A DNA stretch of 64,000 nucleotides from positions 1,798,001 to 1,862,000 of the forward strand of contig NZ_OW711693.1 of NCBI RefSeq assembly GCF_940670685.1. The letters run 5' to 3'. Within the stretch, counting starts at the first letter, position 1. The number at the start of each line of letters is the position of its first letter. The position numbers and the translations under genes were made by a program. Origin of the DNA: Anaeropeptidivorans aminofermentans (GTDB taxonomy: Bacteria > Bacillota > Clostridia > Lachnospirales > UBA5962). Under the pieces are notes generated by a model. That model did not search any database and was not told the DNA's origin. It saw only the letters and a program-made list of their open reading frames with translations. This document shows, piece by piece, positions 1 through 64,000 of this stretch.

Positions 1-536
1 ATAACTGCTTGATAGGTTTCGCCGCATATTGAAGGCAACTCTCCGCCCCATGCTTGTTCCGCTTTTTTGAAGCCTTTTTCAACGGCGTCTCTTAAAGCGT
101 CGATGTTTGCCGGATCACCGCCAGATAAAGCCTTGGCAAAATCCATAATTCTTTCGGTGGTTTTTTTTACACCGAAATATCCATTTTCAGAAATCGCTTC
201 TTTTGCTTCATTTATAGTCGTCTGATCTATTTCGTAATTGGAAATGATATATTCCCAGTCTTTTTTTGTTACCGGATTCAGAAGTTTGTTAACTGTATCG
301 GCTTGCTTATTTATTAGTTTTTCTACGATGTCTCTTAAAGCCTTCGTTTTTGCAGCTGTTTCCTGCTTAAGCTTTGCAATCGTTTCCGAAGGGCCTATAT
401 TGTTTTCAGAACCGGATTTCTCATATACTACCGCATCTTTTTCCAAAGATTTGTCTGTGTTTTTATTCGAGCTGGAATTTATTTTGGAAGAGGCAGGCGT
501 ATATGTATTAATACTATTTATTGGATTAATATTCAT
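1..536 (-). CDS. Uncharacterised protein, C-terminus cut by window edge
   Basis: The frame reads leftwards from an ATG at 534-536, preceded on the minus strand by AGAGGTGA at good spacing, and stays open to base 1. About 178 residues are visible: a Ser/Asn-rich N-terminus, a VVYEKS segment near residue 36, then a charged helical region containing RIMDFAKALSGGDP and AWGGELP. I recall proteins of this general layout as small uncharacterised proteins in Lachnospiraceae and relatives, without an assigned function. There is no signal peptide or membrane segment. TCCGATAA on the minus strand at 557-564 resembles a sigma-D -10 box, but I see no matching TAAA -35, so a motility link is only a suggestion. 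Confidence 0.7.
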   Translation of the reverse strand, partial: MNINPINSINTYTPASSKINSSSNKNTDKSLEKDAVVYEKSGSENNIGPSETIAKLKQETAAKTKALRDIVEKLINKQADTVNKLLNPVTKKDWEYIISNYEIDQTTINEAKEAISENGYFGVKKTTERIMDFAKALSGGDPANIDALRDAVEKGFKKAEQAWGGELPSICGETYQAV

Positions 537-605
537 AAAATCACCTCTTGTTACTATTATCGGATAGAAGTATTAAAAAAGTGAGCGTTTTAATATACGA
601 ATTAT

Positions 606-1034
606 CTATTTAAATACAGCTTTTTTACTTATAATATAATTTAAAATAATAATCACAATTTGTGTTATAATTTTGCTAAAAAACGGCTCAACATGCATAA
701 AATTTACGAGGGCTAAAATAAGTGCCATATCCACTCCGTAGGTAAAGAGTCTGCCAAGGCTGAATTTAAAAAGCTCTTCAAGGGTTTCTTTAAAGGATAT
801 GCTTTTCGAATGAAAAACCCATATCTTATTTGTAAAGAAAGCAAAAAGTACAGCAAGTATGGTGGAAAGGGTATTTGCTATAAAAATACTTGTGTTTTGC
901 CCAAGGCCGGAAAAAACCATAAGGAAAAGATTAAAGCTTCCAAGGCTTAAAAGGGTTGTCATGCCTCCGAATATAATATATCGAATTATTTCCATATCAA
1001 GAAGCTTTTTAATCAGGCTATATATTTTTTCCAT
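606..1034 (-). CDS. GtrA-like membrane protein
   Basis: This 142-residue protein has four hydrophobic segments (about residues 16-36, 46-66, 88-110 and 118-136) and the GtrA hallmark near the start (RYIIFGGMTTLLSLGSFNLF). GtrA/DPMS proteins are thought to move or help position polyprenyl-phosphate sugars across the membrane for glycosylation of wall polymers or glycolipids. Its ATG lies inside the end of the upstream glycosyltransferase gene, with a 17 bp overlap, so the two are probably translationally coupled. The GT2-GtrA pair is a common bacterial unit. The substrate sugar cannot be read from the sequence. Confidence 0.88.
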   Translation of the reverse strand: MEKIYSLIKKLLDMEIIRYIIFGGMTTLLSLGSFNLFLMVFSGLGQNTSIFIANTLSTILAVLFAFFTNKIWVFHSKSISFKETLEELFKFSLGRLFTYGVDMALILALVNFMHVEPFFSKIITQIVIIILNYIISKKAVFK

Positions 1035-1974
1035 CTGCGTTTTCGTCCTTATTCTGAATTATTTGAGAGATTAAATAAAGGGGCCTATCTCTTGCTTCAT
1101 CATAAATTCTGCCGATATATTCACCGAAAAAGCCCAATGATATCAAAATAGCCGCCTGAAGAAATATAACAAAGAAAAGCCCATAGTGAATAAAATCCGG
1201 AGAGCCATTTAATATATCCAATAGTATTATTACCGCTAAATATATGAAGCTTCCGCCTAAAGCCATTGCTCCTATAAAAGTTGCAAGTTTAAGAGGCGCC
1301 GATGAAAAGGATATAATGCCGTCTAGGGCAAGCTTAACCATTTTTTTAAGAGGATATTTGGTTTCCCCGGCAAAACGCTCGTGGCGGTCGTATAAAACTG
1401 CTGTCTGCTTATATCCTACCCATGATACAAGCCCTCTCATATAACGGTTTTTCTCTTTTATGCCCTTCATAGCCTCACAGACTTTTCTGTCTATAAGCCT
1501 GAAATCTCCCGTATCTACGGGGATGTCAACCTTTGTTATGGATTTAAGGATTCTATAATAGGTACTTGCCGTAAATTTCTTAAAGAAGGTTTCGCCGTCT
1601 CTTTTTTTACGCTTTCCATATACGACTTCATACCCTTCCTTCCATTTTTCTATCATCTCCAAGATAATTTCAGGAGGGTCTTGAAGGTCGGCGTCTATAA
1701 ACACAATGGCGTCGCCTGAAGCATTATCCATTCCTGCGGTTATAGCAATTTGATGACCGAAGTTTCTGGAAAAATCAATTACTTTCACATTAGGGTCTGA
1801 AATACTGATTTCAGAGAGAATTTTGAGGGTCTTATCCTTGCTGCCGTCATTTACGAAAATAAGCTCATAGCTTTCATTGGTTGAATCCATAACTTTTTTA
1901 AGCTCTTTATAAGAGGCAGTAATGACCTCTTCTTCGTTATATGCTGGAATAACGATTGAATAAACGACTTTCAT
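1018..1974 (-). CDS. Family 2 glycosyltransferase, GtrB/DPM1-like
   Basis: A 318-residue cytoplasmic GT-A domain carries the GT2 signatures IPAYNEEE, FVNDGSKDKT and DADLQDPP (metal- and nucleotide-sugar-binding aspartates). Two C-terminal membrane helices follow at about residues 229-252 and 262-286. Proteins of this build make polyprenyl-phosphate-linked hexose on the inner membrane face. The start ATG at 1972-1974 has GGAGATGG upstream. It sits 15 bp downstream of the GT-C gene and overlaps gtrA, giving a three-gene minus-strand operon. The likely logic is that GtrB charges the lipid, GtrA helps flip it, and the GT-C enzyme uses the lipid-linked sugar outside; this is inferred from gene context. 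Confidence 0.9.
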   Translation of the reverse strand: MKVVYSIVIPAYNEEEVITASYKELKKVMDSTNESYELIFVNDGSKDKTLKILSEISISDPNVKVIDFSRNFGHQIAITAGMDNASGDAIVFIDADLQDPPEIILEMIEKWKEGYEVVYGKRKKRDGETFFKKFTASTYYRILKSITKVDIPVDTGDFRLIDRKVCEAMKGIKEKNRYMRGLVSWVGYKQTAVLYDRHERFAGETKYPLKKMVKLALDGIISFSSAPLKLATFIGAMALGGSFIYLAVIILLDILNGSPDFIHYGLFFVIFLQAAILISLGFFGEYIGRIYDEARDRPLYLISQIIQNKDENADGKNI

Positions 1975-1989
1975 TAAACCATCTCCATT

Positions 1990-4900
1990 TTATATAATAA
2001 GCTGCCAGCTGTTAAACCATTTTAAGAAATTATATACATAGGAACTATCTACGGGCATTCCCGATAGAACAGGGTAGAATAGTATAAATAAAAGAATGAA
2101 TACTGCCATATATAAGTGAGTAAAGCGCTTGTCTTTTCTATTTATGATATCCTTAAACATATAGGTAATCATCATTGCCACAAAAATAACTGAAGGAAAA
2201 TAATGGTATATATATGTTGTTCTTGATATAAGCACCCAGGGAAGGAATTGGGAGCCGTAGGATATCATAATGAAAAGGGCGTTTTTATTTTTCTTTACCG
2301 ACCACAGGTATATCGTATAAAAAAGAGCGATGATGCCTGTCCACCAAAGGGCAGGATTTCCAAAGGAGCTTATGCCCATTTTAAGGCCGTCAGGCAAGGT
2401 CTTAGAAAAGTAAAAAATAGGTCGTATCATAACAGGCCATTGCCACCAGGGGCTTGCGTAAGGGTGGGTAGAAACAAGCTCTGAATGGTAGCTGAACATA
2501 TCCATCTGGTTTTTTAAAATATCTTTTATGCCGCTGTAGCCAGGTGTATTAAAATAAGACAAATAAGAAAGCAGGTATATAATAACAGGCACTACAATAA
2601 AAAATACAACGCAGGCGGCAAAGGTTTTAATGGTGTTTGGGAAAAAGGCTTTTTCTATAGTTTCAATACCATATTCCTTGGCATATTTATATTCTCTAAA
2701 CCGGTCATAAATTGTTATAAAGAAGATGACTGCGATTCCGGCCAAGGCATATACTCCCTGCCATTTTACCGATATGGCAAGACCCGTAAAAACCCCTGAA
2801 AGAAACAGAGGAAGCATTGTTTTTGAAAGCTTTGTGTCATAAAAGCTCATGGTGTAATATTGATACATAAAATAATACATGCCCATAATAAATATACAGG
2901 TATAGCTGTCGATTGTGGCAATTCTTGTCTGAGCAAAGTGCATAAAATCAAAGGTAAATATAAAAGCCGTAAAAAATGCCCATTTAGAGCTTTTAAATAT
3001 ATTTCTGGCAAATAAATATATAAAGGGAACCATTAAAACACCGCATAGTGTGCCCATAAACCGCCAGCCGAAGGGGTTCATGCCGAAAAGCAGGATGCCA
3101 ACAGATATGATTGCTTTTCCTAAAGGCGGGTGGGTGTTTTCATATATTTTTATTCCGTTTATGATTTCATAAGCAGTTCTTGCATGGTATATTTCATCAA
3201 AATAGGTGCTGTTTTTATAGGTAGACACCTCAGGAACCATGCCTTGCTCGTCCACAAGCTCCGGAGCGTCTTTAGAGCTTATGGGAATAAGCTTATGTCC
3301 TTCTCCTCTTAAGGCTATTTCAAAAAAAGAGCAGTCCTTTTCCGATGCTTCCAAAGCTACGTATTTGGCTTCTCTTTCTATTGCCGCATCTTTCCATGAG
3401 AAAACGCCTTTCGTCTCAAGGCTTGCGGCTTCTTCCCAATTTATATAATCTTCTGATACGAATATTTTAAATTCCTTATCGGGCTTAAGCCCTACAAAGT
3501 ATTGAAGGCTTTCAATATATTGATCGCTTTCCAGCTCTATCACTACTTTTTCCTCTTTTTCAAGCTTAAATAATGTTTCGGGAGCATACGTGTTTCCTAA
3601 ATTATAAAAAGCAATTACACTGTATAAAAACATAAGAATTCCCATATAGATATAATCTTTTTTTCCTAAAGGAGCAAAAGCTCTTGTTTTTTTAATTTTA
3701 AAGAAGGTATAGTCCTCCTTTCTGCCTTTTAATATGCCATACCTTTCCAATGAAGGAGAAGCGGAAAAAGAAAAAAATGCTGTATATGCCATAAAACCAA
3801 TAATAAAGAGATTTAAAAAACCTATAATCATCATGGGCGCTTCGAGAAACTCCTGTTCAAGGCCCTTAAGGGTCATATATAAAACGTCGGATACGTTTAT
3901 AAAAAAGCTCAGGCTTAGGCTTAAATAAAGCAGGAAAATCCTTTTATCCTTATTATATACATAGGCCATAAGCATGAAAGGAATAGCCGTAAATAAATAT
4001 CTTTCATGCACCTTTACGGAAAACATAAATGTAGATATAAATAAGAGAGCCCCTACGAAGAAGTAATTTCCCTTTGAGGAATTTCTTTTAAGAAGGCCTA
4101 TAGAGCCTATGGTGATTAAAACAATAAAAATTATGCTCCATAAAGAATAGGGCATTAATATAAAAATATCATTGATGCTGGCCCAGTTGCCCCCAAAAAC
4201 AGCATACAAATTAAAGGCGTTTAAAGAAGCATAAGGGTAGGACTTTAAGGTATTTATATATTGCACAATAACATCTGTTGCGTCAAGGGCCTTTGTAAAG
4301 GGAAGTATTCCCCCGACAATGACAAAGAGGCCTACAGTAATGCCGTCTATGATGTTTGTTATGCTTTCTTTCTTGAAGCCGTTTTTTCTTATATAATTAT
4401 AAACATAGAATATATATACAGGTGACATAATAAGGGATTGGGGCTTAACAATGAGCGCAATGGCAAAAAGCCCGAAAGACCTTATTATTTTATCTGAAGC
4501 TAAATAATATATAGAAAGGATTAAAAAGAAGCTGTATACACTGTCTACCTGCCCCCATACGGAACTATCTAAAATAACAGCAGGGTTCACGGCATATATA
4601 AGCCCTATAAGCCATGCGGTTTTTTTATCCATTCGCTTTTCAGAAATTTTATATATAAAAACTGATGTTAAAATATCAAATAGGATAGCAGGCATTTTTA
4701 TGAGAAGAGTAAATGCCGCATCAGTTTCTATTCTGAAAAAATCTTTTGCTTTCCCTAATATAAATAAAACATACATATATCCCGGCGGATAATCTGTAAA
4801 TGCATCGGAGGAGTAAAAGGAGCTGAAGCCGTCTTCTGAAAGCATTTTGCTCCAATCCTTAAAGCATTGAATATCCCCTGGATAACCTTCTGTTATAAAT

Positions 4901-5043
4901 GCAGATAATATTCTTAAGGACAAGCCGATAAAAACCAGAAGAAAAACAGAATTTATAAGACGCATCTCCCATTTAAAATCACAAATATATAAAATAATTA
5001 CGGAAAATGCCGCAATAGCCGCTAAAAAATGAATGAGTCCCAT
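1990..5043 (-). CDS. Fused double GT-C mannosyltransferase (PMT family C-terminal half)
   Basis: This is a 1017-residue polytopic membrane protein. I use the ATG at 5041-5043 because TAGGAGG lies 6-7 nt upstream; the frame is open 21 codons further but without a ribosome binding site. Residues about 1-450 form one GT-C-like unit, with acidic first-loop residues and a DYPPGY motif as in bacterial polyprenol-sugar transferases. A soluble segment (about 500-590) looks discoidin-like. The C-terminal half is a protein O-mannosyltransferase (GT39) domain with FDEIYHART and THPPLGK near residues 620-650, the expected catalytic and substrate-binding loop. Most PMT proteins have only one such unit, so this looks like a fusion. 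The target glycan or protein is unknown. Confidence 0.85.
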   Translation of the reverse strand: MGLIHFLAAIAAFSVIILYICDFKWEMRLINSVFLLVFIGLSLRILSAFITEGYPGDIQCFKDWSKMLSEDGFSSFYSSDAFTDYPPGYMYVLFILGKAKDFFRIETDAAFTLLIKMPAILFDILTSVFIYKISEKRMDKKTAWLIGLIYAVNPAVILDSSVWGQVDSVYSFFLILSIYYLASDKIIRSFGLFAIALIVKPQSLIMSPVYIFYVYNYIRKNGFKKESITNIIDGITVGLFVIVGGILPFTKALDATDVIVQYINTLKSYPYASLNAFNLYAVFGGNWASINDIFILMPYSLWSIIFIVLITIGSIGLLKRNSSKGNYFFVGALLFISTFMFSVKVHERYLFTAIPFMLMAYVYNKDKRIFLLYLSLSLSFFINVSDVLYMTLKGLEQEFLEAPMMIIGFLNLFIIGFMAYTAFFSFSASPSLERYGILKGRKEDYTFFKIKKTRAFAPLGKKDYIYMGILMFLYSVIAFYNLGNTYAPETLFKLEKEEKVVIELESDQYIESLQYFVGLKPDKEFKIFVSEDYINWEEAASLETKGVFSWKDAAIEREAKYVALEASEKDCSFFEIALRGEGHKLIPISSKDAPELVDEQGMVPEVSTYKNSTYFDEIYHARTAYEIINGIKIYENTHPPLGKAIISVGILLFGMNPFGWRFMGTLCGVLMVPFIYLFARNIFKSSKWAFFTAFIFTFDFMHFAQTRIATIDSYTCIFIMGMYYFMYQYYTMSFYDTKLSKTMLPLFLSGVFTGLAISVKWQGVYALAGIAVIFFITIYDRFREYKYAKEYGIETIEKAFFPNTIKTFAACVVFFIVVPVIIYLLSYLSYFNTPGYSGIKDILKNQMDMFSYHSELVSTHPYASPWWQWPVMIRPIFYFSKTLPDGLKMGISSFGNPALWWTGIIALFYTIYLWSVKKNKNALFIMISYGSQFLPWVLISRTTYIYHYFPSVIFVAMMITYMFKDIINRKDKRFTHLYMAVFILLFILFYPVLSGMPVDSSYVYNFLKWFNSWQLII

Positions 5044-5230
5044 AAAAAACCTCCTATAGGAATTTATCCCCATTATATACCAAATGATGTAAAATTTATA
5101 GTGCACAAAAGAAGAAAATATTTTCTGATAATATGTTTAAAATGCCATTAATTTGTGTTATTATGTAATGAATGTATTTCTTATGAAATAAAAATTGACT
5201 TGCGTATTGCTACGGTTTAAGGAGTATAAA

Positions 5231-6106
5231 ATGGAGCTTTTTTTTGAAGGAAACAAGGCTGTAATGACGAATTATAATAGCTTTGATATAGAAGAAATTC
5301 TTGAATGCGGACAATGCTTCAGATTTGATAAGCTTGGAGAAAAAAATTACATATATGTTGCAGGAAACAGAGTTTTACATATTGAACAGAATATAAAAAG
5401 AGGGATTGTCGAATTTTATCCTACAACTGAGGAAGAATTCAAAGAATACTGGCTTAATTATTTTGATTTTAACCGTAATTACGAAGAAATAAAAGACATA
5501 TTAAAACAAAGTGACGATGTTCTTTCAGAGGCCATAAACTTTGCCGGCGGCATACGCATACTGAATCAGGATTTCTGGGATTGTCTCATAGCCTTTGTAA
5601 TTTCTCAAAATAATAGGATCCCTAGGATAAAACAAGTCATAAAAAACATATCCGAGGTTTACGGAAAAGAAATAGATGAAGGCTATTATTCATTTCCGGA
5701 AGCGTCGGTTTTTAATAATGTAACCATTGAGAAGCTTATGGAGTGCAAAACCGGTTTTAGGGCAAAGTATATTCTTGATGCCGCAGAAAAAAGGCTTTCG
5801 GGAAGGCTTGATGAAATAGAGATAAGAAAGCTTGATACGGAAAACTTGAGAAAAAGGCTTATGGAAATATACGGCGTAGGCGGAAAAGTAGCCGACTGCG
5901 TGCTTATTTTTTCTCTTAACCGCCCGGAGGTTTTTCCCACAGACGTTTGGATTAAAAGAGTAATGCAGCATTTTTACTTTGGGGGCAAAGAGGTTCCCAT
6001 TAAGGACATACATGCCTTTGTGAAGGACAAATGGGGCGGCCTTGCAGGCTTTGCCCAGCAGTACCTTTTTCACTATGCACGGCTTAACAGAATAGGAGGC
6101 AAATAA
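5231..6106 (+). CDS. ogg: 8-oxoguanine DNA glycosylase/AP lyase, OGG1 type
   Basis: This 291-residue protein has an OGG1-like N-terminal domain (FDIEEILECGQCFR) and a helix-hairpin-helix-GPD domain. GVGGKVADC contains the candidate catalytic Lys219, and the GPD aspartate follows at Asp238. The 19-residue gap equals that between Lys249 and Asp268 of human OGG1. The enzyme removes 8-oxoguanine from DNA and nicks the abasic site. I start at the ATG at 5231 because TAAGGAG lies just upstream; an earlier TTG at 5195 has no ribosome binding site. The next gene begins on the base after its stop codon, so the two are co-transcribed. Confidence 0.9.
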   Translation: MELFFEGNKAVMTNYNSFDIEEILECGQCFRFDKLGEKNYIYVAGNRVLHIEQNIKRGIVEFYPTTEEEFKEYWLNYFDFNRNYEEIKDILKQSDDVLSEAINFAGGIRILNQDFWDCLIAFVISQNNRIPRIKQVIKNISEVYGKEIDEGYYSFPEASVFNNVTIEKLMECKTGFRAKYILDAAEKRLSGRLDEIEIRKLDTENLRKRLMEIYGVGGKVADCVLIFSLNRPEVFPTDVWIKRVMQHFYFGGKEVPIKDIHAFVKDKWGGLAGFAQQYLFHYARLNRIGGK

Positions 6107-6808
6107 GTGACCGGAACTTTTGTAAACTTTATAGCCATATTAATAGGAAGCGGAGCAGGACTTTTACTTAAAAACGGTTTAAACGAAAGAATAAAGGCAA
6201 TAATAACTCAGGCGATAGGTCTTATCGTTTTGTTTTCTGGCATGTCGGGAAGCATAAGCAAGATGATACAGCCGGAAGCCAATACTGTAGTATTTATATT
6301 AAGCCTCGTCATAGGCGGAATTATCGGAGAAATGCTTCAAATCGATAAGCGGTTTGATTCCGTAAGTAAATCTATAGATCAAAAATTTGGCGGTGGAAAC
6401 CCTGTATCTATAGGCTTTATGAGGGCGACGATGCTTTTTTGCATAGGGGCTATGGCAATCGTAGGCTCCATAGAAAGCGGAATAACCGGCAATCATCAAA
6501 CATTATTTGCCAAATCCGTAATAGACGGAATAACGGCTGTTATATTGGCCTCTACTTACGGCATAGGTGTACTGTTTTCTGCTCTGGCTGTTTTAATATA
6601 TCAGGGAAGCATAACCCTTCTTTCTATATACATAGAGCCTTATCTTACCTCAGAAATGATAAGAGAGCTTTCTATTGTAGGCGGCATACTTATAGCATGC
6701 CTTGGCCTTGATATATTGGGTATTAAGAAGCTTAAGGTTGAAAATTTCATACCGGCTATATTTGTGCCTATTTTTTATTATCTCTTAATGGGAGTATTAC
6801 CATTTTAA
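6107..6808 (+). CDS. DUF554 family membrane protein (YqgA/YdfK-like)
   Basis: This 233-residue protein has about seven hydrophobic segments and the DUF554 pattern: an N-terminal GTFVNFIAILIGSGAGLL, a central GFMRATMLFCIGAMAIVGS and a C-terminal GLDILGIKKLKV. It starts with GTG immediately after the TAA of ogg; AGGAGG lies 8 nt upstream within the end of ogg. The family is widespread in Firmicutes and enterobacteria as putative inner-membrane transporters, but no substrate is established. The tight coupling to ogg is conserved-operon style, but I do not infer a repair role from it. Confidence 0.85.
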   Translation: MTGTFVNFIAILIGSGAGLLLKNGLNERIKAIITQAIGLIVLFSGMSGSISKMIQPEANTVVFILSLVIGGIIGEMLQIDKRFDSVSKSIDQKFGGGNPVSIGFMRATMLFCIGAMAIVGSIESGITGNHQTLFAKSVIDGITAVILASTYGIGVLFSALAVLIYQGSITLLSIYIEPYLTSEMIRELSIVGGILIACLGLDILGIKKLKVENFIPAIFVPIFYYLLMGVLPF

Positions 6809-6900
6809 GTAAAACGAAGAAAACGAAAGCAAGAGAGAGATAATGGGAGAGAAAATAAGATATAAGTGTAAATTCGGATATTTTCCATGGAAAATTGGGC

Positions 6901-6927
6901 TTGCATAAAGCTTTTATTAAATATAAT
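6901..6927 (+). promoter_or_regulatory. Candidate groES promoter
   Basis: TTGCAT (6901-6906) and TATAAT (6922-6927) lie just upstream of the CIRCE operator. The 15 bp spacer is shorter than ideal, so the -35 assignment is tentative; the -10 box is good. Transcription would begin close to the left CIRCE arm, as is usual for HrcA-controlled promoters. Confidence 0.55.
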
Positions 6928-6940
6928 ATATATTTTGTAA

Positions 6941-6967
6941 TTAGCACTCAATCAAGGTGAGTGCTAA
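6941..6967. promoter_or_regulatory. CIRCE operator (HrcA binding site)
   Basis: This is a perfect inverted repeat: TTAGCACTC, nine bases, GAGTGCTAA. It matches the CIRCE consensus exactly. HrcA repressor binds this site and releases it under heat or folding stress. It ends 45 bp before the groES start, so groES-groEL is under HrcA control. The hrcA gene itself is not in the window. Confidence 0.97.
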
Positions 6968-7011
6968 CAGGATGATAATAAAATTTATATATAAATTTGG
7001 GAGGTAATTTG

Positions 7012-7296
7012 ATGAAGATTAAACCTTTAGGCGACAGAGTTGTTATTAAACAATTAGAAGCAGAAGAAAAGACAAAATCTGGTATTGTTCTTCCTGGAAA
7101 CGCGAAAGAAAAACCACAGGAAGCAGAAGTTGTTGCAGTAGGCCCCGGTGGTATCGTAGACGGCAAAGAAGTTCAGATGCAGGTTCAAGTAGGTCAAAGA
7201 GTAATTTACTCAAAATATGCCGGAACCGAAGTAAAGCTTGACAAAGAAGAATACATCATCGTTAAGCAGAACGATATTCTTGCAGTTATTGAATAA
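7012..7296 (+). CDS. groES: Co-chaperonin GroES
   Basis: This 94-residue protein is of normal family length, with the typical start [14 protein letters not shown], the mobile loop around [16 protein letters not shown] (about residues 22-37) and the closing [14 protein letters not shown]. Seven subunits cap the GroEL ring. GGGAGGT at 7000-7006 sets the start at the ATG at 7012 rather than an in-frame codon upstream. It is the first gene of the CIRCE-controlled operon and lies 20 bp before groEL. Confidence 0.98.
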
Positions 7297-7313
7297 TTAA
7301 TCAGGAGGAATGA

Positions 7314-8936
<1,623 letters not shown>

Positions 8937-8963
8937 TTAGCAAACATATTATAATATAATTTT

Positions 8964-8998
8964 AACAGGCGGAAGAGTTTATCTTCCGCCTGTTTTTT
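8964..8998 (+). terminator. groESL terminator
   Basis: A 13 bp perfect stem (8964-8976 with 8982-8994) encloses a 5-base loop and is followed by a T run. It is a classic intrinsic terminator 27 bp after the groEL stop. Confidence 0.93.
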
Positions 8999-9000
8999 AT

Positions 9001-9220
9001 GGGTTCACTTGGATTGCCTAAAAGCATAACGGGTCATAATACCCGATACTTATAGAGAGCTAGTGGAATAAAAGCAAAAAGAATTATAAATAGAAGATAA
9101 TAGCCGCATCACCCTGTAAATTCATAGGAACAATGAGTATGCTGTCACCTGCGGAAAAAATCCGCACCGCTATTTCAATTGAAACCAGCTATATGTGAAA
9201 AATATAATCGAAAATTATAG
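9001..9220. other. Non-coding spacer with degenerate repeat traces
   Basis: There is no gene here. The minus-strand reading of about 9105-9140 contains CCTATGAATTTA and resembles the core of the recurring two-hairpin element listed at 9531, 27455 and 28310, but it is weak. Bases 9155-9195 share short blocks (GCTATTTCA, CAGCTATA) with 15868-15893. A small hairpin around 9030-9047 (CGGGT/ACCCG) is also present. Confidence 0.35.
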
Positions 9221-9250
9221 TTGACAAAGGAGCATGTCCTATTCTATAAT
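9221..9250 (+). promoter_or_regulatory. Promoter of the trpXYZ leader
   Basis: A consensus -35 TTGACA (9221-9226) is followed, after 18 bp, by a consensus -10 TATAAT (9245-9250). It lies just before the T-box leader and is the only strong promoter between groEL and trpX. Confidence 0.88.
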
Positions 9251-9257
9251 GATTTTA

Positions 9258-9521
9258 ATATATTAAACCTGTGATTGAGAATAGTAGGTTTTATACTAGC
9301 CTTAAAGAGAGTCGGCGTTGGTGAGAGTCCGGCAGGAGGTATTTAATTGAATGGACTCATGAGGGCGGTACGAAAGCCTCTGGCTAGTAGTTACCGACGG
9401 GCTTTTCACCGTTACCATGAAAGATGTATGTTAGTACATGAGAGAGAGCCGTAAGGCTAATTAGGGTGGCACCGCAGGTATGCTCCTGTCCCTTGTTTAT
9501 ACAAGGAACAGGAGTTTTTTT
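9258..9521 (+). promoter_or_regulatory. T-box riboswitch, tryptophan specific (UGG specifier)
   Basis: The leader has a Stem I with the GGTGAGAG distal motif (about 9329-9338), then a specifier-loop sequence GAATGGAC in which UGG (9352-9354) is the tryptophan codon. The T-box sequence AGGGTGGCACCGC follows at 9463-9475. TGGC (9467-9470) would pair with a GCCA tRNA end, which fits tRNA-Trp with discriminator G73. The antiterminator can form from AGGG/CCCT and CAGG/CCTG. The competing terminator stem (9483-9514, one mismatch) is followed by a T run to 9521. Uncharged tRNA-Trp should therefore switch on the downstream transporter genes. Confidence 0.93.
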
Positions 9522-9530
9522 ATTGTCACG

Positions 9531-9628
9531 AAAAGGTACGAACTAGAGAACAGAATAGCTATAGTTTAGAGATGCCCTGTGAAATTAGTAAGAGACGGTT
9601 TGGATTGGCTTATAATCCAAATTTCGCT
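9531..9628 (+). repeat. Recurring two-hairpin intergenic element, copy 1
   Basis: This roughly 98 nt segment opens with AAAAGGTACGAACT and has the core GATGCCCTGTGAAATTAG and GAGACGGTTTGGATT. It lies between the T-box terminator and the trp leader ORF. Hairpin 2 is clear: TTTGGATT (9599-9606) with AATCCAAA (9614-9621). Hairpin 1 is short here (ACAG with CTGT). Related copies are at 27455 and 28310 (plus strand) and, more degenerate, at 59215 and 14466 (minus strand). Confidence 0.7.
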
Positions 9629-9646
9629 GAAAAAGGAGGTTTTTAA

Positions 9647-9715
9647 ATGAATTGGCGATGGCATAGCTTGAAAAAGATTTATATAAAAAAGGTATTCATA
9701 TTAAAATTTATTTAA
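9647..9715 (+). CDS. Candidate Trp-containing leader peptide (22 aa)
   Basis: A short ORF begins with MNWRWHSLKK and has two UGG tryptophan codons at positions 3 and 5. It has one of the best ribosome binding sites in the region (AAAAGGAGGT at 9631-9640, 6 nt spacer). Its TAA stop overlaps the ribosome binding site of trpX (AAAGGAG at 9715-9721), which suggests translational coupling. Tryptophan is rare in short random peptides, so two Trp codons ahead of a tryptophan-regulated operon suggest a sensing role such as ribosome stalling. I see no strong terminator hairpin between this ORF and trpX, so the mechanism is open. Function is inference. Confidence 0.55.
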   Translation: MNWRWHSLKKIYIKKVFILKFI

Positions 9716-9728
9716 AAGGAGATTCACT

Positions 9729-10700
9729 ATGAAAAAGATATATATTTTATTAGCCTTTGTTTTACTTTTAGGAGGCTGCGGAACAGCATCAGCAAATGAG
9801 AAAAAGGTTTATAAAATAGGGGTAAATCAATACGCTCAGCATAAATCCTTAGATAATTGCTATGAAGGCTTTAAACAAGGCCTTGAAGAAGCAGGTCTTA
9901 AAGAAGGGGAAGATTTTACCATAGATTTTCAAAATGCATCAGGGGATAACAGCAACGCAAATTCCATAAGCCAGAATTTTGCCGCAAAAGAATATGATAT
10001 GATTGCAGCCATAGCGACACCTTCTGCTATAAGCGCATATTCGGCGGCAGAAAGCAAGGATATCCCTGTATTATTTATAGCCGTATCCGACCCTGTTGCC
10101 GCAGGCTTAGTGGAAAGCCTTGATAAACCTGGGAAAAACAGCACCGGAACAAAAGATGAGCTTCCTATGGAAGCCCAGCTTAAACTGATAAGAGCATTTA
10201 TGCCTGACGCAAAGAAAATAGGTGTTTTATATACCTTAAGCGAGACGAATTCCCTTACCCATCTTGAAGCCTTTAAAGCCCTTGCTCCTGAATATGGCTT
10301 TGAAGTAGTGGAATCCGGTGTTTCAGGGCCTTCGGATATTCCCATGGCAATTGACGCTCTTCTTCCTAAGGTTGACTGTGTAAATAATTTTACAGATAAC
10401 AATGTAGTACAGAATTTAAGCCTTTTGGTAGAAAAGGCAAATGCAGCAGGAATTCCGGTATTCGGTTCAGAGGAAGAACAAGTAAATAACGGCTGCATTG
10501 CAAGCGAAGGTATTGATTATATTGCTTTAGGAAAAGAAACAGGGCTTATGGCAGCAAAAATATTAAAAGGTGAAGCAAAAGCATCTGAAACGGCAGTTAA
10601 AGTAATCAAAGAAAGTACCCCCATAGCAAATAAAAAGACCCTTGAAGCTTTAAATATTGAAATACCTGAAGAATATAAAAACATTGAAATTGTTGAATAA
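9729..10700 (+). CDS. trpX: Tryptophan ABC transporter substrate-binding lipoprotein
   Basis: This 323-residue protein has a lipoprotein signal (hydrophobic residues 4-15, lipobox LGGC, modified Cys17). The body matches the ABC_sub_bind (DUF534) family: KIGVNQYAQHKSLDNCYEGF near the start, GTKDELPMEAQLKLI in the middle, SEEEQVNNGCIASEGIDYIALG near residue 260. It should capture the substrate outside the membrane and deliver it to the TrpY permease. The substrate call rests on the tryptophan T-box and on the known trpXYZ gene family, not on binding-site residues. Confidence 0.88.
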   Translation: MKKIYILLAFVLLLGGCGTASANEKKVYKIGVNQYAQHKSLDNCYEGFKQGLEEAGLKEGEDFTIDFQNASGDNSNANSISQNFAAKEYDMIAAIATPSAISAYSAAESKDIPVLFIAVSDPVAAGLVESLDKPGKNSTGTKDELPMEAQLKLIRAFMPDAKKIGVLYTLSETNSLTHLEAFKALAPEYGFEVVESGVSGPSDIPMAIDALLPKVDCVNNFTDNNVVQNLSLLVEKANAAGIPVFGSEEEQVNNGCIASEGIDYIALGKETGLMAAKILKGEAKASETAVKVIKESTPIANKKTLEALNIEIPEEYKNIEIVE

Positions 10701-10712
10701 AGGAGTATGAAA

Positions 10713-11600
10713 ATGTCCGTAATGGCAAACATATTAACCGGCATAGCAGAACAGGGTCTTATTTACGGCGTATTGGTGTTAGGGGTATATATAAGCTATA
10801 AAATACTTAATTTTCCCGATTTATCCGTCGACGGAACATTTTCTCTCGGTGGGGCAATAACGGCAGTTTTAATAACGGCAGGGGTAAATCCTTGGATTTG
10901 TCTTTTAATCTCTTTCGGGGGCGGGCTGCTCTGCGGCTTCCTTGTAGGCCTTATGAACGTAAAGCTTAAAATAAGCGAAATCGTCTGCGGAATTATAATG
11001 ATGACTGGGCTTTATTCGGTTAATTTAAGAATCGCAGGCTCTTCCCTTGCACCTATAATCAATCGGGAGACCATATTTAACGGCAGATTATACGGCTTTA
11101 TTTCAAACATATCTTCTTATGGAATTTTAATAATAGCCTTTATTTTAACTTTGGGAGCAAAGCTTCTGCTGGACCTTTATTTAAAAACAAAATCTGGAAT
11201 GCTTCTAAAGGCTTCGGGAAGCAATCGGCATTTAACGGAAAGCCTGGGCCAAAACCCTGATTTTTATAAAATTATAGGCCTTTCTCTGGCAAACGGGCTT
11301 ACGGCATTTTCAGGAAGCATCTTATGCCAGCAGCAGAAATACTTTGAAATCAATATGGGTACAGGAATGATGGTTATGGCGCTTGCTTCAGTAATAATTG
11401 GAAGCACGGTTTTCAAGAAAATAAGCTTTATGGAAATTACCACCAAAGTAATCGTTGGTTCTGTAATTTATAAAGGCTGCGTAAGCCTTGCATTGAACCT
11501 TGGTTTTTCTCCCAATGATTTAAAGCTTATTATGGCTGTTATTTTCCTTTTGGTTCTTGCTTTCAATAATTTTGGGAGGGTAAAAAATGCTGATACTTAA
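10713..11600 (+). CDS. trpY: Tryptophan ABC transporter permease
   Basis: A 295-residue integral membrane protein with about eight to nine hydrophobic segments. It resembles branched-chain-type permeases (NFPDLSVDGTFSLGGAI near residue 35 is characteristic of this uptake family). I start at the ATG at 10713 because AAGGAG ends 7 nt upstream; the ATG at 10707 is too close to it. The 3' end overlaps trpZ by 14 bp, so the two are translationally coupled. Confidence 0.87.
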   Translation: MSVMANILTGIAEQGLIYGVLVLGVYISYKILNFPDLSVDGTFSLGGAITAVLITAGVNPWICLLISFGGGLLCGFLVGLMNVKLKISEIVCGIIMMTGLYSVNLRIAGSSLAPIINRETIFNGRLYGFISNISSYGILIIAFILTLGAKLLLDLYLKTKSGMLLKASGSNRHLTESLGQNPDFYKIIGLSLANGLTAFSGSILCQQQKYFEINMGTGMMVMALASVIIGSTVFKKISFMEITTKVIVGSVIYKGCVSLALNLGFSPNDLKLIMAVIFLLVLAFNNFGRVKNADT

Positions 11601-12357
11601 AAACATAAATAAAAGCTTTTCTATTCAGAATAGAGAAAAAGTCCTTTTCGAAGGCTTAAATTTGCAAGTTGAAAAAGGGCAATTTGTATGCCTCTTAGGA
11701 AGTAACGGAAGCGGCAAAACCACACTCTTAAATTTAGTCTGCGGAAATATTTCCCCGGATTCGGGAAATATTTTCCTGAACGGACAGGAAATAACAAATG
11801 ACAAGGCCTATAAACGGGCAAGAAAAATAGGCAGGGTATTTCAAAACCCTTCCATGGGAATCTGTGCCGATATGACTGTATTTGAAAACCTTTCTCTTGC
11901 CAATAATAAAAATAAAGGCTATGGCTTAAGATTCTGTGTAGACAGAAGGAAAAGAGACTACTTTCAGACAAAGCTTGAAAGCTTCGGCATGGATTTGGAA
12001 AACAGCCTTTATGTGAAGGCCGGAAGCCTTTCAGGAGGGCAAAAGCAGGCTCTTGCTTTATTAATAGCTACAATGGAGGATATTGAGCTTTTAATCTTAG
12101 ATGAGCATACAGCTGCCCTTGACCCCAGTGCTTCCAATACCATTATGGAAATAACGGGAAATATTATAAGGGATTCGAAAATAACGGCCCTTATGGTAAC
12201 CCATGATTTGGAATATGCCTTAAACTATGGCGACAGGCTCATCATGATGCATAGGGGAAGCGTTATAATGGATAAAGAGGGTATTGAAAAAAGCCGCCTT
12301 GATGTAGCAGCTATGCAGAATTACTTTGATGGGCTTAACTATCCTGCGGCAGTTTAA
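11587..12357 (+). CDS. trpZ: Tryptophan ABC transporter ATP-binding protein
   Basis: A 256-residue ABC ATPase: Walker A GSNGSGKTT (about residues 38-46), Q-loop region FQNPSMG, signature LSGGQKQA (about 146-153), Walker B LLILDEH, and the switch histidine in VTHDLEYA. The Walker B motif is followed by His rather than the more common Pro (DEHTAAL), as seen in this uptake subfamily. It has GGGAGGG upstream inside the end of trpY. It powers the importer together with TrpX and TrpY. Confidence 0.92.
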   Translation: MLILKNINKSFSIQNREKVLFEGLNLQVEKGQFVCLLGSNGSGKTTLLNLVCGNISPDSGNIFLNGQEITNDKAYKRARKIGRVFQNPSMGICADMTVFENLSLANNKNKGYGLRFCVDRRKRDYFQTKLESFGMDLENSLYVKAGSLSGGQKQALALLIATMEDIELLILDEHTAALDPSASNTIMEITGNIIRDSKITALMVTHDLEYALNYGDRLIMMHRGSVIMDKEGIEKSRLDVAAMQNYFDGLNYPAAV

Positions 12358-12358
12358 A

Positions 12359-12400
12359 AAATTCTCACATTGATAACAGCTATTATCAATGTGAGAATTT
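12359..12400. terminator. Bidirectional terminator between trpZ and tmcAL
   Basis: An 18 bp perfect stem (12359-12376 with 12383-12400) has a 6-base loop. Its A-rich left and T-rich right flanks allow it to terminate both the trp operon and the convergent tmcAL gene. Confidence 0.9.
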
Positions 12401-12416
12401 TAATTTATTACCTTTT

Positions 12417-13640
12417 TTAAACGATTACTATAGGTTCATAGTATTCATATTTTAGTTTGCTGGAATTTTCTCCTCTTGCAAGCAAATATATATCCGTTGA
12501 AGAAATTTCTTTCTCAAGAAGATTAAGGGCTTTCTTATTAAGAAGCGTATCTGCCTTTTTAATATTTGTAATAAGGGGCAGAGTGCCTTTTTCTTCTATT
12601 TCTTTTAGTAAAAAGCTTTTTTCTTTTTTAAATCCCAATACTCTAATATAAGGAGGCCCTCCCGACTGCATAAGCTCTTTAAATTCTTTCTTTTTAATAC
12701 CGAGCAGTATATGAATCACGGCTCTTTGAATTTTAGTCTGAGCATAGCGTTTTGATTTCAGGGCTTTTATGATATTGCTTATTAAATAATTTTCCGATGA
12801 AACTCTTAAAAGTCTGTTTTCAAGACCTTCGTCCATATCAAGTATATCTTTAAGCTCTTCGGCAGATTTTGTTGCAAGAATATAGTGGAATATACTGCTA
12901 AGCTCATCTATAAATACAGGGGTATTTTTTAGGGCCATTTCCGAATGCCATATATCGATTGAATTTTCCGGAACGGTATTTTTAAGGCAATTGATATTGC
13001 CCCTTTGAAGCTCGTTTCTTATGGCTGTGGCGGAAGAAATCTTTTCCGTAAGCTCTTTATTATGGTAATGGGCGATTTCTCTTGATATAGTAAAAGGCGC
13101 TATAGAAGAATTTATTAATTGGAGAGCCTTCAGATACTCCACCGCCAGAATATTATTAGGGCTTTGAAGAAGGCTTTCCGAATCCGTAAAGCTATTTTTT
13201 AAAGCAATGCTTCTTGCGGAAGGGAAAGAAAGACCTTGTTTAAGACCTTCTTTAAGCGCTTTTTTATATTCGTCAGATTCGTTCATAAGGAACTTAGAGA
13301 TTTTTTTAAGCTCGGAAATATTTCCGCTTTCAGAGCCGAAGCAAATGCTGTCGACTATGCCGGTTCCGTTGAGGATAGCTATAGAGGCCTTGGCGAAAAA
13401 TTCTGCGCTTGAAGCGGCAAAACACACAGGAAGCTCTATAACCATGTCTACACCGTTTAATAAGGCAATTTTCGTCCTTGCGTATTTACTCATTATAGCA
13501 ATATCACCCCGCTGAACAAAATTCCCGCTCATAACGGCGATAACATTTTCGCTTCCCGTTATTTCTTTAGATTTTTCTATATGATGCAGATGCCCATTAT
13601 GAAATGGATTATATTCTGCTACAATGCCAACAGTTTTCAT
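12417..13640 (-). CDS. tmcAL: tRNA(Met) cytidine acetate ligase (YlbM family)
   Basis: This 407-residue protein has the nucleotidyltransferase-like start VGIVAEYNPFHNGHLHHI, including the HIGH-type signature, then GNFVQRGD and GVDMVIELPVCFA. The family acetylates the wobble cytidine of elongator tRNA-Met using acetate and ATP. The start is the ATG at 13638-13640 with AAGGTGG upstream; a GTG three codons earlier overlaps the ribosome binding site. It is a single gene convergent with trpZ. Acetate as substrate fits the acetate-producing pta-ackA pathway in this window. Confidence 0.92.
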   Translation of the reverse strand: MKTVGIVAEYNPFHNGHLHHIEKSKEITGSENVIAVMSGNFVQRGDIAIMSKYARTKIALLNGVDMVIELPVCFAASSAEFFAKASIAILNGTGIVDSICFGSESGNISELKKISKFLMNESDEYKKALKEGLKQGLSFPSARSIALKNSFTDSESLLQSPNNILAVEYLKALQLINSSIAPFTISREIAHYHNKELTEKISSATAIRNELQRGNINCLKNTVPENSIDIWHSEMALKNTPVFIDELSSIFHYILATKSAEELKDILDMDEGLENRLLRVSSENYLISNIIKALKSKRYAQTKIQRAVIHILLGIKKKEFKELMQSGGPPYIRVLGFKKEKSFLLKEIEEKGTLPLITNIKKADTLLNKKALNLLEKEISSTDIYLLARGENSSKLKYEYYEPIVIV

Positions 13641-13731
13641 TAAAACCACCTTTTATACTATAGAAATGATAGAAACTGTTCTTATGCTTAAAACACTATT
13701 AATATGTATTTTAGAAATGTTAAAAATATTT

Positions 13732-14265
13732 TTAGCCAAGGTCTAAAGGGAGAAAGTCATTTGGAGAAAGTTCATAATCCACTGTAGATTGCAGTTCGCC
13801 CACTTGATTTTTCCAAGAATTGCAATTAATTTTAACTTTACGAAAGCCAAGCTTTTCATAAATATGCTGCGCTCTGGTATTTTCTAAATTCGTATCTAAA
13901 ATAATCTTTTTATATGAAAAATCATTGAATAAGCTGGTAATAAGCATTTTTAACAAAATTGAGCCATAGCCCTTTTCCTGTTGATTGGATTCACATATTT
14001 TAATTCCGATTTCGGCAATATTTTCGCCCTTATTTCTGTAACTCATCTCTCCTATGGGAAAACTATCTGCTTCCATAATAAGCCTGCGGCAAGTATTATC
14101 GGAATCTGCTGCAAGTGCATCTATTATTTTTTTCGTATTTGTATGAAGACCATGGGGAAATCCGGCATGGGCCATGATATTTCCATCATTCCACCATTTG
14201 CATAAAAGCGCCGCATCATCAGCTTCGGCATTTCGAATAAGGAAATTTTTATATTTTAAATACAT
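13732..14265 (-). CDS. GNAT family N-acetyltransferase
   Basis: This 177-residue GNAT-fold protein has the acetyl-CoA loop QQEKGYGSILLKML (about residues 94-107) and the motif B region YEKLGFRKVKI near residue 136. The start WWNDGNIMAHAGFPHG resembles RimJ/aminoglycoside-acetyltransferase-type GNATs. The ATG has CAGGAGGG 5 nt upstream. The acceptor substrate is unknown. Confidence 0.85.
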   Translation of the reverse strand: MYLKYKNFLIRNAEADDAALLCKWWNDGNIMAHAGFPHGLHTNTKKIIDALAADSDNTCRRLIMEADSFPIGEMSYRNKGENIAEIGIKICESNQQEKGYGSILLKMLITSLFNDFSYKKIILDTNLENTRAQHIYEKLGFRKVKINCNSWKNQVGELQSTVDYELSPNDFLPLDLG

Positions 14266-14465
14266 AGGCCCTCCTGAAAATAGAAGAAATTGCAGATATC
14301 CGATTTATTTTATACCCATATATATATTACAACTATGGGGTTTTGTAAGTGAACGTATATAAATAGAATCAGGCGGAGCTTGCTCCTATTCATAGTATAC
14401 CATAAAGGAAAGTATTATGAATATAGCGTTAAAGTAAATTCAGATTTTCCATATTATAAAATTTG

Positions 14466-14545
14466 GGTTATGGCCCCAGTTAAACTGTTACTTCCTAAAT
14501 TCATAGGATATCTTTGGATAATGTCTCTTACGTTTCTTATGTTTA
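14466..14545 (-). repeat. Two-hairpin element, degenerate copy 5
   Basis: Read on the minus strand, this stretch contains AAAGATATCCTATGAATTTA, then GGAAGTAACAGTTTAACTG and CCCAAATTT, in the order of the element cores at 9531 and 59215. It lies about 200 bp upstream of the minus-strand acetyltransferase start and in the same orientation. The stems are decayed. Confidence 0.45.
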
Positions 14546-14568
14546 CGTCTTTTCATCATGAATAAAAT

Positions 14569-14590
14569 GGACGGGGTTTATGCCCCGTCC
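14569..14590. terminator. GC-rich hairpin, possible terminator
   Basis: GGACGGGG (14569-14576) pairs perfectly with CCCCGTCC (14583-14590) around a 6-base loop. On the minus strand it is followed by ATTTTATT, a weak U tract. No obvious gene ends here, so what it would terminate is unclear. Confidence 0.4.
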
Positions 14591-14750
14591 TTGCAAGGAT
14601 TTATATGATACATAAAGTATTTTTGATAGTTTAGTTAATATAAGCCTTGCTGATAATAGTATGTGAAATATAAAAATAAATATACATTTTTTTATATGAA
14701 AAGAATTATATAAATTAAGTGTTTTTTCAGAAATAAATATCTTGAATTAT

Positions 14751-14877
14751 TATAGTAAATTAATTATGAAGAAGTAGCAAAAGCCTAATTTCAGCAGGTT
14801 CAAAAGCACGGATTTGGTATATTTTTGAGCCTGTGTAAATATGCGGCTTTGCTACTGTTTAATTTTAAATTTACTAT
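14751..14877. repeat. MITE-like inverted-repeat element A
   Basis: The left end TATAGTAAATTAATTATGAA and the inverted right end ATAGTAAATTTAAAATTAAA begin an imperfect inverted repeat that continues inward through AGTAGCAAAGCC and GGCTCAAAA. It is non-coding, 127 bp, and shares ends with copies at 28411, 30514, 37633, 48107, 52107, 53671 and 56540. Confidence 0.7.
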
Positions 14878-14963
14878 GAGTATTTTAGTGACATATCTTA
14901 ATCTTATGCTGTAATTCTTAGAGAAAGTTTAAATGGATTTAATTTATTCGCTTAACAATAAAG

Positions 14964-14993
14964 TTGACATCAGACTGACTCTATGATTATACT
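14964..14993 (+). promoter_or_regulatory. Promoter of the stalk-domain gene
   Basis: TTGACA (14964-14969) and TATACT (14988-14993) are separated by 18 bp, 30 bp ahead of the GTG start at 15023. Confidence 0.75.
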
Positions 14994-15022
14994 GATAGTA
15001 TTATTACAAAGGAGGAGTTATT

Positions 15023-15748
15023 GTGAAATTCAACCTTAAATCATTTTTTGCAGGTATTTTAGTGACTTCTTTGGTAGGAACCGGTACTTTGGCATTTGCT
15101 GAAACCAGTCAGACAATTCAAGCTATTTTTGGAAGAGTAAAACTTGTAGTAAACAGCAAGCCTGTAGAACAGGAAACACTTCTTTATAACGGTACTACAT
15201 ATATCCCTCTTAGGGCGGCAGCTGAAGTTTTAGATAAAGATGTTGCCTGGGACGCCGATACGAATACTGCCCATATTAATGATAAAGCTTCGGCTGATTC
15301 TACTTCAGAGGCTGAAGAAAAGGCTAATGAGGAGGGCTTGAAACCGGCAGAGAAAACAGAAGAAGACAAAGATGTTGTGATAAAGCAAAAGGAATTACCT
15401 TTTAGGCTGGGTCAAATTGAATATGAATTGGAAATTCTTCCGCCAAACCGCATTGGAACCGTATATATGGAAACATACTATGCAAACAGAACGAAATACA
15501 CAATAACTAATTTTTCAATTGCATGGTTTGATAAGGGGGCAAGAAAAGAAAGATACTTGTCATCAAGCCAATATATACAGCCTAATTTTGTTTCGGATAC
15601 ATTTGACGGATTCGGGCCTGTAAGCGGCCGTTCCGATGATATTGAGCTGTGGGAAACCAGTGTTACTTTTTTAAACGATGACGGAGAAAGGGCAACATTA
15701 AAGTATGACCACAGAACAGAGGAATATTCTGTTTCAGGAAGTTGGTAA
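15023..15748 (+). CDS. Exported stalk (copper amine oxidase N-terminal-like) domain protein
   Basis: This 241-residue protein starts at GTG with AAAGGAGGAG upstream. Residues 1-26 form a signal peptide (basic N-terminus, hydrophobic core, AFA-type cleavage site). Residues about 30-90 are a stalk domain, with VVNSKPV, YIPLRAAAEVL and VAWDADTNTAHI typical of wall-associated proteins in Clostridia. An acidic linker (about 93-120) leads to an uncharacterised beta-rich C-terminal domain (about 125-241). It is probably a surface protein. It sits alone between two non-coding spacers. Confidence 0.85.
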   Translation: MKFNLKSFFAGILVTSLVGTGTLAFAETSQTIQAIFGRVKLVVNSKPVEQETLLYNGTTYIPLRAAAEVLDKDVAWDADTNTAHINDKASADSTSEAEEKANEEGLKPAEKTEEDKDVVIKQKELPFRLGQIEYELEILPPNRIGTVYMETYYANRTKYTITNFSIAWFDKGARKERYLSSSQYIQPNFVSDTFDGFGPVSGRSDDIELWETSVTFLNDDGERATLKYDHRTEEYSVSGSW

Positions 15749-15930
15749 AATGGTTAAGTTTAATCTCAATAAAATGTAATAATATAATTCAGTATATATT
15801 GTCTTTAAAAATTAACTGTTTTTGACTTTAAGAGGTCATAAAATAAAAGAAAAGCAGTTTGACAATGCTGCTATTTCATTTGAATTCAGCTATAGTTTTA
15901 TTTTTACAATACTTAATATAAGAATCAATC

Positions 15931-15956
15931 AAAAGAGCCGAAAGGCTCTTTTGTGT
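15931..15956 (+). terminator. Terminator after the stalk-domain gene
   Basis: AAAAGAGCC (15931-15939) pairs with GGCTCTTTT (15944-15952) around GAAA, followed by a T-rich stretch. It separates the stalk-domain gene from the chemotaxis operon. Confidence 0.8.
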
Positions 15957-16024
15957 TTAAAAGGGATGTGAGTTTAAATTTTATTTATAAGCTAAAGAAA
16001 TTGCCGCAGTCAAAGGATTTTATA

Positions 16025-16051
16025 TAATGACAAAATTTATTTTGCCGATAA
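16025..16051 (+). promoter_or_regulatory. Candidate sigma-D (motility) promoter of the che operon
   Basis: GCCGATAA (16044-16051) is an exact sigma-D/sigma-28 -10 element. Fifteen bases upstream is TAAT (16025-16028), one base from the TAAA -35 consensus. It lies about 110 bp before cheR. An alternative sigma-A-like reading (TTGCCG at 16001, TATAAT at 16023, 16 bp apart) overlaps it. Confidence 0.6.
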
Positions 16052-16161
16052 ATAATATAGGATAATTTTGTTTTTAGTATTTTAAGAAATATTAAAGGAA
16101 ATTACATATAAATTTATATGCCTTTTATACGGGGCATCATTAATTCATTTAGGGTGATTTG

Positions 16162-16977
16162 GTGGAATTAAAGGACAGAGAATATAACGTTATACGAAAA
16201 TATGCTTATGATAATTTCGGAATAAGTCTTAACGATGATAAAAAGTCTCTGGTATATTCAAGATTCAGGTCTTTATTAATAGAAATGAAGATGAGTTCAT
16301 TTGAAGAATATTATGAATACCTTATTAAGGATAAGACAGGAAAAGCCGCAAGTGATTTCATTAACCGTATTTCAACAAATCATACTTTTTTTATGAGAGA
16401 AAGAGAGCATTTTGACTATTTTTATAATACAGTGCTCCCTTTTATAGAAAAAAAGTATAAAAGCGAAAGAGATGTAAGAGTATGGTGCGCGGCAAGTTCC
16501 AGCGGCGAAGAAGCCTATACCCTCCAAATACTTCTTAAAGAGTATTTCGCCGGAAAGTCAGGATGGAATACCCAGCTTCTGGCAACGGATATATCTACGG
16601 AAGTGCTTACCGCGGCCTATACTGGAATCTATAGTAAACAAAGCCTTAAAACCATGCCCAAGGACTGGGTTAAAAAATACTTCGAAGCCTACGACGAAGA
16701 ATATATGCAGGTATCGGATAAAATAAAAAAGGATGTTATTTTTAGAAAAGTAAATCTTATAGATGCAAATCTTGAAAAAAGGTTTACCAAGAAATTTCAA
16801 GCTATCTTCTGCCGTAACGTTATGATTTATTTTAACGATACTACAAGGACGACCCTTGTAAACAAACTTTATGATATGCTGGATGACGAGGGGTATTTGT
16901 TTGTAGGCCATTCAGAAAGCCTTAATTACTCGAAATCCAAATTTAAATATGTTACACCGGCCGTATACAGAAAGTAA
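16162..16977 (+). CDS. cheR: Chemotaxis protein methyltransferase CheR
   Basis: This 271-residue protein has the all-helical N-terminal CheR domain (about 1-75) and a SAM-dependent methyltransferase domain, with the STNHTFFMRE region, WCAASSSGEEAYT (SAM loop), LATDIS and IFCRNVMIYFN. It methylates receptor glutamates to adapt chemoreceptors. I choose GTG at 16162 because AGGGTGA ends 4 nt upstream; TTG at 16159 is too close. It is the first gene of the che set and lies behind a sigma-D-like promoter. Confidence 0.95.
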   Translation: MELKDREYNVIRKYAYDNFGISLNDDKKSLVYSRFRSLLIEMKMSSFEEYYEYLIKDKTGKAASDFINRISTNHTFFMREREHFDYFYNTVLPFIEKKYKSERDVRVWCAASSSGEEAYTLQILLKEYFAGKSGWNTQLLATDISTEVLTAAYTGIYSKQSLKTMPKDWVKKYFEAYDEEYMQVSDKIKKDVIFRKVNLIDANLEKRFTKKFQAIFCRNVMIYFNDTTRTTLVNKLYDMLDDEGYLFVGHSESLNYSKSKFKYVTPAVYRK

Positions 16978-17116
16978 ACTATTGATTTATACCATGGTTA
17001 TAAATTATACTATAGTTAGTTGATAAAAGGCTGTTATTGTAATAAAAGGGAGAAGCATGTACTTAATTTGCCAAAATACTACTTTTGGTCATTATAATAG
17101 ATGAGGTGAACTTATC

Positions 17117-19477
17117 ATGAATGATTTTGATAGAGACTCTATGCTTGAAACATTTATTTATGAAATGAATCAAATGCTTGAGCAGCTTGAAAATGAGACT
17201 GTTCAGGCAGAAGATGACCTTGGCTCGGAAGCAATAAATGAAATTTTCAGGATTATGCATACCATTAAAGGCTCAGCGGCTATGATGCTGTATGATAATA
17301 TATCCTCAACGGCCCATGTCATAGAAGATTTATTTTTTTACTTAAGAGAAAACAGGCCGGAAATTGTTGACTATGGAAAGGTAACTGATCTTACCCTTGA
17401 AGTAGGGGACTTTGTTAAGAGGGAGCTTGAAAAGCTTGAAGCAGGTTCTGCTGCAGACGGAGAATCAGGGGACCTTATTAATAGAATAAAAAAATATGTA
17501 GAGGAATTAAAGGCAGCAAACGGCGACAGAGATACAAAAAGCGCTCCTGAAGAGAAAAAAGCAGATGAAAAGCCCATTGAAGCCCCTGTTAATTCAGAGC
17601 CTTTAAAATCAGGCAATACAAAATATAAGGCAAGGGTATTTTTCCAGGCAGACAGTGAAATGGAAAACATCAGGGCCTATACCATAGTACATAATTTAGA
17701 GCCTGTCGTTACAGAGCTTATATATGAGCCTTCCGATTTGTTTGACGAACTCTGCATCACGCAGATACGCAAAGAAGGCTTTAAGCTTCAGTTTGAAAGC
17801 CTTAAGGACATAGAAGAAATAAGAAACGAATTTATGAAAAGCCTTTTTATCAGAGATTTGGAATTAAAAGAAGAAAGTGCTTTAGAAGAATCTGAGGGCT
17901 TTGAAAATGTAATTTATAATGAATTTGAAGCGCTTATCCATTTTGAAGACGGAAGCGAAATGGAAAACGTAAGAGCTTACGGCCTCGTTTATAATCTTTC
18001 AGGAAGCGTTGAAAGTATTGAACATGTGCCTGAGGATTTAATAAACGAAAGCGCAATGGAAGTAATAAGACAAGACGGGCTTAAGCTTAAAATAGTAACC
18101 GATAAGTCTTATGAAGAGCTTTTTGAAATACTGAATGGAACTATATATCTTAAGAGTCTTGATCTTAAGCTTACAGATACTATAAAAACCACAGTTCAGA
18201 AAGAAAGCAAAAAAGAAGAGACCAATGAAACAAAAGAGGATTCACTTGCCTTAGAAAATAAAGAACAAAGGTCTGCTACCCAGAAGCAGGATCATAACGG
18301 AGGAAACAAAAAGGCCCAAGGCCAGCATGCCATAAGCGTAAGCGTGCAAAAGCTTGACCTTTTGCTGAATCTTGTAGGAGAGCTTGTTACATCGGAGGCT
18401 ATGGTTACGCAGAACTCAGACCTTAAAGGTCTTGCTTTGGATAGCTTCACAAAAGAGGCGTCTCAGCTTCGTAAAATAATAAAAGATGTTCAGGATACGG
18501 TTATGTCCATGCGTATGGTTCCCCTTTCTCAGACATTCTTTAAAATGCATAGAATCGTAAGAGATATGTGCAAACAATTAGGCAAGGAAGTAAACCTTGA
18601 AATTATAGGGGAAAATACAGAGGTTGATAAGAACATTATAGAGCATATTTCAGACCCCCTTATGCATATTATAAGAAATTCTGTTGACCACGGTATAGAA
18701 ATACCTTCCGACAGAGTAAAAAGAGGCAAGGACCCTAAAGGAACGGTTACCCTTGAAGCTAAAAACTCCGGCGGAGATGTTTTAATCAGCATAAAAGACG
18801 ACGGGGCAGGCTTTGACAGAGATAAAATTCTTGCCAAGGCTAAAAAGCAAGGGCTTTTAACAAAGCCGGAATATGATTATACCGATAAAGAAGTTTATAA
18901 CTTCATTCTTCTTCCGGGCTTTTCAACAAATGAAAGTGTTACTTCCTATTCAGGCAGAGGCGTAGGCATGGACGTTGTAAGCACCAATATTGAAATGGTA
19001 GGGGGTACTGTTGTTGCCGACAGCATTCCTAATAAAGGAAGCTCCTTCACCCTTAAAATACCGCTTACCTTAGCCATAATTGAAGGCATGATCATAAGGC
19101 TTGGCGATTCAAAATATACCATACCTATTGTTTCTATCGTAAGAAGCTTTAAAGCCAAAAAAGAAAATATACTCATAGACCCAAGCGGAAACGAAATGAT
19201 TATGGTAAGAGGCGAATGCTATAATCTTGTAAGGCTGAAAGAAGAATTCCAGCTTGATTACGGTTATGATGATATCGAAGAAGGCATCGTCATGATGCTT
19301 GAAAACGGCTCAGATATCGTTTGTGTTCTTGTTGATGAGCTTTTAGGGGAACAGCAGGTGGTTGTAAAGAGCATTCCGAAATATATTAAAAAAATACGCG
19401 GCATCAGCGGCTGTACTTTATTAGGTAACGGAGATATTTCTTTAATTATTGATGTTGCCGGCTTCTTTGATAATTAG
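17117..19477 (+). CDS. cheA: Chemotaxis histidine kinase CheA with two P2-like modules
   Basis: This 786-residue protein has an HPt domain (about 1-110) with phospho-acceptor His48 in MHTIKGSA, a linker, and then two similar P2-like modules. The modules lie at about 170-250 and 270-352, both with ADSEMEN/DGSEMEN and RAY....YNL patterns. The dimerisation domain follows (from about 395, LLLNLVGELV), then the HATPase domain (IIRNSVDHGIE, DDGAGFD, SGRGVGMDVV) and a CheW-like regulatory domain to the end. It autophosphorylates when receptors signal and passes phosphate to CheY and CheB. A doubled P2-like region is unusual. AGGTGAAC precedes the ATG. Confidence 0.95.
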   Translation: MNDFDRDSMLETFIYEMNQMLEQLENETVQAEDDLGSEAINEIFRIMHTIKGSAAMMLYDNISSTAHVIEDLFFYLRENRPEIVDYGKVTDLTLEVGDFVKRELEKLEAGSAADGESGDLINRIKKYVEELKAANGDRDTKSAPEEKKADEKPIEAPVNSEPLKSGNTKYKARVFFQADSEMENIRAYTIVHNLEPVVTELIYEPSDLFDELCITQIRKEGFKLQFESLKDIEEIRNEFMKSLFIRDLELKEESALEESEGFENVIYNEFEALIHFEDGSEMENVRAYGLVYNLSGSVESIEHVPEDLINESAMEVIRQDGLKLKIVTDKSYEELFEILNGTIYLKSLDLKLTDTIKTTVQKESKKEETNETKEDSLALENKEQRSATQKQDHNGGNKKAQGQHAISVSVQKLDLLLNLVGELVTSEAMVTQNSDLKGLALDSFTKEASQLRKIIKDVQDTVMSMRMVPLSQTFFKMHRIVRDMCKQLGKEVNLEIIGENTEVDKNIIEHISDPLMHIIRNSVDHGIEIPSDRVKRGKDPKGTVTLEAKNSGGDVLISIKDDGAGFDRDKILAKAKKQGLLTKPEYDYTDKEVYNFILLPGFSTNESVTSYSGRGVGMDVVSTNIEMVGGTVVADSIPNKGSSFTLKIPLTLAIIEGMIIRLGDSKYTIPIVSIVRSFKAKKENILIDPSGNEMIMVRGECYNLVRLKEEFQLDYGYDDIEEGIVMMLENGSDIVCVLVDELLGEQQVVVKSIPKYIKKIRGISGCTLLGNGDISLIIDVAGFFDN

Positions 19478-19491
19478 GGAGGGTTAGGCAT

Positions 19492-19977
19492 ATGGATGAG
19501 ATAAGAGACAATAATTTAGCTGTATATGATGAAGATAACGACACCACCAGAAATAAATTTCTTACAATGGAAATAGGGCAGGAACTTTTCGGCCTTGAAA
19601 TTGCCATGGTTAAGGAAATTATAAGTGTACCGGCAATTACAAAGGTTCCTAAAACCCCTGAATATATTAAAGGCATTATAAACTTAAGAGGAGATATTGT
19701 TCCCGTTGTAGATATCAGGAGCAGGTTTAAAATCGAAGAAAGAGCCTATGACGACGCTACCTGTATTGTAGTTATTGAACAGGAAGGCTTTAATGTTGGC
19801 ATTATCGTAGATAATGTAAAAGACGTAAAATATATTAAAAACGAAAACATTACAAGCCCGCCTTCCGCTAAGCTAAACCATACAAATAAATATATAAAAA
19901 ATATAGGCAGAGATTCCAATAAAGTTATTTTAATTCTTGACACGGAAAAGCTTCTATATGAAGCTCAGCCGGAATAA
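19492..19977 (+). CDS. cheW: Chemotaxis adaptor CheW
   Basis: A 161-residue single CheW domain with the typical KFLTMEIGQELFGLEI start, PEYIKGIINLRGDIVPVVD (about residues 61-79) and VGIIVDNVKDV. It couples chemoreceptors to CheA. It lies 14 bp after cheA with GGGAGGG upstream. The first 17 residues are an extra charged N-terminal extension. Confidence 0.95.
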   Translation: MDEIRDNNLAVYDEDNDTTRNKFLTMEIGQELFGLEIAMVKEIISVPAITKVPKTPEYIKGIINLRGDIVPVVDIRSRFKIEERAYDDATCIVVIEQEGFNVGIIVDNVKDVKYIKNENITSPPSAKLNHTNKYIKNIGRDSNKVILILDTEKLLYEAQPE

Positions 19978-20098
19978 ATTTATTATATATTATTCATTTG
20001 CCGGTCTGAATGTATGAGCAGAAATCATTGCTATTATATGATGTGCACGAGGCATAAGGCTCTAGCAGCATTCTCACAAATAAAGCAGGAGATCTATC

Positions 20099-21091
20099 AT
20101 GGAAAATACTACTAACGTTATTATTGTCTCAGAGGGAAGGCCTCTTAACACATTAAGCTCATATTTATCCGAAAAAAGCGAATACAAGGTTATGATTGCC
20201 CCCAGGAGTGCTGAGGAAATGAATAAGCTTGTATCTTCATTAAAAAAAGCTGTTGTTATTATAGACTATTATGAAGAGTATAAAGCATATTTATTAGAGC
20301 TTCTTACAAGGTTAAAAAAGCATGGCTTCAAATATATCATGATATGCGCAAGTGTAAAAGAGGGATTTGGCTTTTTAAGCCAGGGAATCGATGAGATCAT
20401 AACCAGACCTAAGGATTTAACCCAAGCGGAGAAAAAGGCTTTTTTTACCATCATGGAAATGAAAATAGAAAAGCTTGTTCAAGATTATTCCAAAGACAAA
20501 AGAGCCATAAAGAATAAGTATATGACGCCTATCAATAAGATTATTGCCATAGGTTCATCAACCGGCGGAACAGACTGTATAGAAAAAATACTCAAAATGC
20601 TTCCGGAAGATACGCCGCCTGTGCTTATCGTGCAGCATATGCCGCCTGTATTTACGGAGCTTTTTTCCCAAAGGCTTAATACCTCCTGTAAAATGACTGT
20701 GCTTGAGGCCATAGACGGAGATGCTCTTGAAAACGGAAAAGTTCTCATAGCCCCGGGAGATAAGCAGATGCGTTTGGAATATAAAAACGGAAGATACTTT
20801 GTATCCTGCAAGAAAGAAGGCCAATACGGCGGCCACGAACCTTCTGTAGACGTTTTATTTAACTCTGTGGCGGAGCATGCAGGAAAGAAGGCCATAGGTG
20901 TTATACTTACCGGAATGGGCAAGGACGGGGCTCAGGGCCTCTTAAAAATGAGAGAAACCGGGGCCTTTACCATAGGCCAGGACGAAGCATCTTCTATTGT
21001 TTACGGAATGCCCAAAGCCGCCTACGATATAGGGGCTGTAATGACCCAAGGAGATCCCTATAAAATCGCAAGGCTTATTATGGAGCATTAA
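20099..21091 (+). CDS. cheB: CheB-type methylesterase with degenerate receiver domain
   Basis: This 330-residue protein has a C-terminal methylesterase domain with the catalytic triad in context: Ser in AIGSSTGGTD (about 155), His in IVQHMPP (about 180) and Asp in TGMGKDGAQG (about 275). It removes methyl groups from receptors, opposing CheR. Residues 1-120 align in place with a receiver domain, but the paired acidic residues at its start are missing (VIIVSEGRP) and the candidate phospho-Asp is in an atypical IIDYYEEYK. Control by phosphorylation may therefore be lost or altered. It is the last gene of the che set; no cheY or cheD is present here. Confidence 0.88.
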   Translation: MENTTNVIIVSEGRPLNTLSSYLSEKSEYKVMIAPRSAEEMNKLVSSLKKAVVIIDYYEEYKAYLLELLTRLKKHGFKYIMICASVKEGFGFLSQGIDEIITRPKDLTQAEKKAFFTIMEMKIEKLVQDYSKDKRAIKNKYMTPINKIIAIGSSTGGTDCIEKILKMLPEDTPPVLIVQHMPPVFTELFSQRLNTSCKMTVLEAIDGDALENGKVLIAPGDKQMRLEYKNGRYFVSCKKEGQYGGHEPSVDVLFNSVAEHAGKKAIGVILTGMGKDGAQGLLKMRETGAFTIGQDEASSIVYGMPKAAYDIGAVMTQGDPYKIARLIMEH

Positions 21092-21130
21092 AGTAAAAAA
21101 GAGATTAAAAAGATTATCTGATATGCACTT

Positions 21131-21168
21131 AAAAACAGCCTTCACAATTTATGTGAAGGCTGTTTTTT
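21131..21168. terminator. Bidirectional terminator between cheB and an ABC operon
   Basis: A perfect stem of about 15 bp (from 21132) carries AAAACAGCCTTCACA on the left and its complement on the right, ending in a T run. The A tract on the left also serves the convergent minus-strand ABC operon. Confidence 0.9.
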
Positions 21169-21186
21169 ATTTGAATAATAAAATAA

Positions 21187-22284
21187 TTATTTTGTCTCCG
21201 GTGCCGTAGGCGTCCAAACGAAAGACATTACTTCATTTGGATCGTCATAAGCTGTAAGTAAGCCCAGCTTTATGTAATCTTCTACAATCTGGCTTAAACC
21301 CTTTTCAGTAAAGTCATCTTTAAGGCCAAATTCTAAAGTTTTCCATAATTCTACGTTCATATCAAAGTCACCGCTGATTTTACTGTCGTCTAAAAGCCTC
21401 TGAACGGCTTCTTCAGGATTATTTCTCATCCATTCACCGGCTTTTTTGACAGCTTCCGTAATTTTTTTAGAAGTAATCGGATTTTCTTTAACAAATGTTG
21501 CATTCATAGCAATAATGCAGCATGGCTCATTTAAGAAATCATCATCAAGTAAAGAGCGAACAGATCTAATCAAGCCGTCTTGTACCATTTTATAGGCGTA
21601 TGTATCTGATAAAAGCGCTCCTGCAATATCCCCATTTTGCATTGCTGTTACACAGGCGCTTGTTTCTACCTGAACCAAATCAACCTCTGTAAGAGGGTTT
21701 ATACCGTCTTTATCGAAGAAACGTGCCAAAATATTATAATCGCTTGCACCGATGCCGTTGGGGGCAGAAATTTTTAATCCTTTTAAATCAGCTGTGGAAT
21801 TATACTCGCTGTCTGTAAGAACATAAAGACTTTTACAGCCGATATGGGCCCCTGCAACAAAAGATAAGTCAACACCATTTGTAGCAGGTACAAGCATAGT
21901 GGAAATGTGGCCTGCGGCAAGCTGGGTCGCATTTGTTCCTAATGCTTCTGTATAGGAGTTGCTGCTAAAGCCTTTCATATTAAGGCCTGCTTCTTCAAAA
22001 TAGCCTAATACATCGGCAAAATAAGGTGCAGATGTACAATTGCCTCCGTCATAAAAATAACTTAATTCTTTGCCGTAAGCATCTTCCGTTTTCCATGCTT
22101 CTTCTTCGCTCAGCTGGGGTGCTGCCTCTACAGGCTTTGCACTTTCGGCTGGCTTTGCTTCTGATGCTTGCGGAGCTGCCGGAGGTTCATTTTTTCCTTC
22201 TCCCGGAGTAGTGCCGCAAGCTGCCATGGAGAATAAAGATGCGGTGCAAAGAGTTGTAATTATCATTTTCTTTAAGTATTTCAT
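21187..22284 (-). CDS. ABC transporter substrate-binding lipoprotein (NMT1/SsuA-like)
   Basis: This 365-residue protein has a lipoprotein signal (lipobox MAAC, Cys22 or 23) and a Pro/Glu/Ala-rich tether to about residue 65. It has an NMT1/SsuA-type periplasmic-binding fold, with APYFADVLGYFEEAGL, NATQLAAGHIS and LKGLKISAPNGIGASDYN. The class includes binders of sulfonates, nitrate, taurine and thiamine precursors; the ligand here is unknown. No TPP riboswitch precedes the operon. The ATG has AAAGGAG upstream. It is the third gene of a minus-strand operon, after the permease and ATPase. Confidence 0.88.
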   Translation of the reverse strand: MKYLKKMIITTLCTASLFSMAACGTTPGEGKNEPPAAPQASEAKPAESAKPVEAAPQLSEEEAWKTEDAYGKELSYFYDGGNCTSAPYFADVLGYFEEAGLNMKGFSSNSYTEALGTNATQLAAGHISTMLVPATNGVDLSFVAGAHIGCKSLYVLTDSEYNSTADLKGLKISAPNGIGASDYNILARFFDKDGINPLTEVDLVQVETSACVTAMQNGDIAGALLSDTYAYKMVQDGLIRSVRSLLDDDFLNEPCCIIAMNATFVKENPITSKKITEAVKKAGEWMRNNPEEAVQRLLDDSKISGDFDMNVELWKTLEFGLKDDFTEKGLSQIVEDYIKLGLLTAYDDPNEVMSFVWTPTAPETK

Positions 22285-22304
22285 TTTTTTCTCCTTTATA
22301 TAAT

Positions 22305-23075
22305 TTATTTTTTAAAATTATCACCGAGCATGTCTAAAATATTATTTCTATAGGCCATAAAGGATGCGCTTCCTCTGTCACGGGGATAATCTAAGGCGAT
22401 GGGAATTTCAACCCGTATCCGTCCTGGCCGAGGTTCCATAACCAGCACTTTTGTCCCCATATAAATAGCTTCCTCTACATCATGGGTAACCATAATAACC
22501 AATTGCTTCTTTTTCTTCCACATGTTTAAAATTTCGTCTTGCATATTCATACGGGTAAAAGCATCAAGAGCGCCTAAAGGCTCATCCAGCAGCAGAATAT
22601 CCGGCTCATTTATGAGAGAACGCACTAAGGCTACTCTTTGAGCCATACCGCCGGAAAGCTGTGCAGGATAGTCTTTTTTGAAATCCTCTAAGCCAATGAG
22701 ATTTAACATTCGTTCTACCTGATCCTTATTTTTTTCATATTTTTTCTGCATTTTTAAACTGAAGGCTATATTCTTTTCGACGGTAAGCCACGGAAATAAA
22801 GTAGGCTTTTGAAAAACCATTCCCCGGTTGGGATCAGGCTTTGTTACTTCTTCTCCGTTTACTGTAATACGTCCTTCTGTCGGCACGATAAGGCCTGCAA
22901 TCAAGCGCAAGATAGTTGATTTGCCGCAGCCGGAGGCGCCGACGATGCTTATAAATTCATTATTATGAAGTTCTAAATCAGTTTTATCCAAAGCGTTTGT
23001 AATATCGTTATTTTCTATACGGGCAAAGCTTTTAGATACGCCTTCCATTTTAAGAGAGACAAAGACTTCTTCCAT
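22305..23075 (-). CDS. ABC transporter ATP-binding protein (SsuB/TauB-like)
   Basis: A 256-residue ATPase: Walker A GASGCGKST (about residues 42-50), Q-loop VFQKPTLFPW, signature LSGGMAQR, Walker B ILLLDEPLGALD, and VTHDVEEA. The Q-loop and PLGALD wording match the nitrate/sulfonate/taurine importer subfamily. Its ATG lies one base after the permease stop; only a weak GGTGATG precedes it, so translation is probably coupled to the permease. Confidence 0.92.
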   Translation of the reverse strand: MEEVFVSLKMEGVSKSFARIENNDITNALDKTDLELHNNEFISIVGASGCGKSTILRLIAGLIVPTEGRITVNGEEVTKPDPNRGMVFQKPTLFPWLTVEKNIAFSLKMQKKYEKNKDQVERMLNLIGLEDFKKDYPAQLSGGMAQRVALVRSLINEPDILLLDEPLGALDAFTRMNMQDEILNMWKKKKQLVIMVTHDVEEAIYMGTKVLVMEPRPGRIRVEIPIALDYPRDRGSASFMAYRNNILDMLGDNFKK

Positions 23076-23076
23076 A

Positions 23077-24120
23077 TTACATCACCATGCCTTCCTGCCA
23101 GCGAAGCACTTTCTTCTTTATGATGTTAAGGGTTTTTGTTACGGTAATAAAAATTAAACAGATAACAATAAGAGCAGCAAACATTTTATTATACATGGCC
23201 CAGGATTTAGCCCAAATTATGTACCAGCCAAGGCCGGATTCAACGCCCAGCATTTCCGCTATCATAAGAGCGGTACAAGCAGAGCTCATTCCCTGTATCA
23301 TGCCTTGAATAATATTAGGTACGGCATAGGGGATAGCAACGTGAAAAACCAGCTGGCGTTCGCTTGCCCCTAAAGTTTTAGCTGCTTCAAAATAGGGAAG
23401 CTCAACATTTGCGATTCCTGTCATAGAGGCAACCGTTACAGAAAACCATACGCCTAAAGCTATAATAAACACGCTTCCGCGAAAGAGGGTGGAGGCCAAT
23501 ACCATAACTAAAGGAATCCATGTTGCTGTCGGTATTGGTCCTAAAACTTTTATAATAGGGTCAATCCAATAACGGGCTTTTTTACTGTATCCGCAGGTAA
23601 TGCCAGTAATAAGGCCTGTAATAACACCGCTGAAATATCCGCAGAACAATAATTTTAAAGTGGAAACTGCGCTTTCCATAAGATAGTTCCGGTCTGAAAT
23701 CATAATATTTAAAATGTCATTTACCCAGGGGAGAAAAGGATATTGTAATATTCCTGTTTTTAATGTCAAATAATCGTATACTGCAAGCAATAAAAAAAGC
23801 ACTGAATATAAAGGCGCCTTATACCGAAGCTTATTAAAGAGTTTCTTTTTATTGCCGCTTAATCCGAAAATGCTTGCAGTCCAAAATACGCTGTAGAGTA
23901 AAATCAAAACAGCCAGAAAATAAACATAAGTCATGGGATTACTATTTTTTCTGATATTGGGAACAATCCAGTATTCTAAAACAGCAACTGCTCCTGAAAG
24001 AATGGGAAGGACTGAGATGATGATGTCCAATATTTTTTGAAAGGGTGTTTTCTCGACTTGCTCCATTTCTATAAGCTGCTCTTTGGTTAACTGTGTCCGT
24101 AGGACTTCTATTTTGCTCAT
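23077..24120 (-). CDS. ABC transporter permease (SsuC/TauC-like) with extra N-terminal membrane segments
   Basis: This 347-residue protein has about three hydrophobic segments in the first 125 residues, ahead of the standard BPD_transp_1 permease core. The core carries the EAA loop FEAAKTLGASERQLVFHVAIP (about residues 235-255). Typical SsuC proteins are about 250-270 residues, so the N-terminal extension is notable. AGGAG precedes the ATG. It is the first gene of the operon; its promoter must lie in the 24121-25100 spacer. Confidence 0.88.
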   Translation of the reverse strand: MSKIEVLRTQLTKEQLIEMEQVEKTPFQKILDIIISVLPILSGAVAVLEYWIVPNIRKNSNPMTYVYFLAVLILLYSVFWTASIFGLSGNKKKLFNKLRYKAPLYSVLFLLLAVYDYLTLKTGILQYPFLPWVNDILNIMISDRNYLMESAVSTLKLLFCGYFSGVITGLITGITCGYSKKARYWIDPIIKVLGPIPTATWIPLVMVLASTLFRGSVFIIALGVWFSVTVASMTGIANVELPYFEAAKTLGASERQLVFHVAIPYAVPNIIQGMIQGMSSACTALMIAEMLGVESGLGWYIIWAKSWAMYNKMFAALIVICLIFITVTKTLNIIKKKVLRWQEGMVM

Positions 24121-24210
24121 AAATATACACTCCTATTTATTGATAAACAGTATAAAAATATATTTTGAAGAAACTGCGGTTTTACTGGCAGGCTCTTTTT
24201 CACTAGAGTG

Positions 24211-24475
24211 TGTCTGAAAAATCCAAACAAAAATCTATTTTGTCATAAAAGAGAGACTTATTCATTAAAAAAGAATTTTTGCTATGTAAAAACCTAAGCA
24301 TAATACCTTTGACAGTATGCCTTATGGCTGGATTTTCGGCTCCAAATGCTCGAAATATGCCGTGCAGTTTTGACACAAGGCGTCAAAGCCTTATACTCAA
24401 CATTTTTGCATAAAGTAAACGTAAAGGATGCTATTTCTGTACTTTTTTCTTCGAATTCACATTTTTATGCAAACA
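24211..24475. repeat. Long degenerate intergenic repeat, copy a
   Basis: Blocks TCTGAAAAATCCAAAC, AATCTATTTTG and TATTTCTGTACTTTTTTCTT followed by CGAATTCACATTTTTATGCA reappear in the same order at 39283-39415. Copy a has about 130 bp of extra sequence in the middle, including TTTGACA and GGCGTCAAAG. It is non-coding, with no transposase. Confidence 0.5.
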
Positions 24476-24854
24476 ATATATTTTCAGCTGTAAAATAATA
24501 AATAAACTTTAGTTTACTTATTATTCTTAGCAGTTTAACTATTCTCAGGCATTGAATAGACATAAAATTCTATTTAGTTAATTTCTTATATTCATGGCTT
24601 TCCAAACAGTCTTATTAAAGCATGGGCAAGCCTTAAAGTCCAATTGTTAATTTTTATTTAATCATAGAGATATTATTCATTTTATTTATAGAAAAACCGT
24701 ACAAAATGTATAATGATGCAGCTATAGTATCATAAGGATTTCTAATAGTTTTAACCGGCAAAAATTTAAAAGACAAAATGCGGCATCATACAAGCCTGCC
24801 CTTGTATGATTTTTTAAGTTCATCTGACATAAATCAAATAATTTATTTTATATC

Positions 24855-24883
24855 TTGTATACAAAGAGCATTTTGTTTATAAT
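24855..24883 (+). promoter_or_regulatory. Candidate pta-ackA promoter
   Basis: TTGTAT (24855-24860) and TATAAT (24878-24883) are separated by 17 bp. The transcript would have a leader of about 220 nt before pta, for which I see no known riboswitch. Confidence 0.6.
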
Positions 24884-25113
24884 AGTTATGTTTGAGATAT
24901 GGCATTTTCAGCAAGAAACATTCTATTCCGACAATTATTCTTATTTAATTTAAGTTAAATAAGCGTAGGATTAGAGGTTTTGAAAATTGATGCCGGCTGT
25001 TTTTAAGAACATTGAATAAATATATCGATTTATTATTAAGCCTTTATAGGTTTAGCTCTTAAAACAGTTTAAGAAAAATAACATTTCCAGTAACGATGAA
25101 AGGGGTAAGACAG

Positions 25114-26106
25114 TTGAATTTTCTCGATTCAATAAAGCAAAGAGCGAAAGCAGACAAGAAAACCATAGTTCTTCCTGAAACAGCCGATATGAGAACCATA
25201 GAGGCAGCTCATAAGGTTTTAAAAGAGGAATTAGCAAACCTTATTTTAATTGGAAATAAGGAAGAGATCATTAAAAAGTCTCCTGATTTTGATTTAAACG
25301 GGGCAAGCTTTATAGACCCTAATGATTATGACAATATGCAAAGCCTTATATCTTCTCTTGTGGAAATAAGAAAATCCAAGGGGATGACAGAAGATGAGGC
25401 AAAAAAGCTTCTTATGGAAAATCCGCTCTATCTCGGGGTTATGCTTGTTAAGGCGGGAATAGCCGACGGTATGGTTGCAGGCGCGGCGAATGCCACGGCA
25501 GATGTTTTAAGACCTTCACTTCAAATATTAAAAACTGCCCCGGGAACAAAGCTTGTTTCAGCATTTTTCGTTATCGTTGTGCCTGACTGTGAATACGGTG
25601 AAAACGGCGTGTTTATATTTGCAGACTCTGGCCTTGTTCAAAATCCCAATGCGGAAGAGCTTGCTGCCATAGCTCAGTCATCAGCAAAGAGCTTTGAAGT
25701 TCTTGTTCAGGCAGAGCCTGTTGTGGGAATGCTTTCCCATTCCACAAAGGGAAGCGCTAAGCATCCTGATGTAGATAAGGTTGTAGAAGCAACTAAAATT
25801 GCCAAGGCCGAATCTCCAGACCTTAAGCTTGACGGAGAGTTCCAGCTTGATGCCGCAATCGTTCCTTCTATAGGTAAGTCAAAAGCTCCCGGAAGCGATG
25901 TCGCTGGAAAGGCAAATGTACTTGTTTTCCCTGATTTAGATTCAGGAAATATAGGCTATAAGCTTGCTCAGCGCCTTGCTAAAGCAGAAGCCTACGGACC
26001 TATAACTCAGGGTATTGCAAAGCCTGTAAACGACCTTTCAAGAGGCTGCTCCGCTGACGATATTGTAGGCGTAGTTGCAATCACTGCTGTTCAGGCAGGT
26101 AATTAA
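25114..26106 (+). CDS. pta: Phosphate acetyltransferase
   Basis: This 330-residue short-form Pta converts acetyl-CoA and phosphate to acetyl phosphate. Family motifs are IVLPETADMRT near the start, GMVAGAANATADVLRP (about residues 125-140), GMLSHSTKGSA and GELQLDAA-like GEFQLDAA. I choose TTG at 25114 because AAAGGGG lies 8 nt upstream and MNFLDSIK is the usual family start; an ATG at 25096 overlaps that site. It is followed 60 bp later by ackA, making the standard acetate-forming, ATP-yielding pair. Confidence 0.96.
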   Translation: MNFLDSIKQRAKADKKTIVLPETADMRTIEAAHKVLKEELANLILIGNKEEIIKKSPDFDLNGASFIDPNDYDNMQSLISSLVEIRKSKGMTEDEAKKLLMENPLYLGVMLVKAGIADGMVAGAANATADVLRPSLQILKTAPGTKLVSAFFVIVVPDCEYGENGVFIFADSGLVQNPNAEELAAIAQSSAKSFEVLVQAEPVVGMLSHSTKGSAKHPDVDKVVEATKIAKAESPDLKLDGEFQLDAAIVPSIGKSKAPGSDVAGKANVLVFPDLDSGNIGYKLAQRLAKAEAYGPITQGIAKPVNDLSRGCSADDIVGVVAITAVQAGN

Positions 26107-26166
26107 TTATTATAAAAAGCTTATAGTAAAAATTAATTTTATAAATACAGAATAAGGAGAATACGA

Positions 26167-27357
26167 ATGAAAATTTTAGTTATGAACTGCGGTAGCTCAT
26201 CATTAAAATATCAGCTTATTGATATGGAGAATGAAAATGTTCTTGCAAAGGGCCTTTGCGAAAGAATAGGAATTGAAGGTTCAAAAATTAAGCACGAGGG
26301 AAACGGTAAATTTGAAACTGAAAAGCCTATGCATGACCATACTGAAGCTATAAAGATGGTTATTGATGCTCTTCTTGACCCTAATCACGGCGTTATCAAG
26401 TCCATAGACGAAGTGAATGCCGTAGGCCATAGAGTAGTTCATGGCGGAGAATATTTCAGCAATTCCGTAATTATAACAGAAGAAGTTAAGAAAGCTATTG
26501 AAGCATGCAACGACCTTGCGCCTCTTCATAATCCGCCAAACCTTATGGGAATTTATGCTTGCGAGAACCTTATGCCAGGAAAGCCTCAGATCGCTGTGTT
26601 TGATACTGCATTCCATCAGACAATGCCTGAAAAAGCATATTTATACGCTATTCCTTATGAATTATATGAAAAATACAAAATCAGAAGATACGGCTTCCAT
26701 GGTACAAGCCATAAATACGTTTCAGATAGAGCAGCGGCTCTTCTTGGAAAAGATAAAAAGGACCTTAAAATAGTAACTTGCCATTTAGGAAACGGAGCAA
26801 GCGTTTGTGCCGTTAAAAACGGAGAATCCGTTGACACTTCCATGGGCTTTACACCTCTTGAAGGCCTTATCATGGGAACAAGAAGCGGTGATATTGACCC
26901 TGCTGTTATTTCCTTCTTAATGGATAAAGAAGAACTTAAGGTTAAAGATGTTGAAAACATATTGAATAAAAAATCAGGCGTTCTCGGCTTATCAGGCGTT
27001 TCCAGCGACTTCAGAGACATTGAAGGCGCATGCAGCGAAGGAAATAAGAGAGCAGAAGCAGCTCTTCAGGCTTATTACTACAGAGTAGCTAAATACGTTG
27101 GAGAATATGCCGCTGCTATGAACGGCGTTGACGCTATCGTATTTACTGCAGGCCTCGGAGAAAACAGCGCCGATACAAGAGAAGCAATCTGCAGCTATCT
27201 TGGATACCTTGGTGTAAATATAGATAAAGAAAAGAACAATTGCAGAGGCAAGGAAGTTAATTTTGCAGCTGAAGGTTCAAAGGTAGATGTTCTTGTTATT
27301 CCTACCAATGAAGAGCTTGTGATAGCAAGAGATACCAAAGAACTTCTTGACAAATAA
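26167..27357 (+). CDS. ackA: Acetate kinase
   Basis: A 396-residue acetokinase with [10 protein letters not shown] at the start, [22 protein letters not shown] (about residues 175-188) and LGNGASV. It converts acetyl phosphate and ADP to acetate and ATP. Start ATG with AAGGAG upstream. It lies downstream of pta and is probably co-transcribed. Confidence 0.97.
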
Positions 27358-27454
27358 ATTTATAATAAGTATAATTACCTAAGTGTGCATATATAGTTAA
27401 CCGGCCTTTTCCGGCTTGTTAACTGGTTCAATGCTTTCTTTTATTTATTAATAC

Positions 27455-27553
27455 AAAAAGGTGCGAACTTAGAGAACAGGGCAGATGTATAAAAGATGCT
27501 CTGTAAACTAGAGCGTACCGGTATAGATTTGTAAAGCAATCTATATTTTGTTG
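27455..27553 (+). repeat. Two-hairpin intergenic element, copy 2
   Basis: AAAAAGGTGCGAACTTAGAG opens the copy. Hairpin 1: ACAGGGCA (27476-27483) pairs with TGCTCTGT (27497-27504), with one G-U wobble. Hairpin 2: TATAGATT (27522-27529) pairs perfectly with AATCTATA (27538-27545). The loops and stem bases differ from copies 1 and 3 while pairing is kept. It ends 22 bp before the DUF177 start codon. Confidence 0.72.
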
Positions 27554-27575
27554 CTGTGCGGAGGTGGCCTATATA

Positions 27576-28079
27576 ATGGTTGTTGCGTTAGAGCTTCTCA
27601 AGGGTTCAGACAAAATAGATATAGAAGGCCGCGAAAATGTCGAATTATCTTCTTTATATAATTTAGACAGCAGCATAGCTGAAATTATAATAAAAGGAAG
27701 TATAGAAAAAGACGGCCCGGATTATCTTGTTAAAGCTCATGTAGACGCTCATATAAATTTTAAATGTGATACTTGTCTTGCTTCTTCTCCAAAGGTTGTT
27801 TCCTTTGATATGGAAGAACGGTTTTCAAAGACCCTTGCGGCTTATGATGAAGATAGTGAAATATGGCCTATTCCAGAAGATTTTATTGACCTGTCATCTG
27901 TAACAATGGAAAACTTATATATGAATATGCCTATGAAGGTTTCATGCAGTGACGGGTGTAAAGGGCTTTGCCCAAAATGCGGAAAAGACTTAAATCAAGG
28001 CGACTGTGACTGTGACAAAACAGATATAGACCCTAGATTCGATGTTTTGCGTTCTCTTTTTAGAGACAAGGAGGTGTAA
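27576..28079 (+). CDS. DUF177 (YceD) family protein
   Basis: This 167-residue protein carries the DUF177 metal-site pattern: CDTCLA near residue 68 and the C-terminal CSDGCKGLCPKCGKDLNQGDC (four or more paired cysteines). The gene is nearly always placed just before rpmF, as here (2 bp gap), and has been linked in plants and bacteria to 23S rRNA accumulation. GGAGGTGG at 27560-27567 fixes the start at the ATG at 27576; the frame runs further upstream only through the ribosome binding site. Confidence 0.9.
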   Translation: MVVALELLKGSDKIDIEGRENVELSSLYNLDSSIAEIIIKGSIEKDGPDYLVKAHVDAHINFKCDTCLASSPKVVSFDMEERFSKTLAAYDEDSEIWPIPEDFIDLSSVTMENLYMNMPMKVSCSDGCKGLCPKCGKDLNQGDCDCDKTDIDPRFDVLRSLFRDKEV

Positions 28080-28081
28080 AT

Positions 28082-28264
28082 ATGTCAATAGGACCAAAAG
28101 GTAAGGTTTCAAAATCAAGAGGCAGAATGAGACGTGCACAGTCTTGGAAAATTACTGCGCCAAATCTTGTTAAATGCTCAAAATGCGGTGAACTTATGGT
28201 TGCCCATAAGGTATGCAAGGCATGCGGCTCTTATAACAAGCAGGCTGTTTTAAAGGTAGACTAA
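28082..28264 (+). CDS. rpmF: 50S ribosomal protein L32
   Basis: This 60-residue protein begins with GPKGKVSKSRGRMRRAQ and has a zinc ribbon CSKCGELMVAHKVCKACG (two CXXC pairs, the zinc-binding C+ form). It is coupled to DUF177, followed by a terminator at 28270-28298. Confidence 0.97.
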   Translation: MSIGPKGKVSKSRGRMRRAQSWKITAPNLVKCSKCGELMVAHKVCKACGSYNKQAVLKVD

Positions 28265-28269
28265 TTCTT

Positions 28270-28298
28270 TCGCCAAAGCGTAAGCTTTGGCGATTTTT
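28270..28298 (+). terminator. rpmF terminator
   Basis: CGCCAAAGC pairs with GCTTTGGCG around a GTAA loop and is followed by ATTTTTC. It lies directly after the rpmF stop. Confidence 0.9.
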
Positions 28299-28309
28299 CT
28301 TTGCTTATG

Positions 28310-28409
28310 AAAAGGCAAGAACTTTGGGAACGGGGTAGATATGGTTCAAAGATGCTCTGTGAACTTAAAAAGTGACGGTTTGGATTTATGAGACAAGTTC
28401 AAACTTCAT
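28310..28409 (+). repeat. Two-hairpin intergenic element, copy 3
   Basis: AAAAGGCAAGAACTTTGGGA opens the copy. Hairpin 1: ACGGGGTA (28330-28337) with TGCTCTGT (28353-28360), pairing throughout if G-U is allowed. Hairpin 2: GTTTGGA (28378-28384) with TTCAAAC (28398-28404), one wobble. It abuts MITE-like element B on its right. Confidence 0.72.
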
Positions 28410-28410
28410 A

Positions 28411-28641
28411 TATAGTAAATTTCAAATGAAACAGTAATAAAAATCGTATATTTTATGCTTAGTGAACCTGGAAACACTTACAGGGAAACTGTTAAAGTGT
28501 TTTCAGGCGAACGCCCCCTTATAGCCAACAAAGATATTTTAATCTTTGTTGGCTATGAATGGCTTAAACATAGGGCTTTTATATATTTAAGCCGTTTATG
28601 AAAATAGATTTTTATTACATCCTTCTGTGAAATTTACTATA
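28411..28641. repeat. MITE-like inverted-repeat element B, with internal insertion
   Basis: The ends are TATAGTAAATTTCAAATGAA and, inverted, TATAGTAAATTTCACAGAAG. Compared with element C (37633-37762) it is nearly identical on both flanks but carries about 105 extra bases (about 28456-28560). These contain two hairpins: AAACACTT/AAGTGTTT and a strong AGCCAACAAAGAT/ATCTTTGTTGGCT stem at 28522-28553. It sits in the 630 bp gap between rpmF and plsX; the remaining part of the gap (28642-28898) is AT-rich and featureless to me. Confidence 0.7.
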
Positions 28642-28898
28642 ATGCTTGCAAATAGCCTGATGTTTATATAAATTCTTGAAGAAAAAGGAAATATATATTA
28701 GAATATAATTAATGAATATTTGTATAGTAAAATAAATAAGTAAATGTTATAAAAAACGTATATTCGGAATAATTTGAAACTGCAGCGTTTACCTAGGAAA
28801 GCTGTGTTTTCGAATTATAGGGAATAGTCTTTTGTAGCTGTGTTGCTTTTTACTATAGTATCTGTTTGTTAAATGATATTATGTTTCAGAGGTGCTTA

Positions 28899-29927
28899 AT
28901 GGATAAATATATTATAGCTGTAGACGCCATGGGGGGAGATCACGCCCCTGGAGAAACGGTAAAAGGCTCTGTACAGGCTTTAGCCGAAAATAATGACATA
29001 AAAATAATTTTACTTGGAATAGAAGATAAAATAAAACAAGAGCTTAATAAATATACCTATGATAAAGACAGACTTGAAATAGTTCATACAGAAGAAATTA
29101 TAGAAACAGAGGATAATCCCACTTCCGCCATAAAACAGAAGAAGGATTCTTCTATGGTTGTGGGAATGAATTTAGTGAAGGAAGGCAGAGCAATGGCTCT
29201 TGTTTCCGCCGGAAACTCAGGAGCCCTTCTTGCAGGTTCTACAGTTATCATAGGCAGAATAAAAGGAGTGGCAAGACCTGCTTTGGGAACCCTTATCCCC
29301 AACAGAAAAGGCTTTACATTTTTAATAGACAGCGGAGCAAATGTTGACTGCAAGCCGCAGTATCTTCTTCAGTTTGCCCAAATCGGCTCCATCTATATGG
29401 AAAAAATCATGGGCATTAAAGACCCAAGAGTGGGCCTTATCAATAATGGGTCAGAAAAGGGCAAAGGAAACGCTCTTACTAAAGAAGCCTATCCCTATTT
29501 GGAAGAATGTGAAACCATTAATTTCATCGGCAATGTAGAAGCAAGAGATATTCCTATGGGGGCTGTTGATGTAGCTGTATGCGATGCTTTCGTGGGAAAT
29601 ATAATACTTAAATATACCGAGGGCTTTGCAAAGGCCATCATGGGTATGATAAAAGATGAATTTATGTCTTCTTTCATGTCTAAGATGGGAGCTTTAATGG
29701 CTAAAGGCGCATTTAAAAATCTCAAAAAAAGATTCGATTACTCTGAAGTAGGCGGCGCACCTTTCTTAGGACTTAAAAAGCTTGTAGTGAAAGCCCACGG
29801 AAGCTCCGATGCAAAGGCTATAAAGGGGGCTGTGAATCAAGCATATATCTTTATTTCAAGCTCTTTAAATGAGAGTATAGAAGAAGCCGTCAGAGAAAAA
29901 GACGATTCCGGCGAAACGGAAGAATAA
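28899..29927 (+). CDS. plsX: Phosphate acyltransferase PlsX
   Basis: A 342-residue PlsX with AVDAMGGDHAPGE near the start, NPTSAIKQKKDSSM and ALVSAGNSGALLAG (about residues 95-110). It makes acyl-phosphate from acyl-ACP as the first step of membrane phospholipid synthesis, feeding PlsY. AGAGGTG precedes the ATG at 28899; an earlier in-frame ATG at 28866 lacks a site. It lies next to acpP, which supplies its substrate. Confidence 0.96.
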   Translation: MDKYIIAVDAMGGDHAPGETVKGSVQALAENNDIKIILLGIEDKIKQELNKYTYDKDRLEIVHTEEIIETEDNPTSAIKQKKDSSMVVGMNLVKEGRAMALVSAGNSGALLAGSTVIIGRIKGVARPALGTLIPNRKGFTFLIDSGANVDCKPQYLLQFAQIGSIYMEKIMGIKDPRVGLINNGSEKGKGNALTKEAYPYLEECETINFIGNVEARDIPMGAVDVAVCDAFVGNIILKYTEGFAKAIMGMIKDEFMSSFMSKMGALMAKGAFKNLKKRFDYSEVGGAPFLGLKKLVVKAHGSSDAKAIKGAVNQAYIFISSSLNESIEEAVREKDDSGETEE

Positions 29928-30085
29928 ACTTATATTTGTGAAATATGCCTATTTCTTATTTTGTTATTTTTGTTATTTAAATACATGGTTTTTCTTATAT
30001 AAATTTGAACAATTTAGTTTACTTTTTTAGTAAAGCATGCTTTAATGTTAAATGAATATATAATAAAGATTAAGGAGCGAATTAT

Positions 30086-30313
30086 ATGGAATTTGAGAAG
30101 ATTAGAGCTATTATTGCCGAGCAGCTTGGTATTGATGAAAGTAAAATTACAGAAGATACTTCTTTTTCAGATGATTTAGGTGCCGATAGCCTTGATGTTT
30201 TCCAAATAATTTCAGAGCTTGAAGACGAATTCGGTGTAGAATTTGATAATGATGACGCAGAAAAAATTCGTACAGTAGGCGATGCTGTAGAGTATATAAA
30301 GAAACTGAGCTAG
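30086..30313 (+). CDS. acpP: Acyl carrier protein
   Basis: A 75-residue acidic protein with the phosphopantetheine site GADSLDVFQ (Ser35). It carries fatty acyl intermediates. TAAGGAG precedes the ATG. It has a spacer of about 160 bp after plsX that probably holds its own promoter, and a terminator follows. Confidence 0.98.
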
Positions 30314-30394
30314 TATTCATACAAGGTAAAAACGAAAGCAACGGATTATATAAATGAAATAAGGGGCATCTTTTATTTATCAGCTTAATTTCAG

Positions 30395-30423
30395 CAAGGT
30401 ATCCCGTCAGGATACCTTGTTTT
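30395..30423 (+). terminator. acpP terminator
   Basis: CAAGGTATCC (30395-30404) pairs with GGATACCTTG (30410-30419), loop CGTCA, followed by TTTTA. Confidence 0.85.
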
Positions 30424-30513
30424 ATGATAAAATTCCATGCTCTAAATTAAAACAATTAACTTTGTAATAATTCATTATTATAAAATTTTGATTATTATAT
30501 TTCGATATATGAT

Positions 30514-30634
30514 ATACAGTAAAGTAGTTTGATAAAGCATTAAAGGCCTATTCTCCATGGCTCAAAACAGGAGTTTTGCATTTTGAGCTATAGAGAATAA
30601 GTGGTTTTGCTGCTGCTATATATTACTTTACTAT
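30514..30634. repeat. MITE-like inverted-repeat element H
   Basis: The ends ATACAGTAAAGTA and (inverted) CATAGTAAAGTA flank an imperfect palindrome. Inner arms GGCTCAAAAC and TTTTGAGC also pair. It is a divergent member of the family, between acpP and rnc. Confidence 0.6.
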
Positions 30635-30673
30635 GCGGGACGGTAAAATATTAAATGTAGGAAAGGGAAGTAT

Positions 30674-31360
30674 ATGCTGTCAGAGTTTATGAAAAGTATT
30701 AATTATAATTTTAAGGATACTGATCTTTTAAAAAGAGCATTTTTCCATAGCTCTTATGCCCATGAAAGCAAGCTTGACCCTATATATTCAAATGAAAGGC
30801 TTGAATTTTTAGGGGATGCGGTTTTGGAGCTGATTATAAGCGATTATTTATATAATTTTTGTCCCAAACTTCCTGAGGGGGAGCTTACTAAATTCAGGGC
30901 AAGCCTGGTATGCGAAAGTTCTCTTGCGAAAAAAGCCTTAACAATTCATATAGGAAAGTATCTTTACCTTGGAAAGGGTGAGGAGCTGAGTAATGGAAGA
31001 CAAAGAGAATCTATACTGGCAGACACCTTTGAGGCGGTAATAGGGGCCATATATCTTGACGGTGGAATAGAAGAAGCAAGAAAGTTTCTCTGGTATATAT
31101 TTAAGGAGAACATAGAGCAAGGATATAATTTCCTAAACTCCGGTGATTATAAAACATATCTTCAAGAGATTATTCAGAAAACCAATAAAGACGGTGTCCG
31201 GTATGAAATTATAGATGAAAAAGGTCCGGACCATGATAAAACTTTTGTAGCGCAGGTTTTTGACGACAATAAGCTTTTAGGCGAAGGTGTCGGAAAAAGC
31301 AAAAAAGATGCCGAGCAGAATGCTGCATTAAATGCACTGAATGCTATGGGCATTAAATAA
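30674..31360 (+). CDS. rnc: Ribonuclease III
   Basis: This 228-residue protein has an N-terminal RNase III domain with the signature NERLEFLGDAVLELI (about residues 42-56; catalytic Glu and Asp) and a second acidic site near ILADTFEAVIGAIY. A C-terminal double-stranded RNA-binding domain covers about 158-228. It processes rRNA and cleaves double-stranded RNA. AAAGGGAAG precedes the ATG. The plsX-acpP-rnc order is a common Gram-positive arrangement. Confidence 0.96.
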   Translation: MLSEFMKSINYNFKDTDLLKRAFFHSSYAHESKLDPIYSNERLEFLGDAVLELIISDYLYNFCPKLPEGELTKFRASLVCESSLAKKALTIHIGKYLYLGKGEELSNGRQRESILADTFEAVIGAIYLDGGIEEARKFLWYIFKENIEQGYNFLNSGDYKTYLQEIIQKTNKDGVRYEIIDEKGPDHDKTFVAQVFDDNKLLGEGVGKSKKDAEQNAALNALNAMGIK

Positions 31361-31394
31361 TGTGAGTTCGGCGAAGTCGAATCCTTTGGGTTTA

Positions 31395-31530
31395 CCAAGG
31401 AAAAGTCCGAAGGACTTTTCAGGTTATGAATATAAAACTTTAAGTATACCTTTAGGTGTACGCATTGCAGCGGTTTATGCAAATTTGTACGAATAGTATC
31501 AAATTTCGATGGAATTAAAATTTCAGCGAA
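31395..31530. repeat. Series of small hairpins between rnc and the RpiR-type gene
   Basis: Three stems follow one another: GAAAAGTCC/GGACTTTTC (about 31399-31420), GTATACCT/AGGTGTAC (about 31446-31463) and AATTTCG/CGAAATT (about 31502-31536). The third contains GTACGAATAG nearby, echoing the hairpin repeats at 40905-40990. No clear T run marks any of them as a terminator. Confidence 0.45.
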
Positions 31531-31565
31531 ATTACATTAAATAAATATTAAGGAGCAGTTTAAAT

Positions 31566-32453
31566 ATGCCCTATAAGGATTTATTGACAATTATAGAAGA
31601 AAGGTTCCCTAAGCTTTCAAAGGGGCAAAAAAGAATAGGAAACTATCTTCTAAACCATTATGAAAAGGCAGTTTCTCTTACGGCTTCAAGGCTTGGCGAG
31701 GTTATAGGCGTAAGCGAATCTACTGTCGTAAGATTTGCCGTTGAACTTGGATACGAGGGGTATCCAGAGCTTCAAAAGGCCCTTAAAGACGTTTTAAAGA
31801 ATAAGCTTACTTCTCAGCAGAGAATAGAGGTTTCTTCCGATATTTTATTTAAAGATAACAGCAATATCCTCCGTTCTGTTTTAAAAGGAGACATTGAAAG
31901 AATCAATACTACCCTTACTGAAATAGATTATGAGGCCTTTGAGCTTTCTGTTGAAAGTATTTTAAATGCCAAAAGGGTATATATCGTAGGCGGAAGAAGT
32001 GCAGGTTCTTTGGCTAATTATTTTTACTTTTATCTTAATCTTATGCATGAAAATGTAGTCATGGTGGATTCCAGCAACGTAAGCGATGTTTTTGAGCAGA
32101 TATTCAGAATAACAAAAGATGATGTTTTGATAGGCATAAGTTTCCCCAGATATTCCTTAAGCACCATTAAGGCTGTTCAGTTTGCCATGGAAAGAAAGGC
32201 TACTACCATAGGGATAACGGACAATACAAATTCTCCTATATCTAAATATTCCCAGTATGTGCTTACGGCTAAAACAGGCATGGTCAGCTTTGTAGATTCT
32301 ATTGTTGCGCCTATGAGCATTATAAGCGCAATGCTTATTGCTATTTCCGTAAAGAAAAAAGACCAGCTTTATAATGATTTTGATATGCTGGAAGGCATAT
32401 GGAAGAAAAATCAAATATACTCATCAGGACCTGATATTGAAGGTGACTTATAA
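31566..32453 (+). CDS. MurR/RpiR family transcriptional regulator
   Basis: This 295-residue protein has an N-terminal helix-turn-helix (about residues 1-77, with TASRLGEVIGVSESTVVRFAVELGYEGYPEL) and a C-terminal SIS domain that binds phosphosugars (from about 125, KRVYIVGGRSAGSLA). Regulators of this class control amino-sugar and pentose genes. No sugar operon is adjacent. The flavoprotein gene downstream overlaps its stop by one base (TAATG), so the two are co-translated. AAGGAGCAG precedes the ATG. Confidence 0.92.
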   Translation: MPYKDLLTIIEERFPKLSKGQKRIGNYLLNHYEKAVSLTASRLGEVIGVSESTVVRFAVELGYEGYPELQKALKDVLKNKLTSQQRIEVSSDILFKDNSNILRSVLKGDIERINTTLTEIDYEAFELSVESILNAKRVYIVGGRSAGSLANYFYFYLNLMHENVVMVDSSNVSDVFEQIFRITKDDVLIGISFPRYSLSTIKAVQFAMERKATTIGITDNTNSPISKYSQYVLTAKTGMVSFVDSIVAPMSIISAMLIAISVKKKDQLYNDFDMLEGIWKKNQIYSSGPDIEGDL

Positions 32454-33676
32454 TGAAATCTTTTGCAGTTATCGGCGGGGGGCCTGCAGGCATGGTTGCC
32501 GCATTGGAGGCGGCAAAGCGGGGCTTACATGTTACTATTATTGAAAAGAATGAGAAGCTTGGTAAAAAGCTCTATATTACGGGAAAGGGCCGCTGTAATC
32601 TTACAAATGATTGCAGCGAGGAGGATTTTTTACAAAATATTCCGACGAATTCAGTTTTTATGTATAGTGCTATCTATAGCTTTAATTCAAAAGCTTTAAT
32701 GGACTATTTTGAAAAAATGTCTGTTCGTTTAAAGGTTGAAAGAGGCAACAGGGTTTTTCCTGTGTCTGAAAAATCCAGCGATATCATAAAGGCCCTTGAA
32801 AAAGAGCTTAGAAGCCGTAATGTTCAGATAAGGCTTCATACAGAAGCGCTCTCTATTGAATCGGAAGACGGAGCCGTAAAAGGGATAACATTAAAAAGCG
32901 GAGAATTTATAGAAGCCGATGCTGTTCTGATTGCCACAGGGGGATTATCTTATCCCGTAACAGGCTCTACAGGAGACGGATATAAGTTTGCCGAAAGCTT
33001 TGGCCATAAAATAAAGCCTCTGTATCCTTCTTTGGTTCCCCTTAAATCCAATGAGAAATGGATTCCTTTACTTCAAGGCTTGAGCCTTAAAAACATAGAA
33101 TTAAAACTATTTGTAAAGGACAAGCAGGTATATACGGGATTTGGGGAAATGCTTTTTACCCATGAAGGGGTAAGCGGCCCTCTTATTCTTACTGCCAGCA
33201 GATTTTTAGCAGGGAAAGAAAAAGAAAAATGTAAAATATCCATAGATCTAAAACCGGCAATGGATATAAAGGAACTTGACAAAAGAATTTTAAAGGATTT
33301 TTCCGAAGCCAAAAATAAAAGCTTTAAAAATTCACTTGATAATCTTTTTCCGCAGAAGCTGATTCCCATAATGGTAATGCTTTCGGGAATAGACGGGGAT
33401 AAAAAGGTTAATGAGATAACGAAAGAAGAAAGAAAAGCACTGTTAGAGCTTATAAAAAACTTTGAAATAAAAATATCGGAAAACGCAGGATTTAATCAGG
33501 CAGTTATAACCTGCGGCGGAGTAAGCACAAAAGAAATCGACCCGGGAACTATGGAATCCAGGCTTATAAAGGGGCTTTACTTTGCAGGAGAGGTTATAGA
33601 TGTAGACGGCTTTACAGGCGGATTTAATCTTCAGGTAGCTTTTTCTACAGGTTATCTTTGCGGCAATTCCGTATAA
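32453..33676 (+). CDS. BaiN/HI0933-like FAD-dependent oxidoreductase
   Basis: This 407-residue flavoprotein has the dinucleotide-binding start VIGGGPAGMVAALEAAKRG, the family motif GKGRCNLTND (about residues 43-52), ATGGLSYPVTGSTGDGY, and the C-terminal GLYFAGEVIDVDGFTGGFN. The family includes enzymes proposed to act on bile acids and others of unknown role, so the substrate is not assigned. Its ATG overlaps the RpiR-type gene's stop codon. It is followed 13 bp later by aroH. Confidence 0.9.
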   Translation: MKSFAVIGGGPAGMVAALEAAKRGLHVTIIEKNEKLGKKLYITGKGRCNLTNDCSEEDFLQNIPTNSVFMYSAIYSFNSKALMDYFEKMSVRLKVERGNRVFPVSEKSSDIIKALEKELRSRNVQIRLHTEALSIESEDGAVKGITLKSGEFIEADAVLIATGGLSYPVTGSTGDGYKFAESFGHKIKPLYPSLVPLKSNEKWIPLLQGLSLKNIELKLFVKDKQVYTGFGEMLFTHEGVSGPLILTASRFLAGKEKEKCKISIDLKPAMDIKELDKRILKDFSEAKNKSFKNSLDNLFPQKLIPIMVMLSGIDGDKKVNEITKEERKALLELIKNFEIKISENAGFNQAVITCGGVSTKEIDPGTMESRLIKGLYFAGEVIDVDGFTGGFNLQVAFSTGYLCGNSV

Positions 33677-33689
33677 GGAGTGTATCATT

Positions 33690-34046
33690 ATGAGAAGCAT
33701 CCGAGGAGCAATTTCAGCAGAAGAAAATACAAAAGAAAATATTCTTGAGAATACGAAGCTTCTTCTTGAGGAAATAATAAAAGAAAATAACTTAAACACA
33801 GAGGATATCATATCCATATTGTTTACATGCACAAAAGATCTTACGAAGGTATATCCTGCCGTTGCCGCAAGAGGGCTTGGCATCGTAAACGCCGCCCTTA
33901 TGTGCTGTGATGAGCTTTATATAGAAGGCAGCATGAATATGTGCATCAGGGTTATGGTTAATGCTGATATCAATGTAAAACAGTCAGAAGTTCAGCATAT
34001 ATATTTGAAGGAAGCTAAAAAGCTTAGGCCGGACTTAGCAAAATAG
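33690..34046 (+). CDS. aroH: Chorismate mutase, AroH type
   Basis: This 118-residue monofunctional AroH enzyme begins MRSIRGAISAEENT and contains LFTCTKDLTKVYPAVAAR (about residues 49-66) and CDELYIEGSM near 77, as in the trimeric Bacillus enzyme. It turns chorismate into prephenate for phenylalanine and tyrosine synthesis. AAGGAG precedes the ATG. It lies 10 bp before cmk in one operon; chorismate synthase (aroC) is at 39446. Confidence 0.94.
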   Translation: MRSIRGAISAEENTKENILENTKLLLEEIIKENNLNTEDIISILFTCTKDLTKVYPAVAARGLGIVNAALMCCDELYIEGSMNMCIRVMVNADINVKQSEVQHIYLKEAKKLRPDLAK

Positions 34047-34056
34047 GGGTGTTTAA

Positions 34057-34734
34057 ATGGGTTTTTCTATAGCAATTGATGGGCCTAGCGGAGCAGGGAA
34101 AAGTACGGCGGCAAAAGGGCTTGCCAGAGAGCTTGGCTTTGTTTATATAGATACAGGGGCAATGTATAGGGCAGTTGCATATTTTCTTATGAATAATGAA
34201 ATAGATTTGGACGAGAAGGCCGAAATCATTGAAGCCCTTGAAAACATAGTGCTTGATATAAAATATATAGATAAAAATCAGCATATTTTTTTGAATGGAA
34301 ATGATGTTACCGCAGAAATTCGTTCGAGAGCGGTTTCTGAAAACGCATCAAGGGTTTCCGCCGTAAGAGAGGTAAGGCAGAAGCTGGTCTCTATTCAAAG
34401 AAAAATGGCTGAAGGCTTAAACGTAGTAATGGACGGAAGAGATATAGGAACCGTCGTTCTTCCCAATGCAGATATAAAGATATATCTTACGGCAAGCGTT
34501 AAGAAAAGAGCCGAAAGAAGGCTTTTGGAGCTTCTTGAAAAGGGAACAAGCGCTACCTTGGAGGATATAAAGGCTGATATTGAAAAAAGGGACAAAAGAG
34601 ATATGACAAGAGAAGAAAGCCCTTTAAAGCAGGCAGAAGACGCAATCGTTATAGACTGCGGAAATATGAGTGCAAAAGAAGTAATAGGAGAAATGCTTAA
34701 TCTTGTAAAACAGGCTTACAGTAATAAAAAATAA
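34057..34734 (+). CDS. cmk: Cytidylate kinase
   Basis: This 225-residue P-loop kinase has IDGPSGAGKSTAAKGLA (about residues 5-21), YIDTGAMYRAVA and GRDIGTVVLPNA. It phosphorylates CMP and dCMP. The cmk-plsC-ispH-rpsA order seen here is well conserved in Clostridia. Confidence 0.96.
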   Translation: MGFSIAIDGPSGAGKSTAAKGLARELGFVYIDTGAMYRAVAYFLMNNEIDLDEKAEIIEALENIVLDIKYIDKNQHIFLNGNDVTAEIRSRAVSENASRVSAVREVRQKLVSIQRKMAEGLNVVMDGRDIGTVVLPNADIKIYLTASVKKRAERRLLELLEKGTSATLEDIKADIEKRDKRDMTREESPLKQAEDAIVIDCGNMSAKEVIGEMLNLVKQAYSNKK

Positions 34735-34875
34735 CAAATAAATTTCTGCAAGGCATAGTAGGCGCACTTAAAAAAGACCCTTGTCAATTTACTTTTACAT
34801 TGTTTCATGCTGTTTTGGCTATGTTTATACAATTGGAATAAAAATAAATTGACTATATGACTAAGGACGGATCAT

Positions 34876-35457
34876 ATGAATTTAACTTATTTTTTAGGAA
34901 AGATGCTTGCTGCGTTTTATTTTCATACCTTTTATAATATAAAAATTACAGGTTCGGGAAAGTTACCTGAAAAGAGCTCTTTTATTGTATGCTCGAACCA
35001 TATAAACCTTTTAGACCCTGTGGTAATCGCAGTTTGCTTTAATAGAAAAGTTCATTTTATGGCTAAAGAATCCTTATTTAAAAATAAGTTTATCGCCTTT
35101 GTAATTAGAAAGCTCGGAGCATTTCCTGTGGACAGAGCATCTGTAGGGCTTTCAACTTTTAAAGACGCTATGAAGCTTTTGAAATCCGGTAAGGTAATGG
35201 GGATTTTTTCGCAAGGCACAAGAATGAGCTCCGTAGACGAAGAAAGCGCAAAAGCCGGTGTATCTTTATTTGCTGTTAAATCTGAAAGTAAAGTAGTCCC
35301 TGTAGGGATAAAATCAAGCTTCAAACTATTTTCAGATGTAAGCGTAAATATAGGAGAACCTATGGCGTTTTCAGAATACAATAAAAAGATTACAAAAGAG
35401 CAGCTTGAAGACATAACGAAAGAAATCATGATAAAAATAAAGGATTTGTCAAATTAA
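34876..35457 (+). CDS. plsC: 1-acyl-sn-glycerol-3-phosphate acyltransferase
   Basis: This 193-residue enzyme carries the acyltransferase motifs NHINLLDP (NHX4D, about residues 41-48), GAFPVDR and FSQGTRM (variant of FPEGTR). It acylates lysophosphatidic acid at the membrane. It works in the same pathway as PlsX at 28899. AAGGACGG precedes the ATG. Upstream spacer (34735-34875) is unremarkable. Confidence 0.92.
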   Translation: MNLTYFLGKMLAAFYFHTFYNIKITGSGKLPEKSSFIVCSNHINLLDPVVIAVCFNRKVHFMAKESLFKNKFIAFVIRKLGAFPVDRASVGLSTFKDAMKLLKSGKVMGIFSQGTRMSSVDEESAKAGVSLFAVKSESKVVPVGIKSSFKLFSDVSVNIGEPMAFSEYNKKITKEQLEDITKEIMIKIKDLSN

Positions 35458-35500
35458 GGTTATAATATTTTAATTCGTATAATCCTACGGAGATGGTTAT

Positions 35501-37462
35501 ATGGAAATTATATTGGCCAAATCGGCAGGTTTTTGCTTTGGCGTATCCAGAGCTGTTAAAATGGCTTATGAAAATGCCGGAGAAAACGTATATACCTATG
35601 GGCCTTTAGCTCATAATAATGATGTAATTAATGATCTTAGAGAAAAGGGAATTAAAATAGCAGATTCTATTGAAGGGCTTCAAGCAGACAAATTAATCCT
35701 TCGCGCCCACGGTGTAGGGCCGGAGGTATATAAAAGCCTTGAAGAAAGAAATATTGAATTTGTAGACTGTACCTGCCCTTGTGTGAAGGTGATTCATAGA
35801 AAGGTGCAAAAATGTTTTAATGAAGGCTTTGACATAATCATTATAGGTGATGCCAATCATCCCGAGATTAAAGCCATAAATGCATATGCTGATAATAAAA
35901 GCGTAATTATAGGCAATATGGAAGAAGCACAGAGTGCAGAGCTTTCTATAGACCGTAAATACTGCCTTGTAGGTCAGACTACATTTAACAGAAATCTTTT
36001 TGAAGAAATAACAGATGTTTTAAAAGAAAAATTAGAACATCTTATAATATACAATACCATATGTGACGCTACCAGAACAAGGCAGGAAGAAGCCTTGAAA
36101 ATTGCAGGAAAAGTAGACCATATGATAGTACTGGGAGATAAAAAAAGCTCAAATACTACTAAATTATATGAAATATGCAAAAAAACTTGCAAAAACACAT
36201 ATTTTATTGAAAGTATTAGCGAATTAGAGTTGAATATTTTTAATTCTTTTGATAAAATTGGAATAACGGCTGGTGCATCTACCCCGCCAGCAATTATAAA
36301 GGAGGCTATATTTAGAATGAGCGAGCTTGATAATAATGCTATGAATACCAATCAATCTTTTGAGCAAATGCTTAACGAATCTCTTGTTACCTTACATACC
36401 GGGGACATTGTTAAAGGGACCGTTATACAAATAGTAAACGGAGAAGTTTCTGTAAATTTGGGATATAAATCCGACGGTCTTATACCAAGAGGCGAGTTTT
36501 CTGATAATCCTGATGTTAATCCTTCTGAGGTTTTAAAAGAAGGAGACGAAATTGAAGTTTTTGTTGTGAGGGTTAACGATGGAGACGGAAACGTTTTACT
36601 TTCAAAAAAGAGACTTGAAATGCAAAAAGGATACACAGAGCTTGAAGAAGCTTTTAATAATAAAACAACGGTTAAAGGAAGAGTTACTGAAGTAGTTAAG
36701 GGCGGACTCATAGCAACTGTTAAAGGTGTAAGAGTTTTCATTCCTTCCTCCCAAATATCCGGTAGATTCGTTGATGATCTTAATCAGTTTGTAGGCAAGG
36801 ATTATAATTTTAATGTGCTTGAATTTGACAGACAAAAACGCCGTATCGTGGCAGGAAGAAAAGAGCTTGTTCAGACAGAGGAGAAGCTTAAAAAAGAAGC
36901 GGTGTTTAATAATATTGAAGTTGGCCAGAAGGCAGAGGGCACAGTAAGCCGCCTTGTAGATTTCGGTGCTTTTGTTGACCTTGGCGGAGCCGATGGCCTT
37001 ATTCATATTTCTGAAATGAGCTGGGGAAGAGTTAAAAAGGCTTCTGATGTTCTTAAAGAAGGGGACAAGGTTACGGTTTCCGTATTAAACGTAGATAAAG
37101 AAAAAGGCAAAATTTCTCTTTCTCTTAAAGACGTTATTGAAAACCCATGGAATAATATTTCTGAAAAATATCCTGTGGGAGAAATAGTAGAAGGCAAAGT
37201 AGTAAGACATGTTCCTTTCGGTGCTTTCGTTGAGCTTGAACCAGGGGTAGACGGTCTTGTTCATATTTCTCAAATAGCTCAAAAGCATGTTGTTAAAGCA
37301 GAGGACGAGCTTAAAATAGGTGAAATCATTAAAGTTAAAGTTATGGAAGTTGATGCCGAAAACAAAAAAATCAGCCTTTCCAAAAAAGAGGTTGACGGAA
37401 TTAAGGCAGAAGATGCACCTGGTGAAGAGACTCCTGCTGAAGAAGCGAATCCCGAGGCTTAA
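35501..37462 (+). CDS. ispH: IspH-ribosomal protein S1 fusion
   Basis: This 653-residue protein joins two functions. Residues 1 to about 283 are 4-hydroxy-3-methylbut-2-enyl diphosphate reductase, with iron-sulfur cysteines in AGFCFGVSRA, DCTCPCV and YNTICDAT; it makes IPP and DMAPP in the MEP isoprenoid pathway. From about residue 295 follow four S1 RNA-binding domains (starts near 298, 383, 468, 553) with repeated GFV/LIH and KISLS patterns, as in 30S protein S1. This fusion is known from many Clostridia. The C-terminus is an acidic tail. The start has only a GGAGATGG-like site. Confidence 0.96.
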   Translation: MEIILAKSAGFCFGVSRAVKMAYENAGENVYTYGPLAHNNDVINDLREKGIKIADSIEGLQADKLILRAHGVGPEVYKSLEERNIEFVDCTCPCVKVIHRKVQKCFNEGFDIIIIGDANHPEIKAINAYADNKSVIIGNMEEAQSAELSIDRKYCLVGQTTFNRNLFEEITDVLKEKLEHLIIYNTICDATRTRQEEALKIAGKVDHMIVLGDKKSSNTTKLYEICKKTCKNTYFIESISELELNIFNSFDKIGITAGASTPPAIIKEAIFRMSELDNNAMNTNQSFEQMLNESLVTLHTGDIVKGTVIQIVNGEVSVNLGYKSDGLIPRGEFSDNPDVNPSEVLKEGDEIEVFVVRVNDGDGNVLLSKKRLEMQKGYTELEEAFNNKTTVKGRVTEVVKGGLIATVKGVRVFIPSSQISGRFVDDLNQFVGKDYNFNVLEFDRQKRRIVAGRKELVQTEEKLKKEAVFNNIEVGQKAEGTVSRLVDFGAFVDLGGADGLIHISEMSWGRVKKASDVLKEGDKVTVSVLNVDKEKGKISLSLKDVIENPWNNISEKYPVGEIVEGKVVRHVPFGAFVELEPGVDGLVHISQIAQKHVVKAEDELKIGEIIKVKVMEVDAENKKISLSKKEVDGIKAEDAPGEETPAEEANPEA

Positions 37463-37496
37463 TTATTGTTATAACTATTAATTAAAAAGAAGTTGT

Positions 37497-37527
37497 AAAA
37501 GCGTTGATAAAAATCAACGCTTTTTTG
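37497..37527 (+). terminator. ispH-rpsA terminator
   Basis: AAAAGCGTTGAT pairs with ATCAACGCTTTT around a short A-rich loop, ending in a T run. Confidence 0.9.
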
Positions 37528-37632
37528 TAATTGTTTTATATTATTTTTAAAGAATAATTATAGTAATTTCGTATGAAATAGTGAAGAGATGGTATAAGGG
37601 CATCTCCTACAGAAAAAATCTGCATTCCTATT

Positions 37633-37762
37633 TATAGTATATTTCAAGTTAAACAGTAATAAAAACCATATATTTTGAAGGGCTTAAACATAGGGATTCT
37701 ATATGTTTAGGCCGTTTATGAAAAATAGATTTTTATTACATCCTTCAGTGAAATTTACTATA
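37633..37762. repeat. MITE-like inverted-repeat element C
   Basis: TATAGTATATTTCAAGTTAA at the left and the inverted TATAGTAAATTTCACTGAAG at the right. The inner part GGCTTAAACATAGGG and TTTAGGCCGTTTATGAAAAA matches element B, lacking B's internal 105 bp. It appears to be the uninterrupted form. Confidence 0.72.
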
Positions 37763-37768
37763 AGTTTA

Positions 37769-37857
37769 AATTTACTATATAGCAAATATAAAATTAAATT
37801 AGGAAGAAAATTGTATATTAAGCTTTTGCTTCTTCTTTATAAGAAATTTACTATAGT
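37769..37857. repeat. MITE-like element, short neighbouring copy
   Basis: TATATAGCAAATATAAAATT on the left and the inverted CTATAGTAAATTTCTTATAA with AGAAGAAGCAAAAGC on the right. It directly follows element C. Two small open frames in this region are made of repeat sequence and I do not call them. Confidence 0.45.
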
Positions 37858-37870
37858 TTTAAAAACCATT

Positions 37871-37907
37871 AAAAAAGCCTATCGGCAAATAAACTGTCGA
37901 TAGGCTT
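37871..37907 (-). terminator. lysA terminator
   Basis: On the minus strand AAGCCTATCGAC and its imperfect complement (GCCGATAGGCTT) enclose a loop of about 10 bases, followed by TTTTTT. It lies 30 bp past the lysA stop. Confidence 0.82.
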
Positions 37908-37936
37908 ATAGCTTTTATAAAACGGTTTTATGTTTA

Positions 37937-39196
37937 TTATAAAGATATATAATTTTTCAATAAATCTTCTATATTATCTCTTTTTCTTACAAGCTTTACT
38001 TCTCCGTTTTCACGAATAAAAACTTCTGCAGGCCTAAGCCTGTTATTATAATTTGAGCTCATTACCATTCCGTAGGCTCCGGCATCTAAAACGCCTATGA
38101 TATCTCCTTCATGGATTACGGGAAGCTCTCTCTTGCCGGCTATAATATCTCCTGTTTCGCAGATATTACCTACGATTGAAGCAATTTCAGTGACTTTTTC
38201 GGGATTTTCTCTTTTTGTATATACTTCTATTCCATGAAATGAATCATACATCATTGGCCTTGCAAGAACATTAAAGCCAAGGTCTGTGCCGATATATTTT
38301 TCGTCACCGTTCATTTTTACAGCATGTACCTGGCCCAGAAGAAGCCCGCATTCTGCTGAAATATATCTGCCGGGCTCAATTTTAAATATGAGCTTTTTGC
38401 CGTATTCAGATACAAATGCTTCAATGAATTCACTAAGCTTCTCCCCAAGGCCGGAAAGATTTAATCTTTCTTCACCGTACTGCTTTTTATAGGGGATTCC
38501 GAAGCCGCCGCCGAGATCTATAAATTCTAAATCTTCAAAATGCTTAGCGATATTTATTAGATTTTTAGCTCCTTCAATATAGGAGCCGCCGTCCATAAAC
38601 AGAGAGCCGATATGCTGATTTATGCCTATAAGAGTTAAGCTGTACTTTTCGAGAATTTCTTTTACCTGAGGAATATATTCTTCATTAACGCCGAATTTGG
38701 TTTCCTTTCCTCCGGTTATAACCTTTTTATGATGGCCTGCGCCTACGCCGGGGTTGAATCTTACGGCTACTTTTCCTCCGGGATTTAACCTGCCGTATTG
38801 TTCAAGCTGAGAAAGGGAGTCTACGCTTGTTTTTATGCCTTTATTAATTGCATATTGCATTTCTTCTTCTGAGACATTATTGCTGATATATAAAATATTT
38901 TCAGGCTTAAATCCTGCCATAAGCTCTGCTTCAATTTCTCCGGGGCTCATAGCGTCTACATCTATTCCTTCGTCTTTTACTATTTGAAGAAAAGCAATAT
39001 TTGAATTTGCCTTCGCAGAAAAATTAACTCTGAAATTTTCATAGGAAACAAGATTTTTCATTTCTCTTACTCTTTGTCTTAAAATTCTTTCATTGTAAAT
39101 ATATAATGGTGATCCGTACTTTTCAATAAGCTCGAAGGGATCGGCTCCTTGAAAAAAGTTTTCTCTGTCTGTAACTTCTCCGTTTAATTTTATCAT
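37937..39196 (-). CDS. lysA: Diaminopimelate decarboxylase
   Basis: A 419-residue fold-III PLP enzyme: PLP lysine in NFSAKANSN (about residue 62), GGGFGIPY, EPGRYISAECG and CETGDIIA (substrate-binding CESGD motif variant). It makes L-lysine from meso-diaminopimelate. GGAGG lies 6 nt before the ATG. No lysine riboswitch is apparent upstream. It is a single gene between the ispH-rpsA terminator region and aroC. Confidence 0.95.
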   Translation of the reverse strand: MIKLNGEVTDRENFFQGADPFELIEKYGSPLYIYNERILRQRVREMKNLVSYENFRVNFSAKANSNIAFLQIVKDEGIDVDAMSPGEIEAELMAGFKPENILYISNNVSEEEMQYAINKGIKTSVDSLSQLEQYGRLNPGGKVAVRFNPGVGAGHHKKVITGGKETKFGVNEEYIPQVKEILEKYSLTLIGINQHIGSLFMDGGSYIEGAKNLINIAKHFEDLEFIDLGGGFGIPYKKQYGEERLNLSGLGEKLSEFIEAFVSEYGKKLIFKIEPGRYISAECGLLLGQVHAVKMNGDEKYIGTDLGFNVLARPMMYDSFHGIEVYTKRENPEKVTEIASIVGNICETGDIIAGKRELPVIHEGDIIGVLDAGAYGMVMSSNYNNRLRPAEVFIRENGEVKLVRKRDNIEDLLKNYISL

Positions 39197-39282
39197 CGGG
39201 AACCTCCAAATAAGTATGAGCTAACAATAATATGGTTTACAACATTTAAAGAATAAAAATGCATTTTTATTGCTTAGGGCTT

Positions 39283-39415
39283 GTTTGGAAAATCAAAACT
39301 CTAGTCTATTTTGCTATAAAATAATGACTTCTTCATCGAAAATCCTCAAAATAGCACTGCTATTTCTGCGGTTTTCTCCTCGAATTCATATTTTCTTGCA
39401 AAGTATCCGTCGGTT
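39283..39415. repeat. Long degenerate intergenic repeat, copy b
   Basis: It shares TTGTTTGGAAAATCAAAAC, GTCTATTTTG, TATTTCTGCGGTTTTCTCCT and CGAATTCATATTTTCTTGCA in order with 24211-24475. It fills most of the lysA-aroC spacer and does not encode protein. Confidence 0.5.
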
Positions 39416-39445
39416 TCTCTATTTACAAACAATGCCTAATTAAAT

Positions 39446-40540
39446 TTATAAATATATCTTTTTTAAGTATTCCATTTTGCTGTTAGCATTTAATAAAAGC
39501 ATATCGGTTATAACGATTGCAGCCATTGCTTCGACTACAACGATTGCTCTTGGTACAATAACAGGGTCGTGCCGTCCGCTGATAGAAATTTCTATGTTTT
39601 CCATAGAGGTATTTATGGTTTTTTGCTTCTGTGCAATAGAAGGAGTAGGCTTAAAGGCAGCTCTAAAAATTATATCGGAGCCGTCGGAAATACCGCCTAA
39701 AATTCCTCCGGCATTATTTCTGTATTTAGATACTTTTCCGTCGGAAAATAAAAATCCGTCATTGGAACTGGAACCCTTTAATTTAGGCGCTGAAAATCCT
39801 GCTCCAAATTCAATGCCTTTAACTGCGCCTATGGACGTAACGGCCTTTGCAAGCTCCGCATCAAGCTTATTAAAAACAGGCTCTCCTAAGCCGGGATAAA
39901 CCCCTTTAATGACACATTCGCATACGCCGCCTACGCTATCCATATCTTCCATAGCTTTTTCGAGATATTTAGCCGCTTCAATATATGCTTCATTATCCGG
40001 CATAACAAATGGATTGTCAAACCGTTTTGAAATATCCATACGGCTTCTGTCTACCTCAATATCTCCTAAGGATAAAGTATAGGCAGAAATATCTATATTA
40101 AACTCATTTAATATTTTTCTTGCCACAGCTCCAGCAGCAACCCTCGCGGTAGTTTCTCTACCTGAGGAACGGCCGCCGCCTCTATGGTCTCTTATACCGT
40201 ATTTGGAAAAATAGCTGAAATCAGCATGGCCTGGACGAAAGGTTTCAGCTATTTCAGAATAATCTTTTGAACGCTGATCTTCGTTAAAAACCATAATCGC
40301 AATAGGAGTACCTGTAGTAATATCATTAAATACCCCTGAAAGGATTTGGCAGCTATCTTTTTCAGAACGCTTTGTAGCATATTTTGAAGCGCCGGGCTTC
40401 CGTCTGTTTAAGTCTTTTTGAATATCTTCTTCCGTAAGCCTAAGTCCTGCCGGGCAGCCGTCTATCACAACGCCTATTGCTCTGCCGTGGCTTTCGCCGA
40501 AGGTCGATATTTTAAATTGGCTTCCGTAAATAGAACTCAT
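39446..40540 (-). CDS. aroC: Chorismate synthase
   Basis: A 364-residue enzyme with the family signatures GESHGRAIGVVIDGCPAG near the start, DHRGGGRSSGRETTARVAAG (about residues 118-137) and RAAFKPTPSI. It converts EPSP to chorismate using reduced FMN. AAGGAG lies upstream of the ATG at 40538-40540. Its product is the substrate of AroH at 33690. Confidence 0.97.
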   Translation of the reverse strand: MSSIYGSQFKISTFGESHGRAIGVVIDGCPAGLRLTEEDIQKDLNRRKPGASKYATKRSEKDSCQILSGVFNDITTGTPIAIMVFNEDQRSKDYSEIAETFRPGHADFSYFSKYGIRDHRGGGRSSGRETTARVAAGAVARKILNEFNIDISAYTLSLGDIEVDRSRMDISKRFDNPFVMPDNEAYIEAAKYLEKAMEDMDSVGGVCECVIKGVYPGLGEPVFNKLDAELAKAVTSIGAVKGIEFGAGFSAPKLKGSSSNDGFLFSDGKVSKYRNNAGGILGGISDGSDIIFRAAFKPTPSIAQKQKTINTSMENIEISISGRHDPVIVPRAIVVVEAMAAIVITDMLLLNANSKMEYLKKIYL

Positions 40541-40610
40541 ATAAAATCTCCTTAATCAATTTTTTAAATTTTAGCATTTTATAAGACTATAAACAACATT
40601 TTTTTGCATA

Positions 40611-40638
40611 ATTAATCAAAATCATGATTTTGATTAAT
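40611..40638. repeat. 28 bp perfect palindrome upstream of aroC
   Basis: The half-site ATTAATCAAAATCA is followed at once by its exact complement, with no loop base. It lies about 70 bp before the aroC start. Without a T run on either side it fits a protein-binding operator better than a terminator. The regulator is unknown. Confidence 0.6.
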
Positions 40639-40727
40639 TTGAAAGGCATATTGGGCCATATTCGTATAATTTGATATAAGAAGACTGCGTTTTGTGCCGT
40701 TTATGAACATATTTACCGAAGATAAAT

Positions 40728-40775
40728 AATATAGAAGGAAGTTTCATTGATACAGTAAAAACCATACATTTTAAA
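40728..40775 (+). repeat. Partial MITE-like end (element I)
   Basis: ATATAGAAGGAAGTTTCATT followed by ACAGTAAAAACCATACATTT resembles the left end of element C. No matching right end is found, so it is probably a remnant. Confidence 0.35.
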
Positions 40776-40845
40776 TAAGGCTCCATTAAGGAAGCATATT
40801 TTAGAAAAAATAAAAAGATTAATTATCTGGGCATTTCTGGAGAAG

Positions 40846-40990
40846 TTATGGTATAATGTGAATGTCTTCTCCCTTGAAGGGAGAAGGCATTCATGAGTAA
40901 TGAGTATATTTTGCAAAGCGAAATGTACGAATGCTATTCTTTAGAAGAAGTATATTTTGCGAAGCAAAATGTACGAATGTTATTCTTACG
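40846..40990 (+). repeat. Promoter-plus-hairpin repeat block 1
   Basis: An extended -10 TTATGGTATAAT (from about 40847) is followed by a strong hairpin, CTTCTCCCTT/AAGGGAGAAG. Two direct repeats come next (about 40905-40945 and 40950-40987), each with GTATATTTTGC, a short loop, GCAAAAT-type complement and GTACGAATG. Similar units occur at 42937 and 55205. The block lies upstream of the acetyltransferase gene. Confidence 0.55.
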
Positions 40991-41035
40991 TAGTATTAAT
41001 CTTCTGATAAAAAGAAAATAAATCGGAGGAATGAT

Positions 41036-41509
41036 ATGGAGATACAGCCTCTCAATGAAAGATACTATAAACAGATAAATGAATATATTTTAACCAACTG
41101 GGGGAAACCCATAGTTACAAGGGGAAATATTGTAAAAGAGGAAAATTTATCAGGGTTTGCTGCTTTTGATGAAAATATGCTAATAGGTGCTATTCTTTAC
41201 CAAATTATTGATTTAGAATGTGAGATAGTTGTATTATACAGTCTGAAAGAAAACTCCGGCGTTGGAACGAGGCTGATAAACGCTGTTATTAACGCTGCAA
41301 AATTAAAAAATTGTCAAAGAGTATGGCTTATAACCATGAATGACAATACTCATGCCATAAGATATTATCAAAAGAGAGGCTTTTCTTTAAAAGCAGTTCA
41401 TATAAATGCGTTTGAAGAAACAAGAAAAATTAAAGGCATCTCAGAAAATATTTTAGGAATCGATGATATTCCCGTTCTGCACGAATTTGAATTTGAAATG
41501 ATATTGTAG
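41036..41509 (+). CDS. GNAT family N-acetyltransferase
   Basis: This 157-residue GNAT protein has the acetyl-CoA motif NSGVGTRLINAVINAA (about residues 76-91) and RYYQKRGFSLKAV near residue 120. The N-terminal YINEY/LTNWG start resembles small stand-alone GNATs of unknown substrate. CGGAGGA precedes the ATG. It is followed 40 bp later by a SpoU-type gene and may be co-transcribed with it. Confidence 0.86.
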   Translation: MEIQPLNERYYKQINEYILTNWGKPIVTRGNIVKEENLSGFAAFDENMLIGAILYQIIDLECEIVVLYSLKENSGVGTRLINAVINAAKLKNCQRVWLITMNDNTHAIRYYQKRGFSLKAVHINAFEETRKIKGISENILGIDDIPVLHEFEFEMIL

Positions 41510-41549
41510 CATTATATATATTTATACAAAAACAATAAAGGTGGTAAAT

Positions 41550-42350
41550 TTGCATACGATTTCCAGCAGTTCAAATGAAAAAATCAAGAGGCTAAAGAGC
41601 TTATATACCAAAAAAGGAAGAGAAGAAAATAATTTATTTGTCGTAGAAGGGGAAAAGTTTATTGCAGAAATATCCTGTGATTTTATAATAGACAGTATTT
41701 TTCTTTCAGAGAGCTACTACGAAAAAAACAATAATAAATTAAATTTAGGCTCTGAATATTTTATTGTTAAGGACAATATATTCAAATCTATTTCAGATAC
41801 AGTGAATCCTCAAGGAATTATTGCAGTTGTTCAGGAAAAACAGTATAATATTACCAATATATTTTTAAAGGAAAATCCCTTTTTAATAATAGCCGAAAAC
41901 ATTCAGGATCCTGGAAATATGGGCAGCCTCATTCGGTCTTCTGATGCCTTCGGAGCAGACTGTGTTGTAGCCTGCGAATGCGCGGATATCTATAGCCCTA
42001 AGGTTATAAGGGCTACGGCAGGCTCCATATTTCATATTCCAGTAATAAAAATGCCTTTTGAGGCTATTATAAATATATTAAAGGAAAAAAGCATAAAAAT
42101 AATAGGCACATATCTTAAGGATGCCAAGGACCCTGAAGATATTAATTTTAAAGAAGGTTCGGCTTTGATTATAGGAAATGAAGGTGCAGGAATAAGCTTA
42201 GAAGCTGTAAAAGCTTCAGATGCTTTCGTAAAAATTCCTATGTCTGGAAGGGCCGAGTCTTTAAACGCATCTGTCGCCAGCGGCGTACTGCTTTATGAAG
42301 TGCAGAGGCAAAGAAATAATAAAAAAGAGAGGAATAATTATAATGAGTGA
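41550..42350 (+). CDS. SpoU/TrmH family RNA 2'-O-methyltransferase
   Basis: This 266-residue protein has an N-terminal substrate-binding domain (NNLFVVEGEKFI) and a SPOUT domain with the three motifs IQDPGNMGSLIRSSDAFGAD (about 119-138), IIGNEGAGIS and IPMSGRAESLNASVASGVLL. It methylates ribose in rRNA or tRNA; the RlmB/TsnR-like layout suggests 23S rRNA, but the target site is not known. I choose TTG at 41550, 5 nt after AGGTGG; the GTG at 41541 lies within that site. It overlaps the cyclophilin gene by 8 bp. Confidence 0.9.
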   Translation: MHTISSSSNEKIKRLKSLYTKKGREENNLFVVEGEKFIAEISCDFIIDSIFLSESYYEKNNNKLNLGSEYFIVKDNIFKSISDTVNPQGIIAVVQEKQYNITNIFLKENPFLIIAENIQDPGNMGSLIRSSDAFGADCVVACECADIYSPKVIRATAGSIFHIPVIKMPFEAIINILKEKSIKIIGTYLKDAKDPEDINFKEGSALIIGNEGAGISLEAVKASDAFVKIPMSGRAESLNASVASGVLLYEVQRQRNNKKERNNYNE

Positions 42351-42867
42351 AAAAAATCCTATAGTTACGATTGAAATGGAAAATGGAGAACTTATTAAAG
42401 TAGAGCTTTATCCTGAAATAGCACCCAATACTGTAAATAATTTTTTAAGCCTCGTAAAGAAAGGCTATTACGACGGGCTTATTTTCCATAGAGTTATTGC
42501 CAATTTCATGATACAGGGAGGCTGCCCTCAGTCAATGGGAACAGGCGGCCCAGGATACGGTATAAAAGGCGAATTTAAGCTTAACGGTTTCCAGAATGAT
42601 TTAGCCCACGATGAAGGCGTTATTTCCATGGCGAGGTCCGCCAGCCCCAATTCCGCAGGCAGCCAGTTTTTCATTATGCATAAGAAATCTCCTCATCTTG
42701 ACGGCCAGTACGCTGCATTTGGAAAGGTTATAGAAGGCATGGATACAGTAAATAAAATTGCCGTGACTATGACTGATTTTTCAGACCGGCCAAGAGAAGA
42801 TCAGAGAATGAAGAAGGTTACCGCCGAAACCTTTGGGGTAGAATATCCAGAGCCTGAAAAAATGTAG
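42343..42867 (+). CDS. Cyclophilin-type peptidyl-prolyl isomerase
   Basis: This 174-residue cyclophilin domain shows FHRVIANFMIQGGCP (catalytic Arg), AGSQFFIMH and LDGQYAAFGKVIEGM. It lacks a signal peptide, so it acts in the cytoplasm. AGAGGAA precedes the ATG at 42343, which overlaps the end of the methyltransferase gene by 8 bp. Confidence 0.94.
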   Translation: MSEKNPIVTIEMENGELIKVELYPEIAPNTVNNFLSLVKKGYYDGLIFHRVIANFMIQGGCPQSMGTGGPGYGIKGEFKLNGFQNDLAHDEGVISMARSASPNSAGSQFFIMHKKSPHLDGQYAAFGKVIEGMDTVNKIAVTMTDFSDRPREDQRMKKVTAETFGVEYPEPEKM

Positions 42868-42936
42868 ATTGAAGCATTTAAGTTTATGATATATAAAAGC
42901 GCTGAGCTCATAGGTTTGGCGCTTTTATAAGGTTTA

Positions 42937-43095
42937 TTCACGAATGTATTTTCCGAAGAAAATATACGAGCAGCGTTTGCGCTTATGATATAATATGGAT
43001 AAAACTAGGCTTTACTTAGTTTTATCCACGAATACATTTCACTTCGTGAAATGTATGAGCAGAACCTATGCTTATGATATAATAAAAATTTATAT
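42937..43095 (+). repeat. Promoter-plus-hairpin repeat block 2
   Basis: Two tandem units. Each has a hairpin (ATGTATTTTCC/GAAAATATAC-like, then ACATTTCAC/GTGAAATGT), followed by GCTTATGATATAAT, an extended -10 with TGN before TATAAT (about 42983 and 43073). Between them lies AAAACTA/TAGTTTT. The last TATAAT is about 50 bp upstream of the HAMP-like gene and may drive it. Confidence 0.6.
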
Positions 43096-43130
43096 TAATT
43101 TCATTCTACTATAAATGATAGGGGTAGTTT

Positions 43131-44204
43131 ATGAAGAAACAGATGGCCGGAAAAACGGCGGCCCTTTTAGTATTTCTCTTTTTAATAAGTATTTCAGCTG
43201 TTTTTTTAGGCTTATGGAAAGTAGAGTCGACAGGAATAGCTTATTTTGCTGTTAATACCATTATTTTCTTTATAACAATAGCCTTGGCCCTATATTATTT
43301 TATGAAATATAAAAGCCTTGTAAATATTTCTTGTGACATTTCTGAAAAGTTTGCTTTATGGGAGATAAAACAAAGCGCTGAGCTTTACCATATGGCAGGG
43401 TATTTTAAAATAGCTGAAAATATTAAAAAAATGAATACGCTTATAGAAGATTTTCAAAGGGATTTATCAAAGGGTGAAAAAATCTCCGATACCGATTTAA
43501 ATGGGGCCCTTAAAACTGTGGCTTCCAGATATAATGCTGTTATTCAAAAGAAAGATGAAGCTCAAGAAAGGCTTTTGGAATATAACGAAGAGCTTAAGAA
43601 ACAAATTGAGGGGCTTGCGGAAGCGATTAAAGCATTGCCTCAAACAAAAAGAATCAATATAAGATGCAGAAATAATGATTTAAGCCTTATAGCAGAAAAG
43701 TTTAACGAAATGTACAGATTAACAGGAAGATATCTTAGTGAACTGGAGACTTATTCACAAAATATGATGTCTTCGGGAAAAATTCTATTATATAAAGAAG
43801 AGTATCCTGTAGAGCTAAAGAATATTTATGATAATTTCAATCAGTTTAACGATGAGAATAATAAGCTTATCAAAGAGATTAACGAAGCTATATTAAGAAT
43901 CTCCAGAGGCGAGAATGATTTAGGTCTTGAAGGGCTCTATACGGGAAATTACGCTTCTATTAAAAACAATCTTGAAAAACTTTCAAAAGATTATAGAGAG
44001 CTTAACGAAAAGAAATCTGAAACTGAAAAATCATCAAGGCAGATAAGTTTAAGCGAACCGAAAAATAACGATGAAGACAGATTAGCTGCCAGAAGAAGAT
44101 TAGGGACAGAATATTTGGGAAGCACAATTCCCAAAACCCCAAAGGTAACTGAAAATCTTGATCATATATTTGAATCAAATGATTACGGCAAATATTCCAG
44201 ATAG
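43131..44204 (+). CDS. Membrane protein with HAMP-like modules but no output domain
   Basis: This 357-residue protein has two membrane helices (about residues 9-29 and 36-58) separated by only a few residues, so it has almost no external domain. The rest is helical and charged, with a HAMP-like repeat near 250-290 (ISRGENDLGLEGLYTGNYASIKNNLEKL, as in chemoreceptor poly-HAMP arrays) and coiled-coil stretches. It ends before any methyl-accepting, kinase or cyclase domain. AGGGGTAG precedes the ATG. It may be a remnant of, or partner to, a chemoreceptor; this is inference. Confidence 0.7.
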   Translation: MKKQMAGKTAALLVFLFLISISAVFLGLWKVESTGIAYFAVNTIIFFITIALALYYFMKYKSLVNISCDISEKFALWEIKQSAELYHMAGYFKIAENIKKMNTLIEDFQRDLSKGEKISDTDLNGALKTVASRYNAVIQKKDEAQERLLEYNEELKKQIEGLAEAIKALPQTKRINIRCRNNDLSLIAEKFNEMYRLTGRYLSELETYSQNMMSSGKILLYKEEYPVELKNIYDNFNQFNDENNKLIKEINEAILRISRGENDLGLEGLYTGNYASIKNNLEKLSKDYRELNEKKSETEKSSRQISLSEPKNNDEDRLAARRRLGTEYLGSTIPKTPKVTENLDHIFESNDYGKYSR

Positions 44205-44432
44205 AGAATAATTATTTATATAACTGCAATTGAAGCTTAAATTTTACTTGTTTTTATATTATTTCTATATAATATCCTCTATAAGTATAAGGAAAACAAA
44301 GAACTGTAATAATAGTTTAATAGTAATTTAAGCTATTTGTGGTAAAATATGAAAGATATAAATTATGCAGGACTACATAAGAATTTACTTTTAATCAAAA
44401 GTGAATTTATTATACGAAAGGAAGTGCCATAA

Positions 44433-45506
44433 TTGAAAAAAGTTCTATTATTAATATTTGTTTTACTGATGATAGCCACAGGCTGTAAAAAAGAAGATGC
44501 CAATAATCCGCCTCCTACAGAAACCGAAGCTCAAAATCCTACGGAACAACAAGATAACTCTATACAAGGGACCGTTGCGGAATATTTCCCCATAAAAGAA
44601 AATTCACTCTATATCTATACAGGAAGCGTAGAAAGTGCGAATCAAGAGACGTATCCTATATTTATAGAAGGTAATAAGCTTCAAAGAAGAACTTCAGCAG
44701 GCGGATTTATTTCAACAGAGGTTCTTTCAGTTGAAAACAGCGAGGTTAAGCTTATTTATACAAATGCCACTTCAAACGGTTTTGAGAATTTCTTAAACAA
44801 GGCAAATCCTGCCGAAGTAGTCATATTAAAAGAGCCTTTGCAGCTTAATGCCACCTGGGAAAGAAATTTCGTTTCTAACGACTCTACTGCCGGGGAGTTT
44901 AAGGGTACAAGTAAAATTACCGATGTTAATGTTTCGGTAACAACTCCTGCAGGGGAATTTGAAACTCTTGTTGTAACAACGGAGTTTGAAACGGGCAATT
45001 TAGATGTAGAGTATTATGCAAAGGGAATCGGCCTTGTAAAAAGAGAATATATTAATATAACAAGAACAGAAAAAGGCCAGGAATTAAGCCGTGAAACAGT
45101 TACGGTAGAGCTTTCTGAAATTAAAGAAGATACTGCCTGTGAGTTTGAATTTACGGTATATTACCCTGATGATCAGGTAAATGGGCTTTTAAGCGAAACA
45201 AGAAAGTTTCAGTTAAAGACTAATGAAGATATCAGGCCTTTATTAGAAGGAATGCTTAAAAAGCCCAGCGAAGGCCCAAGCAGCCCCATTATTACTGAAA
45301 ACACAAAAATAAACACCATATCTGTCGATTCCGAAGCTTCTGAGGTTCATTTAGATTTATCAAAGGAATTTGTTGATGAAATGAATGCCGGAAGCGGATA
45401 TGAAGCATTAATTCAGGAATCGCTTAAAAATATATTTACTGATTTCTACAGAGCTTCTTCCCTTAAACTTACGATTGAGGGAGAGGACTATATTCCTAAA
45501 CATTAA
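44433..45506 (+). CDS. GerMN-domain lipoprotein
   Basis: This 357-residue lipoprotein starts at TTG with AAAGGAAG upstream. Lipobox ATGC gives Cys18; a Pro/Glu/Gln-rich tether follows. Residues about 45-225 are an uncharacterised beta-rich domain. Residues about 233-350 match the GerMN domain (YYPDDQVNGL, TRKFQ, VHLDLSKEF, LKLTIEG), known from spore germination and cell-envelope proteins. It is probably anchored on the outer face of the membrane. The stop codon overlaps the ribosome binding site of rsmA. Confidence 0.85.
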   Translation: MKKVLLLIFVLLMIATGCKKEDANNPPPTETEAQNPTEQQDNSIQGTVAEYFPIKENSLYIYTGSVESANQETYPIFIEGNKLQRRTSAGGFISTEVLSVENSEVKLIYTNATSNGFENFLNKANPAEVVILKEPLQLNATWERNFVSNDSTAGEFKGTSKITDVNVSVTTPAGEFETLVVTTEFETGNLDVEYYAKGIGLVKREYINITRTEKGQELSRETVTVELSEIKEDTACEFEFTVYYPDDQVNGLLSETRKFQLKTNEDIRPLLEGMLKKPSEGPSSPIITENTKINTISVDSEASEVHLDLSKEFVDEMNAGSGYEALIQESLKNIFTDFYRASSLKLTIEGEDYIPKH

Positions 45507-45517
45507 GGTGATTACTT

Positions 45518-46384
45518 ATCGAAAATATTGCGAGCTATTCTAAGACACGGGAAATAATTGAAAAATACGATTTTTATTTTAAGAAGAATTTTGGCCAGAA
45601 TTTTCTTATTGACGGTCATGTCCTGAATAAAATCATTAATGGGGCGGATATACAAGAAGACGAACTTGTAATAGAAATAGGGCCGGGTGTAGGCGGGCTT
45701 ACAGAAGCCATGGCTAAAAGAGCAGGCAAGGTAATTGCCATAGAAATAGACAAAAGCCTTATACCCATATTAAATGAGATTTTAAGCCCCTATGAAAATG
45801 TAGAAATAATAAATGCAGATGCTCTTAAAACAGATTTTAAAAGTATTATAGAAAATTCGGGGTATAAAAAAGCGAAGCTTATAGCGAATCTTCCATATTA
45901 TGCAACGACTCCAATAATCATGAACATGCTTGAACAAAGGCTTCCGATCTCTTCCATGACGGTTATGATTCAAAAAGAAGTAGCGGAAAGAATGGCAGCT
46001 AAGCCTTCCACAAAAAGTTATGGTTCTCTTACCCTTGCCGTAGAATATTATTCAGAAGTATATCTTGTGGCCAATGTTCCGAGAAACTGCTTTATGCCAA
46101 GGCCGAATGTAGATTCTGCCGTAATACGCCTTGATATTTTAAATAAACCGCCTGTTAATGTAAAAAATGAAGAGCTGATGTTTAAAATTATAAAAGCTGC
46201 TTTTGGCCAAAGAAGGAAAACCTTAGTTAATTGCCTTTATAATTTATCGGGGCTTAACTTTACCAAGGAAGAGTACGCAGACATATTGAAAAAAATAAAT
46301 ATACAATCTGATATAAGAGGGGAGAACCTCAGTCTTACCCAATTTTCTGAATTAGCCAACGCACTATCTGAGGCGGAAGCTTAA
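45518..46384 (+). CDS. rsmA: 16S rRNA dimethyladenosine transferase RsmA, apparent ATC start
   Basis: This is a 288-residue KsgA/RsmA enzyme with KKNFGQNFLID, the SAM motif EIGPGVGGLT and the catalytic NLPYYATTPI. It dimethylates two adenines near the 3' end of 16S rRNA. The full-length frame is in phase with an ideal site AAGGTGA (45505-45511). The codon where family proteins begin (ENIASYSKTREI) is ATC at 45518, 6 nt downstream of that site. No ATG, GTG or TTG occurs in frame before 45710, and starting there would remove the SAM motif. Either AUC initiates or the sequence has one wrong base. The end forms part of a terminator hairpin. Confidence 0.88.
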   Translation: MENIASYSKTREIIEKYDFYFKKNFGQNFLIDGHVLNKIINGADIQEDELVIEIGPGVGGLTEAMAKRAGKVIAIEIDKSLIPILNEILSPYENVEIINADALKTDFKSIIENSGYKKAKLIANLPYYATTPIIMNMLEQRLPISSMTVMIQKEVAERMAAKPSTKSYGSLTLAVEYYSEVYLVANVPRNCFMPRPNVDSAVIRLDILNKPPVNVKNEELMFKIIKAAFGQRRKTLVNCLYNLSGLNFTKEEYADILKKINIQSDIRGENLSLTQFSELANALSEAEA

Positions 46385-46398
46385 GCTTCCGCTTTTTT
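46373..46398 (+). terminator. rsmA terminator overlapping the stop codon
   Basis: GCGGAAGC (46373-46380), TTAA loop, GCTTCCGC (46385-46392), then T6. The stop codon TAA lies within the loop. Confidence 0.9.
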
Positions 46399-46490
46399 AT
46401 GCTCTTTTGATATATTTAAGCCAATAGAAGAATATATATACCTTATAGGGAATTATACTCGCAAGCTTATAGAAAAATAGGAGGTAGAGT

Positions 46491-48020
46491 ATGGCTAAGA
46501 GATATTTTCGTGATTTTATAATTATGAAAGAAAATAACAGCGACTATTCTATACAGGGCAAGTCGGCAGTAGGAAAATGTATACTGGAGATAAAAGATGA
46601 TACCGGAAAGATATTATTTACCGTATCTAATTTAAAACCTGAGGTAGTATATAGAGCATACGTAATATCTTCCGGCGAAGACAGATCAAGAGGAGTACAT
46701 ATTGGCAATATCGTTGTCAACCAAAGCGGAAACGGCACGTTAAAATATGAAGGCGACGCTGATAACATATTAAATACAGGGCTTAAAGTTTCGGAGATTA
46801 ATTCGGTAGGTATTATTATTTTTAAGCCTGAGGGAATAATTACGCCTCTTATTGGCTATAAAAATGAGGAAATCCCATGGAAGCATAATTTTTATGATAT
46901 AACTAAGGAAAATGAAAGAAATAGGGAGGAAGAAAGGCGCAATCCGGAAGTACCGGAAGGAACAGAAAACTTGCCGGAAGCGAACCCTGAATCTGAACCC
47001 CTTGAGTCTGAAAATCCAATGCCGGAAACTCAAGTACCTGAAAATCCAATACCGGAAACTCAAATACCTGAAAATCCAATGCCGGAAACCCAAGTGCCTG
47101 AGAATCCAATACCTGAAAATCGAGTGCCTGAGAATCCAGTACCGGAAACTCAAGTACCTGAGAATCCTATACCTGAAACCCCTGAGCCGGTAAATGAAGA
47201 AGTACCGCAGGAACCACAAAGTGAAACAGAAGAAGATCAGACAATACCCGAAAATATTCCAGACCCAACAGAAGTTTCATCAACGGAATTTCCAGTTGAA
47301 GCAATGGATACAGATGAATTAAAAGAGGCAGTAAGTGAATTAGCCGAAGAAGTCCTTTACGAAAAAGAAGATGAAATTGAAAAAGAGGTATATGAGAAAG
47401 AAGAGATTCAGGCAGATTTAGAAATTTCATCAGAAGATACTGTTCCTGAGGGAAATAATATTCCTGAACCCAGTGCAGAAATTGCTAAAGAAGAGGAAGA
47501 TTCAGAGGCGATTCCAAAGCCTGATGAAGAATTGCAGAATATGTTTAAAAAGATGGCTATGAAATTCAATAGGGAATTGAAAGAGCTTGAAATATATACA
47601 AATCTTGATGAAAGAGGGCTTCTTGATAGAAAAGCTTTGCACATAGGGTATTGCAAATCAGAAGAAATATCAAGCCTTGAAGAAATCTTAAATAAATATC
47701 AAAGGTCTAAACCCTTTAAAGAAGAAGATAGCCAATATATTTGGGTAAATATATCCTTTAGCGATATATCAGATCTTCCTCTTGACAGACGCTTGATAAT
47801 GAACGATCCTGCAATCATTTCAGTGTACAGAAAATATAATCATATGATTTTAGGAAAAGATATGAACACCAATAAATATTTATTTGGGGTGCCTGATATT
47901 TTTTATGAAATAAATGAAAAGAAGATGGAAATGCTTGGTTTTCATATGTTTAAATGCTGTGATTTGAGCGAGGTCTATGACGAAAAGCATGGATACTGGC
48001 TTATGGTACTGAATAAATAA
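46491..48020 (+). CDS. Uncharacterised protein with acidic Pro/Glu repeats
   Basis: I do not recognise this 509-residue protein. It has a beta-rich N-terminal domain (about 1-130, AVGKCILEI, LFTVSNLKPEVVYRAYVIS). A long acidic linker follows, with six 10-residue repeats of the form PENPxPETQV (about 174-233), and more acidic, low-complexity sequence to about 345. The C-terminal domain (about 350-509) has QYIWVNISFSDISDLPLDRR and FGVPDIFYEINEKKMEMLGF. No signal peptide or membrane helix is visible. AGGAGGTAG precedes the ATG. It could link two proteins or sit in a spore or envelope layer; this is speculation. Confidence 0.8.
   Translation: MAKRYFRDFIIMKENNSDYSIQGKSAVGKCILEIKDDTGKILFTVSNLKPEVVYRAYVISSGEDRSRGVHIGNIVVNQSGNGTLKYEGDADNILNTGLKVSEINSVGIIIFKPEGIITPLIGYKNEEIPWKHNFYDITKENERNREEERRNPEVPEGTENLPEANPESEPLESENPMPETQVPENPIPETQIPENPMPETQVPENPIPENRVPENPVPETQVPENPIPETPEPVNEEVPQEPQSETEEDQTIPENIPDPTEVSSTEFPVEAMDTDELKEAVSELAEEVLYEKEDEIEKEVYEKEEIQADLEISSEDTVPEGNNIPEPSAEIAKEEEDSEAIPKPDEELQNMFKKMAMKFNRELKELEIYTNLDERGLLDRKALHIGYCKSEEISSLEEILNKYQRSKPFKEEDSQYIWVNISFSDISDLPLDRRLIMNDPAIISVYRKYNHMILGKDMNTNKYLFGVPDIFYEINEKKMEMLGFHMFKCCDLSEVYDEKHGYWLMVLNK
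47010..47189 (+). repeat. Six in-frame 30 bp tandem repeats
   Basis: Units of exactly 30 bp begin at 47010, 47040, 47070, 47100, 47130 and 47160. The core GAAAATCCAATGCCGGAAAC varies at a few positions. They encode ENPxPETQVP repeats in the unknown protein. The exact period makes the array prone to copy-number change between strains. Confidence 0.95.
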
Positions 48021-48106
48021 TATGATAAATATAGTTAATTTGTTTTTATTTCACTGTAAGTATTGACTTTAGAGAATATAAGAGAAAAGCAAATTGACAA
48101 TGCTGT

Positions 48107-48345
48107 TATAGTAAATTTAAAATAAAACAGTAACAAAGCTGTACATTTACATAGACTCATAGATGCAATTTAGAAAAAATACAATAAATAGCCTTTTCTG
48201 AAACTGCCTTTATTTTATATATTGAAAGTCTTGTCATCTATGCGGCATAAAAGCAATTTCCCTGTGTTTCAGAAGTGGGTCCATAGTTTTGGGTCTTTAG
48301 TAAATAGGTTTTTGTACTTCTTTGAAAGAAGTTTATAAATTTAAG
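48107..48345. repeat. MITE-like inverted-repeat element D
   Basis: The left end TATAGTAAATTTAAAATAAA with AACAGTAACAAAGC is a close family match. The right end is diverged (inverted reading contains AAAGAAGTACAAAAACC). Inner arms GACTCATAGATG and CATCTATG also pair. About 240 bp; the right boundary is approximate. Confidence 0.55.
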
Positions 48346-48353
48346 TATATATT

Positions 48354-48379
48354 AAAAAAGAGCCATATGGCTCTTTTTT
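48354..48379. terminator. Bidirectional terminator before the SDR gene
   Basis: A perfect palindrome centred on CATATG, with AAAAAAGAGC on the left and GCTCTTTTTT on the right. It lies 10 bp past the stop of the minus-strand SDR gene. Confidence 0.88.
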
Positions 48380-48389
48380 AATATTATAC

Positions 48390-49145
48390 TTAAAGTAAGG
48401 AAATCCATCCGCCGTCTACGGCTATGGTCTGCCCTGTAGTATAGCTTGACGCGTCTGAAGCAAGATATATAAGGGCGCCGTTAAGCTCTCCCGATCTTCC
48501 TATTCTGCCCATAGGGGTTCTTCCGGCAGCTGAATCATCAACAGTTCCCATGATGCCTTCTGTCATTTCCGTAGCAAACATTCCAGGGGCTATAGCGTTT
48601 ACAGTGATATTGTTTTTAGCGTATTCTGTTGCAAGACCTCTTGTAAGATTTATAACACTTGCTTTTGATGCGTTGTAGCTTGCGCTTTGAGGGCCGCCGG
48701 CAAGCCCGGCAACAGATGCAATATTGATTATTTTTCCGTAATTATGTTTAAGCATTACTTTGACAGCTTCTCTTGATGCAAGGAAAACGGCTCTTGAGTT
48801 TACTGCCATAACCTTGTCCCAGTTTTCTGAGGAATATTCATGGCTTGCGCCGCTTATAACAACTCCTGCGTTATTTACCATGATATCAATTGTTCCGAAA
48901 TCTTTTTCAACAGAGGAGATGGCTTTGCAGATGTCTTCTTCGCTGGATACGTCGCAAGCATATGCCTCGCACTTACGTCCCATGGCAGTAATTTTTTCTT
49001 TGAGAGATTCTAAACGATCGATTCTTCTGGCAAGTATAGCTACATCCGCACCTGCTTCTGCAAGGCCTTCAGCCATTTGGGCGCCTAATCCTGATGAAGC
49101 TCCTGTAACTACGGCAACTTTTCCTGTTAAATCAAACATTTTCAC
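48390..49145 (-). CDS. Short-chain dehydrogenase/reductase
   Basis: This 251-residue classical SDR has the NAD(P) motif TGASSGLG (about residues 14-21), NNAG, catalytic Ser in NIASVAG and YxxxK in YNASK, and PGMFATEM. The wording resembles gluconate 5-dehydrogenase or 3-oxoacyl reductase relatives, but the substrate is not clear. I choose GTG at 49143-49145, 7 nt after AAGGGGTG; an ATG two codons inside is the alternative. It is a single gene. Confidence 0.88.
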   Translation of the reverse strand: MKMFDLTGKVAVVTGASSGLGAQMAEGLAEAGADVAILARRIDRLESLKEKITAMGRKCEAYACDVSSEEDICKAISSVEKDFGTIDIMVNNAGVVISGASHEYSSENWDKVMAVNSRAVFLASREAVKVMLKHNYGKIINIASVAGLAGGPQSASYNASKASVINLTRGLATEYAKNNITVNAIAPGMFATEMTEGIMGTVDDSAAGRTPMGRIGRSGELNGALIYLASDASSYTTGQTIAVDGGWISLL

Positions 49146-49436
49146 TGTAATACACCCCTTTTTCAAAAGCATTTGTGTAAATAGTACTTCTTATTCTATC
49201 ACAGCATATTTATATTAAACAATATGTAATTGTGAACATATTGGCAAGGTTTTGTAAATTTTATTTGAATATTACTCATAATTTTACATAGTTATAGGAA
49301 CTGGACTGTTCTAAACTTGATTTATTTTGTATTTTTATAGTCAAAGAAGAACAATATTAAGATTATAGATAAGAAATTATAAAGAAAATAGTCATATAAG
49401 ATTTAATATAATTATATAGCTCCTTAAAGCGGTATT

Positions 49437-49445
49437 TGATATAAT
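49437..49445 (+). promoter_or_regulatory. Extended -10 promoter before the phosphomutase gene
   Basis: TGATATAAT forms an extended -10; no good -35 is seen 17 bp upstream. It lies about 20 bp before the ATG, giving a very short leader. Confidence 0.4.
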
Positions 49446-49465
49446 AGGGCAAAAGAGGTGAGTTT

Positions 49466-51214
49466 ATGGATTATATTAAGGCTTATGAAAGCTGGCTAAA
49501 GGATGAATATATTGATGATGAAACAAAAGAAGAGCTTATTAAAATAAAAGATAATGACAATGAAATAAAAGAGCGCTTTATGAAAGAGCTTGAATTCGGA
49601 ACAGGCGGTCTTAGAGGTGTAGTAGGGGCAGGGACAAACAGGATAAATGTATACACCGTAAGAAAAGCTACTCAAGGGCTTGCCAATTTCTTATTAAAGC
49701 AGGACTTCGGCTTAGAAAATGCAAAAGATAAAGGAGTCACCTTAGCCTATGATTCAAGAAAAATGAGCGTTGAATTTGCAAAAGAGGCGGCTTTAGTCTT
49801 AAATGCCAATGGAATTAAGACTTATCTATTTGAAAGCTTAAGGCCTACTCCCGTTCTAAGCTTTGCAGTAAGATATTTAAAATGTGCTGGAGGTATTGTT
49901 ATTACTGCAAGCCATAATCCTCCTGAATATAACGGATATAAGGTTTATGGAGACGACGGCGGGCAAATTCCTTATCCTAAAGATAATGAAGTCATAAAAG
50001 AAGTAAATGCCATAAAAAGCTTCAGCGATGTAAAAAGCATCCAAGAGGAAGAAGCAAAAGAATCAGGCCTTTTTAATATCATAGGTGAAGAAGTAGATTC
50101 GGCATATATAAAGACGCTTAAAAAGCAAATAATAAATCCCGAAATAATAGAAGCTTACGGAGATAAGCTTAATATTATCTATACGCCTCTTCACGGAACT
50201 GGAAATTTACCGGTAACCAGAATACTTTCGGAAGCAGGATTTAAAAATATATACACAGTAAAAGAGCAGGCGGAACCGGACGGTAATTTTACAACGGTTG
50301 GTTACCCGAATCCTGAAGACCCAAAGGTATTTAAGCTTGCAATTGCGCTTTCGGATAAAATGAACGGGGATATTATTATAGCTACCGACCCAGACGCCGA
50401 CAGGGCAGGGATTGTGTGCAAGAAAAACAACGGAGAATATATGTTTTTAACGGGAAATATGATAGGTAATCTCTTAACTGATTATATTATTTCCCAAATG
50501 AATGAAAAGGGGATTCTCCCTGAAAATTCTGCCGTAATATCAACAATTGTTTCAAGCAGGCTCACAAAAGCCATTGCTGATTTTTATGGCGTTCATTATT
50601 TTGATGTGCTTACAGGCTTTAAATACATAGGTAAAAAAATCAGAGAGTTTGAAGAAAATAATTCTTATCATTATCTGTTTGGCTTTGAAGAAAGCTATGG
50701 ATATTTAAAAGGAGATTATGCAAGAGATAAAGACGGAGTGGAAGCCGCTTTAATCGCATGTGAAATGGCAGCTTTTTATAAATCAAAGGGTATGACCCTT
50801 TACGATGCCTTAGAAAATATTTATAAAAAGTACGGTTATTATTTTGATAAGGTTCATTCCATCACTTTAAAAGGCTTGGAAGGCCTTGATAATATAAATA
50901 AAATAATGGAGGTATTCAGAAAAGACCCTCCTGAAGAGATATCAGAAATCAAAACGATTTCGTTAAAAGATTATAAGCTTCTAAAAGAATATAATTTATC
51001 CAATAAAGCTATTGAAGAGATAGAGCCGCCGGCTTCAAATGTCCTTTATTTTACGTTGGAGGATGGAAGCTGGTTCTGTATCAGGCCTTCGGGAACAGAA
51101 CCTAAAATCAAGCTTTATATTGGCGTAAAATCCCATACCATGGAAAAGTCTATGGAAAAATCCGAAAAGCTTTTTAACAGCATAATGGAAAAAATTAATA
51201 AAATAATAAAATGA
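49466..51214 (+). CDS. Phosphoglucomutase/phosphomannomutase (PgcA-like)
   Basis: This 582-residue alpha-D-phosphohexomutase has the active-site phosphoserine in TASHNPPEYNGYK (about residues 148-160), metal loop DPDADRAG, sugar loop GFEESYGY and phosphate loop RPSGTEPKIKLY. It interconverts glucose-1- and 6-phosphate, feeding glycogen, wall or glycolipid synthesis. The length fits PgcA-type eukaryote-like enzymes. AGAGGTGAG precedes the ATG. Confidence 0.94.
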   Translation: MDYIKAYESWLKDEYIDDETKEELIKIKDNDNEIKERFMKELEFGTGGLRGVVGAGTNRINVYTVRKATQGLANFLLKQDFGLENAKDKGVTLAYDSRKMSVEFAKEAALVLNANGIKTYLFESLRPTPVLSFAVRYLKCAGGIVITASHNPPEYNGYKVYGDDGGQIPYPKDNEVIKEVNAIKSFSDVKSIQEEEAKESGLFNIIGEEVDSAYIKTLKKQIINPEIIEAYGDKLNIIYTPLHGTGNLPVTRILSEAGFKNIYTVKEQAEPDGNFTTVGYPNPEDPKVFKLAIALSDKMNGDIIIATDPDADRAGIVCKKNNGEYMFLTGNMIGNLLTDYIISQMNEKGILPENSAVISTIVSSRLTKAIADFYGVHYFDVLTGFKYIGKKIREFEENNSYHYLFGFEESYGYLKGDYARDKDGVEAALIACEMAAFYKSKGMTLYDALENIYKKYGYYFDKVHSITLKGLEGLDNINKIMEVFRKDPPEEISEIKTISLKDYKLLKEYNLSNKAIEEIEPPASNVLYFTLEDGSWFCIRPSGTEPKIKLYIGVKSHTMEKSMEKSEKLFNSIMEKINKIIK

Positions 51215-51243
51215 ACTATTAAAACAGGAATGGGGGCATGCAT

Positions 51244-52119
51244 ATGAAATATAGTCGCTATCAAAATGCAAAAGAGTTTTACAATGATGTTTACGACATT
51301 TTACTTAAACATGAGGAGCAAAATAGTTTACCTCTTGGAAATGTTATTCTGGGAAATCAAGGCGGCGAACCTACAGGCTGGAGAAATCCTGAAAATTGGT
51401 TTATGGCTTCTGTAAGAGATGAATGTGGTAAGATTATACTTTCAGCCATTATGACTCCTCCTTTTAATATCACCATGTATGAAACGGATAATATTCCTAA
51501 TGACGATGCCCTTCATTGTTTATGTAATAATATTATAAATGAAAATATGGAAATTCCCGGAGTTACTTCTGAAAACACTCTTGCTGAGCGCTTTGCAAAA
51601 ATATATACGCAGAAAAAAGAAATGGGTTATAAAACACGTAAGAACCTTCGTATATACAGCCTTCGAGAAGTAAATAAAAGTGTACCTTTAATTGGTAAAA
51701 TAAGAAAAGCAGAAGAAAAGGATATGCCTTTTTTACCTTATTGGCATTATAGCTTTAGTGACGATTGCTCTTTAGAGTTTAGAAGCTTTGAAGATTCTGT
51801 TGCCAATATTGAAAGAGCAATTAAAAAAGGTATGCTTTATGTATTGGAAGATGATGGAATGCCCGTTTCTATTGCATCGGCTTTAAGAGAATCTGTTCAT
51901 GGAAGAACTATAGGCATGGTTTATACGCCGCCTTATTTTAGAAAAAAAGGGTATGCCAGTGCCTGCGTTGCCGAGCTTAGCCAGATTGTTCTTGATATGG
52001 GCTATAAATATGTATCCCTTTTTACCGATCTTTCAAATCCAATTTCAAACAGTATCTATCAGAAGATAGGATATAAGCCAGTTTGTGATTATAATGAATT
52101 GGATTTTATAGTAAGTTAA
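51244..52119 (+). CDS. GNAT family N-acetyltransferase
   Basis: This 291-residue protein has an N-terminal half of unclear role (about 1-150) and a C-terminal GNAT fold with GMVYTPPYFRKKGYASACVAEL (about 222-243; acetyl-CoA loop) and SNSIYQKIGYKPVCDY. I use the ATG at 51244, 7 nt after GGGGG; the ATG at 51238 is too close. The last four codons and the stop come from the left end of MITE-like element F, so the original C-terminus may have been changed slightly. Substrate unknown. Confidence 0.85.
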   Translation: MKYSRYQNAKEFYNDVYDILLKHEEQNSLPLGNVILGNQGGEPTGWRNPENWFMASVRDECGKIILSAIMTPPFNITMYETDNIPNDDALHCLCNNIINENMEIPGVTSENTLAERFAKIYTQKKEMGYKTRKNLRIYSLREVNKSVPLIGKIRKAEEKDMPFLPYWHYSFSDDCSLEFRSFEDSVANIERAIKKGMLYVLEDDGMPVSIASALRESVHGRTIGMVYTPPYFRKKGYASACVAELSQIVLDMGYKYVSLFTDLSNPISNSIYQKIGYKPVCDYNELDFIVS

Positions 52120-52324
52120 TGATGAAGAAGTAACAAAATTCTGTTTCCTGTAAGCTCAAAACAAGAATTTCCTTTGGAAACATAGTGAAATTGTCTTCAT
52201 AATAAATTAACTTATATTTTTTAAGTTAATTTATTATATACCGATTCCATTTTGGCAATGGTGCTAGTTTATATAAATTTAAGCCATATATGGCTTTGTT
52301 ACTGCGTAACTTTAAATTTACTAT
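52107..52324. repeat. MITE-like inverted-repeat element F
   Basis: The left end TATAGTAAGTTAATGATGAA overlaps the acetyltransferase stop codon. The inverted right end is TATAGTAAATTTAAAGTTAC with GCAGTAACAAAGCC. There is an inner inverted pair near 52200-52240 (TAAATTAACTTA/TAAGTTAATTTA), so the element may be nested. The rest of the gap to 52499 is the right end of the IS element. Confidence 0.65.
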
Positions 52325-52375
52325 ATCAAGAGAAGATAAAAATTAAAAGGTGCACAAGTAAGTAGTATTTTAAAT

Positions 52376-53093
52376 CATAACTACCGGCTTAGCCGGTAGT
52401 TTGCTCTGCCCCTATAAGGGGCTCTTACTGGCATGCGTCTGAGGACGCATCGAAGCGGTTTGCCAACCGCATTTACTTCCCAATAACCGCTAAAGCGGTT
52501 TATTTTTTATTTCCTTTCACTGGCTCCCCCGTAAACGGGTCAATATATTCTAACAATGAAATTTGATCTGCTACTTTATCTTCTTGTATTTGATTTCTAA
52601 TGTATTCTTCTATTTTTTTCGCATTTTTACCTACTGTATCAACATAATATCCTCTACACCAGAAATGTCTATTCCCATATTTATATTTTAAATTTGCATG
52701 TCTATCGAATATTATTAAAGAACTCTTTCCTTTCAAATATCCCATTATCTCTGATACACTATATTTAGGTGGTATTCTGACTAACATGTGTATATGGTCA
52801 CTACAACATTCTGCTTCTATTATTTCTATACCTTTTCTTTCACATAATTCTCTAAGTATCTTTCCTATATCCGCCTTTAATCTTCCATAAATTATTTGTC
52901 TTCGATACTTTGGAGCAAATACCAGATGATATTTACATTCCCAGGTTGTATGTGATAAACTATTTTTGTCCATCGGACACACCTCCTATGATCTAATAAT
53001 TGTGGTTGGCAAACCCACTTTATTTTATCACAGGGGGTATTTTTCTTGAAGCTAAAGCATTTTCCCTCCACCTGCATAGCAGGTGGTTTATTG
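52376..53093 (-). mobile_element. IS200/IS605-type insertion sequence (tnpA only)
   Basis: A single tnpA gene is flanked by the subterminal hairpins expected for this group. The 5' hairpin (element orientation) is CCACCTGC/GCAGGTGG at 53069-53087; the 3' hairpin is CTACCGGC/GCCGGTAG at 52381-52399. There is no tnpB. Between the tnpA stop and the 3' hairpin lie several further hairpins (see finding). Exact ends are not fixed because these elements leave no target duplication. Confidence 0.85.
52500..52973 (-). CDS. tnpA: IS200/IS605 family transposase TnpA
   Basis: This 157-residue Y1 transposase has the HUH pair in SDHIHMLVRIPP (about residues 60-70) and the catalytic tyrosine region GYYVDTVGKNAKKIEEYI (about 115-132). 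It cuts and joins single-stranded DNA at the element ends. Full length with no frameshift, so it is probably active. I choose the ATG at 52971-52973, 7 nt after AGGAGGTG; a GTG three codons upstream overlaps that site. Its stop codon lies at a hairpin (AACCGC/GCGGTT) that may terminate transcription. Confidence 0.93.
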   Translation of the reverse strand: MDKNSLSHTTWECKYHLVFAPKYRRQIIYGRLKADIGKILRELCERKGIEIIEAECCSDHIHMLVRIPPKYSVSEIMGYLKGKSSLIIFDRHANLKYKYGNRHFWCRGYYVDTVGKNAKKIEEYIRNQIQEDKVADQISLLEYIDPFTGEPVKGNKK

Positions 53094-53108
53094 TATGAGA
53101 TACAAGTA

Positions 53109-53138
53109 AAAAAGCGTATTGCATGCAATACGCTTTTT
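53109..53138. terminator. Terminator of the DUF4430 gene
   Basis: A 30 bp perfect palindrome with the half-site AAAAAGCGTATTGCA. It lies 15 bp after the DUF4430 stop on the minus strand, with a U run in both directions. Confidence 0.85.
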
Positions 53139-53153
53139 ATGATTTAATAAATC

Positions 53154-53645
53154 TTATTCAGGTGTATAAGCGCCTATATCAATTCCCCAGTCGCAGGTAT
53201 AGAGGAATTCTATTTCGTCGCCTTCGTTTACTTTTATTTGGTTGCAGGCCTCCAAAGGAAACTCGCCGTTAATCTTAAAAAGCCAGCCTGATTGCTCTCC
53301 GCAGTCAAAGGAATATAAATTGCCTATGGCATCTATATATACGATATCCGTACCGGGCATTTCTTTAAATTCATATTGCAGCTTTTCTTCCTGCATCTGC
53401 CTTTTAAATAAGTCAAATACGGTTTCACCTTCTTTAAATCCTGCTTTGTCAGTATAAAATATTACGCCGTCATCGGGAATAATTTCTTTTTTCTCTTCCT
53501 TAAGCAAATCCATATTATCAAATACTGTGGAACACTCTGCTTTCAGCGAAGCATAACCTTGATATTTATCGTTTTCTGAAGCACAGGAAGTAAATATTCC
53601 TACACATAAAATCAAAGCTAAAAACAATTTACTTAAATTTCTCAT
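53154..53645 (-). CDS. DUF4430 lipoprotein
   Basis: This 163-residue lipoprotein has lipobox TSC (Cys about 20) and a C-terminal DUF4430 domain (from about residue 60, ETVFDLFKRQM, SGWLFKINGEFP, VNEGDEIEFLYTCDWG). The domain is related to the C-terminal part of cobalamin carriers such as intrinsic factor and occurs in surface proteins of Clostridia. Whether this protein binds cobalamin is unknown. I use the ATG at 53643-53645 with GGAGGAC upstream; in-frame codons further upstream lack a site. Confidence 0.84.
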   Translation of the reverse strand: MRNLSKLFLALILCVGIFTSCASENDKYQGYASLKAECSTVFDNMDLLKEEKKEIIPDDGVIFYTDKAGFKEGETVFDLFKRQMQEEKLQYEFKEMPGTDIVYIDAIGNLYSFDCGEQSGWLFKINGEFPLEACNQIKVNEGDEIEFLYTCDWGIDIGAYTPE

Positions 53646-53670
53646 TATGTCCTCCGCAGGCATACTCATT

Positions 53671-53807
53671 TATAGTAAATTTTTTATAAAAAAGTAACAA
53701 AAAACTATTCGCTATAGGCTAAAAAGCATGGATTTCCTTGGGAAACAGTATATTGTAGAGTCTAAGGGAATATATGGTTTTTTCCTATTTTACTTTAAAT
53801 TTACTAC
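53671..53807. repeat. MITE-like inverted-repeat element G
   Basis: TATAGTAAATTTTTTATAAA with AAAGTAACAAAAAAC on the left; the inverted right end is GTAGTAAATTTAAAGTAAAA. Inner arms include TTTCC/GGAAA. It lies just upstream of the DUF4430 gene; a fragment of the same end sequence recurs near 53871. Confidence 0.65.
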
Positions 53808-53888
53808 AACTTAAAATATGCCTTTAAGTTAATTTACTATAATTATCTGCAAAAAATAAAATATTATTATTTATAGTAAAATTATGTA

Positions 53889-55058
53889 TTATTTTTCAAA
53901 TACACCCTTAACAAGAACCTCTTTATTTCCAATCACTTTTTTGCCTTTGGCAAATACATGGAATATTTCAAGATTGCTGTCCAAAAGGCTTAAATCCGCG
54001 TCAAAACCTGCCTTAATATGACCTTTACCGAAAAGCTTAAGGCTATCTGCGATATTGGTTGATATTGTTCTTACGGCATCTGAAACAGGAACGCCTTCTT
54101 CTTTTACAAGACATTTAAATTCCGTATACAGGGACTCTAAAGATGCCGCAGTAAGGCCTACGATATTACCGTGGCTATCAAAGGCAGGCATGCTTCCGTT
54201 TCCGTCCGAACTCATGGTAACATGATTAATATCTACGCCGCTATCAAGGCAATGCTTTACACCTTGGGCAGGAGTAAATTCTCCGGGGGTTCTTCTAGGG
54301 GAACCGGTGCTTGAGGTAATATCTATAAATCCGCCTTTTTTAGCAAATTTTATGGCTTCTTCCAAAAGTGCTCTGTTTCTGTTTACATGAGTAGGCCTGA
54401 AATGATAGATTGGAATATCGCTTTTTTCTACAATCTCATTAATCATATCAAGTTTATCTTTTCCGTCTCCTACATGAAGATGCACAACGCCTGCTTTTCT
54501 GCTGAGCATTCCCGCTACTCTGGATTCTGTTGCAAGGCGGGTTATTTCTTCAATAGTAGGGGCTGAGGACCTATGGTCGGATATGGCAATTTCTCCTGCG
54601 CCTATTACTTTTTCATTAAGCAGAATATCTCTTTTTAAGCTGCCGGTTAATGTTACAAGAGGAAGCTCATAAGAACCGGAATAAATATAAGTCGTTATAC
54701 CTTCTTCTTCAAGGCCCTTGGCTTTTGCATAAAGGGATTCCATATGCCTTGAAGTTCCATCGGTACCCAGAAGACCTATTACTGTAGTAATCCCGTATTT
54801 TATTATTTCAGAAAACATAACCTCAGGGGTTCGGGAAGAGTATCCGTTTTCTCCGCCGCCGCCTATTAAATGAACATGCTGATCTATAAAACCGGGCAGA
54901 GCTATAAAATCAGAGCCGTCTATTAACTCAAAATCCACATCTGTTTCGAAAGATATGCTGTCTTCTACGGCGCATATTTTTCCGCCCGCAAGTAAAATAT
55001 CTTTTCTTCCAAGATCTTCCGGAGCATATACATATACGTTTTTAATTAAAGTAAGCAT
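53889..55058 (-). CDS. iadA: Isoaspartyl dipeptidase (beta-aspartyl peptidase)
   Basis: This 389-residue metallo-amidohydrolase (M38) has metal-binding HVHLIGGGGENGYSSRTPEV (about residues 59-78), GVVHLHVGDGK, THVNRNRALLEEAI and SSDGNGSMPAFD. It cleaves beta-aspartyl dipeptides from damaged proteins. AAGGAGG lies 6 nt before the ATG at 55056-55058; an in-frame ATG ten codons earlier lacks a site. Single gene. Confidence 0.93.
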   Translation of the reverse strand: MLTLIKNVYVYAPEDLGRKDILLAGGKICAVEDSISFETDVDFELIDGSDFIALPGFIDQHVHLIGGGGENGYSSRTPEVMFSEIIKYGITTVIGLLGTDGTSRHMESLYAKAKGLEEEGITTYIYSGSYELPLVTLTGSLKRDILLNEKVIGAGEIAISDHRSSAPTIEEITRLATESRVAGMLSRKAGVVHLHVGDGKDKLDMINEIVEKSDIPIYHFRPTHVNRNRALLEEAIKFAKKGGFIDITSSTGSPRRTPGEFTPAQGVKHCLDSGVDINHVTMSSDGNGSMPAFDSHGNIVGLTAASLESLYTEFKCLVKEEGVPVSDAVRTISTNIADSLKLFGKGHIKAGFDADLSLLDSNLEIFHVFAKGKKVIGNKEVLVKGVFEK

Positions 55059-55204
55059 AATAACCTCCTTATTTTTAATAATAATCACATACTGATAGTA
55101 TGGAATATTATATTTTGTTTGTCAATTATATTTAATTTTTAAAATGTTTGCTTTTTATAACAGACTATGATATAATTCAATTACTATTAAATGATAGTAA
55201 TTGT

Positions 55205-55420
55205 AAGTTACATTTTCTTTTACAAAATGTATGAATTAATCTTATGGTTATGGTATAATATGAATAAAATCAAGCTTTACTTAATTTTATTCACGAATAT
55301 ATTTTCCGCAGGAAAATGTATGAGGAAAAATTATGCTTATGGTATAATAGAAACTAATAAAGCATAACTATATTTAGTTTCTGGATACATTTATCTTCTG
55401 TAAATGTATGAATGAGTCTT
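55205..55420 (+). repeat. Promoter-plus-hairpin repeat block 3
   Basis: About three units. Extended -10 boxes TTATGGTATAAT occur near 55244 and 55334, each followed by a hairpin such as ATAAAATCAAG/CTTAATTTTAT and then ATATTTTCC/GGAAAATGT or ACATTTATC/GTAAATGT with GTATGA. The last unit ends about 60 bp before sodA. The block fills most of the 420 bp iadA-sodA spacer. Confidence 0.6.
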
Positions 55421-55478
55421 TGAATATTTTTTTAGTCACAACACCAATATTTTATATAATATAAAAGGAGGTTTTACT

Positions 55479-56120
55479 ATGAGTAATACTTATAAGTTTG
55501 AATTGATTCCTCTTCCTTACGAGGTAAATGATTTGGAGCCTTATATCAGTGCTGAGATATTAAATCTTCATCACGGAAAGCATCTTCAAACATATGTTAA
55601 TAATTTAAATGCTGCTCTTGAAAATCATGCCGAATATCAAAGCTGGTCATTAGAAAAGCTTCTTTATAATTTAGATAAACTTCCAGCAGAGCTTCAGAAG
55701 CCGGTTAGAAATAACGGCGGCGGAGTTTATAACCATAATTTATACTTTGCCCTTATGGCGAAGGAATCTGAAGGACCTAAGGGAAGCCTTTTAGAAGCCA
55801 TTAACAGAGATTTCGGCTCAACCGAAGAATTGATTTCCAAGCTTAAGGCTATGGGCTTAGGCGTATTTGGCTCAGGATGGGCATGGCTTCTTTCTGATAA
55901 AGAAGGAAAATTATCTATTAAGAGCACTGCAAATCAGGATACATTTATTCCTGAAAATCTTTTCCCTGTGATTGCCCTTGACGTTTGGGAGCACAGCTAT
56001 TATCCAGTTTACCAAAACCGCAGAGCAGAGTATTTGGATAATTGGGTAAAAATAATCAATTGGGAAAAAGCAGGAGAGCTTTACGATATGCATTCTTCCT
56101 TAGATTATTCAAAACTTTAA
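55479..56120 (+). CDS. sodA: Superoxide dismutase, Fe/Mn type
   Basis: This 213-residue enzyme has metal ligands His31 (HHGKH), His in VYNHNLYF (about 88) and Asp/His in DVWEHSYYPVYQNRRAEYLDNW (about 168-172). GSGWAWL is also typical. It removes superoxide in the cytoplasm. Metal choice (Fe or Mn) cannot be settled by eye. AAAGGAGG precedes the ATG. Confidence 0.95.
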   Translation: MSNTYKFELIPLPYEVNDLEPYISAEILNLHHGKHLQTYVNNLNAALENHAEYQSWSLEKLLYNLDKLPAELQKPVRNNGGGVYNHNLYFALMAKESEGPKGSLLEAINRDFGSTEELISKLKAMGLGVFGSGWAWLLSDKEGKLSIKSTANQDTFIPENLFPVIALDVWEHSYYPVYQNRRAEYLDNWVKIINWEKAGELYDMHSSLDYSKL

Positions 56121-56194
56121 TCAAAAATAAGCGATTTGTTCATAACTTAATCACAGAAATCCATCGTTTAGAATGTAGATGATTTTTAATTCTA

Positions 56195-56223
56195 TTGACT
56201 TTTAAAAGTCTAAATGCTATAAT
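56195..56223 (+). promoter_or_regulatory. Promoter of the leuA leader
   Basis: TTGACT (56195-56200) and TATAAT (56218-56223) are separated by 17 bp, directly before the leucine T-box. Confidence 0.88.
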
Positions 56224-56229
56224 TTACAA

Positions 56230-56493
56230 AATTAAATAATTCTAATTGAAACACTGTGATAAGGAGTAGTAGATTCTTGGATTTTTTCAGAGAGTTGCCG
56301 TTCGGTGCAAGGCAATAATTGAAAAGAATTGAACTCGCCTTGGAGTGGCTTGCTGAATAAAGTAGGTTAAGCCGGTGGTCTACCGTTATATTGACAGAAT
56401 ATCAGCTAAGGCTCGTATTCCGTAAAGTGCGCATTTTGCGAATTAGAGTGGTACCACGGATTTAAACCCGTCTCTTTGTGAGACGGGTTTTTT
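56230..56493 (+). promoter_or_regulatory. T-box riboswitch, leucine specific (CUC specifier)
   Basis: The specifier-loop sequence GAACTCGCC holds CUC (56334-56336), a leucine codon. The T-box motif AGAGTGGTACCACGG lies at 56445-56459. TGGT (56449-56452) would pair with an ACCA tRNA end, which fits tRNA-Leu with discriminator A73. A perfect 11 bp terminator stem (56464-56474 with 56480-56490) is followed by a T run. Uncharged tRNA-Leu should allow read-through into leuA. Confidence 0.93.
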
Positions 56494-56539
56494 GTATGCT
56501 TTTTAACCTTATATCGGGTATCGGTAAAGCATGGCGTAA

Positions 56540-56674
56540 CAGTAGATTTAGAATGAAGCAGTAACAAAACCATATATTCACGTGGGCTCAAAATGTACTG
56601 TTTCCCGCGGAAATCCGTATTTTTAAGTCTATGGTGAATAGGCTTTGTTACTTCTTTATAAGAAATTTACTATA
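56540..56674. repeat. MITE-like inverted-repeat element E
   Basis: CAGTAGATTTAGAATGAAGC with AGTAACAAAACC on the left; the inverted right end is TATAGTAAATTTCTTATAAA with GAAGTAACAAAGCC. Inner TTTCC/GGAAA arms. It lies inside the transcribed leader, between the T-box terminator and leuA. Confidence 0.7.
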
Positions 56675-56701
56675 ATGATTAATATTTTGTAGGAGGAAAT
56701 T

Positions 56702-58354
56702 ATGAATTACAGAAAGTATAAAGCGTTCAAGCCCGTTAATTTAGTCGAAAGAAAATGGCCCAATAAAATAATAGAAAAGGCCCCCATATGGTGCAGCGTA
56801 GATTTAAGGGACGGAAATCAAGCCCTTGAAACCCCTATGAATTTAGAGCAGAAGGTAAATTTCTTTAAATTTCTTGTAAAAATGGGCTTCAAAGAAATAG
56901 AAATAGGCTTTCCGGCGGCATCGGAAACAGAATTTGCCTTTGCAAGAAAGCTGATTGAAGATCATATTATTCCTGATGATGTTACGGTGCAGGTTTTGAC
57001 CCAGGCAAGAGAACATATTATAAGAAAAACCTTCGAGGCCTTGGAAGGGGTTAATAAAGCCGTGGTGCATTTATATAATTCCACATCAACTCTTCAAAGA
57101 AAAGTCGTCTTCGGAAAGTCAAAAGAAGAAATAAAGGCCCTTGCAGTTGAAGGAGCAAAGCTCGTTAAAAACTGCGCCGAAGAATACGGAAGCCATCGGT
57201 TTATATTTGAATATTCTCCCGAAAGCTTTACGGGAACAGAGCTTGATTATGCAGTAGATGTATGCAATGCAGTCATTGACGCATTTAAACCTACCAAAGA
57301 CCATAAAGTTATAATAAATCTTCCTTCCACGGTTGAAATGTCTACGCCGAATGTTTACGCAGACCAGATAGAATATATGTGTACCCATATAAATCAAAGG
57401 GAAAATGTTATTATAAGCCTTCATACCCATAACGATAGGGGGACAGGGGTTGCTGCCAGCGAATTAGGGCTTTTGGCAGGAGCAGACAGGATAGAAGGCA
57501 CGTTATTCGGTAATGGTGAGCGAACGGGAAATGCCGATATTTTAAATCTTGCCTTAAATATGTATTCTCAGGGCATAGACCCGGGGCTTGATTTTTCAGA
57601 TATAGAAAGAATCGTTGAAGTATATGAAAGATCAACGATGCTTAATGTACATCCAAGGCACCCCTATGCAGGAAAGCTTGTATATACGGCTTTTTCCGGC
57701 TCTCATCAGGACGCTATAAAAAAAGGCTTCAGCGCTCTTAAAAATAAAGCAGAAGAATGGGAAGTTCCTTATCTTCCTATAGATCCAAAGGATCTCGGAA
57801 GAGATTACGAAGCGATTATAAGAATCAACAGCCAGTCAGGCAAGGGCGGCGTATCCTACATATTGGAAGAAAACTTCGGCCTTAAAATACCTAAAAATAT
57901 GCAGCAGTCTTTCGGCAATATCGTAACGGATATATCCGACAAGGAAGAAAAAGAGCTTTTGCCTTCCGATATCTTTAAGCTCTTTGAAGATGAATATATT
58001 AATGTATCAAGCCCTGTAGACCTTATAAGTTATAGTGAAAAAACCAACGGTGAAAGTATTGTAAAAGCCGTTATTGCCATCAATAAGGATATAAAAGAAA
58101 TCGATGGAAAAGGAAACGGCCTTATAGACGGATTCTGTAAGGCAGTGATGGAAGAAATCGGTATTGCATTTGAAATTTCTCACTACAGCCAGCATGCCAT
58201 GGAAGAAGGCTCCAAGTCGAGAGCAATAACTTACGTAGGCATAAAAAATGCAGAAGGCAAGGAATACTTCGGCGCGGGAACATCGGAAAGCATAAGCAGG
58301 TCTTCAATAAAGGCGGTAGTAAGCGCTGTAAACAATATGCATATAAAACAGTAA
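56702..58354 (+). CDS. leuA: 2-isopropylmalate synthase
   Basis: This 550-residue enzyme is of the longer alpha-IPMS type (yeast/actinobacteria class), with CSVDLRDGNQAL (about residues 31-42), ITLHTHNDRGTG-like ISLHTHNDRGTG (about 239-250) and a C-terminal leucine-sensing regulatory domain (about 430-550). It condenses acetyl-CoA and 2-oxoisovalerate, the first step of leucine synthesis. It is regulated by the leucine T-box and probably by leucine feedback. AGGAGG precedes the ATG. Confidence 0.95.
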   Translation: MNYRKYKAFKPVNLVERKWPNKIIEKAPIWCSVDLRDGNQALETPMNLEQKVNFFKFLVKMGFKEIEIGFPAASETEFAFARKLIEDHIIPDDVTVQVLTQAREHIIRKTFEALEGVNKAVVHLYNSTSTLQRKVVFGKSKEEIKALAVEGAKLVKNCAEEYGSHRFIFEYSPESFTGTELDYAVDVCNAVIDAFKPTKDHKVIINLPSTVEMSTPNVYADQIEYMCTHINQRENVIISLHTHNDRGTGVAASELGLLAGADRIEGTLFGNGERTGNADILNLALNMYSQGIDPGLDFSDIERIVEVYERSTMLNVHPRHPYAGKLVYTAFSGSHQDAIKKGFSALKNKAEEWEVPYLPIDPKDLGRDYEAIIRINSQSGKGGVSYILEENFGLKIPKNMQQSFGNIVTDISDKEEKELLPSDIFKLFEDEYINVSSPVDLISYSEKTNGESIVKAVIAINKDIKEIDGKGNGLIDGFCKAVMEEIGIAFEISHYSQHAMEEGSKSRAITYVGIKNAEGKEYFGAGTSESISRSSIKAVVSAVNNMHIKQ

Positions 58355-58426
58355 ATTTTTTTAATCTAAAGGTTGTATTGTTTGACGCGGCGCACTTTGT
58401 GGTGTAAAATTAGCATGGTGAGCTGT

Positions 58427-59200
58427 ATGAATAATGAAGATATGAATAATAAAATGGTTTGTATTGAGCCTTATGAAAATGCAATACACGATATTAAAAC
58501 GGCTCTTACTATTATATATTCCATAAACCAACTTATGGACTTTAATAATAGTATTTCTGATGATGTCCGAAAAAATCTTAACATTATTAAAAGAAACTGC
58601 TTAAGGGCAATAAAAATTATTAATGATGTTTCTGATACGACGAAGCTTGATTTTAACTGTTTACAGCCGGAATATACTCGTTTTAATATCGTATCTGTCA
58701 TAAGCGGTCTTATTGAAGGCATAGAAATTTACTCTATGCCAAAGATTATCAAAATAGCCTTGGAGCATGATTTGAAATCAGAGGAAGTTATTTTCGACCG
58801 GATTATGCTTGAACGTATTCTTCTTAATTTAATTTCCAATTCAATTAAATTTATTGAAGAAAGCGGAACAATAAAAATCAATCTTACAGACAGCGAAGAA
58901 GCCATAATAATCAGCTTAAGCGATACAGGAAGCGGCATAAGCAGCGACTTAATATACGACATATTTAATAGATACAACACCAGCGATAATTCAAAGGGCA
59001 GAGGAATAGGCCTTTCCATAGTAAGAGACCTTGTAAATTTACTTGGAGGGAAAATACATATAGAGAGCAAACTGGGAGAGGGAACTACGATTACTTTAGT
59101 ATTTCCAATAAAAAATATATCTGAAGAAAAGCATGAAGATAAGATTCATTCCAATAATTTCTATACAGATAACATAATTAAAATAGAATTATCGGAATAA
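58427..59200 (+). CDS. Orphan cytoplasmic sensor histidine kinase
   Basis: This 257-residue protein has a phospho-acceptor region AIHDIKTALTIIY (about residues 20-32), and an HATPase domain with NLISNSIKF (N box), SDTGSGIS (G1) and KGRGIGLSIV (G2). It lacks a membrane segment, PAS or other sensor domain, and no response regulator is next to it. Stand-alone kinases like this in spore formers may feed Spo0A; that is inference. I use the ATG at 58427 with GGTGAG upstream; an ATG at 58415 is an alternative. Confidence 0.82.
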   Translation: MNNEDMNNKMVCIEPYENAIHDIKTALTIIYSINQLMDFNNSISDDVRKNLNIIKRNCLRAIKIINDVSDTTKLDFNCLQPEYTRFNIVSVISGLIEGIEIYSMPKIIKIALEHDLKSEEVIFDRIMLERILLNLISNSIKFIEESGTIKINLTDSEEAIIISLSDTGSGISSDLIYDIFNRYNTSDNSKGRGIGLSIVRDLVNLLGGKIHIESKLGEGTTITLVFPIKNISEEKHEDKIHSNNFYTDNIIKIELSE

Positions 59201-59214
59201 AGCTTAGATTAGAA

Positions 59215-59275
59215 TTTATCCGGACTGTCACTTCTTAAGTTCATAGGGCATCTGCCTGTTCTTTAAATTCATGCT
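59215..59275 (-). repeat. Two-hairpin element, partial copy 4
   Basis: Read on the minus strand: AAAGAACAGG, then CAGATGCCCTATGAACTTAA and GAAGTGACAGTCCGGAT, colinear with copies 1-3 but lacking the hairpin-1 loop. The CGGATAAA end could pair with TTTATTCCG just beyond, inside the end of the kinase gene. It sits between the kinase and AI-2E-type genes on the opposite strand. Confidence 0.55.
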
Positions 59276-59363
59276 TTTTTATAAAGAATAAATTCATTAA
59301 TAGCAAACTTTGGCAGATAGGCTCCGTATGTTCTTTTATAGTATTTTTTGAAAGGCTGTGCTT

Positions 59364-60458
59364 ATGTCGGACAAATATAATAAACAAATTAATTTTTTGG
59401 TAAATATAGCTTATTACTCTGTAGTCATTGTAATCATCTATATTTTATACAAATATGTATTTAGCCTTCTGCTTCCCTTTATATTGGCTTTTTGTATCGT
59501 GAGCATAGTTCACCCCATGATACGCCGAATAACATCTACCTTGAAAGTTAATCAAAAAATTATAGCAGTTATTATTATGGCTGTAATATACGGTCTTTTG
59601 GGTTTCGGGATATTTTGGATTTTTGCACAGCTTTTTGTCATCATTAAAGAAGGCCTTATTCTGCTTCCGGGGATGTATACTGATAAGATAGCCCCTGCAA
59701 TTACGGCTATAAGTAATTTCTTTGTCAATAATATGAATGATTTTCCGATTAACTTCCCGATTGATTTTCAATTGGAATTATCTGATTTCCAAGGGGATAT
59801 TTTAAGCGCAATACAATCGGCCATACTTAATTTAAGTGAAAAGGGAATTTCCATCATAACCAAGGCTTCAAACAAAATTCCTTCCTTTTTTATAAGTCTT
59901 GCATTTACAATCATGCTTTCATTTTTTATAAGCATGCAGTATGATAATGTGATTAAATTCATTAAAAACCAATTAAGCCCTGAAACAGATAAGCTCTTAA
60001 AGGATATAAAAGTTATTTTTTTTGACACTGTATTAAAATATATAAAAGCATATTTTATATTAATGATAATTACATTTATAGAGATTTCCATAGGTCTTGT
60101 AATTATAGGTGCGGAAAGCCCCATCGCGGTTGCAAGCGGAATAGCCATATTCGATGCTCTTCCTTTTTTTGGCACAGGAGCCGTTATGATACCTTGGATA
60201 ATATTTGAACTTATACAAGGTAATTTAACCTTTGCCATGGGCTTATTGATACTATATGGAATTGTTACCTTTATAAGAAATATTATAGAGCCTAAAGTAG
60301 TGGGGGATCAGCTTGGGCTTAATCCCATAGTGACCCTTATGGTTATTTATATAGGTTTTAAGCTCTTTGGCGTAATAGGAATGATTTTTATGCCTATTAT
60401 CGCACAGATCATACTTGCCCTCCATAAAAATGGAAATATAAAATTATATAAGCAGTAA
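59364..60458 (+). CDS. AI-2E family membrane transporter
   Basis: This 364-residue protein has about eight hydrophobic segments and the family C-terminal pattern (ALPFFGTGAVMIPWIIFEL, RNIIEPKVVGDQLGLNPIVTLMVIYIGFKL at about 300-330). The family includes exporters of autoinducer-2 and ion antiporters, so the cargo is not assigned. Spore formers carry a relative, YtvI. I use the ATG at 59364, 8 nt after AAAGG; GTG at 59358 is too close. Terminator follows. Confidence 0.87.
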   Translation: MSDKYNKQINFLVNIAYYSVVIVIIYILYKYVFSLLLPFILAFCIVSIVHPMIRRITSTLKVNQKIIAVIIMAVIYGLLGFGIFWIFAQLFVIIKEGLILLPGMYTDKIAPAITAISNFFVNNMNDFPINFPIDFQLELSDFQGDILSAIQSAILNLSEKGISIITKASNKIPSFFISLAFTIMLSFFISMQYDNVIKFIKNQLSPETDKLLKDIKVIFFDTVLKYIKAYFILMIITFIEISIGLVIIGAESPIAVASGIAIFDALPFFGTGAVMIPWIIFELIQGNLTFAMGLLILYGIVTFIRNIIEPKVVGDQLGLNPIVTLMVIYIGFKLFGVIGMIFMPIIAQIILALHKNGNIKLYKQ

Positions 60459-60486
60459 TCTTAGCGTTAAAAATATATAAATACTT

Positions 60487-60515
60487 AAAAGGGCCTTGTG
60501 AAACAAGGTCCTTTG
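60487..60515 (+). terminator. Terminator after AI-2E-type gene
   Basis: AAAGGGCCTTG pairs with CAAGGTCCTTT (one wobble) around a TGAAA loop, then GTT. It is a moderate terminator. Confidence 0.7.
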
Positions 60516-60577
60516 TTAAATGCGATTAAAAAATATTCAAGGTTTTAAATATAACAAAATATTAATAATAAAATTTC

Positions 60578-60606
60578 TTGATATAAATAGCGTATTTGTT
60601 TATAAT
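60578..60606 (+). promoter_or_regulatory. Promoter of the HAD-ilvA-pcp group
   Basis: TTGATA (60578-60583) and TATAAT (60601-60606), 17 bp apart, 32 bp before the HAD start. Confidence 0.75.
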
Positions 60607-60637
60607 TATTCTAATTATGAAATGGAGCGTTATAAAA

Positions 60638-61309
60638 ATGAATATTAATCTTGTTATTTTTGATATGGACGGCTTGATGTTTGATTCTGAAAACTTATAT
60701 TTCAAAAGCTGGAAAGAAGCCATGAAAAAAATGGGGCATGAACCATCAATGGATGTTTTTCTTAAAACTCTTGGTATTACGGACGAGAAAACCAGAGAAT
60801 TTTATACTGATTATTTTGGCGATGAGCTTGAAGGCAAGCGGTTTTGTAAGATTACTATAGAAATTTTTTCCGGCCTTTTATCTAAGGGAGAATTAAAAAT
60901 TAAACCGGGCCTTACAGAGCTTATTGACTATTTGAATAGAAATAATATAAAAAAGGCTATTGCAAGCTCAAATAATAGAAAAGTTATTTTTAGAAACATT
61001 GAGGTTACGGGAATAAAAAATGATTTTGATTACATAATCAGCGGAGATGATGTTAAAGAAGGCAAGCCTCACCCGGAAATATTTGAAAGAGTTTGTGAGG
61101 CTCTTAATATAGCAAAAGAAAACACTCTTATTTTAGAAGATTCTTTAAACGGTATAAAGGCCGGCCATGCGGCTTCAATTAAATCGATTATGATACCTGA
61201 TTTATTAATGCCTACGGAAGAAGCCAAGGAAAAAAGCCATACAATTCTAAACAGCTTATTTGAAGTAATAGATTTTCTTGAAAAAAGTAATAATGGAGCT
61301 AGGAGATAG
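60638..61309 (+). CDS. HAD family hydrolase (beta-phosphoglucomutase-like)
   Basis: This 224-residue haloacid dehalogenase-fold phosphatase has the nucleophile motif FDMDGLMFDSE (Asp about 8 and acid about 10), ASSNNRK (motif II), KPHPEIFE (motif III) and EDSLNGIKAG (motif IV). The helical cap matches the PgmB/phosphatase subgroup; the substrate is unknown. I use the ATG at 60638 with GGAG upstream; the frame is open 14 codons further without a site. It lies 3 bp before ilvA. Confidence 0.88.
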   Translation: MNINLVIFDMDGLMFDSENLYFKSWKEAMKKMGHEPSMDVFLKTLGITDEKTREFYTDYFGDELEGKRFCKITIEIFSGLLSKGELKIKPGLTELIDYLNRNNIKKAIASSNNRKVIFRNIEVTGIKNDFDYIISGDDVKEGKPHPEIFERVCEALNIAKENTLILEDSLNGIKAGHAASIKSIMIPDLLMPTEEAKEKSHTILNSLFEVIDFLEKSNNGARR

Positions 61310-61312
61310 AGT

Positions 61313-62533
61313 ATGAATTCACTTAATGATTTTAAAAAAGCAAGAGAAGTCCTTCAAAATGTCTTATTGGATACGAATTTAATATACAGTAAATCATTTT
61401 CGGAATCTACAGGCAACAGAGTATATTTTAAGCCTGAAAATATGCAGATTACAGGTTCATTTAAAATAAGAGGGTCTTATTATAAGATTTCTACCCTTTC
61501 AAAAGAGCAGAAAAAGAAAGGCCTTGTCACAAGCTCAGCGGGAAACCATGCCCAGGGTGTTGCTTATGGTGCCCAGCAGGCTGGAGCAAAGGCTACGATT
61601 GTTATGCCTACTATTACGCCTCTTGTTAAAATAAACAATACGAAAAAGTATGGGGCCGAAGTAGTTCTTCATGGAAATTATTATGATGAAGCCTGTCAGC
61701 ACGCTATGGAGCTTGCAGAAAAGGAAGGCTATATTTTTATACACCCCTTTGATGACCTTGATGTTGCAACGGGGCAGGGGACTATAGCCTATGAAATTTT
61801 AAAGGATTTGCCTGAAACGGATATTATCCTTGTGCCTGTAGGCGGCGGGGGGCTTGTTTCAGGAATAGCCATGCTTGCAAAGCTTCTAAACCCTAACGTC
61901 AAGGTTATCGGCGTAGAGCCTAAGGGAGCCGCCTGTATCAGTGAATCCATGAAAAAAGGAAAAGTAACCTCCATCAATAAGGTTGAGACCATAGCCGACG
62001 GTGTTGCGGTACAAACGCCTGGAAGCGTTATTTTCCCATATATTGAAAAATATGTAGACGATATCATATTAATAGATGACTGGGAGCTTACAGACGCTTT
62101 TCTTGATATCATGGAAAATCATAAAATGGTAGTGGAAAATGCAGGGCTTCTTTCCGTTGCCGCATTAAAATATATCAAGGCCGAAGATAAAAACATCGTA
62201 AGCATACTAAGCGGCGGGAACATGGACGTTATCACCATGTCAAGCTTAGTTCAGCACGGCCTTATAAACAGGGGAAGAATTGCTACCGTATCCCTTCATC
62301 TTCCCGATAGGCCGGGAGAGCTTGTAAGGGTTGCTGAAATCATATCCCAGCAAAGAGGAAATATCATTAAGCTTGAACATAACCAATTTGTAAATATTAA
62401 CAGGAATACAGAAGTGGAGCTTAGAGTGACTCTTGAAGCCTTTGGCCATAACCATGTTAAATCAATGGTTGAGCTTTTGGCAAAGGAAGGCTTTAATCCT
62501 ATCTTGTGTATGCCCAATGCCATATATCAATAA
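61313..62533 (+). CDS. ilvA: Threonine ammonia-lyase with ACT domain
   Basis: This 406-residue PLP enzyme has the PLP lysine in GSFKIRGSY (Lys51), [11 protein letters not shown] (about 78-88) and the phosphate loop [11 protein letters not shown]-terminal ACT domain (about 330-406) binds an amino acid regulator. It deaminates threonine to 2-oxobutyrate for isoleucine synthesis or catabolism; the short single-ACT form matches both the biodegradative and the IlvA-like types. Start ATG with GAGATAG, a weak site, so translation is probably coupled to the HAD gene. Confidence 0.92.
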
Positions 62534-62574
62534 ACTCGTTTCTGTACTTTTTAATTATTAATAAGGGGGCAAAT

Positions 62575-63228
62575 ATGGATAAAAAAATTATTATCACAGG
62601 CTTTGATCCTTTCGGCGGAGAAAAAATAAACCCTTCCTATGAGGCTGTAAAAATGCTTCCGGAAACTATTTCAGGGGCAACAATATTTAAAATAGAGCTT
62701 CCTACGGTTTTCGGAAAATCCATAGATGCCTTAAAGAAGGCTATGGCAGAAATAAAACCTGATTATGTAGTTTGCGTAGGCCAATCGGGAGGAAGGTTTG
62801 AAATTACTCCTGAAAGAGTAGCCATAAATGTAAGTGATGCAAGAATTCCCGATAACGAAGGCCAAAGCCCCATAGATGAGCCTATTTTTGCTGATGGAGA
62901 AAATGCTTATTTTACAAAGCTTCCAATAAAAGCAATGGTAAAGGCCCTTAAAGAAAATAATATTCCAGGGGCGGTTTCCAATACGGCAGGCACCTATGTA
63001 TGCAACCATATTATGTACGGCCTTTTATATTTAATTAATACATATGAGGAATTTAAAGATATAAAAGGCGGATTTATTCATGTGCCTTACTGTACAGAGC
63101 AGGTAATAGACAAAAGAAACGAGCCTTCTCTCACGAGAGAGCAAATAAGCAAAGGCCTTGAAATTTGTATTGAAGCTTTAATAAATAACACTGAAGATAT
63201 AAAAGAGCAAAACGGAGCCATATGCTAA
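62575..63228 (+). CDS. pcp: Pyrrolidone-carboxylate peptidase
   Basis: This 217-residue C15 peptidase has [15 protein letters not shown] at the start, catalytic Glu in [12 protein letters not shown] (about 79-82), Cys in [10 protein letters not shown] (about 143) and His in FIHVPYC (about 167). It removes N-terminal pyroglutamate from peptides. I use the ATG at 62575, behind AAGGGGG; an earlier frame start overlaps ilvA without a site. Confidence 0.94.
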
Positions 63229-63258
63229 AAACCTGCCGGTTAATCCCGGCAGGTTTTA
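63228..63258. terminator. Bidirectional terminator between pcp and the reductase gene
   Basis: AAAACCTGCCGG pairs with CCGGCAGGTTTT around a short loop, with A and T tracts on both sides. It serves both convergent genes. Confidence 0.88.
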
Positions 63259-63261
63259 CTT

Positions 63262-64000
63262 TTAAGCAAGTATAGAACTGTATATATTATACCCTCCGCT
63301 TAAATTATAGCAGTCATAGCCTTTATTTTTTAACATCATACAAGCAATATAGCTTCTTAAGCCGCTTTGGCATGAAACGTAAACAGGCTTTGCCTGATTA
63401 AGCTTATCTAAATTATTCCTTAATGTGTCAAGTTCTATATGCATAAAGCCTTCAATGCTTCCTCTTGAAACCTCAGGAGCGGTTCTTACATCAAGAAGCT
63501 GAATGCTTCCGTCTCTTGGAAGATTTTTAACATCGTGCCAGTGGAATAATTTTAATTTCCCTGTAATAATGTTTTCTATCATATAGCCTGCCATATTTAC
63601 AGGAGATTTTGCAGAGCTGAAAGGCGGTGCATAACACAATTCAAGGTCAGTAAGATCTTTTGCGGCTCCTTTAAACCTTATTGCTGTTGCGATAATATCT
63701 ATGGTTTTAGCTACACCGTCAAAGCCGGCTGCCTGGGCGCCAAGAATACGGCCGCTTTCCTTTTCGAAAATAACTTTCATAAATATGGGAAATGCCCCGG
63801 GATAATATGTCGCATGGGAAAAGGGGTATAGAAATATTTTTTCGTAATTTAAGCCTGCCATGGTGGCATTTTTTTCATTTATTCCTGTGGAGGCCACCGC
63901 CATATCGAATATTTTTATGATGGAGGAGCCTTGTGTTCCCGTATATTTAGAATTTAATCCGCAAATATTATCTGCCGCTATTCTTCCCTGCTTATTCGCA
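63262..64000 (-). CDS. CoA-disulfide reductase-type flavoprotein with rhodanese domain (N-terminus outside window)
   Basis: The frame is open to the window's right edge; about 245 residues are visible. They hold the end of a pyridine-nucleotide-disulfide oxidoreductase (GRIAADNICG, FDMAVASTG, then the dimerisation domain with GAQAAGFDGVAKTIDIIATAI), followed by a C-terminal rhodanese domain (about the last 95 residues) with active Cys in VSCQSGLRS. This build is known from CoA-disulfide reductases and NADH oxidases that reduce polysulfide or CoA-linked disulfides. It may join SodA in oxidative-stress defence. The catalytic Cys of the reductase would be outside the window. Confidence 0.88.
   Translation of the reverse strand, partial: ANKQGRIAADNICGLNSKYTGTQGSSIIKIFDMAVASTGINEKNATMAGLNYEKIFLYPFSHATYYPGAFPIFMKVIFEKESGRILGAQAAGFDGVAKTIDIIATAIRFKGAAKDLTDLELCYAPPFSSAKSPVNMAGYMIENIITGKLKLFHWHDVKNLPRDGSIQLLDVRTAPEVSRGSIEGFMHIELDTLRNNLDKLNQAKPVYVSCQSGLRSYIACMMLKNKGYDCYNLSGGYNIYSSILA

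Follow-up and report, generated by a model that had tools for sequence, protein, structure and literature searches.

A dispersed two-hairpin repeat beside intrinsic terminators in Anaeropeptidivorans aminofermentans is very likely mobile DNA rather than a conserved RNA

A lineage-specific family of dispersed two-hairpin repeats

The recurring two-hairpin intergenic element of A. aminofermentans is, with high confidence, a lineage-specific, non-autonomous mobile DNA repeat rather than a conserved RNA, a reading that rests on its dispersed copies, tandem copies, nested insertions, empty versus filled sites, and fixed insertion points. We further consider it probable that this family of small elements inserts in a single orientation between TTTTAT and T on the 3' side of intrinsic terminators, and that its copies are for the most part decaying and have no RNA action; the step that we infer within this account is movement as single-stranded DNA by a Y1 transposase supplied in trans. 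The window analyzed here is a stretch of 64,000 nucleotides (positions 1,798,001-1,862,000) of the single-contig 3.76 Mb genome, in which dnaA lies at position 331. A sequence model, R1, made from 16 relatives of one copy, recovers 107 matches at E<=0.001 and 137 at E<=1 across the genome, with both strands represented, and a blastn search with one copy as query finds >25 relatives within the same genome. The behavior as a dispersed repeat that the original prediction had deduced from the window is seen genome-wide. The unit measures ~104 bp (range about 103-107 bp), and many of the genomic copies are truncated or interrupted; the family as a whole looks old, with present copies that are mostly decaying.

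Five copies fall within the window. Copy 1 (9524..9627, plus strand; body TGTC-ACGAAAAGG...TTTCGC; R1 match 9516-9628, E 2.2e-24) directly follows the terminator of a T-box leader (RF00230; 9262..9496, plus strand; Rfam match of 115 bits), whose terminator hairpin and U-tract (about 9483-9523) constitute its insertion site; its hairpin 2 is intact and its hairpin 1 decayed. Copy 2 (27449..27551, plus strand; TAAT-ACAAAAAGG...TTTTGT; R1 match 27442-27553, E 1.5e-25) is found between ackA and a DUF177/YceD gene, a few bases 5' of the Shine-Dalgarno of the latter. Copy 3 (28303..28409, plus strand; GCTT-ATGAAAAGG...CTTCAT; R1 match 28296-28410, E 8.4e-27) is directly 3' of the terminator that follows rpmF (TCGCCAAAGC-GTAA-GCTTTGGCGA-TTTTTCTTT), with about 450 bp, including another mobile repeat (28412..28640), between it and plsX. 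The R1 matches (E 2e-24 to 8e-27) agree with the three plus-strand copies proposed earlier, and the degenerate minus-strand copies proposed near 59215-59275 and 14466-14545 are likewise recovered. The former is copy 4 (59196..59292, minus strand, E 2.9e-12), which has lost the hairpin-1 loop, and the latter is copy 5 (14456..14567, minus strand, E 1.7e-10), which lies 3' of the terminator GGACGGGG-CATAAA-CCCCGTCC-ATTTTATT. A further minus-strand copy suspected at 9105-9140 gave no R1 match at E<=5. A pattern derived from copies 2 and 3 was found twice in the window against a chance expectation of 0.02. The proposed placement just upstream of growth genes is partly right: it applies to copy 2, with its position before the DUF177/YceD Shine-Dalgarno, but less well to the more distant copy 3, and 42% of the genomic copies are antisense to the next gene. 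The window also holds a second T-box leader at 56247-56478.

Anatomy and fixed, covarying ends

The consensus reads TAAT-AYRAAAAGGCACGAACTTAGAGAACAGGGCAGATATGGTTTAAAGATGCCCTGTGAACTTAGNAAGTGACGGTTTGGATTTGTAAANCAAATCCAAA-TTTYRT and follows the plan TAAT-AYRAAAAGG, hairpin 1, hairpin 2, TTTYRT. Hairpin 1 is a long irregular helix: its tip pairs ACAGGGCA with TGCCCTGT and is followed by an AGA/GAA internal loop, below which come CTTAG opposite CTTAG with one T.T, a GA/RA mismatch, and a short CAC/GTG helix. The earlier description had captured only part of this hairpin, which is longer, with the CTTAG/CTTAG segment, G.A mismatches between helices, and further outer pairs; owing to this architecture, GAACTTAG resembles a direct repeat. 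Hairpin 2 is formed by GGTTTGGATTTG/CAAATCCAAA. With hairpin 1 starting ~12 nt from the left end and hairpin 2 ending ~6 nt from the right end, both ends carry near-terminal palindromes.

Tandem junctions together with empty-versus-filled sites fix the ends of the element. Head-to-tail arrays occur at genome positions 136,929-137,347 (4 copies) and 487,277-487,488 (2 copies), and in both the units join as TTTYRT|TMAT-AYRAAAA. The empty sites are provided by an unrelated repeat with terminal inverted repeats (TIR repeat), one copy of which was detected by a terminal repeat scan at 28412..28640 (ends ATAGTAAATTT...AAATTTACTAT), where it abuts copy 3. In our comparison four clear TIR-repeat copies, with more elsewhere, carry the element at one internal spot, and 19 lack it; for example, empty GAG|TCTCTAGCGAATCG corresponds to filled GAG|TAATA...TTTTGT|TCTGTAGCGAATCG. 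The flanks of the filled sites match the empty sequence and, a single ambiguous T aside, no target bases are duplicated; the base following TTTYRT is T in 38/46 copies. The nesting goes both ways: about a dozen element copies are enclosed in the TIR repeat, always at one internal position, and the TIR repeat may have carried them along; it is also inserted in the hairpin-1 loop or stem of several element copies. Members of this TIR family (~125-230 bp, inverted ends, apparently flanked by TA) occur in the window at 14752-14877, 28412-28640, 37634-37761, 52199-52324, 53672-53807, and 56539-56673.

The extreme ends AYRAAA and TTTYRT are complementary and covary in four versions, viz., ATA/TAT, ACA/TGT, ATG/CAT, and ACG/CGT. 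The counts for one end pair are T-A 31 and C-G 10 versus T.G 4 and C.A 2, and for the other A-T 21 and G-C 16 versus G.T 8 and A.C 3. This covariation of the two extreme ends is real and was unexpected. The complementary segments span only six bases, with the left one offset by 4 nt from the boundary; covariation between the left flank and AYRAAA was looked for and not seen.

Insertion behind intrinsic terminators

Many copies directly follow an intrinsic terminator, with TTTTAT just before them, and share one orientation relative to the T-tract. The target is T-rich and at terminators usually reads TTTTAT|T, though variants such as TTTTTGAG also occur. The 56 nt upstream of the copies have a mean folding energy of -13.1 kcal/mol, versus -7.0 downstream and -6.8 in shuffled DNA, and a strict terminator test is passed upstream by 31/91 copies and downstream by 4/91; inspection by eye reveals more upstream terminators, whose imperfect stems fail the strict test. 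Copies in lagging-template orientation number 56/91, a bias that is inseparable from gene orientation.

The same type of site is used by resident insertion sequences. The genome has ~24 IS200-type TnpA genes, and nearly all the IS200 copies that were read, including one in the window, lie 3' of terminator T-tracts at TTTTATT sites and end in ..CATGATT or ..TATGATT, a site preference that is almost uniform across several IS200-like families. The insertion sequence in the window (TnpA, PF01797; 52373..53102, ends approximate, minus strand) is directly 3' of a terminator T-tract and has end sequences unlike those of the two-hairpin repeat.

Phyletic distribution and strain comparison

Searches of 6 sister genera and of 288 more genomes from the order, the latter scoring 12 candidates per genome, did not detect the family. 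The search of the genome and its wider relatives called for by the original prediction returned 107 matches at home and none among these 294 genomes. When GTDB contigs were scanned with a pattern, a single true match emerged, in the MAG UBA11329, the sole other carrier found. This MAG (G007; DMJQ01000163 and other contigs) seems to be a mixture, since its matching contigs are ~99% identical to the source genome and another contig, from the ackA region, is only 68% identical. For the contigs bearing two of its copies, no counterpart was found in the source genome, only one of these contigs having been searched genome-wide.

Comparison of the two strains, which are ~99% identical, revealed no insertion specific to either. 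Orthologous copies differ at 1/863 sites, compared with 9/1567 in the intergenic DNA next to them (p 0.11) and 42/5510 across all intergenic DNA (p 0.02), and copy 4 is identical to its ortholog across 97 aligned bases; these numbers are too small to claim selection, though the one result leaning the other way leaves some room for it. Other differences between the strains include an extra partial tandem copy of ~68 bp, probably arising from slippage, in the ortholog (G007:C124:1338-1515) of the copy at G000:C1:951472. A 260-bp stretch near one copy (about 2044-2304 in the local sequence of the source genome versus 2044-2047 in that of the second strain) is present in the source genome and missing from the second strain. 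In an AI-2E-family transporter gene of the window, 78 bp (26 codons; 59620-59697) are missing from the near-identical MAG contig G007:C177, an in-frame strain difference.

How the element might move

Given a mobile repeat, we consider a Y1 (IS200/IS605-type) route fairly probable, as suggested by hairpins close to either end, by insertion without target duplication, and by a site preference in common with the resident IS200. Along this route the element would move as hairpin-bearing single-stranded DNA, with the Y1 transposase acting in trans. Its right end, TTTYRT, would mimic the TTTTAT target, so that new copies land behind old ones and give rise to the head-to-tail arrays. However, no insertion sequence with the ends of the two-hairpin repeat was found among the resident IS200 copies read, whose end hairpins are unrelated to it. 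The pairing of the left with the right end also falls outside the known scheme of IS608, where the guide of each hairpin pairs with its own cleavage site. The covarying ends would be just as well explained as a terminal repeat that some other enzyme recognizes, which is the case in the SMR elements (PMC3119063) discussed below.

This brings up the best-surviving alternative, that of a small transposon with terminal repeats, moved by an enzyme other than a Y1 transposase and leaving its target unduplicated, as with the SMR elements of Haloquadratum. The short complementary and covarying ends AYRAAA/TTTYRT, the length of about 104 bp, the absence of target duplication, and the strong preference for hairpin sites would all be accommodated by such a transposon. 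It is nonetheless unlikely, as the complementary ends comprise only six bases and stop short of the left boundary, the element bears large subterminal palindromes, and the genome is rich in Y1 transposases with the same type of site.

Returning to the Y1 route, a more specific version can be sketched tentatively. Hairpin guide sequences are described as pairing with the target (PMC7290912); in the present element a left guide and the right end might pair in alternative versions, with the right end copying the terminator tail, such that terminators are found by sequence and a new target is made with each insertion. The family could then represent a class of terminator-homing elements intermediate between PATEs and SMRs, perhaps with targeting in common with the resident IS200 transposases. 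We regard this version as possible, though less likely than not.

Evidence for and against an RNA

A cis-regulatory or trans-acting structured RNA, built from a terminal stem plus two hairpins, the first of them long and irregular, and used upstream of many genes, is improbable, despite several features that it would explain. As RNA, the consensus has a very strong fold (z -5.2), but this strength is rarely seen in individual copies, just 14/75 of which reach z<-3 (mean -1.5), with values that weaken as copies diverge and are equal on the forward and reverse strands (p 0.36). Among the three plus-strand copies of the window, copy 2 is the best folder (whole-copy RNA z -4.2; DNA z -2.8), with copies 1 and 3 at -1.1 and -2.1; hairpin 1 is largely lost in copy 1 and absent from the best fold of copy 3.

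The covariation is similarly two-sided. RNAalifold returned no pairs for either 16 or 87 copies, after which the stem pairs for the mismatch and covariation counts were named by hand. With these, the covariation score of 83 distinct copies exceeds that of all shuffles, and the ends of the element covary, as a terminal stem would have it. Such a score is not decisive since related copies can yield the same excess, and by inspection the excess lies largely in a few subfamily-marking pairs (86-104, 20-78, 91-99, and 84-106), with the double changes in most other stem pairs being near the product of single changes. The stem changes that the original prediction took as covariation are mostly single transitions and subfamily differences. 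A structure maintained as RNA is expected to tolerate G.U and avoid A.C; the stems of 81 copies contain 197 G.T and 188 A.C (p 0.68), an equality that points to symmetric neutral decay.

The genomic context adds to the case against an RNA. Copy 2 does sit directly before a Shine-Dalgarno, and copies are slightly better conserved between strains than intergenic DNA overall. However, the next gene is in sense orientation for 52 copies and in antisense for 37 (89 copies with a callable downstream gene), and many copies lie behind a terminator, where their transcription would require read-through or a new promoter. The element was found in a single lineage and has no Rfam match: with Rfam 15, at gathering as well as relaxed thresholds, the whole window has only the two T-box leaders, with copies 2 and 3 showing chance-level matches, in keeping with the earlier statement that no known RNA family was recognized. 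The original prediction left a choice between a structured RNA and a hairpin-type mobile repeat; the evidence favors the latter, given a structure not kept copy by copy, strand-symmetric wobbles, mixed gene orientation, and a family found in one lineage only.

Two further readings are very unlikely. A reverse-splicing retroelement, such as a degenerate group IIC intron, would share the target type, as group IIC introns insert after intrinsic terminators (PMC4424553), along with the single orientation and the lack of target duplication, and the internal AYRAAA could pair with the upstream TTTTAT as an 'exon'; its identity as a group IIC intron is, however, largely refuted by the absence of the maturase domain PF08388 from the genome, the missing landmarks (no GUGYG start and no Rfam intron match in the window), and a length too small for the catalytic domains. 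Spread chiefly as passengers of the TIR repeat, without mobility of their own, would account for the copies sharing one internal TIR-repeat position but not for the majority, including all three plus-strand copies of the window, which are unenclosed and abut different gene terminators.

Significance and comparison with known systems

Intrinsic terminators are safe landing sites in compact genomes. The convergence of a non-coding repeat and several IS200 families on the same type of site offers about a hundred natural insertions for studying the choice of terminators by single-strand transposons. The family also carries a caution, in that what looks like a convincing two-hairpin 'RNA', seemingly compensatory changes included, can turn out to be a mobile repeat in decay; equal counts of G.T and A.C mismatches are a cheap test for distinguishing the two.

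In being extragenic, hairpin-forming, of high copy number, and decaying, the family resembles REP/BIME and bcr-type repeats, from which it differs in sequence, with no GTAG/CGTC tag or linked REP transposase seen. It shares insertion after terminators with group IIC introns, but those are ribozyme retroelements, whose maturase and intron landmarks are lacking here. Among IS200/IS605 insertion sequences, the resident IS200 copies likewise occupy TTTTATT sites 3' of terminators; their right ends have a hairpin set a few bases inward, and no target duplication was seen, but they encode TnpA and have end sequences unrelated to those of the two-hairpin repeat.

Two further parallels come from Haloquadratum. 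PATEs are palindrome-associated transposable elements of Haloquadratum walsbyi whose palindromes resemble IS605-type ends (PMC3119063). Like them, the two-hairpin repeat is too short to code, has palindromes near both ends, makes no target duplication, attains a high copy number with strongly divergent copies, and is targeted by and nested with other mobile repeats; it differs in that no insertion sequence with matching ends was found and in the short complementary, covarying pair at its ends. SMR-A elements measure about 110 bp, occur in up to dozens of copies, have prominent terminal repeats and near-identical copies, and insert within palindromes of other mobile elements (PMC3119063). The two-hairpin repeat is comparable to these in length, copy number, complementary ends, lack of target duplication, and strong preference for palindromic sites; in contrast, it inserts beside terminators, has internal hairpins, and has short terminal repeats. 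No library match was found for the family, which combines features of PATEs with those of SMRs without being fully either.
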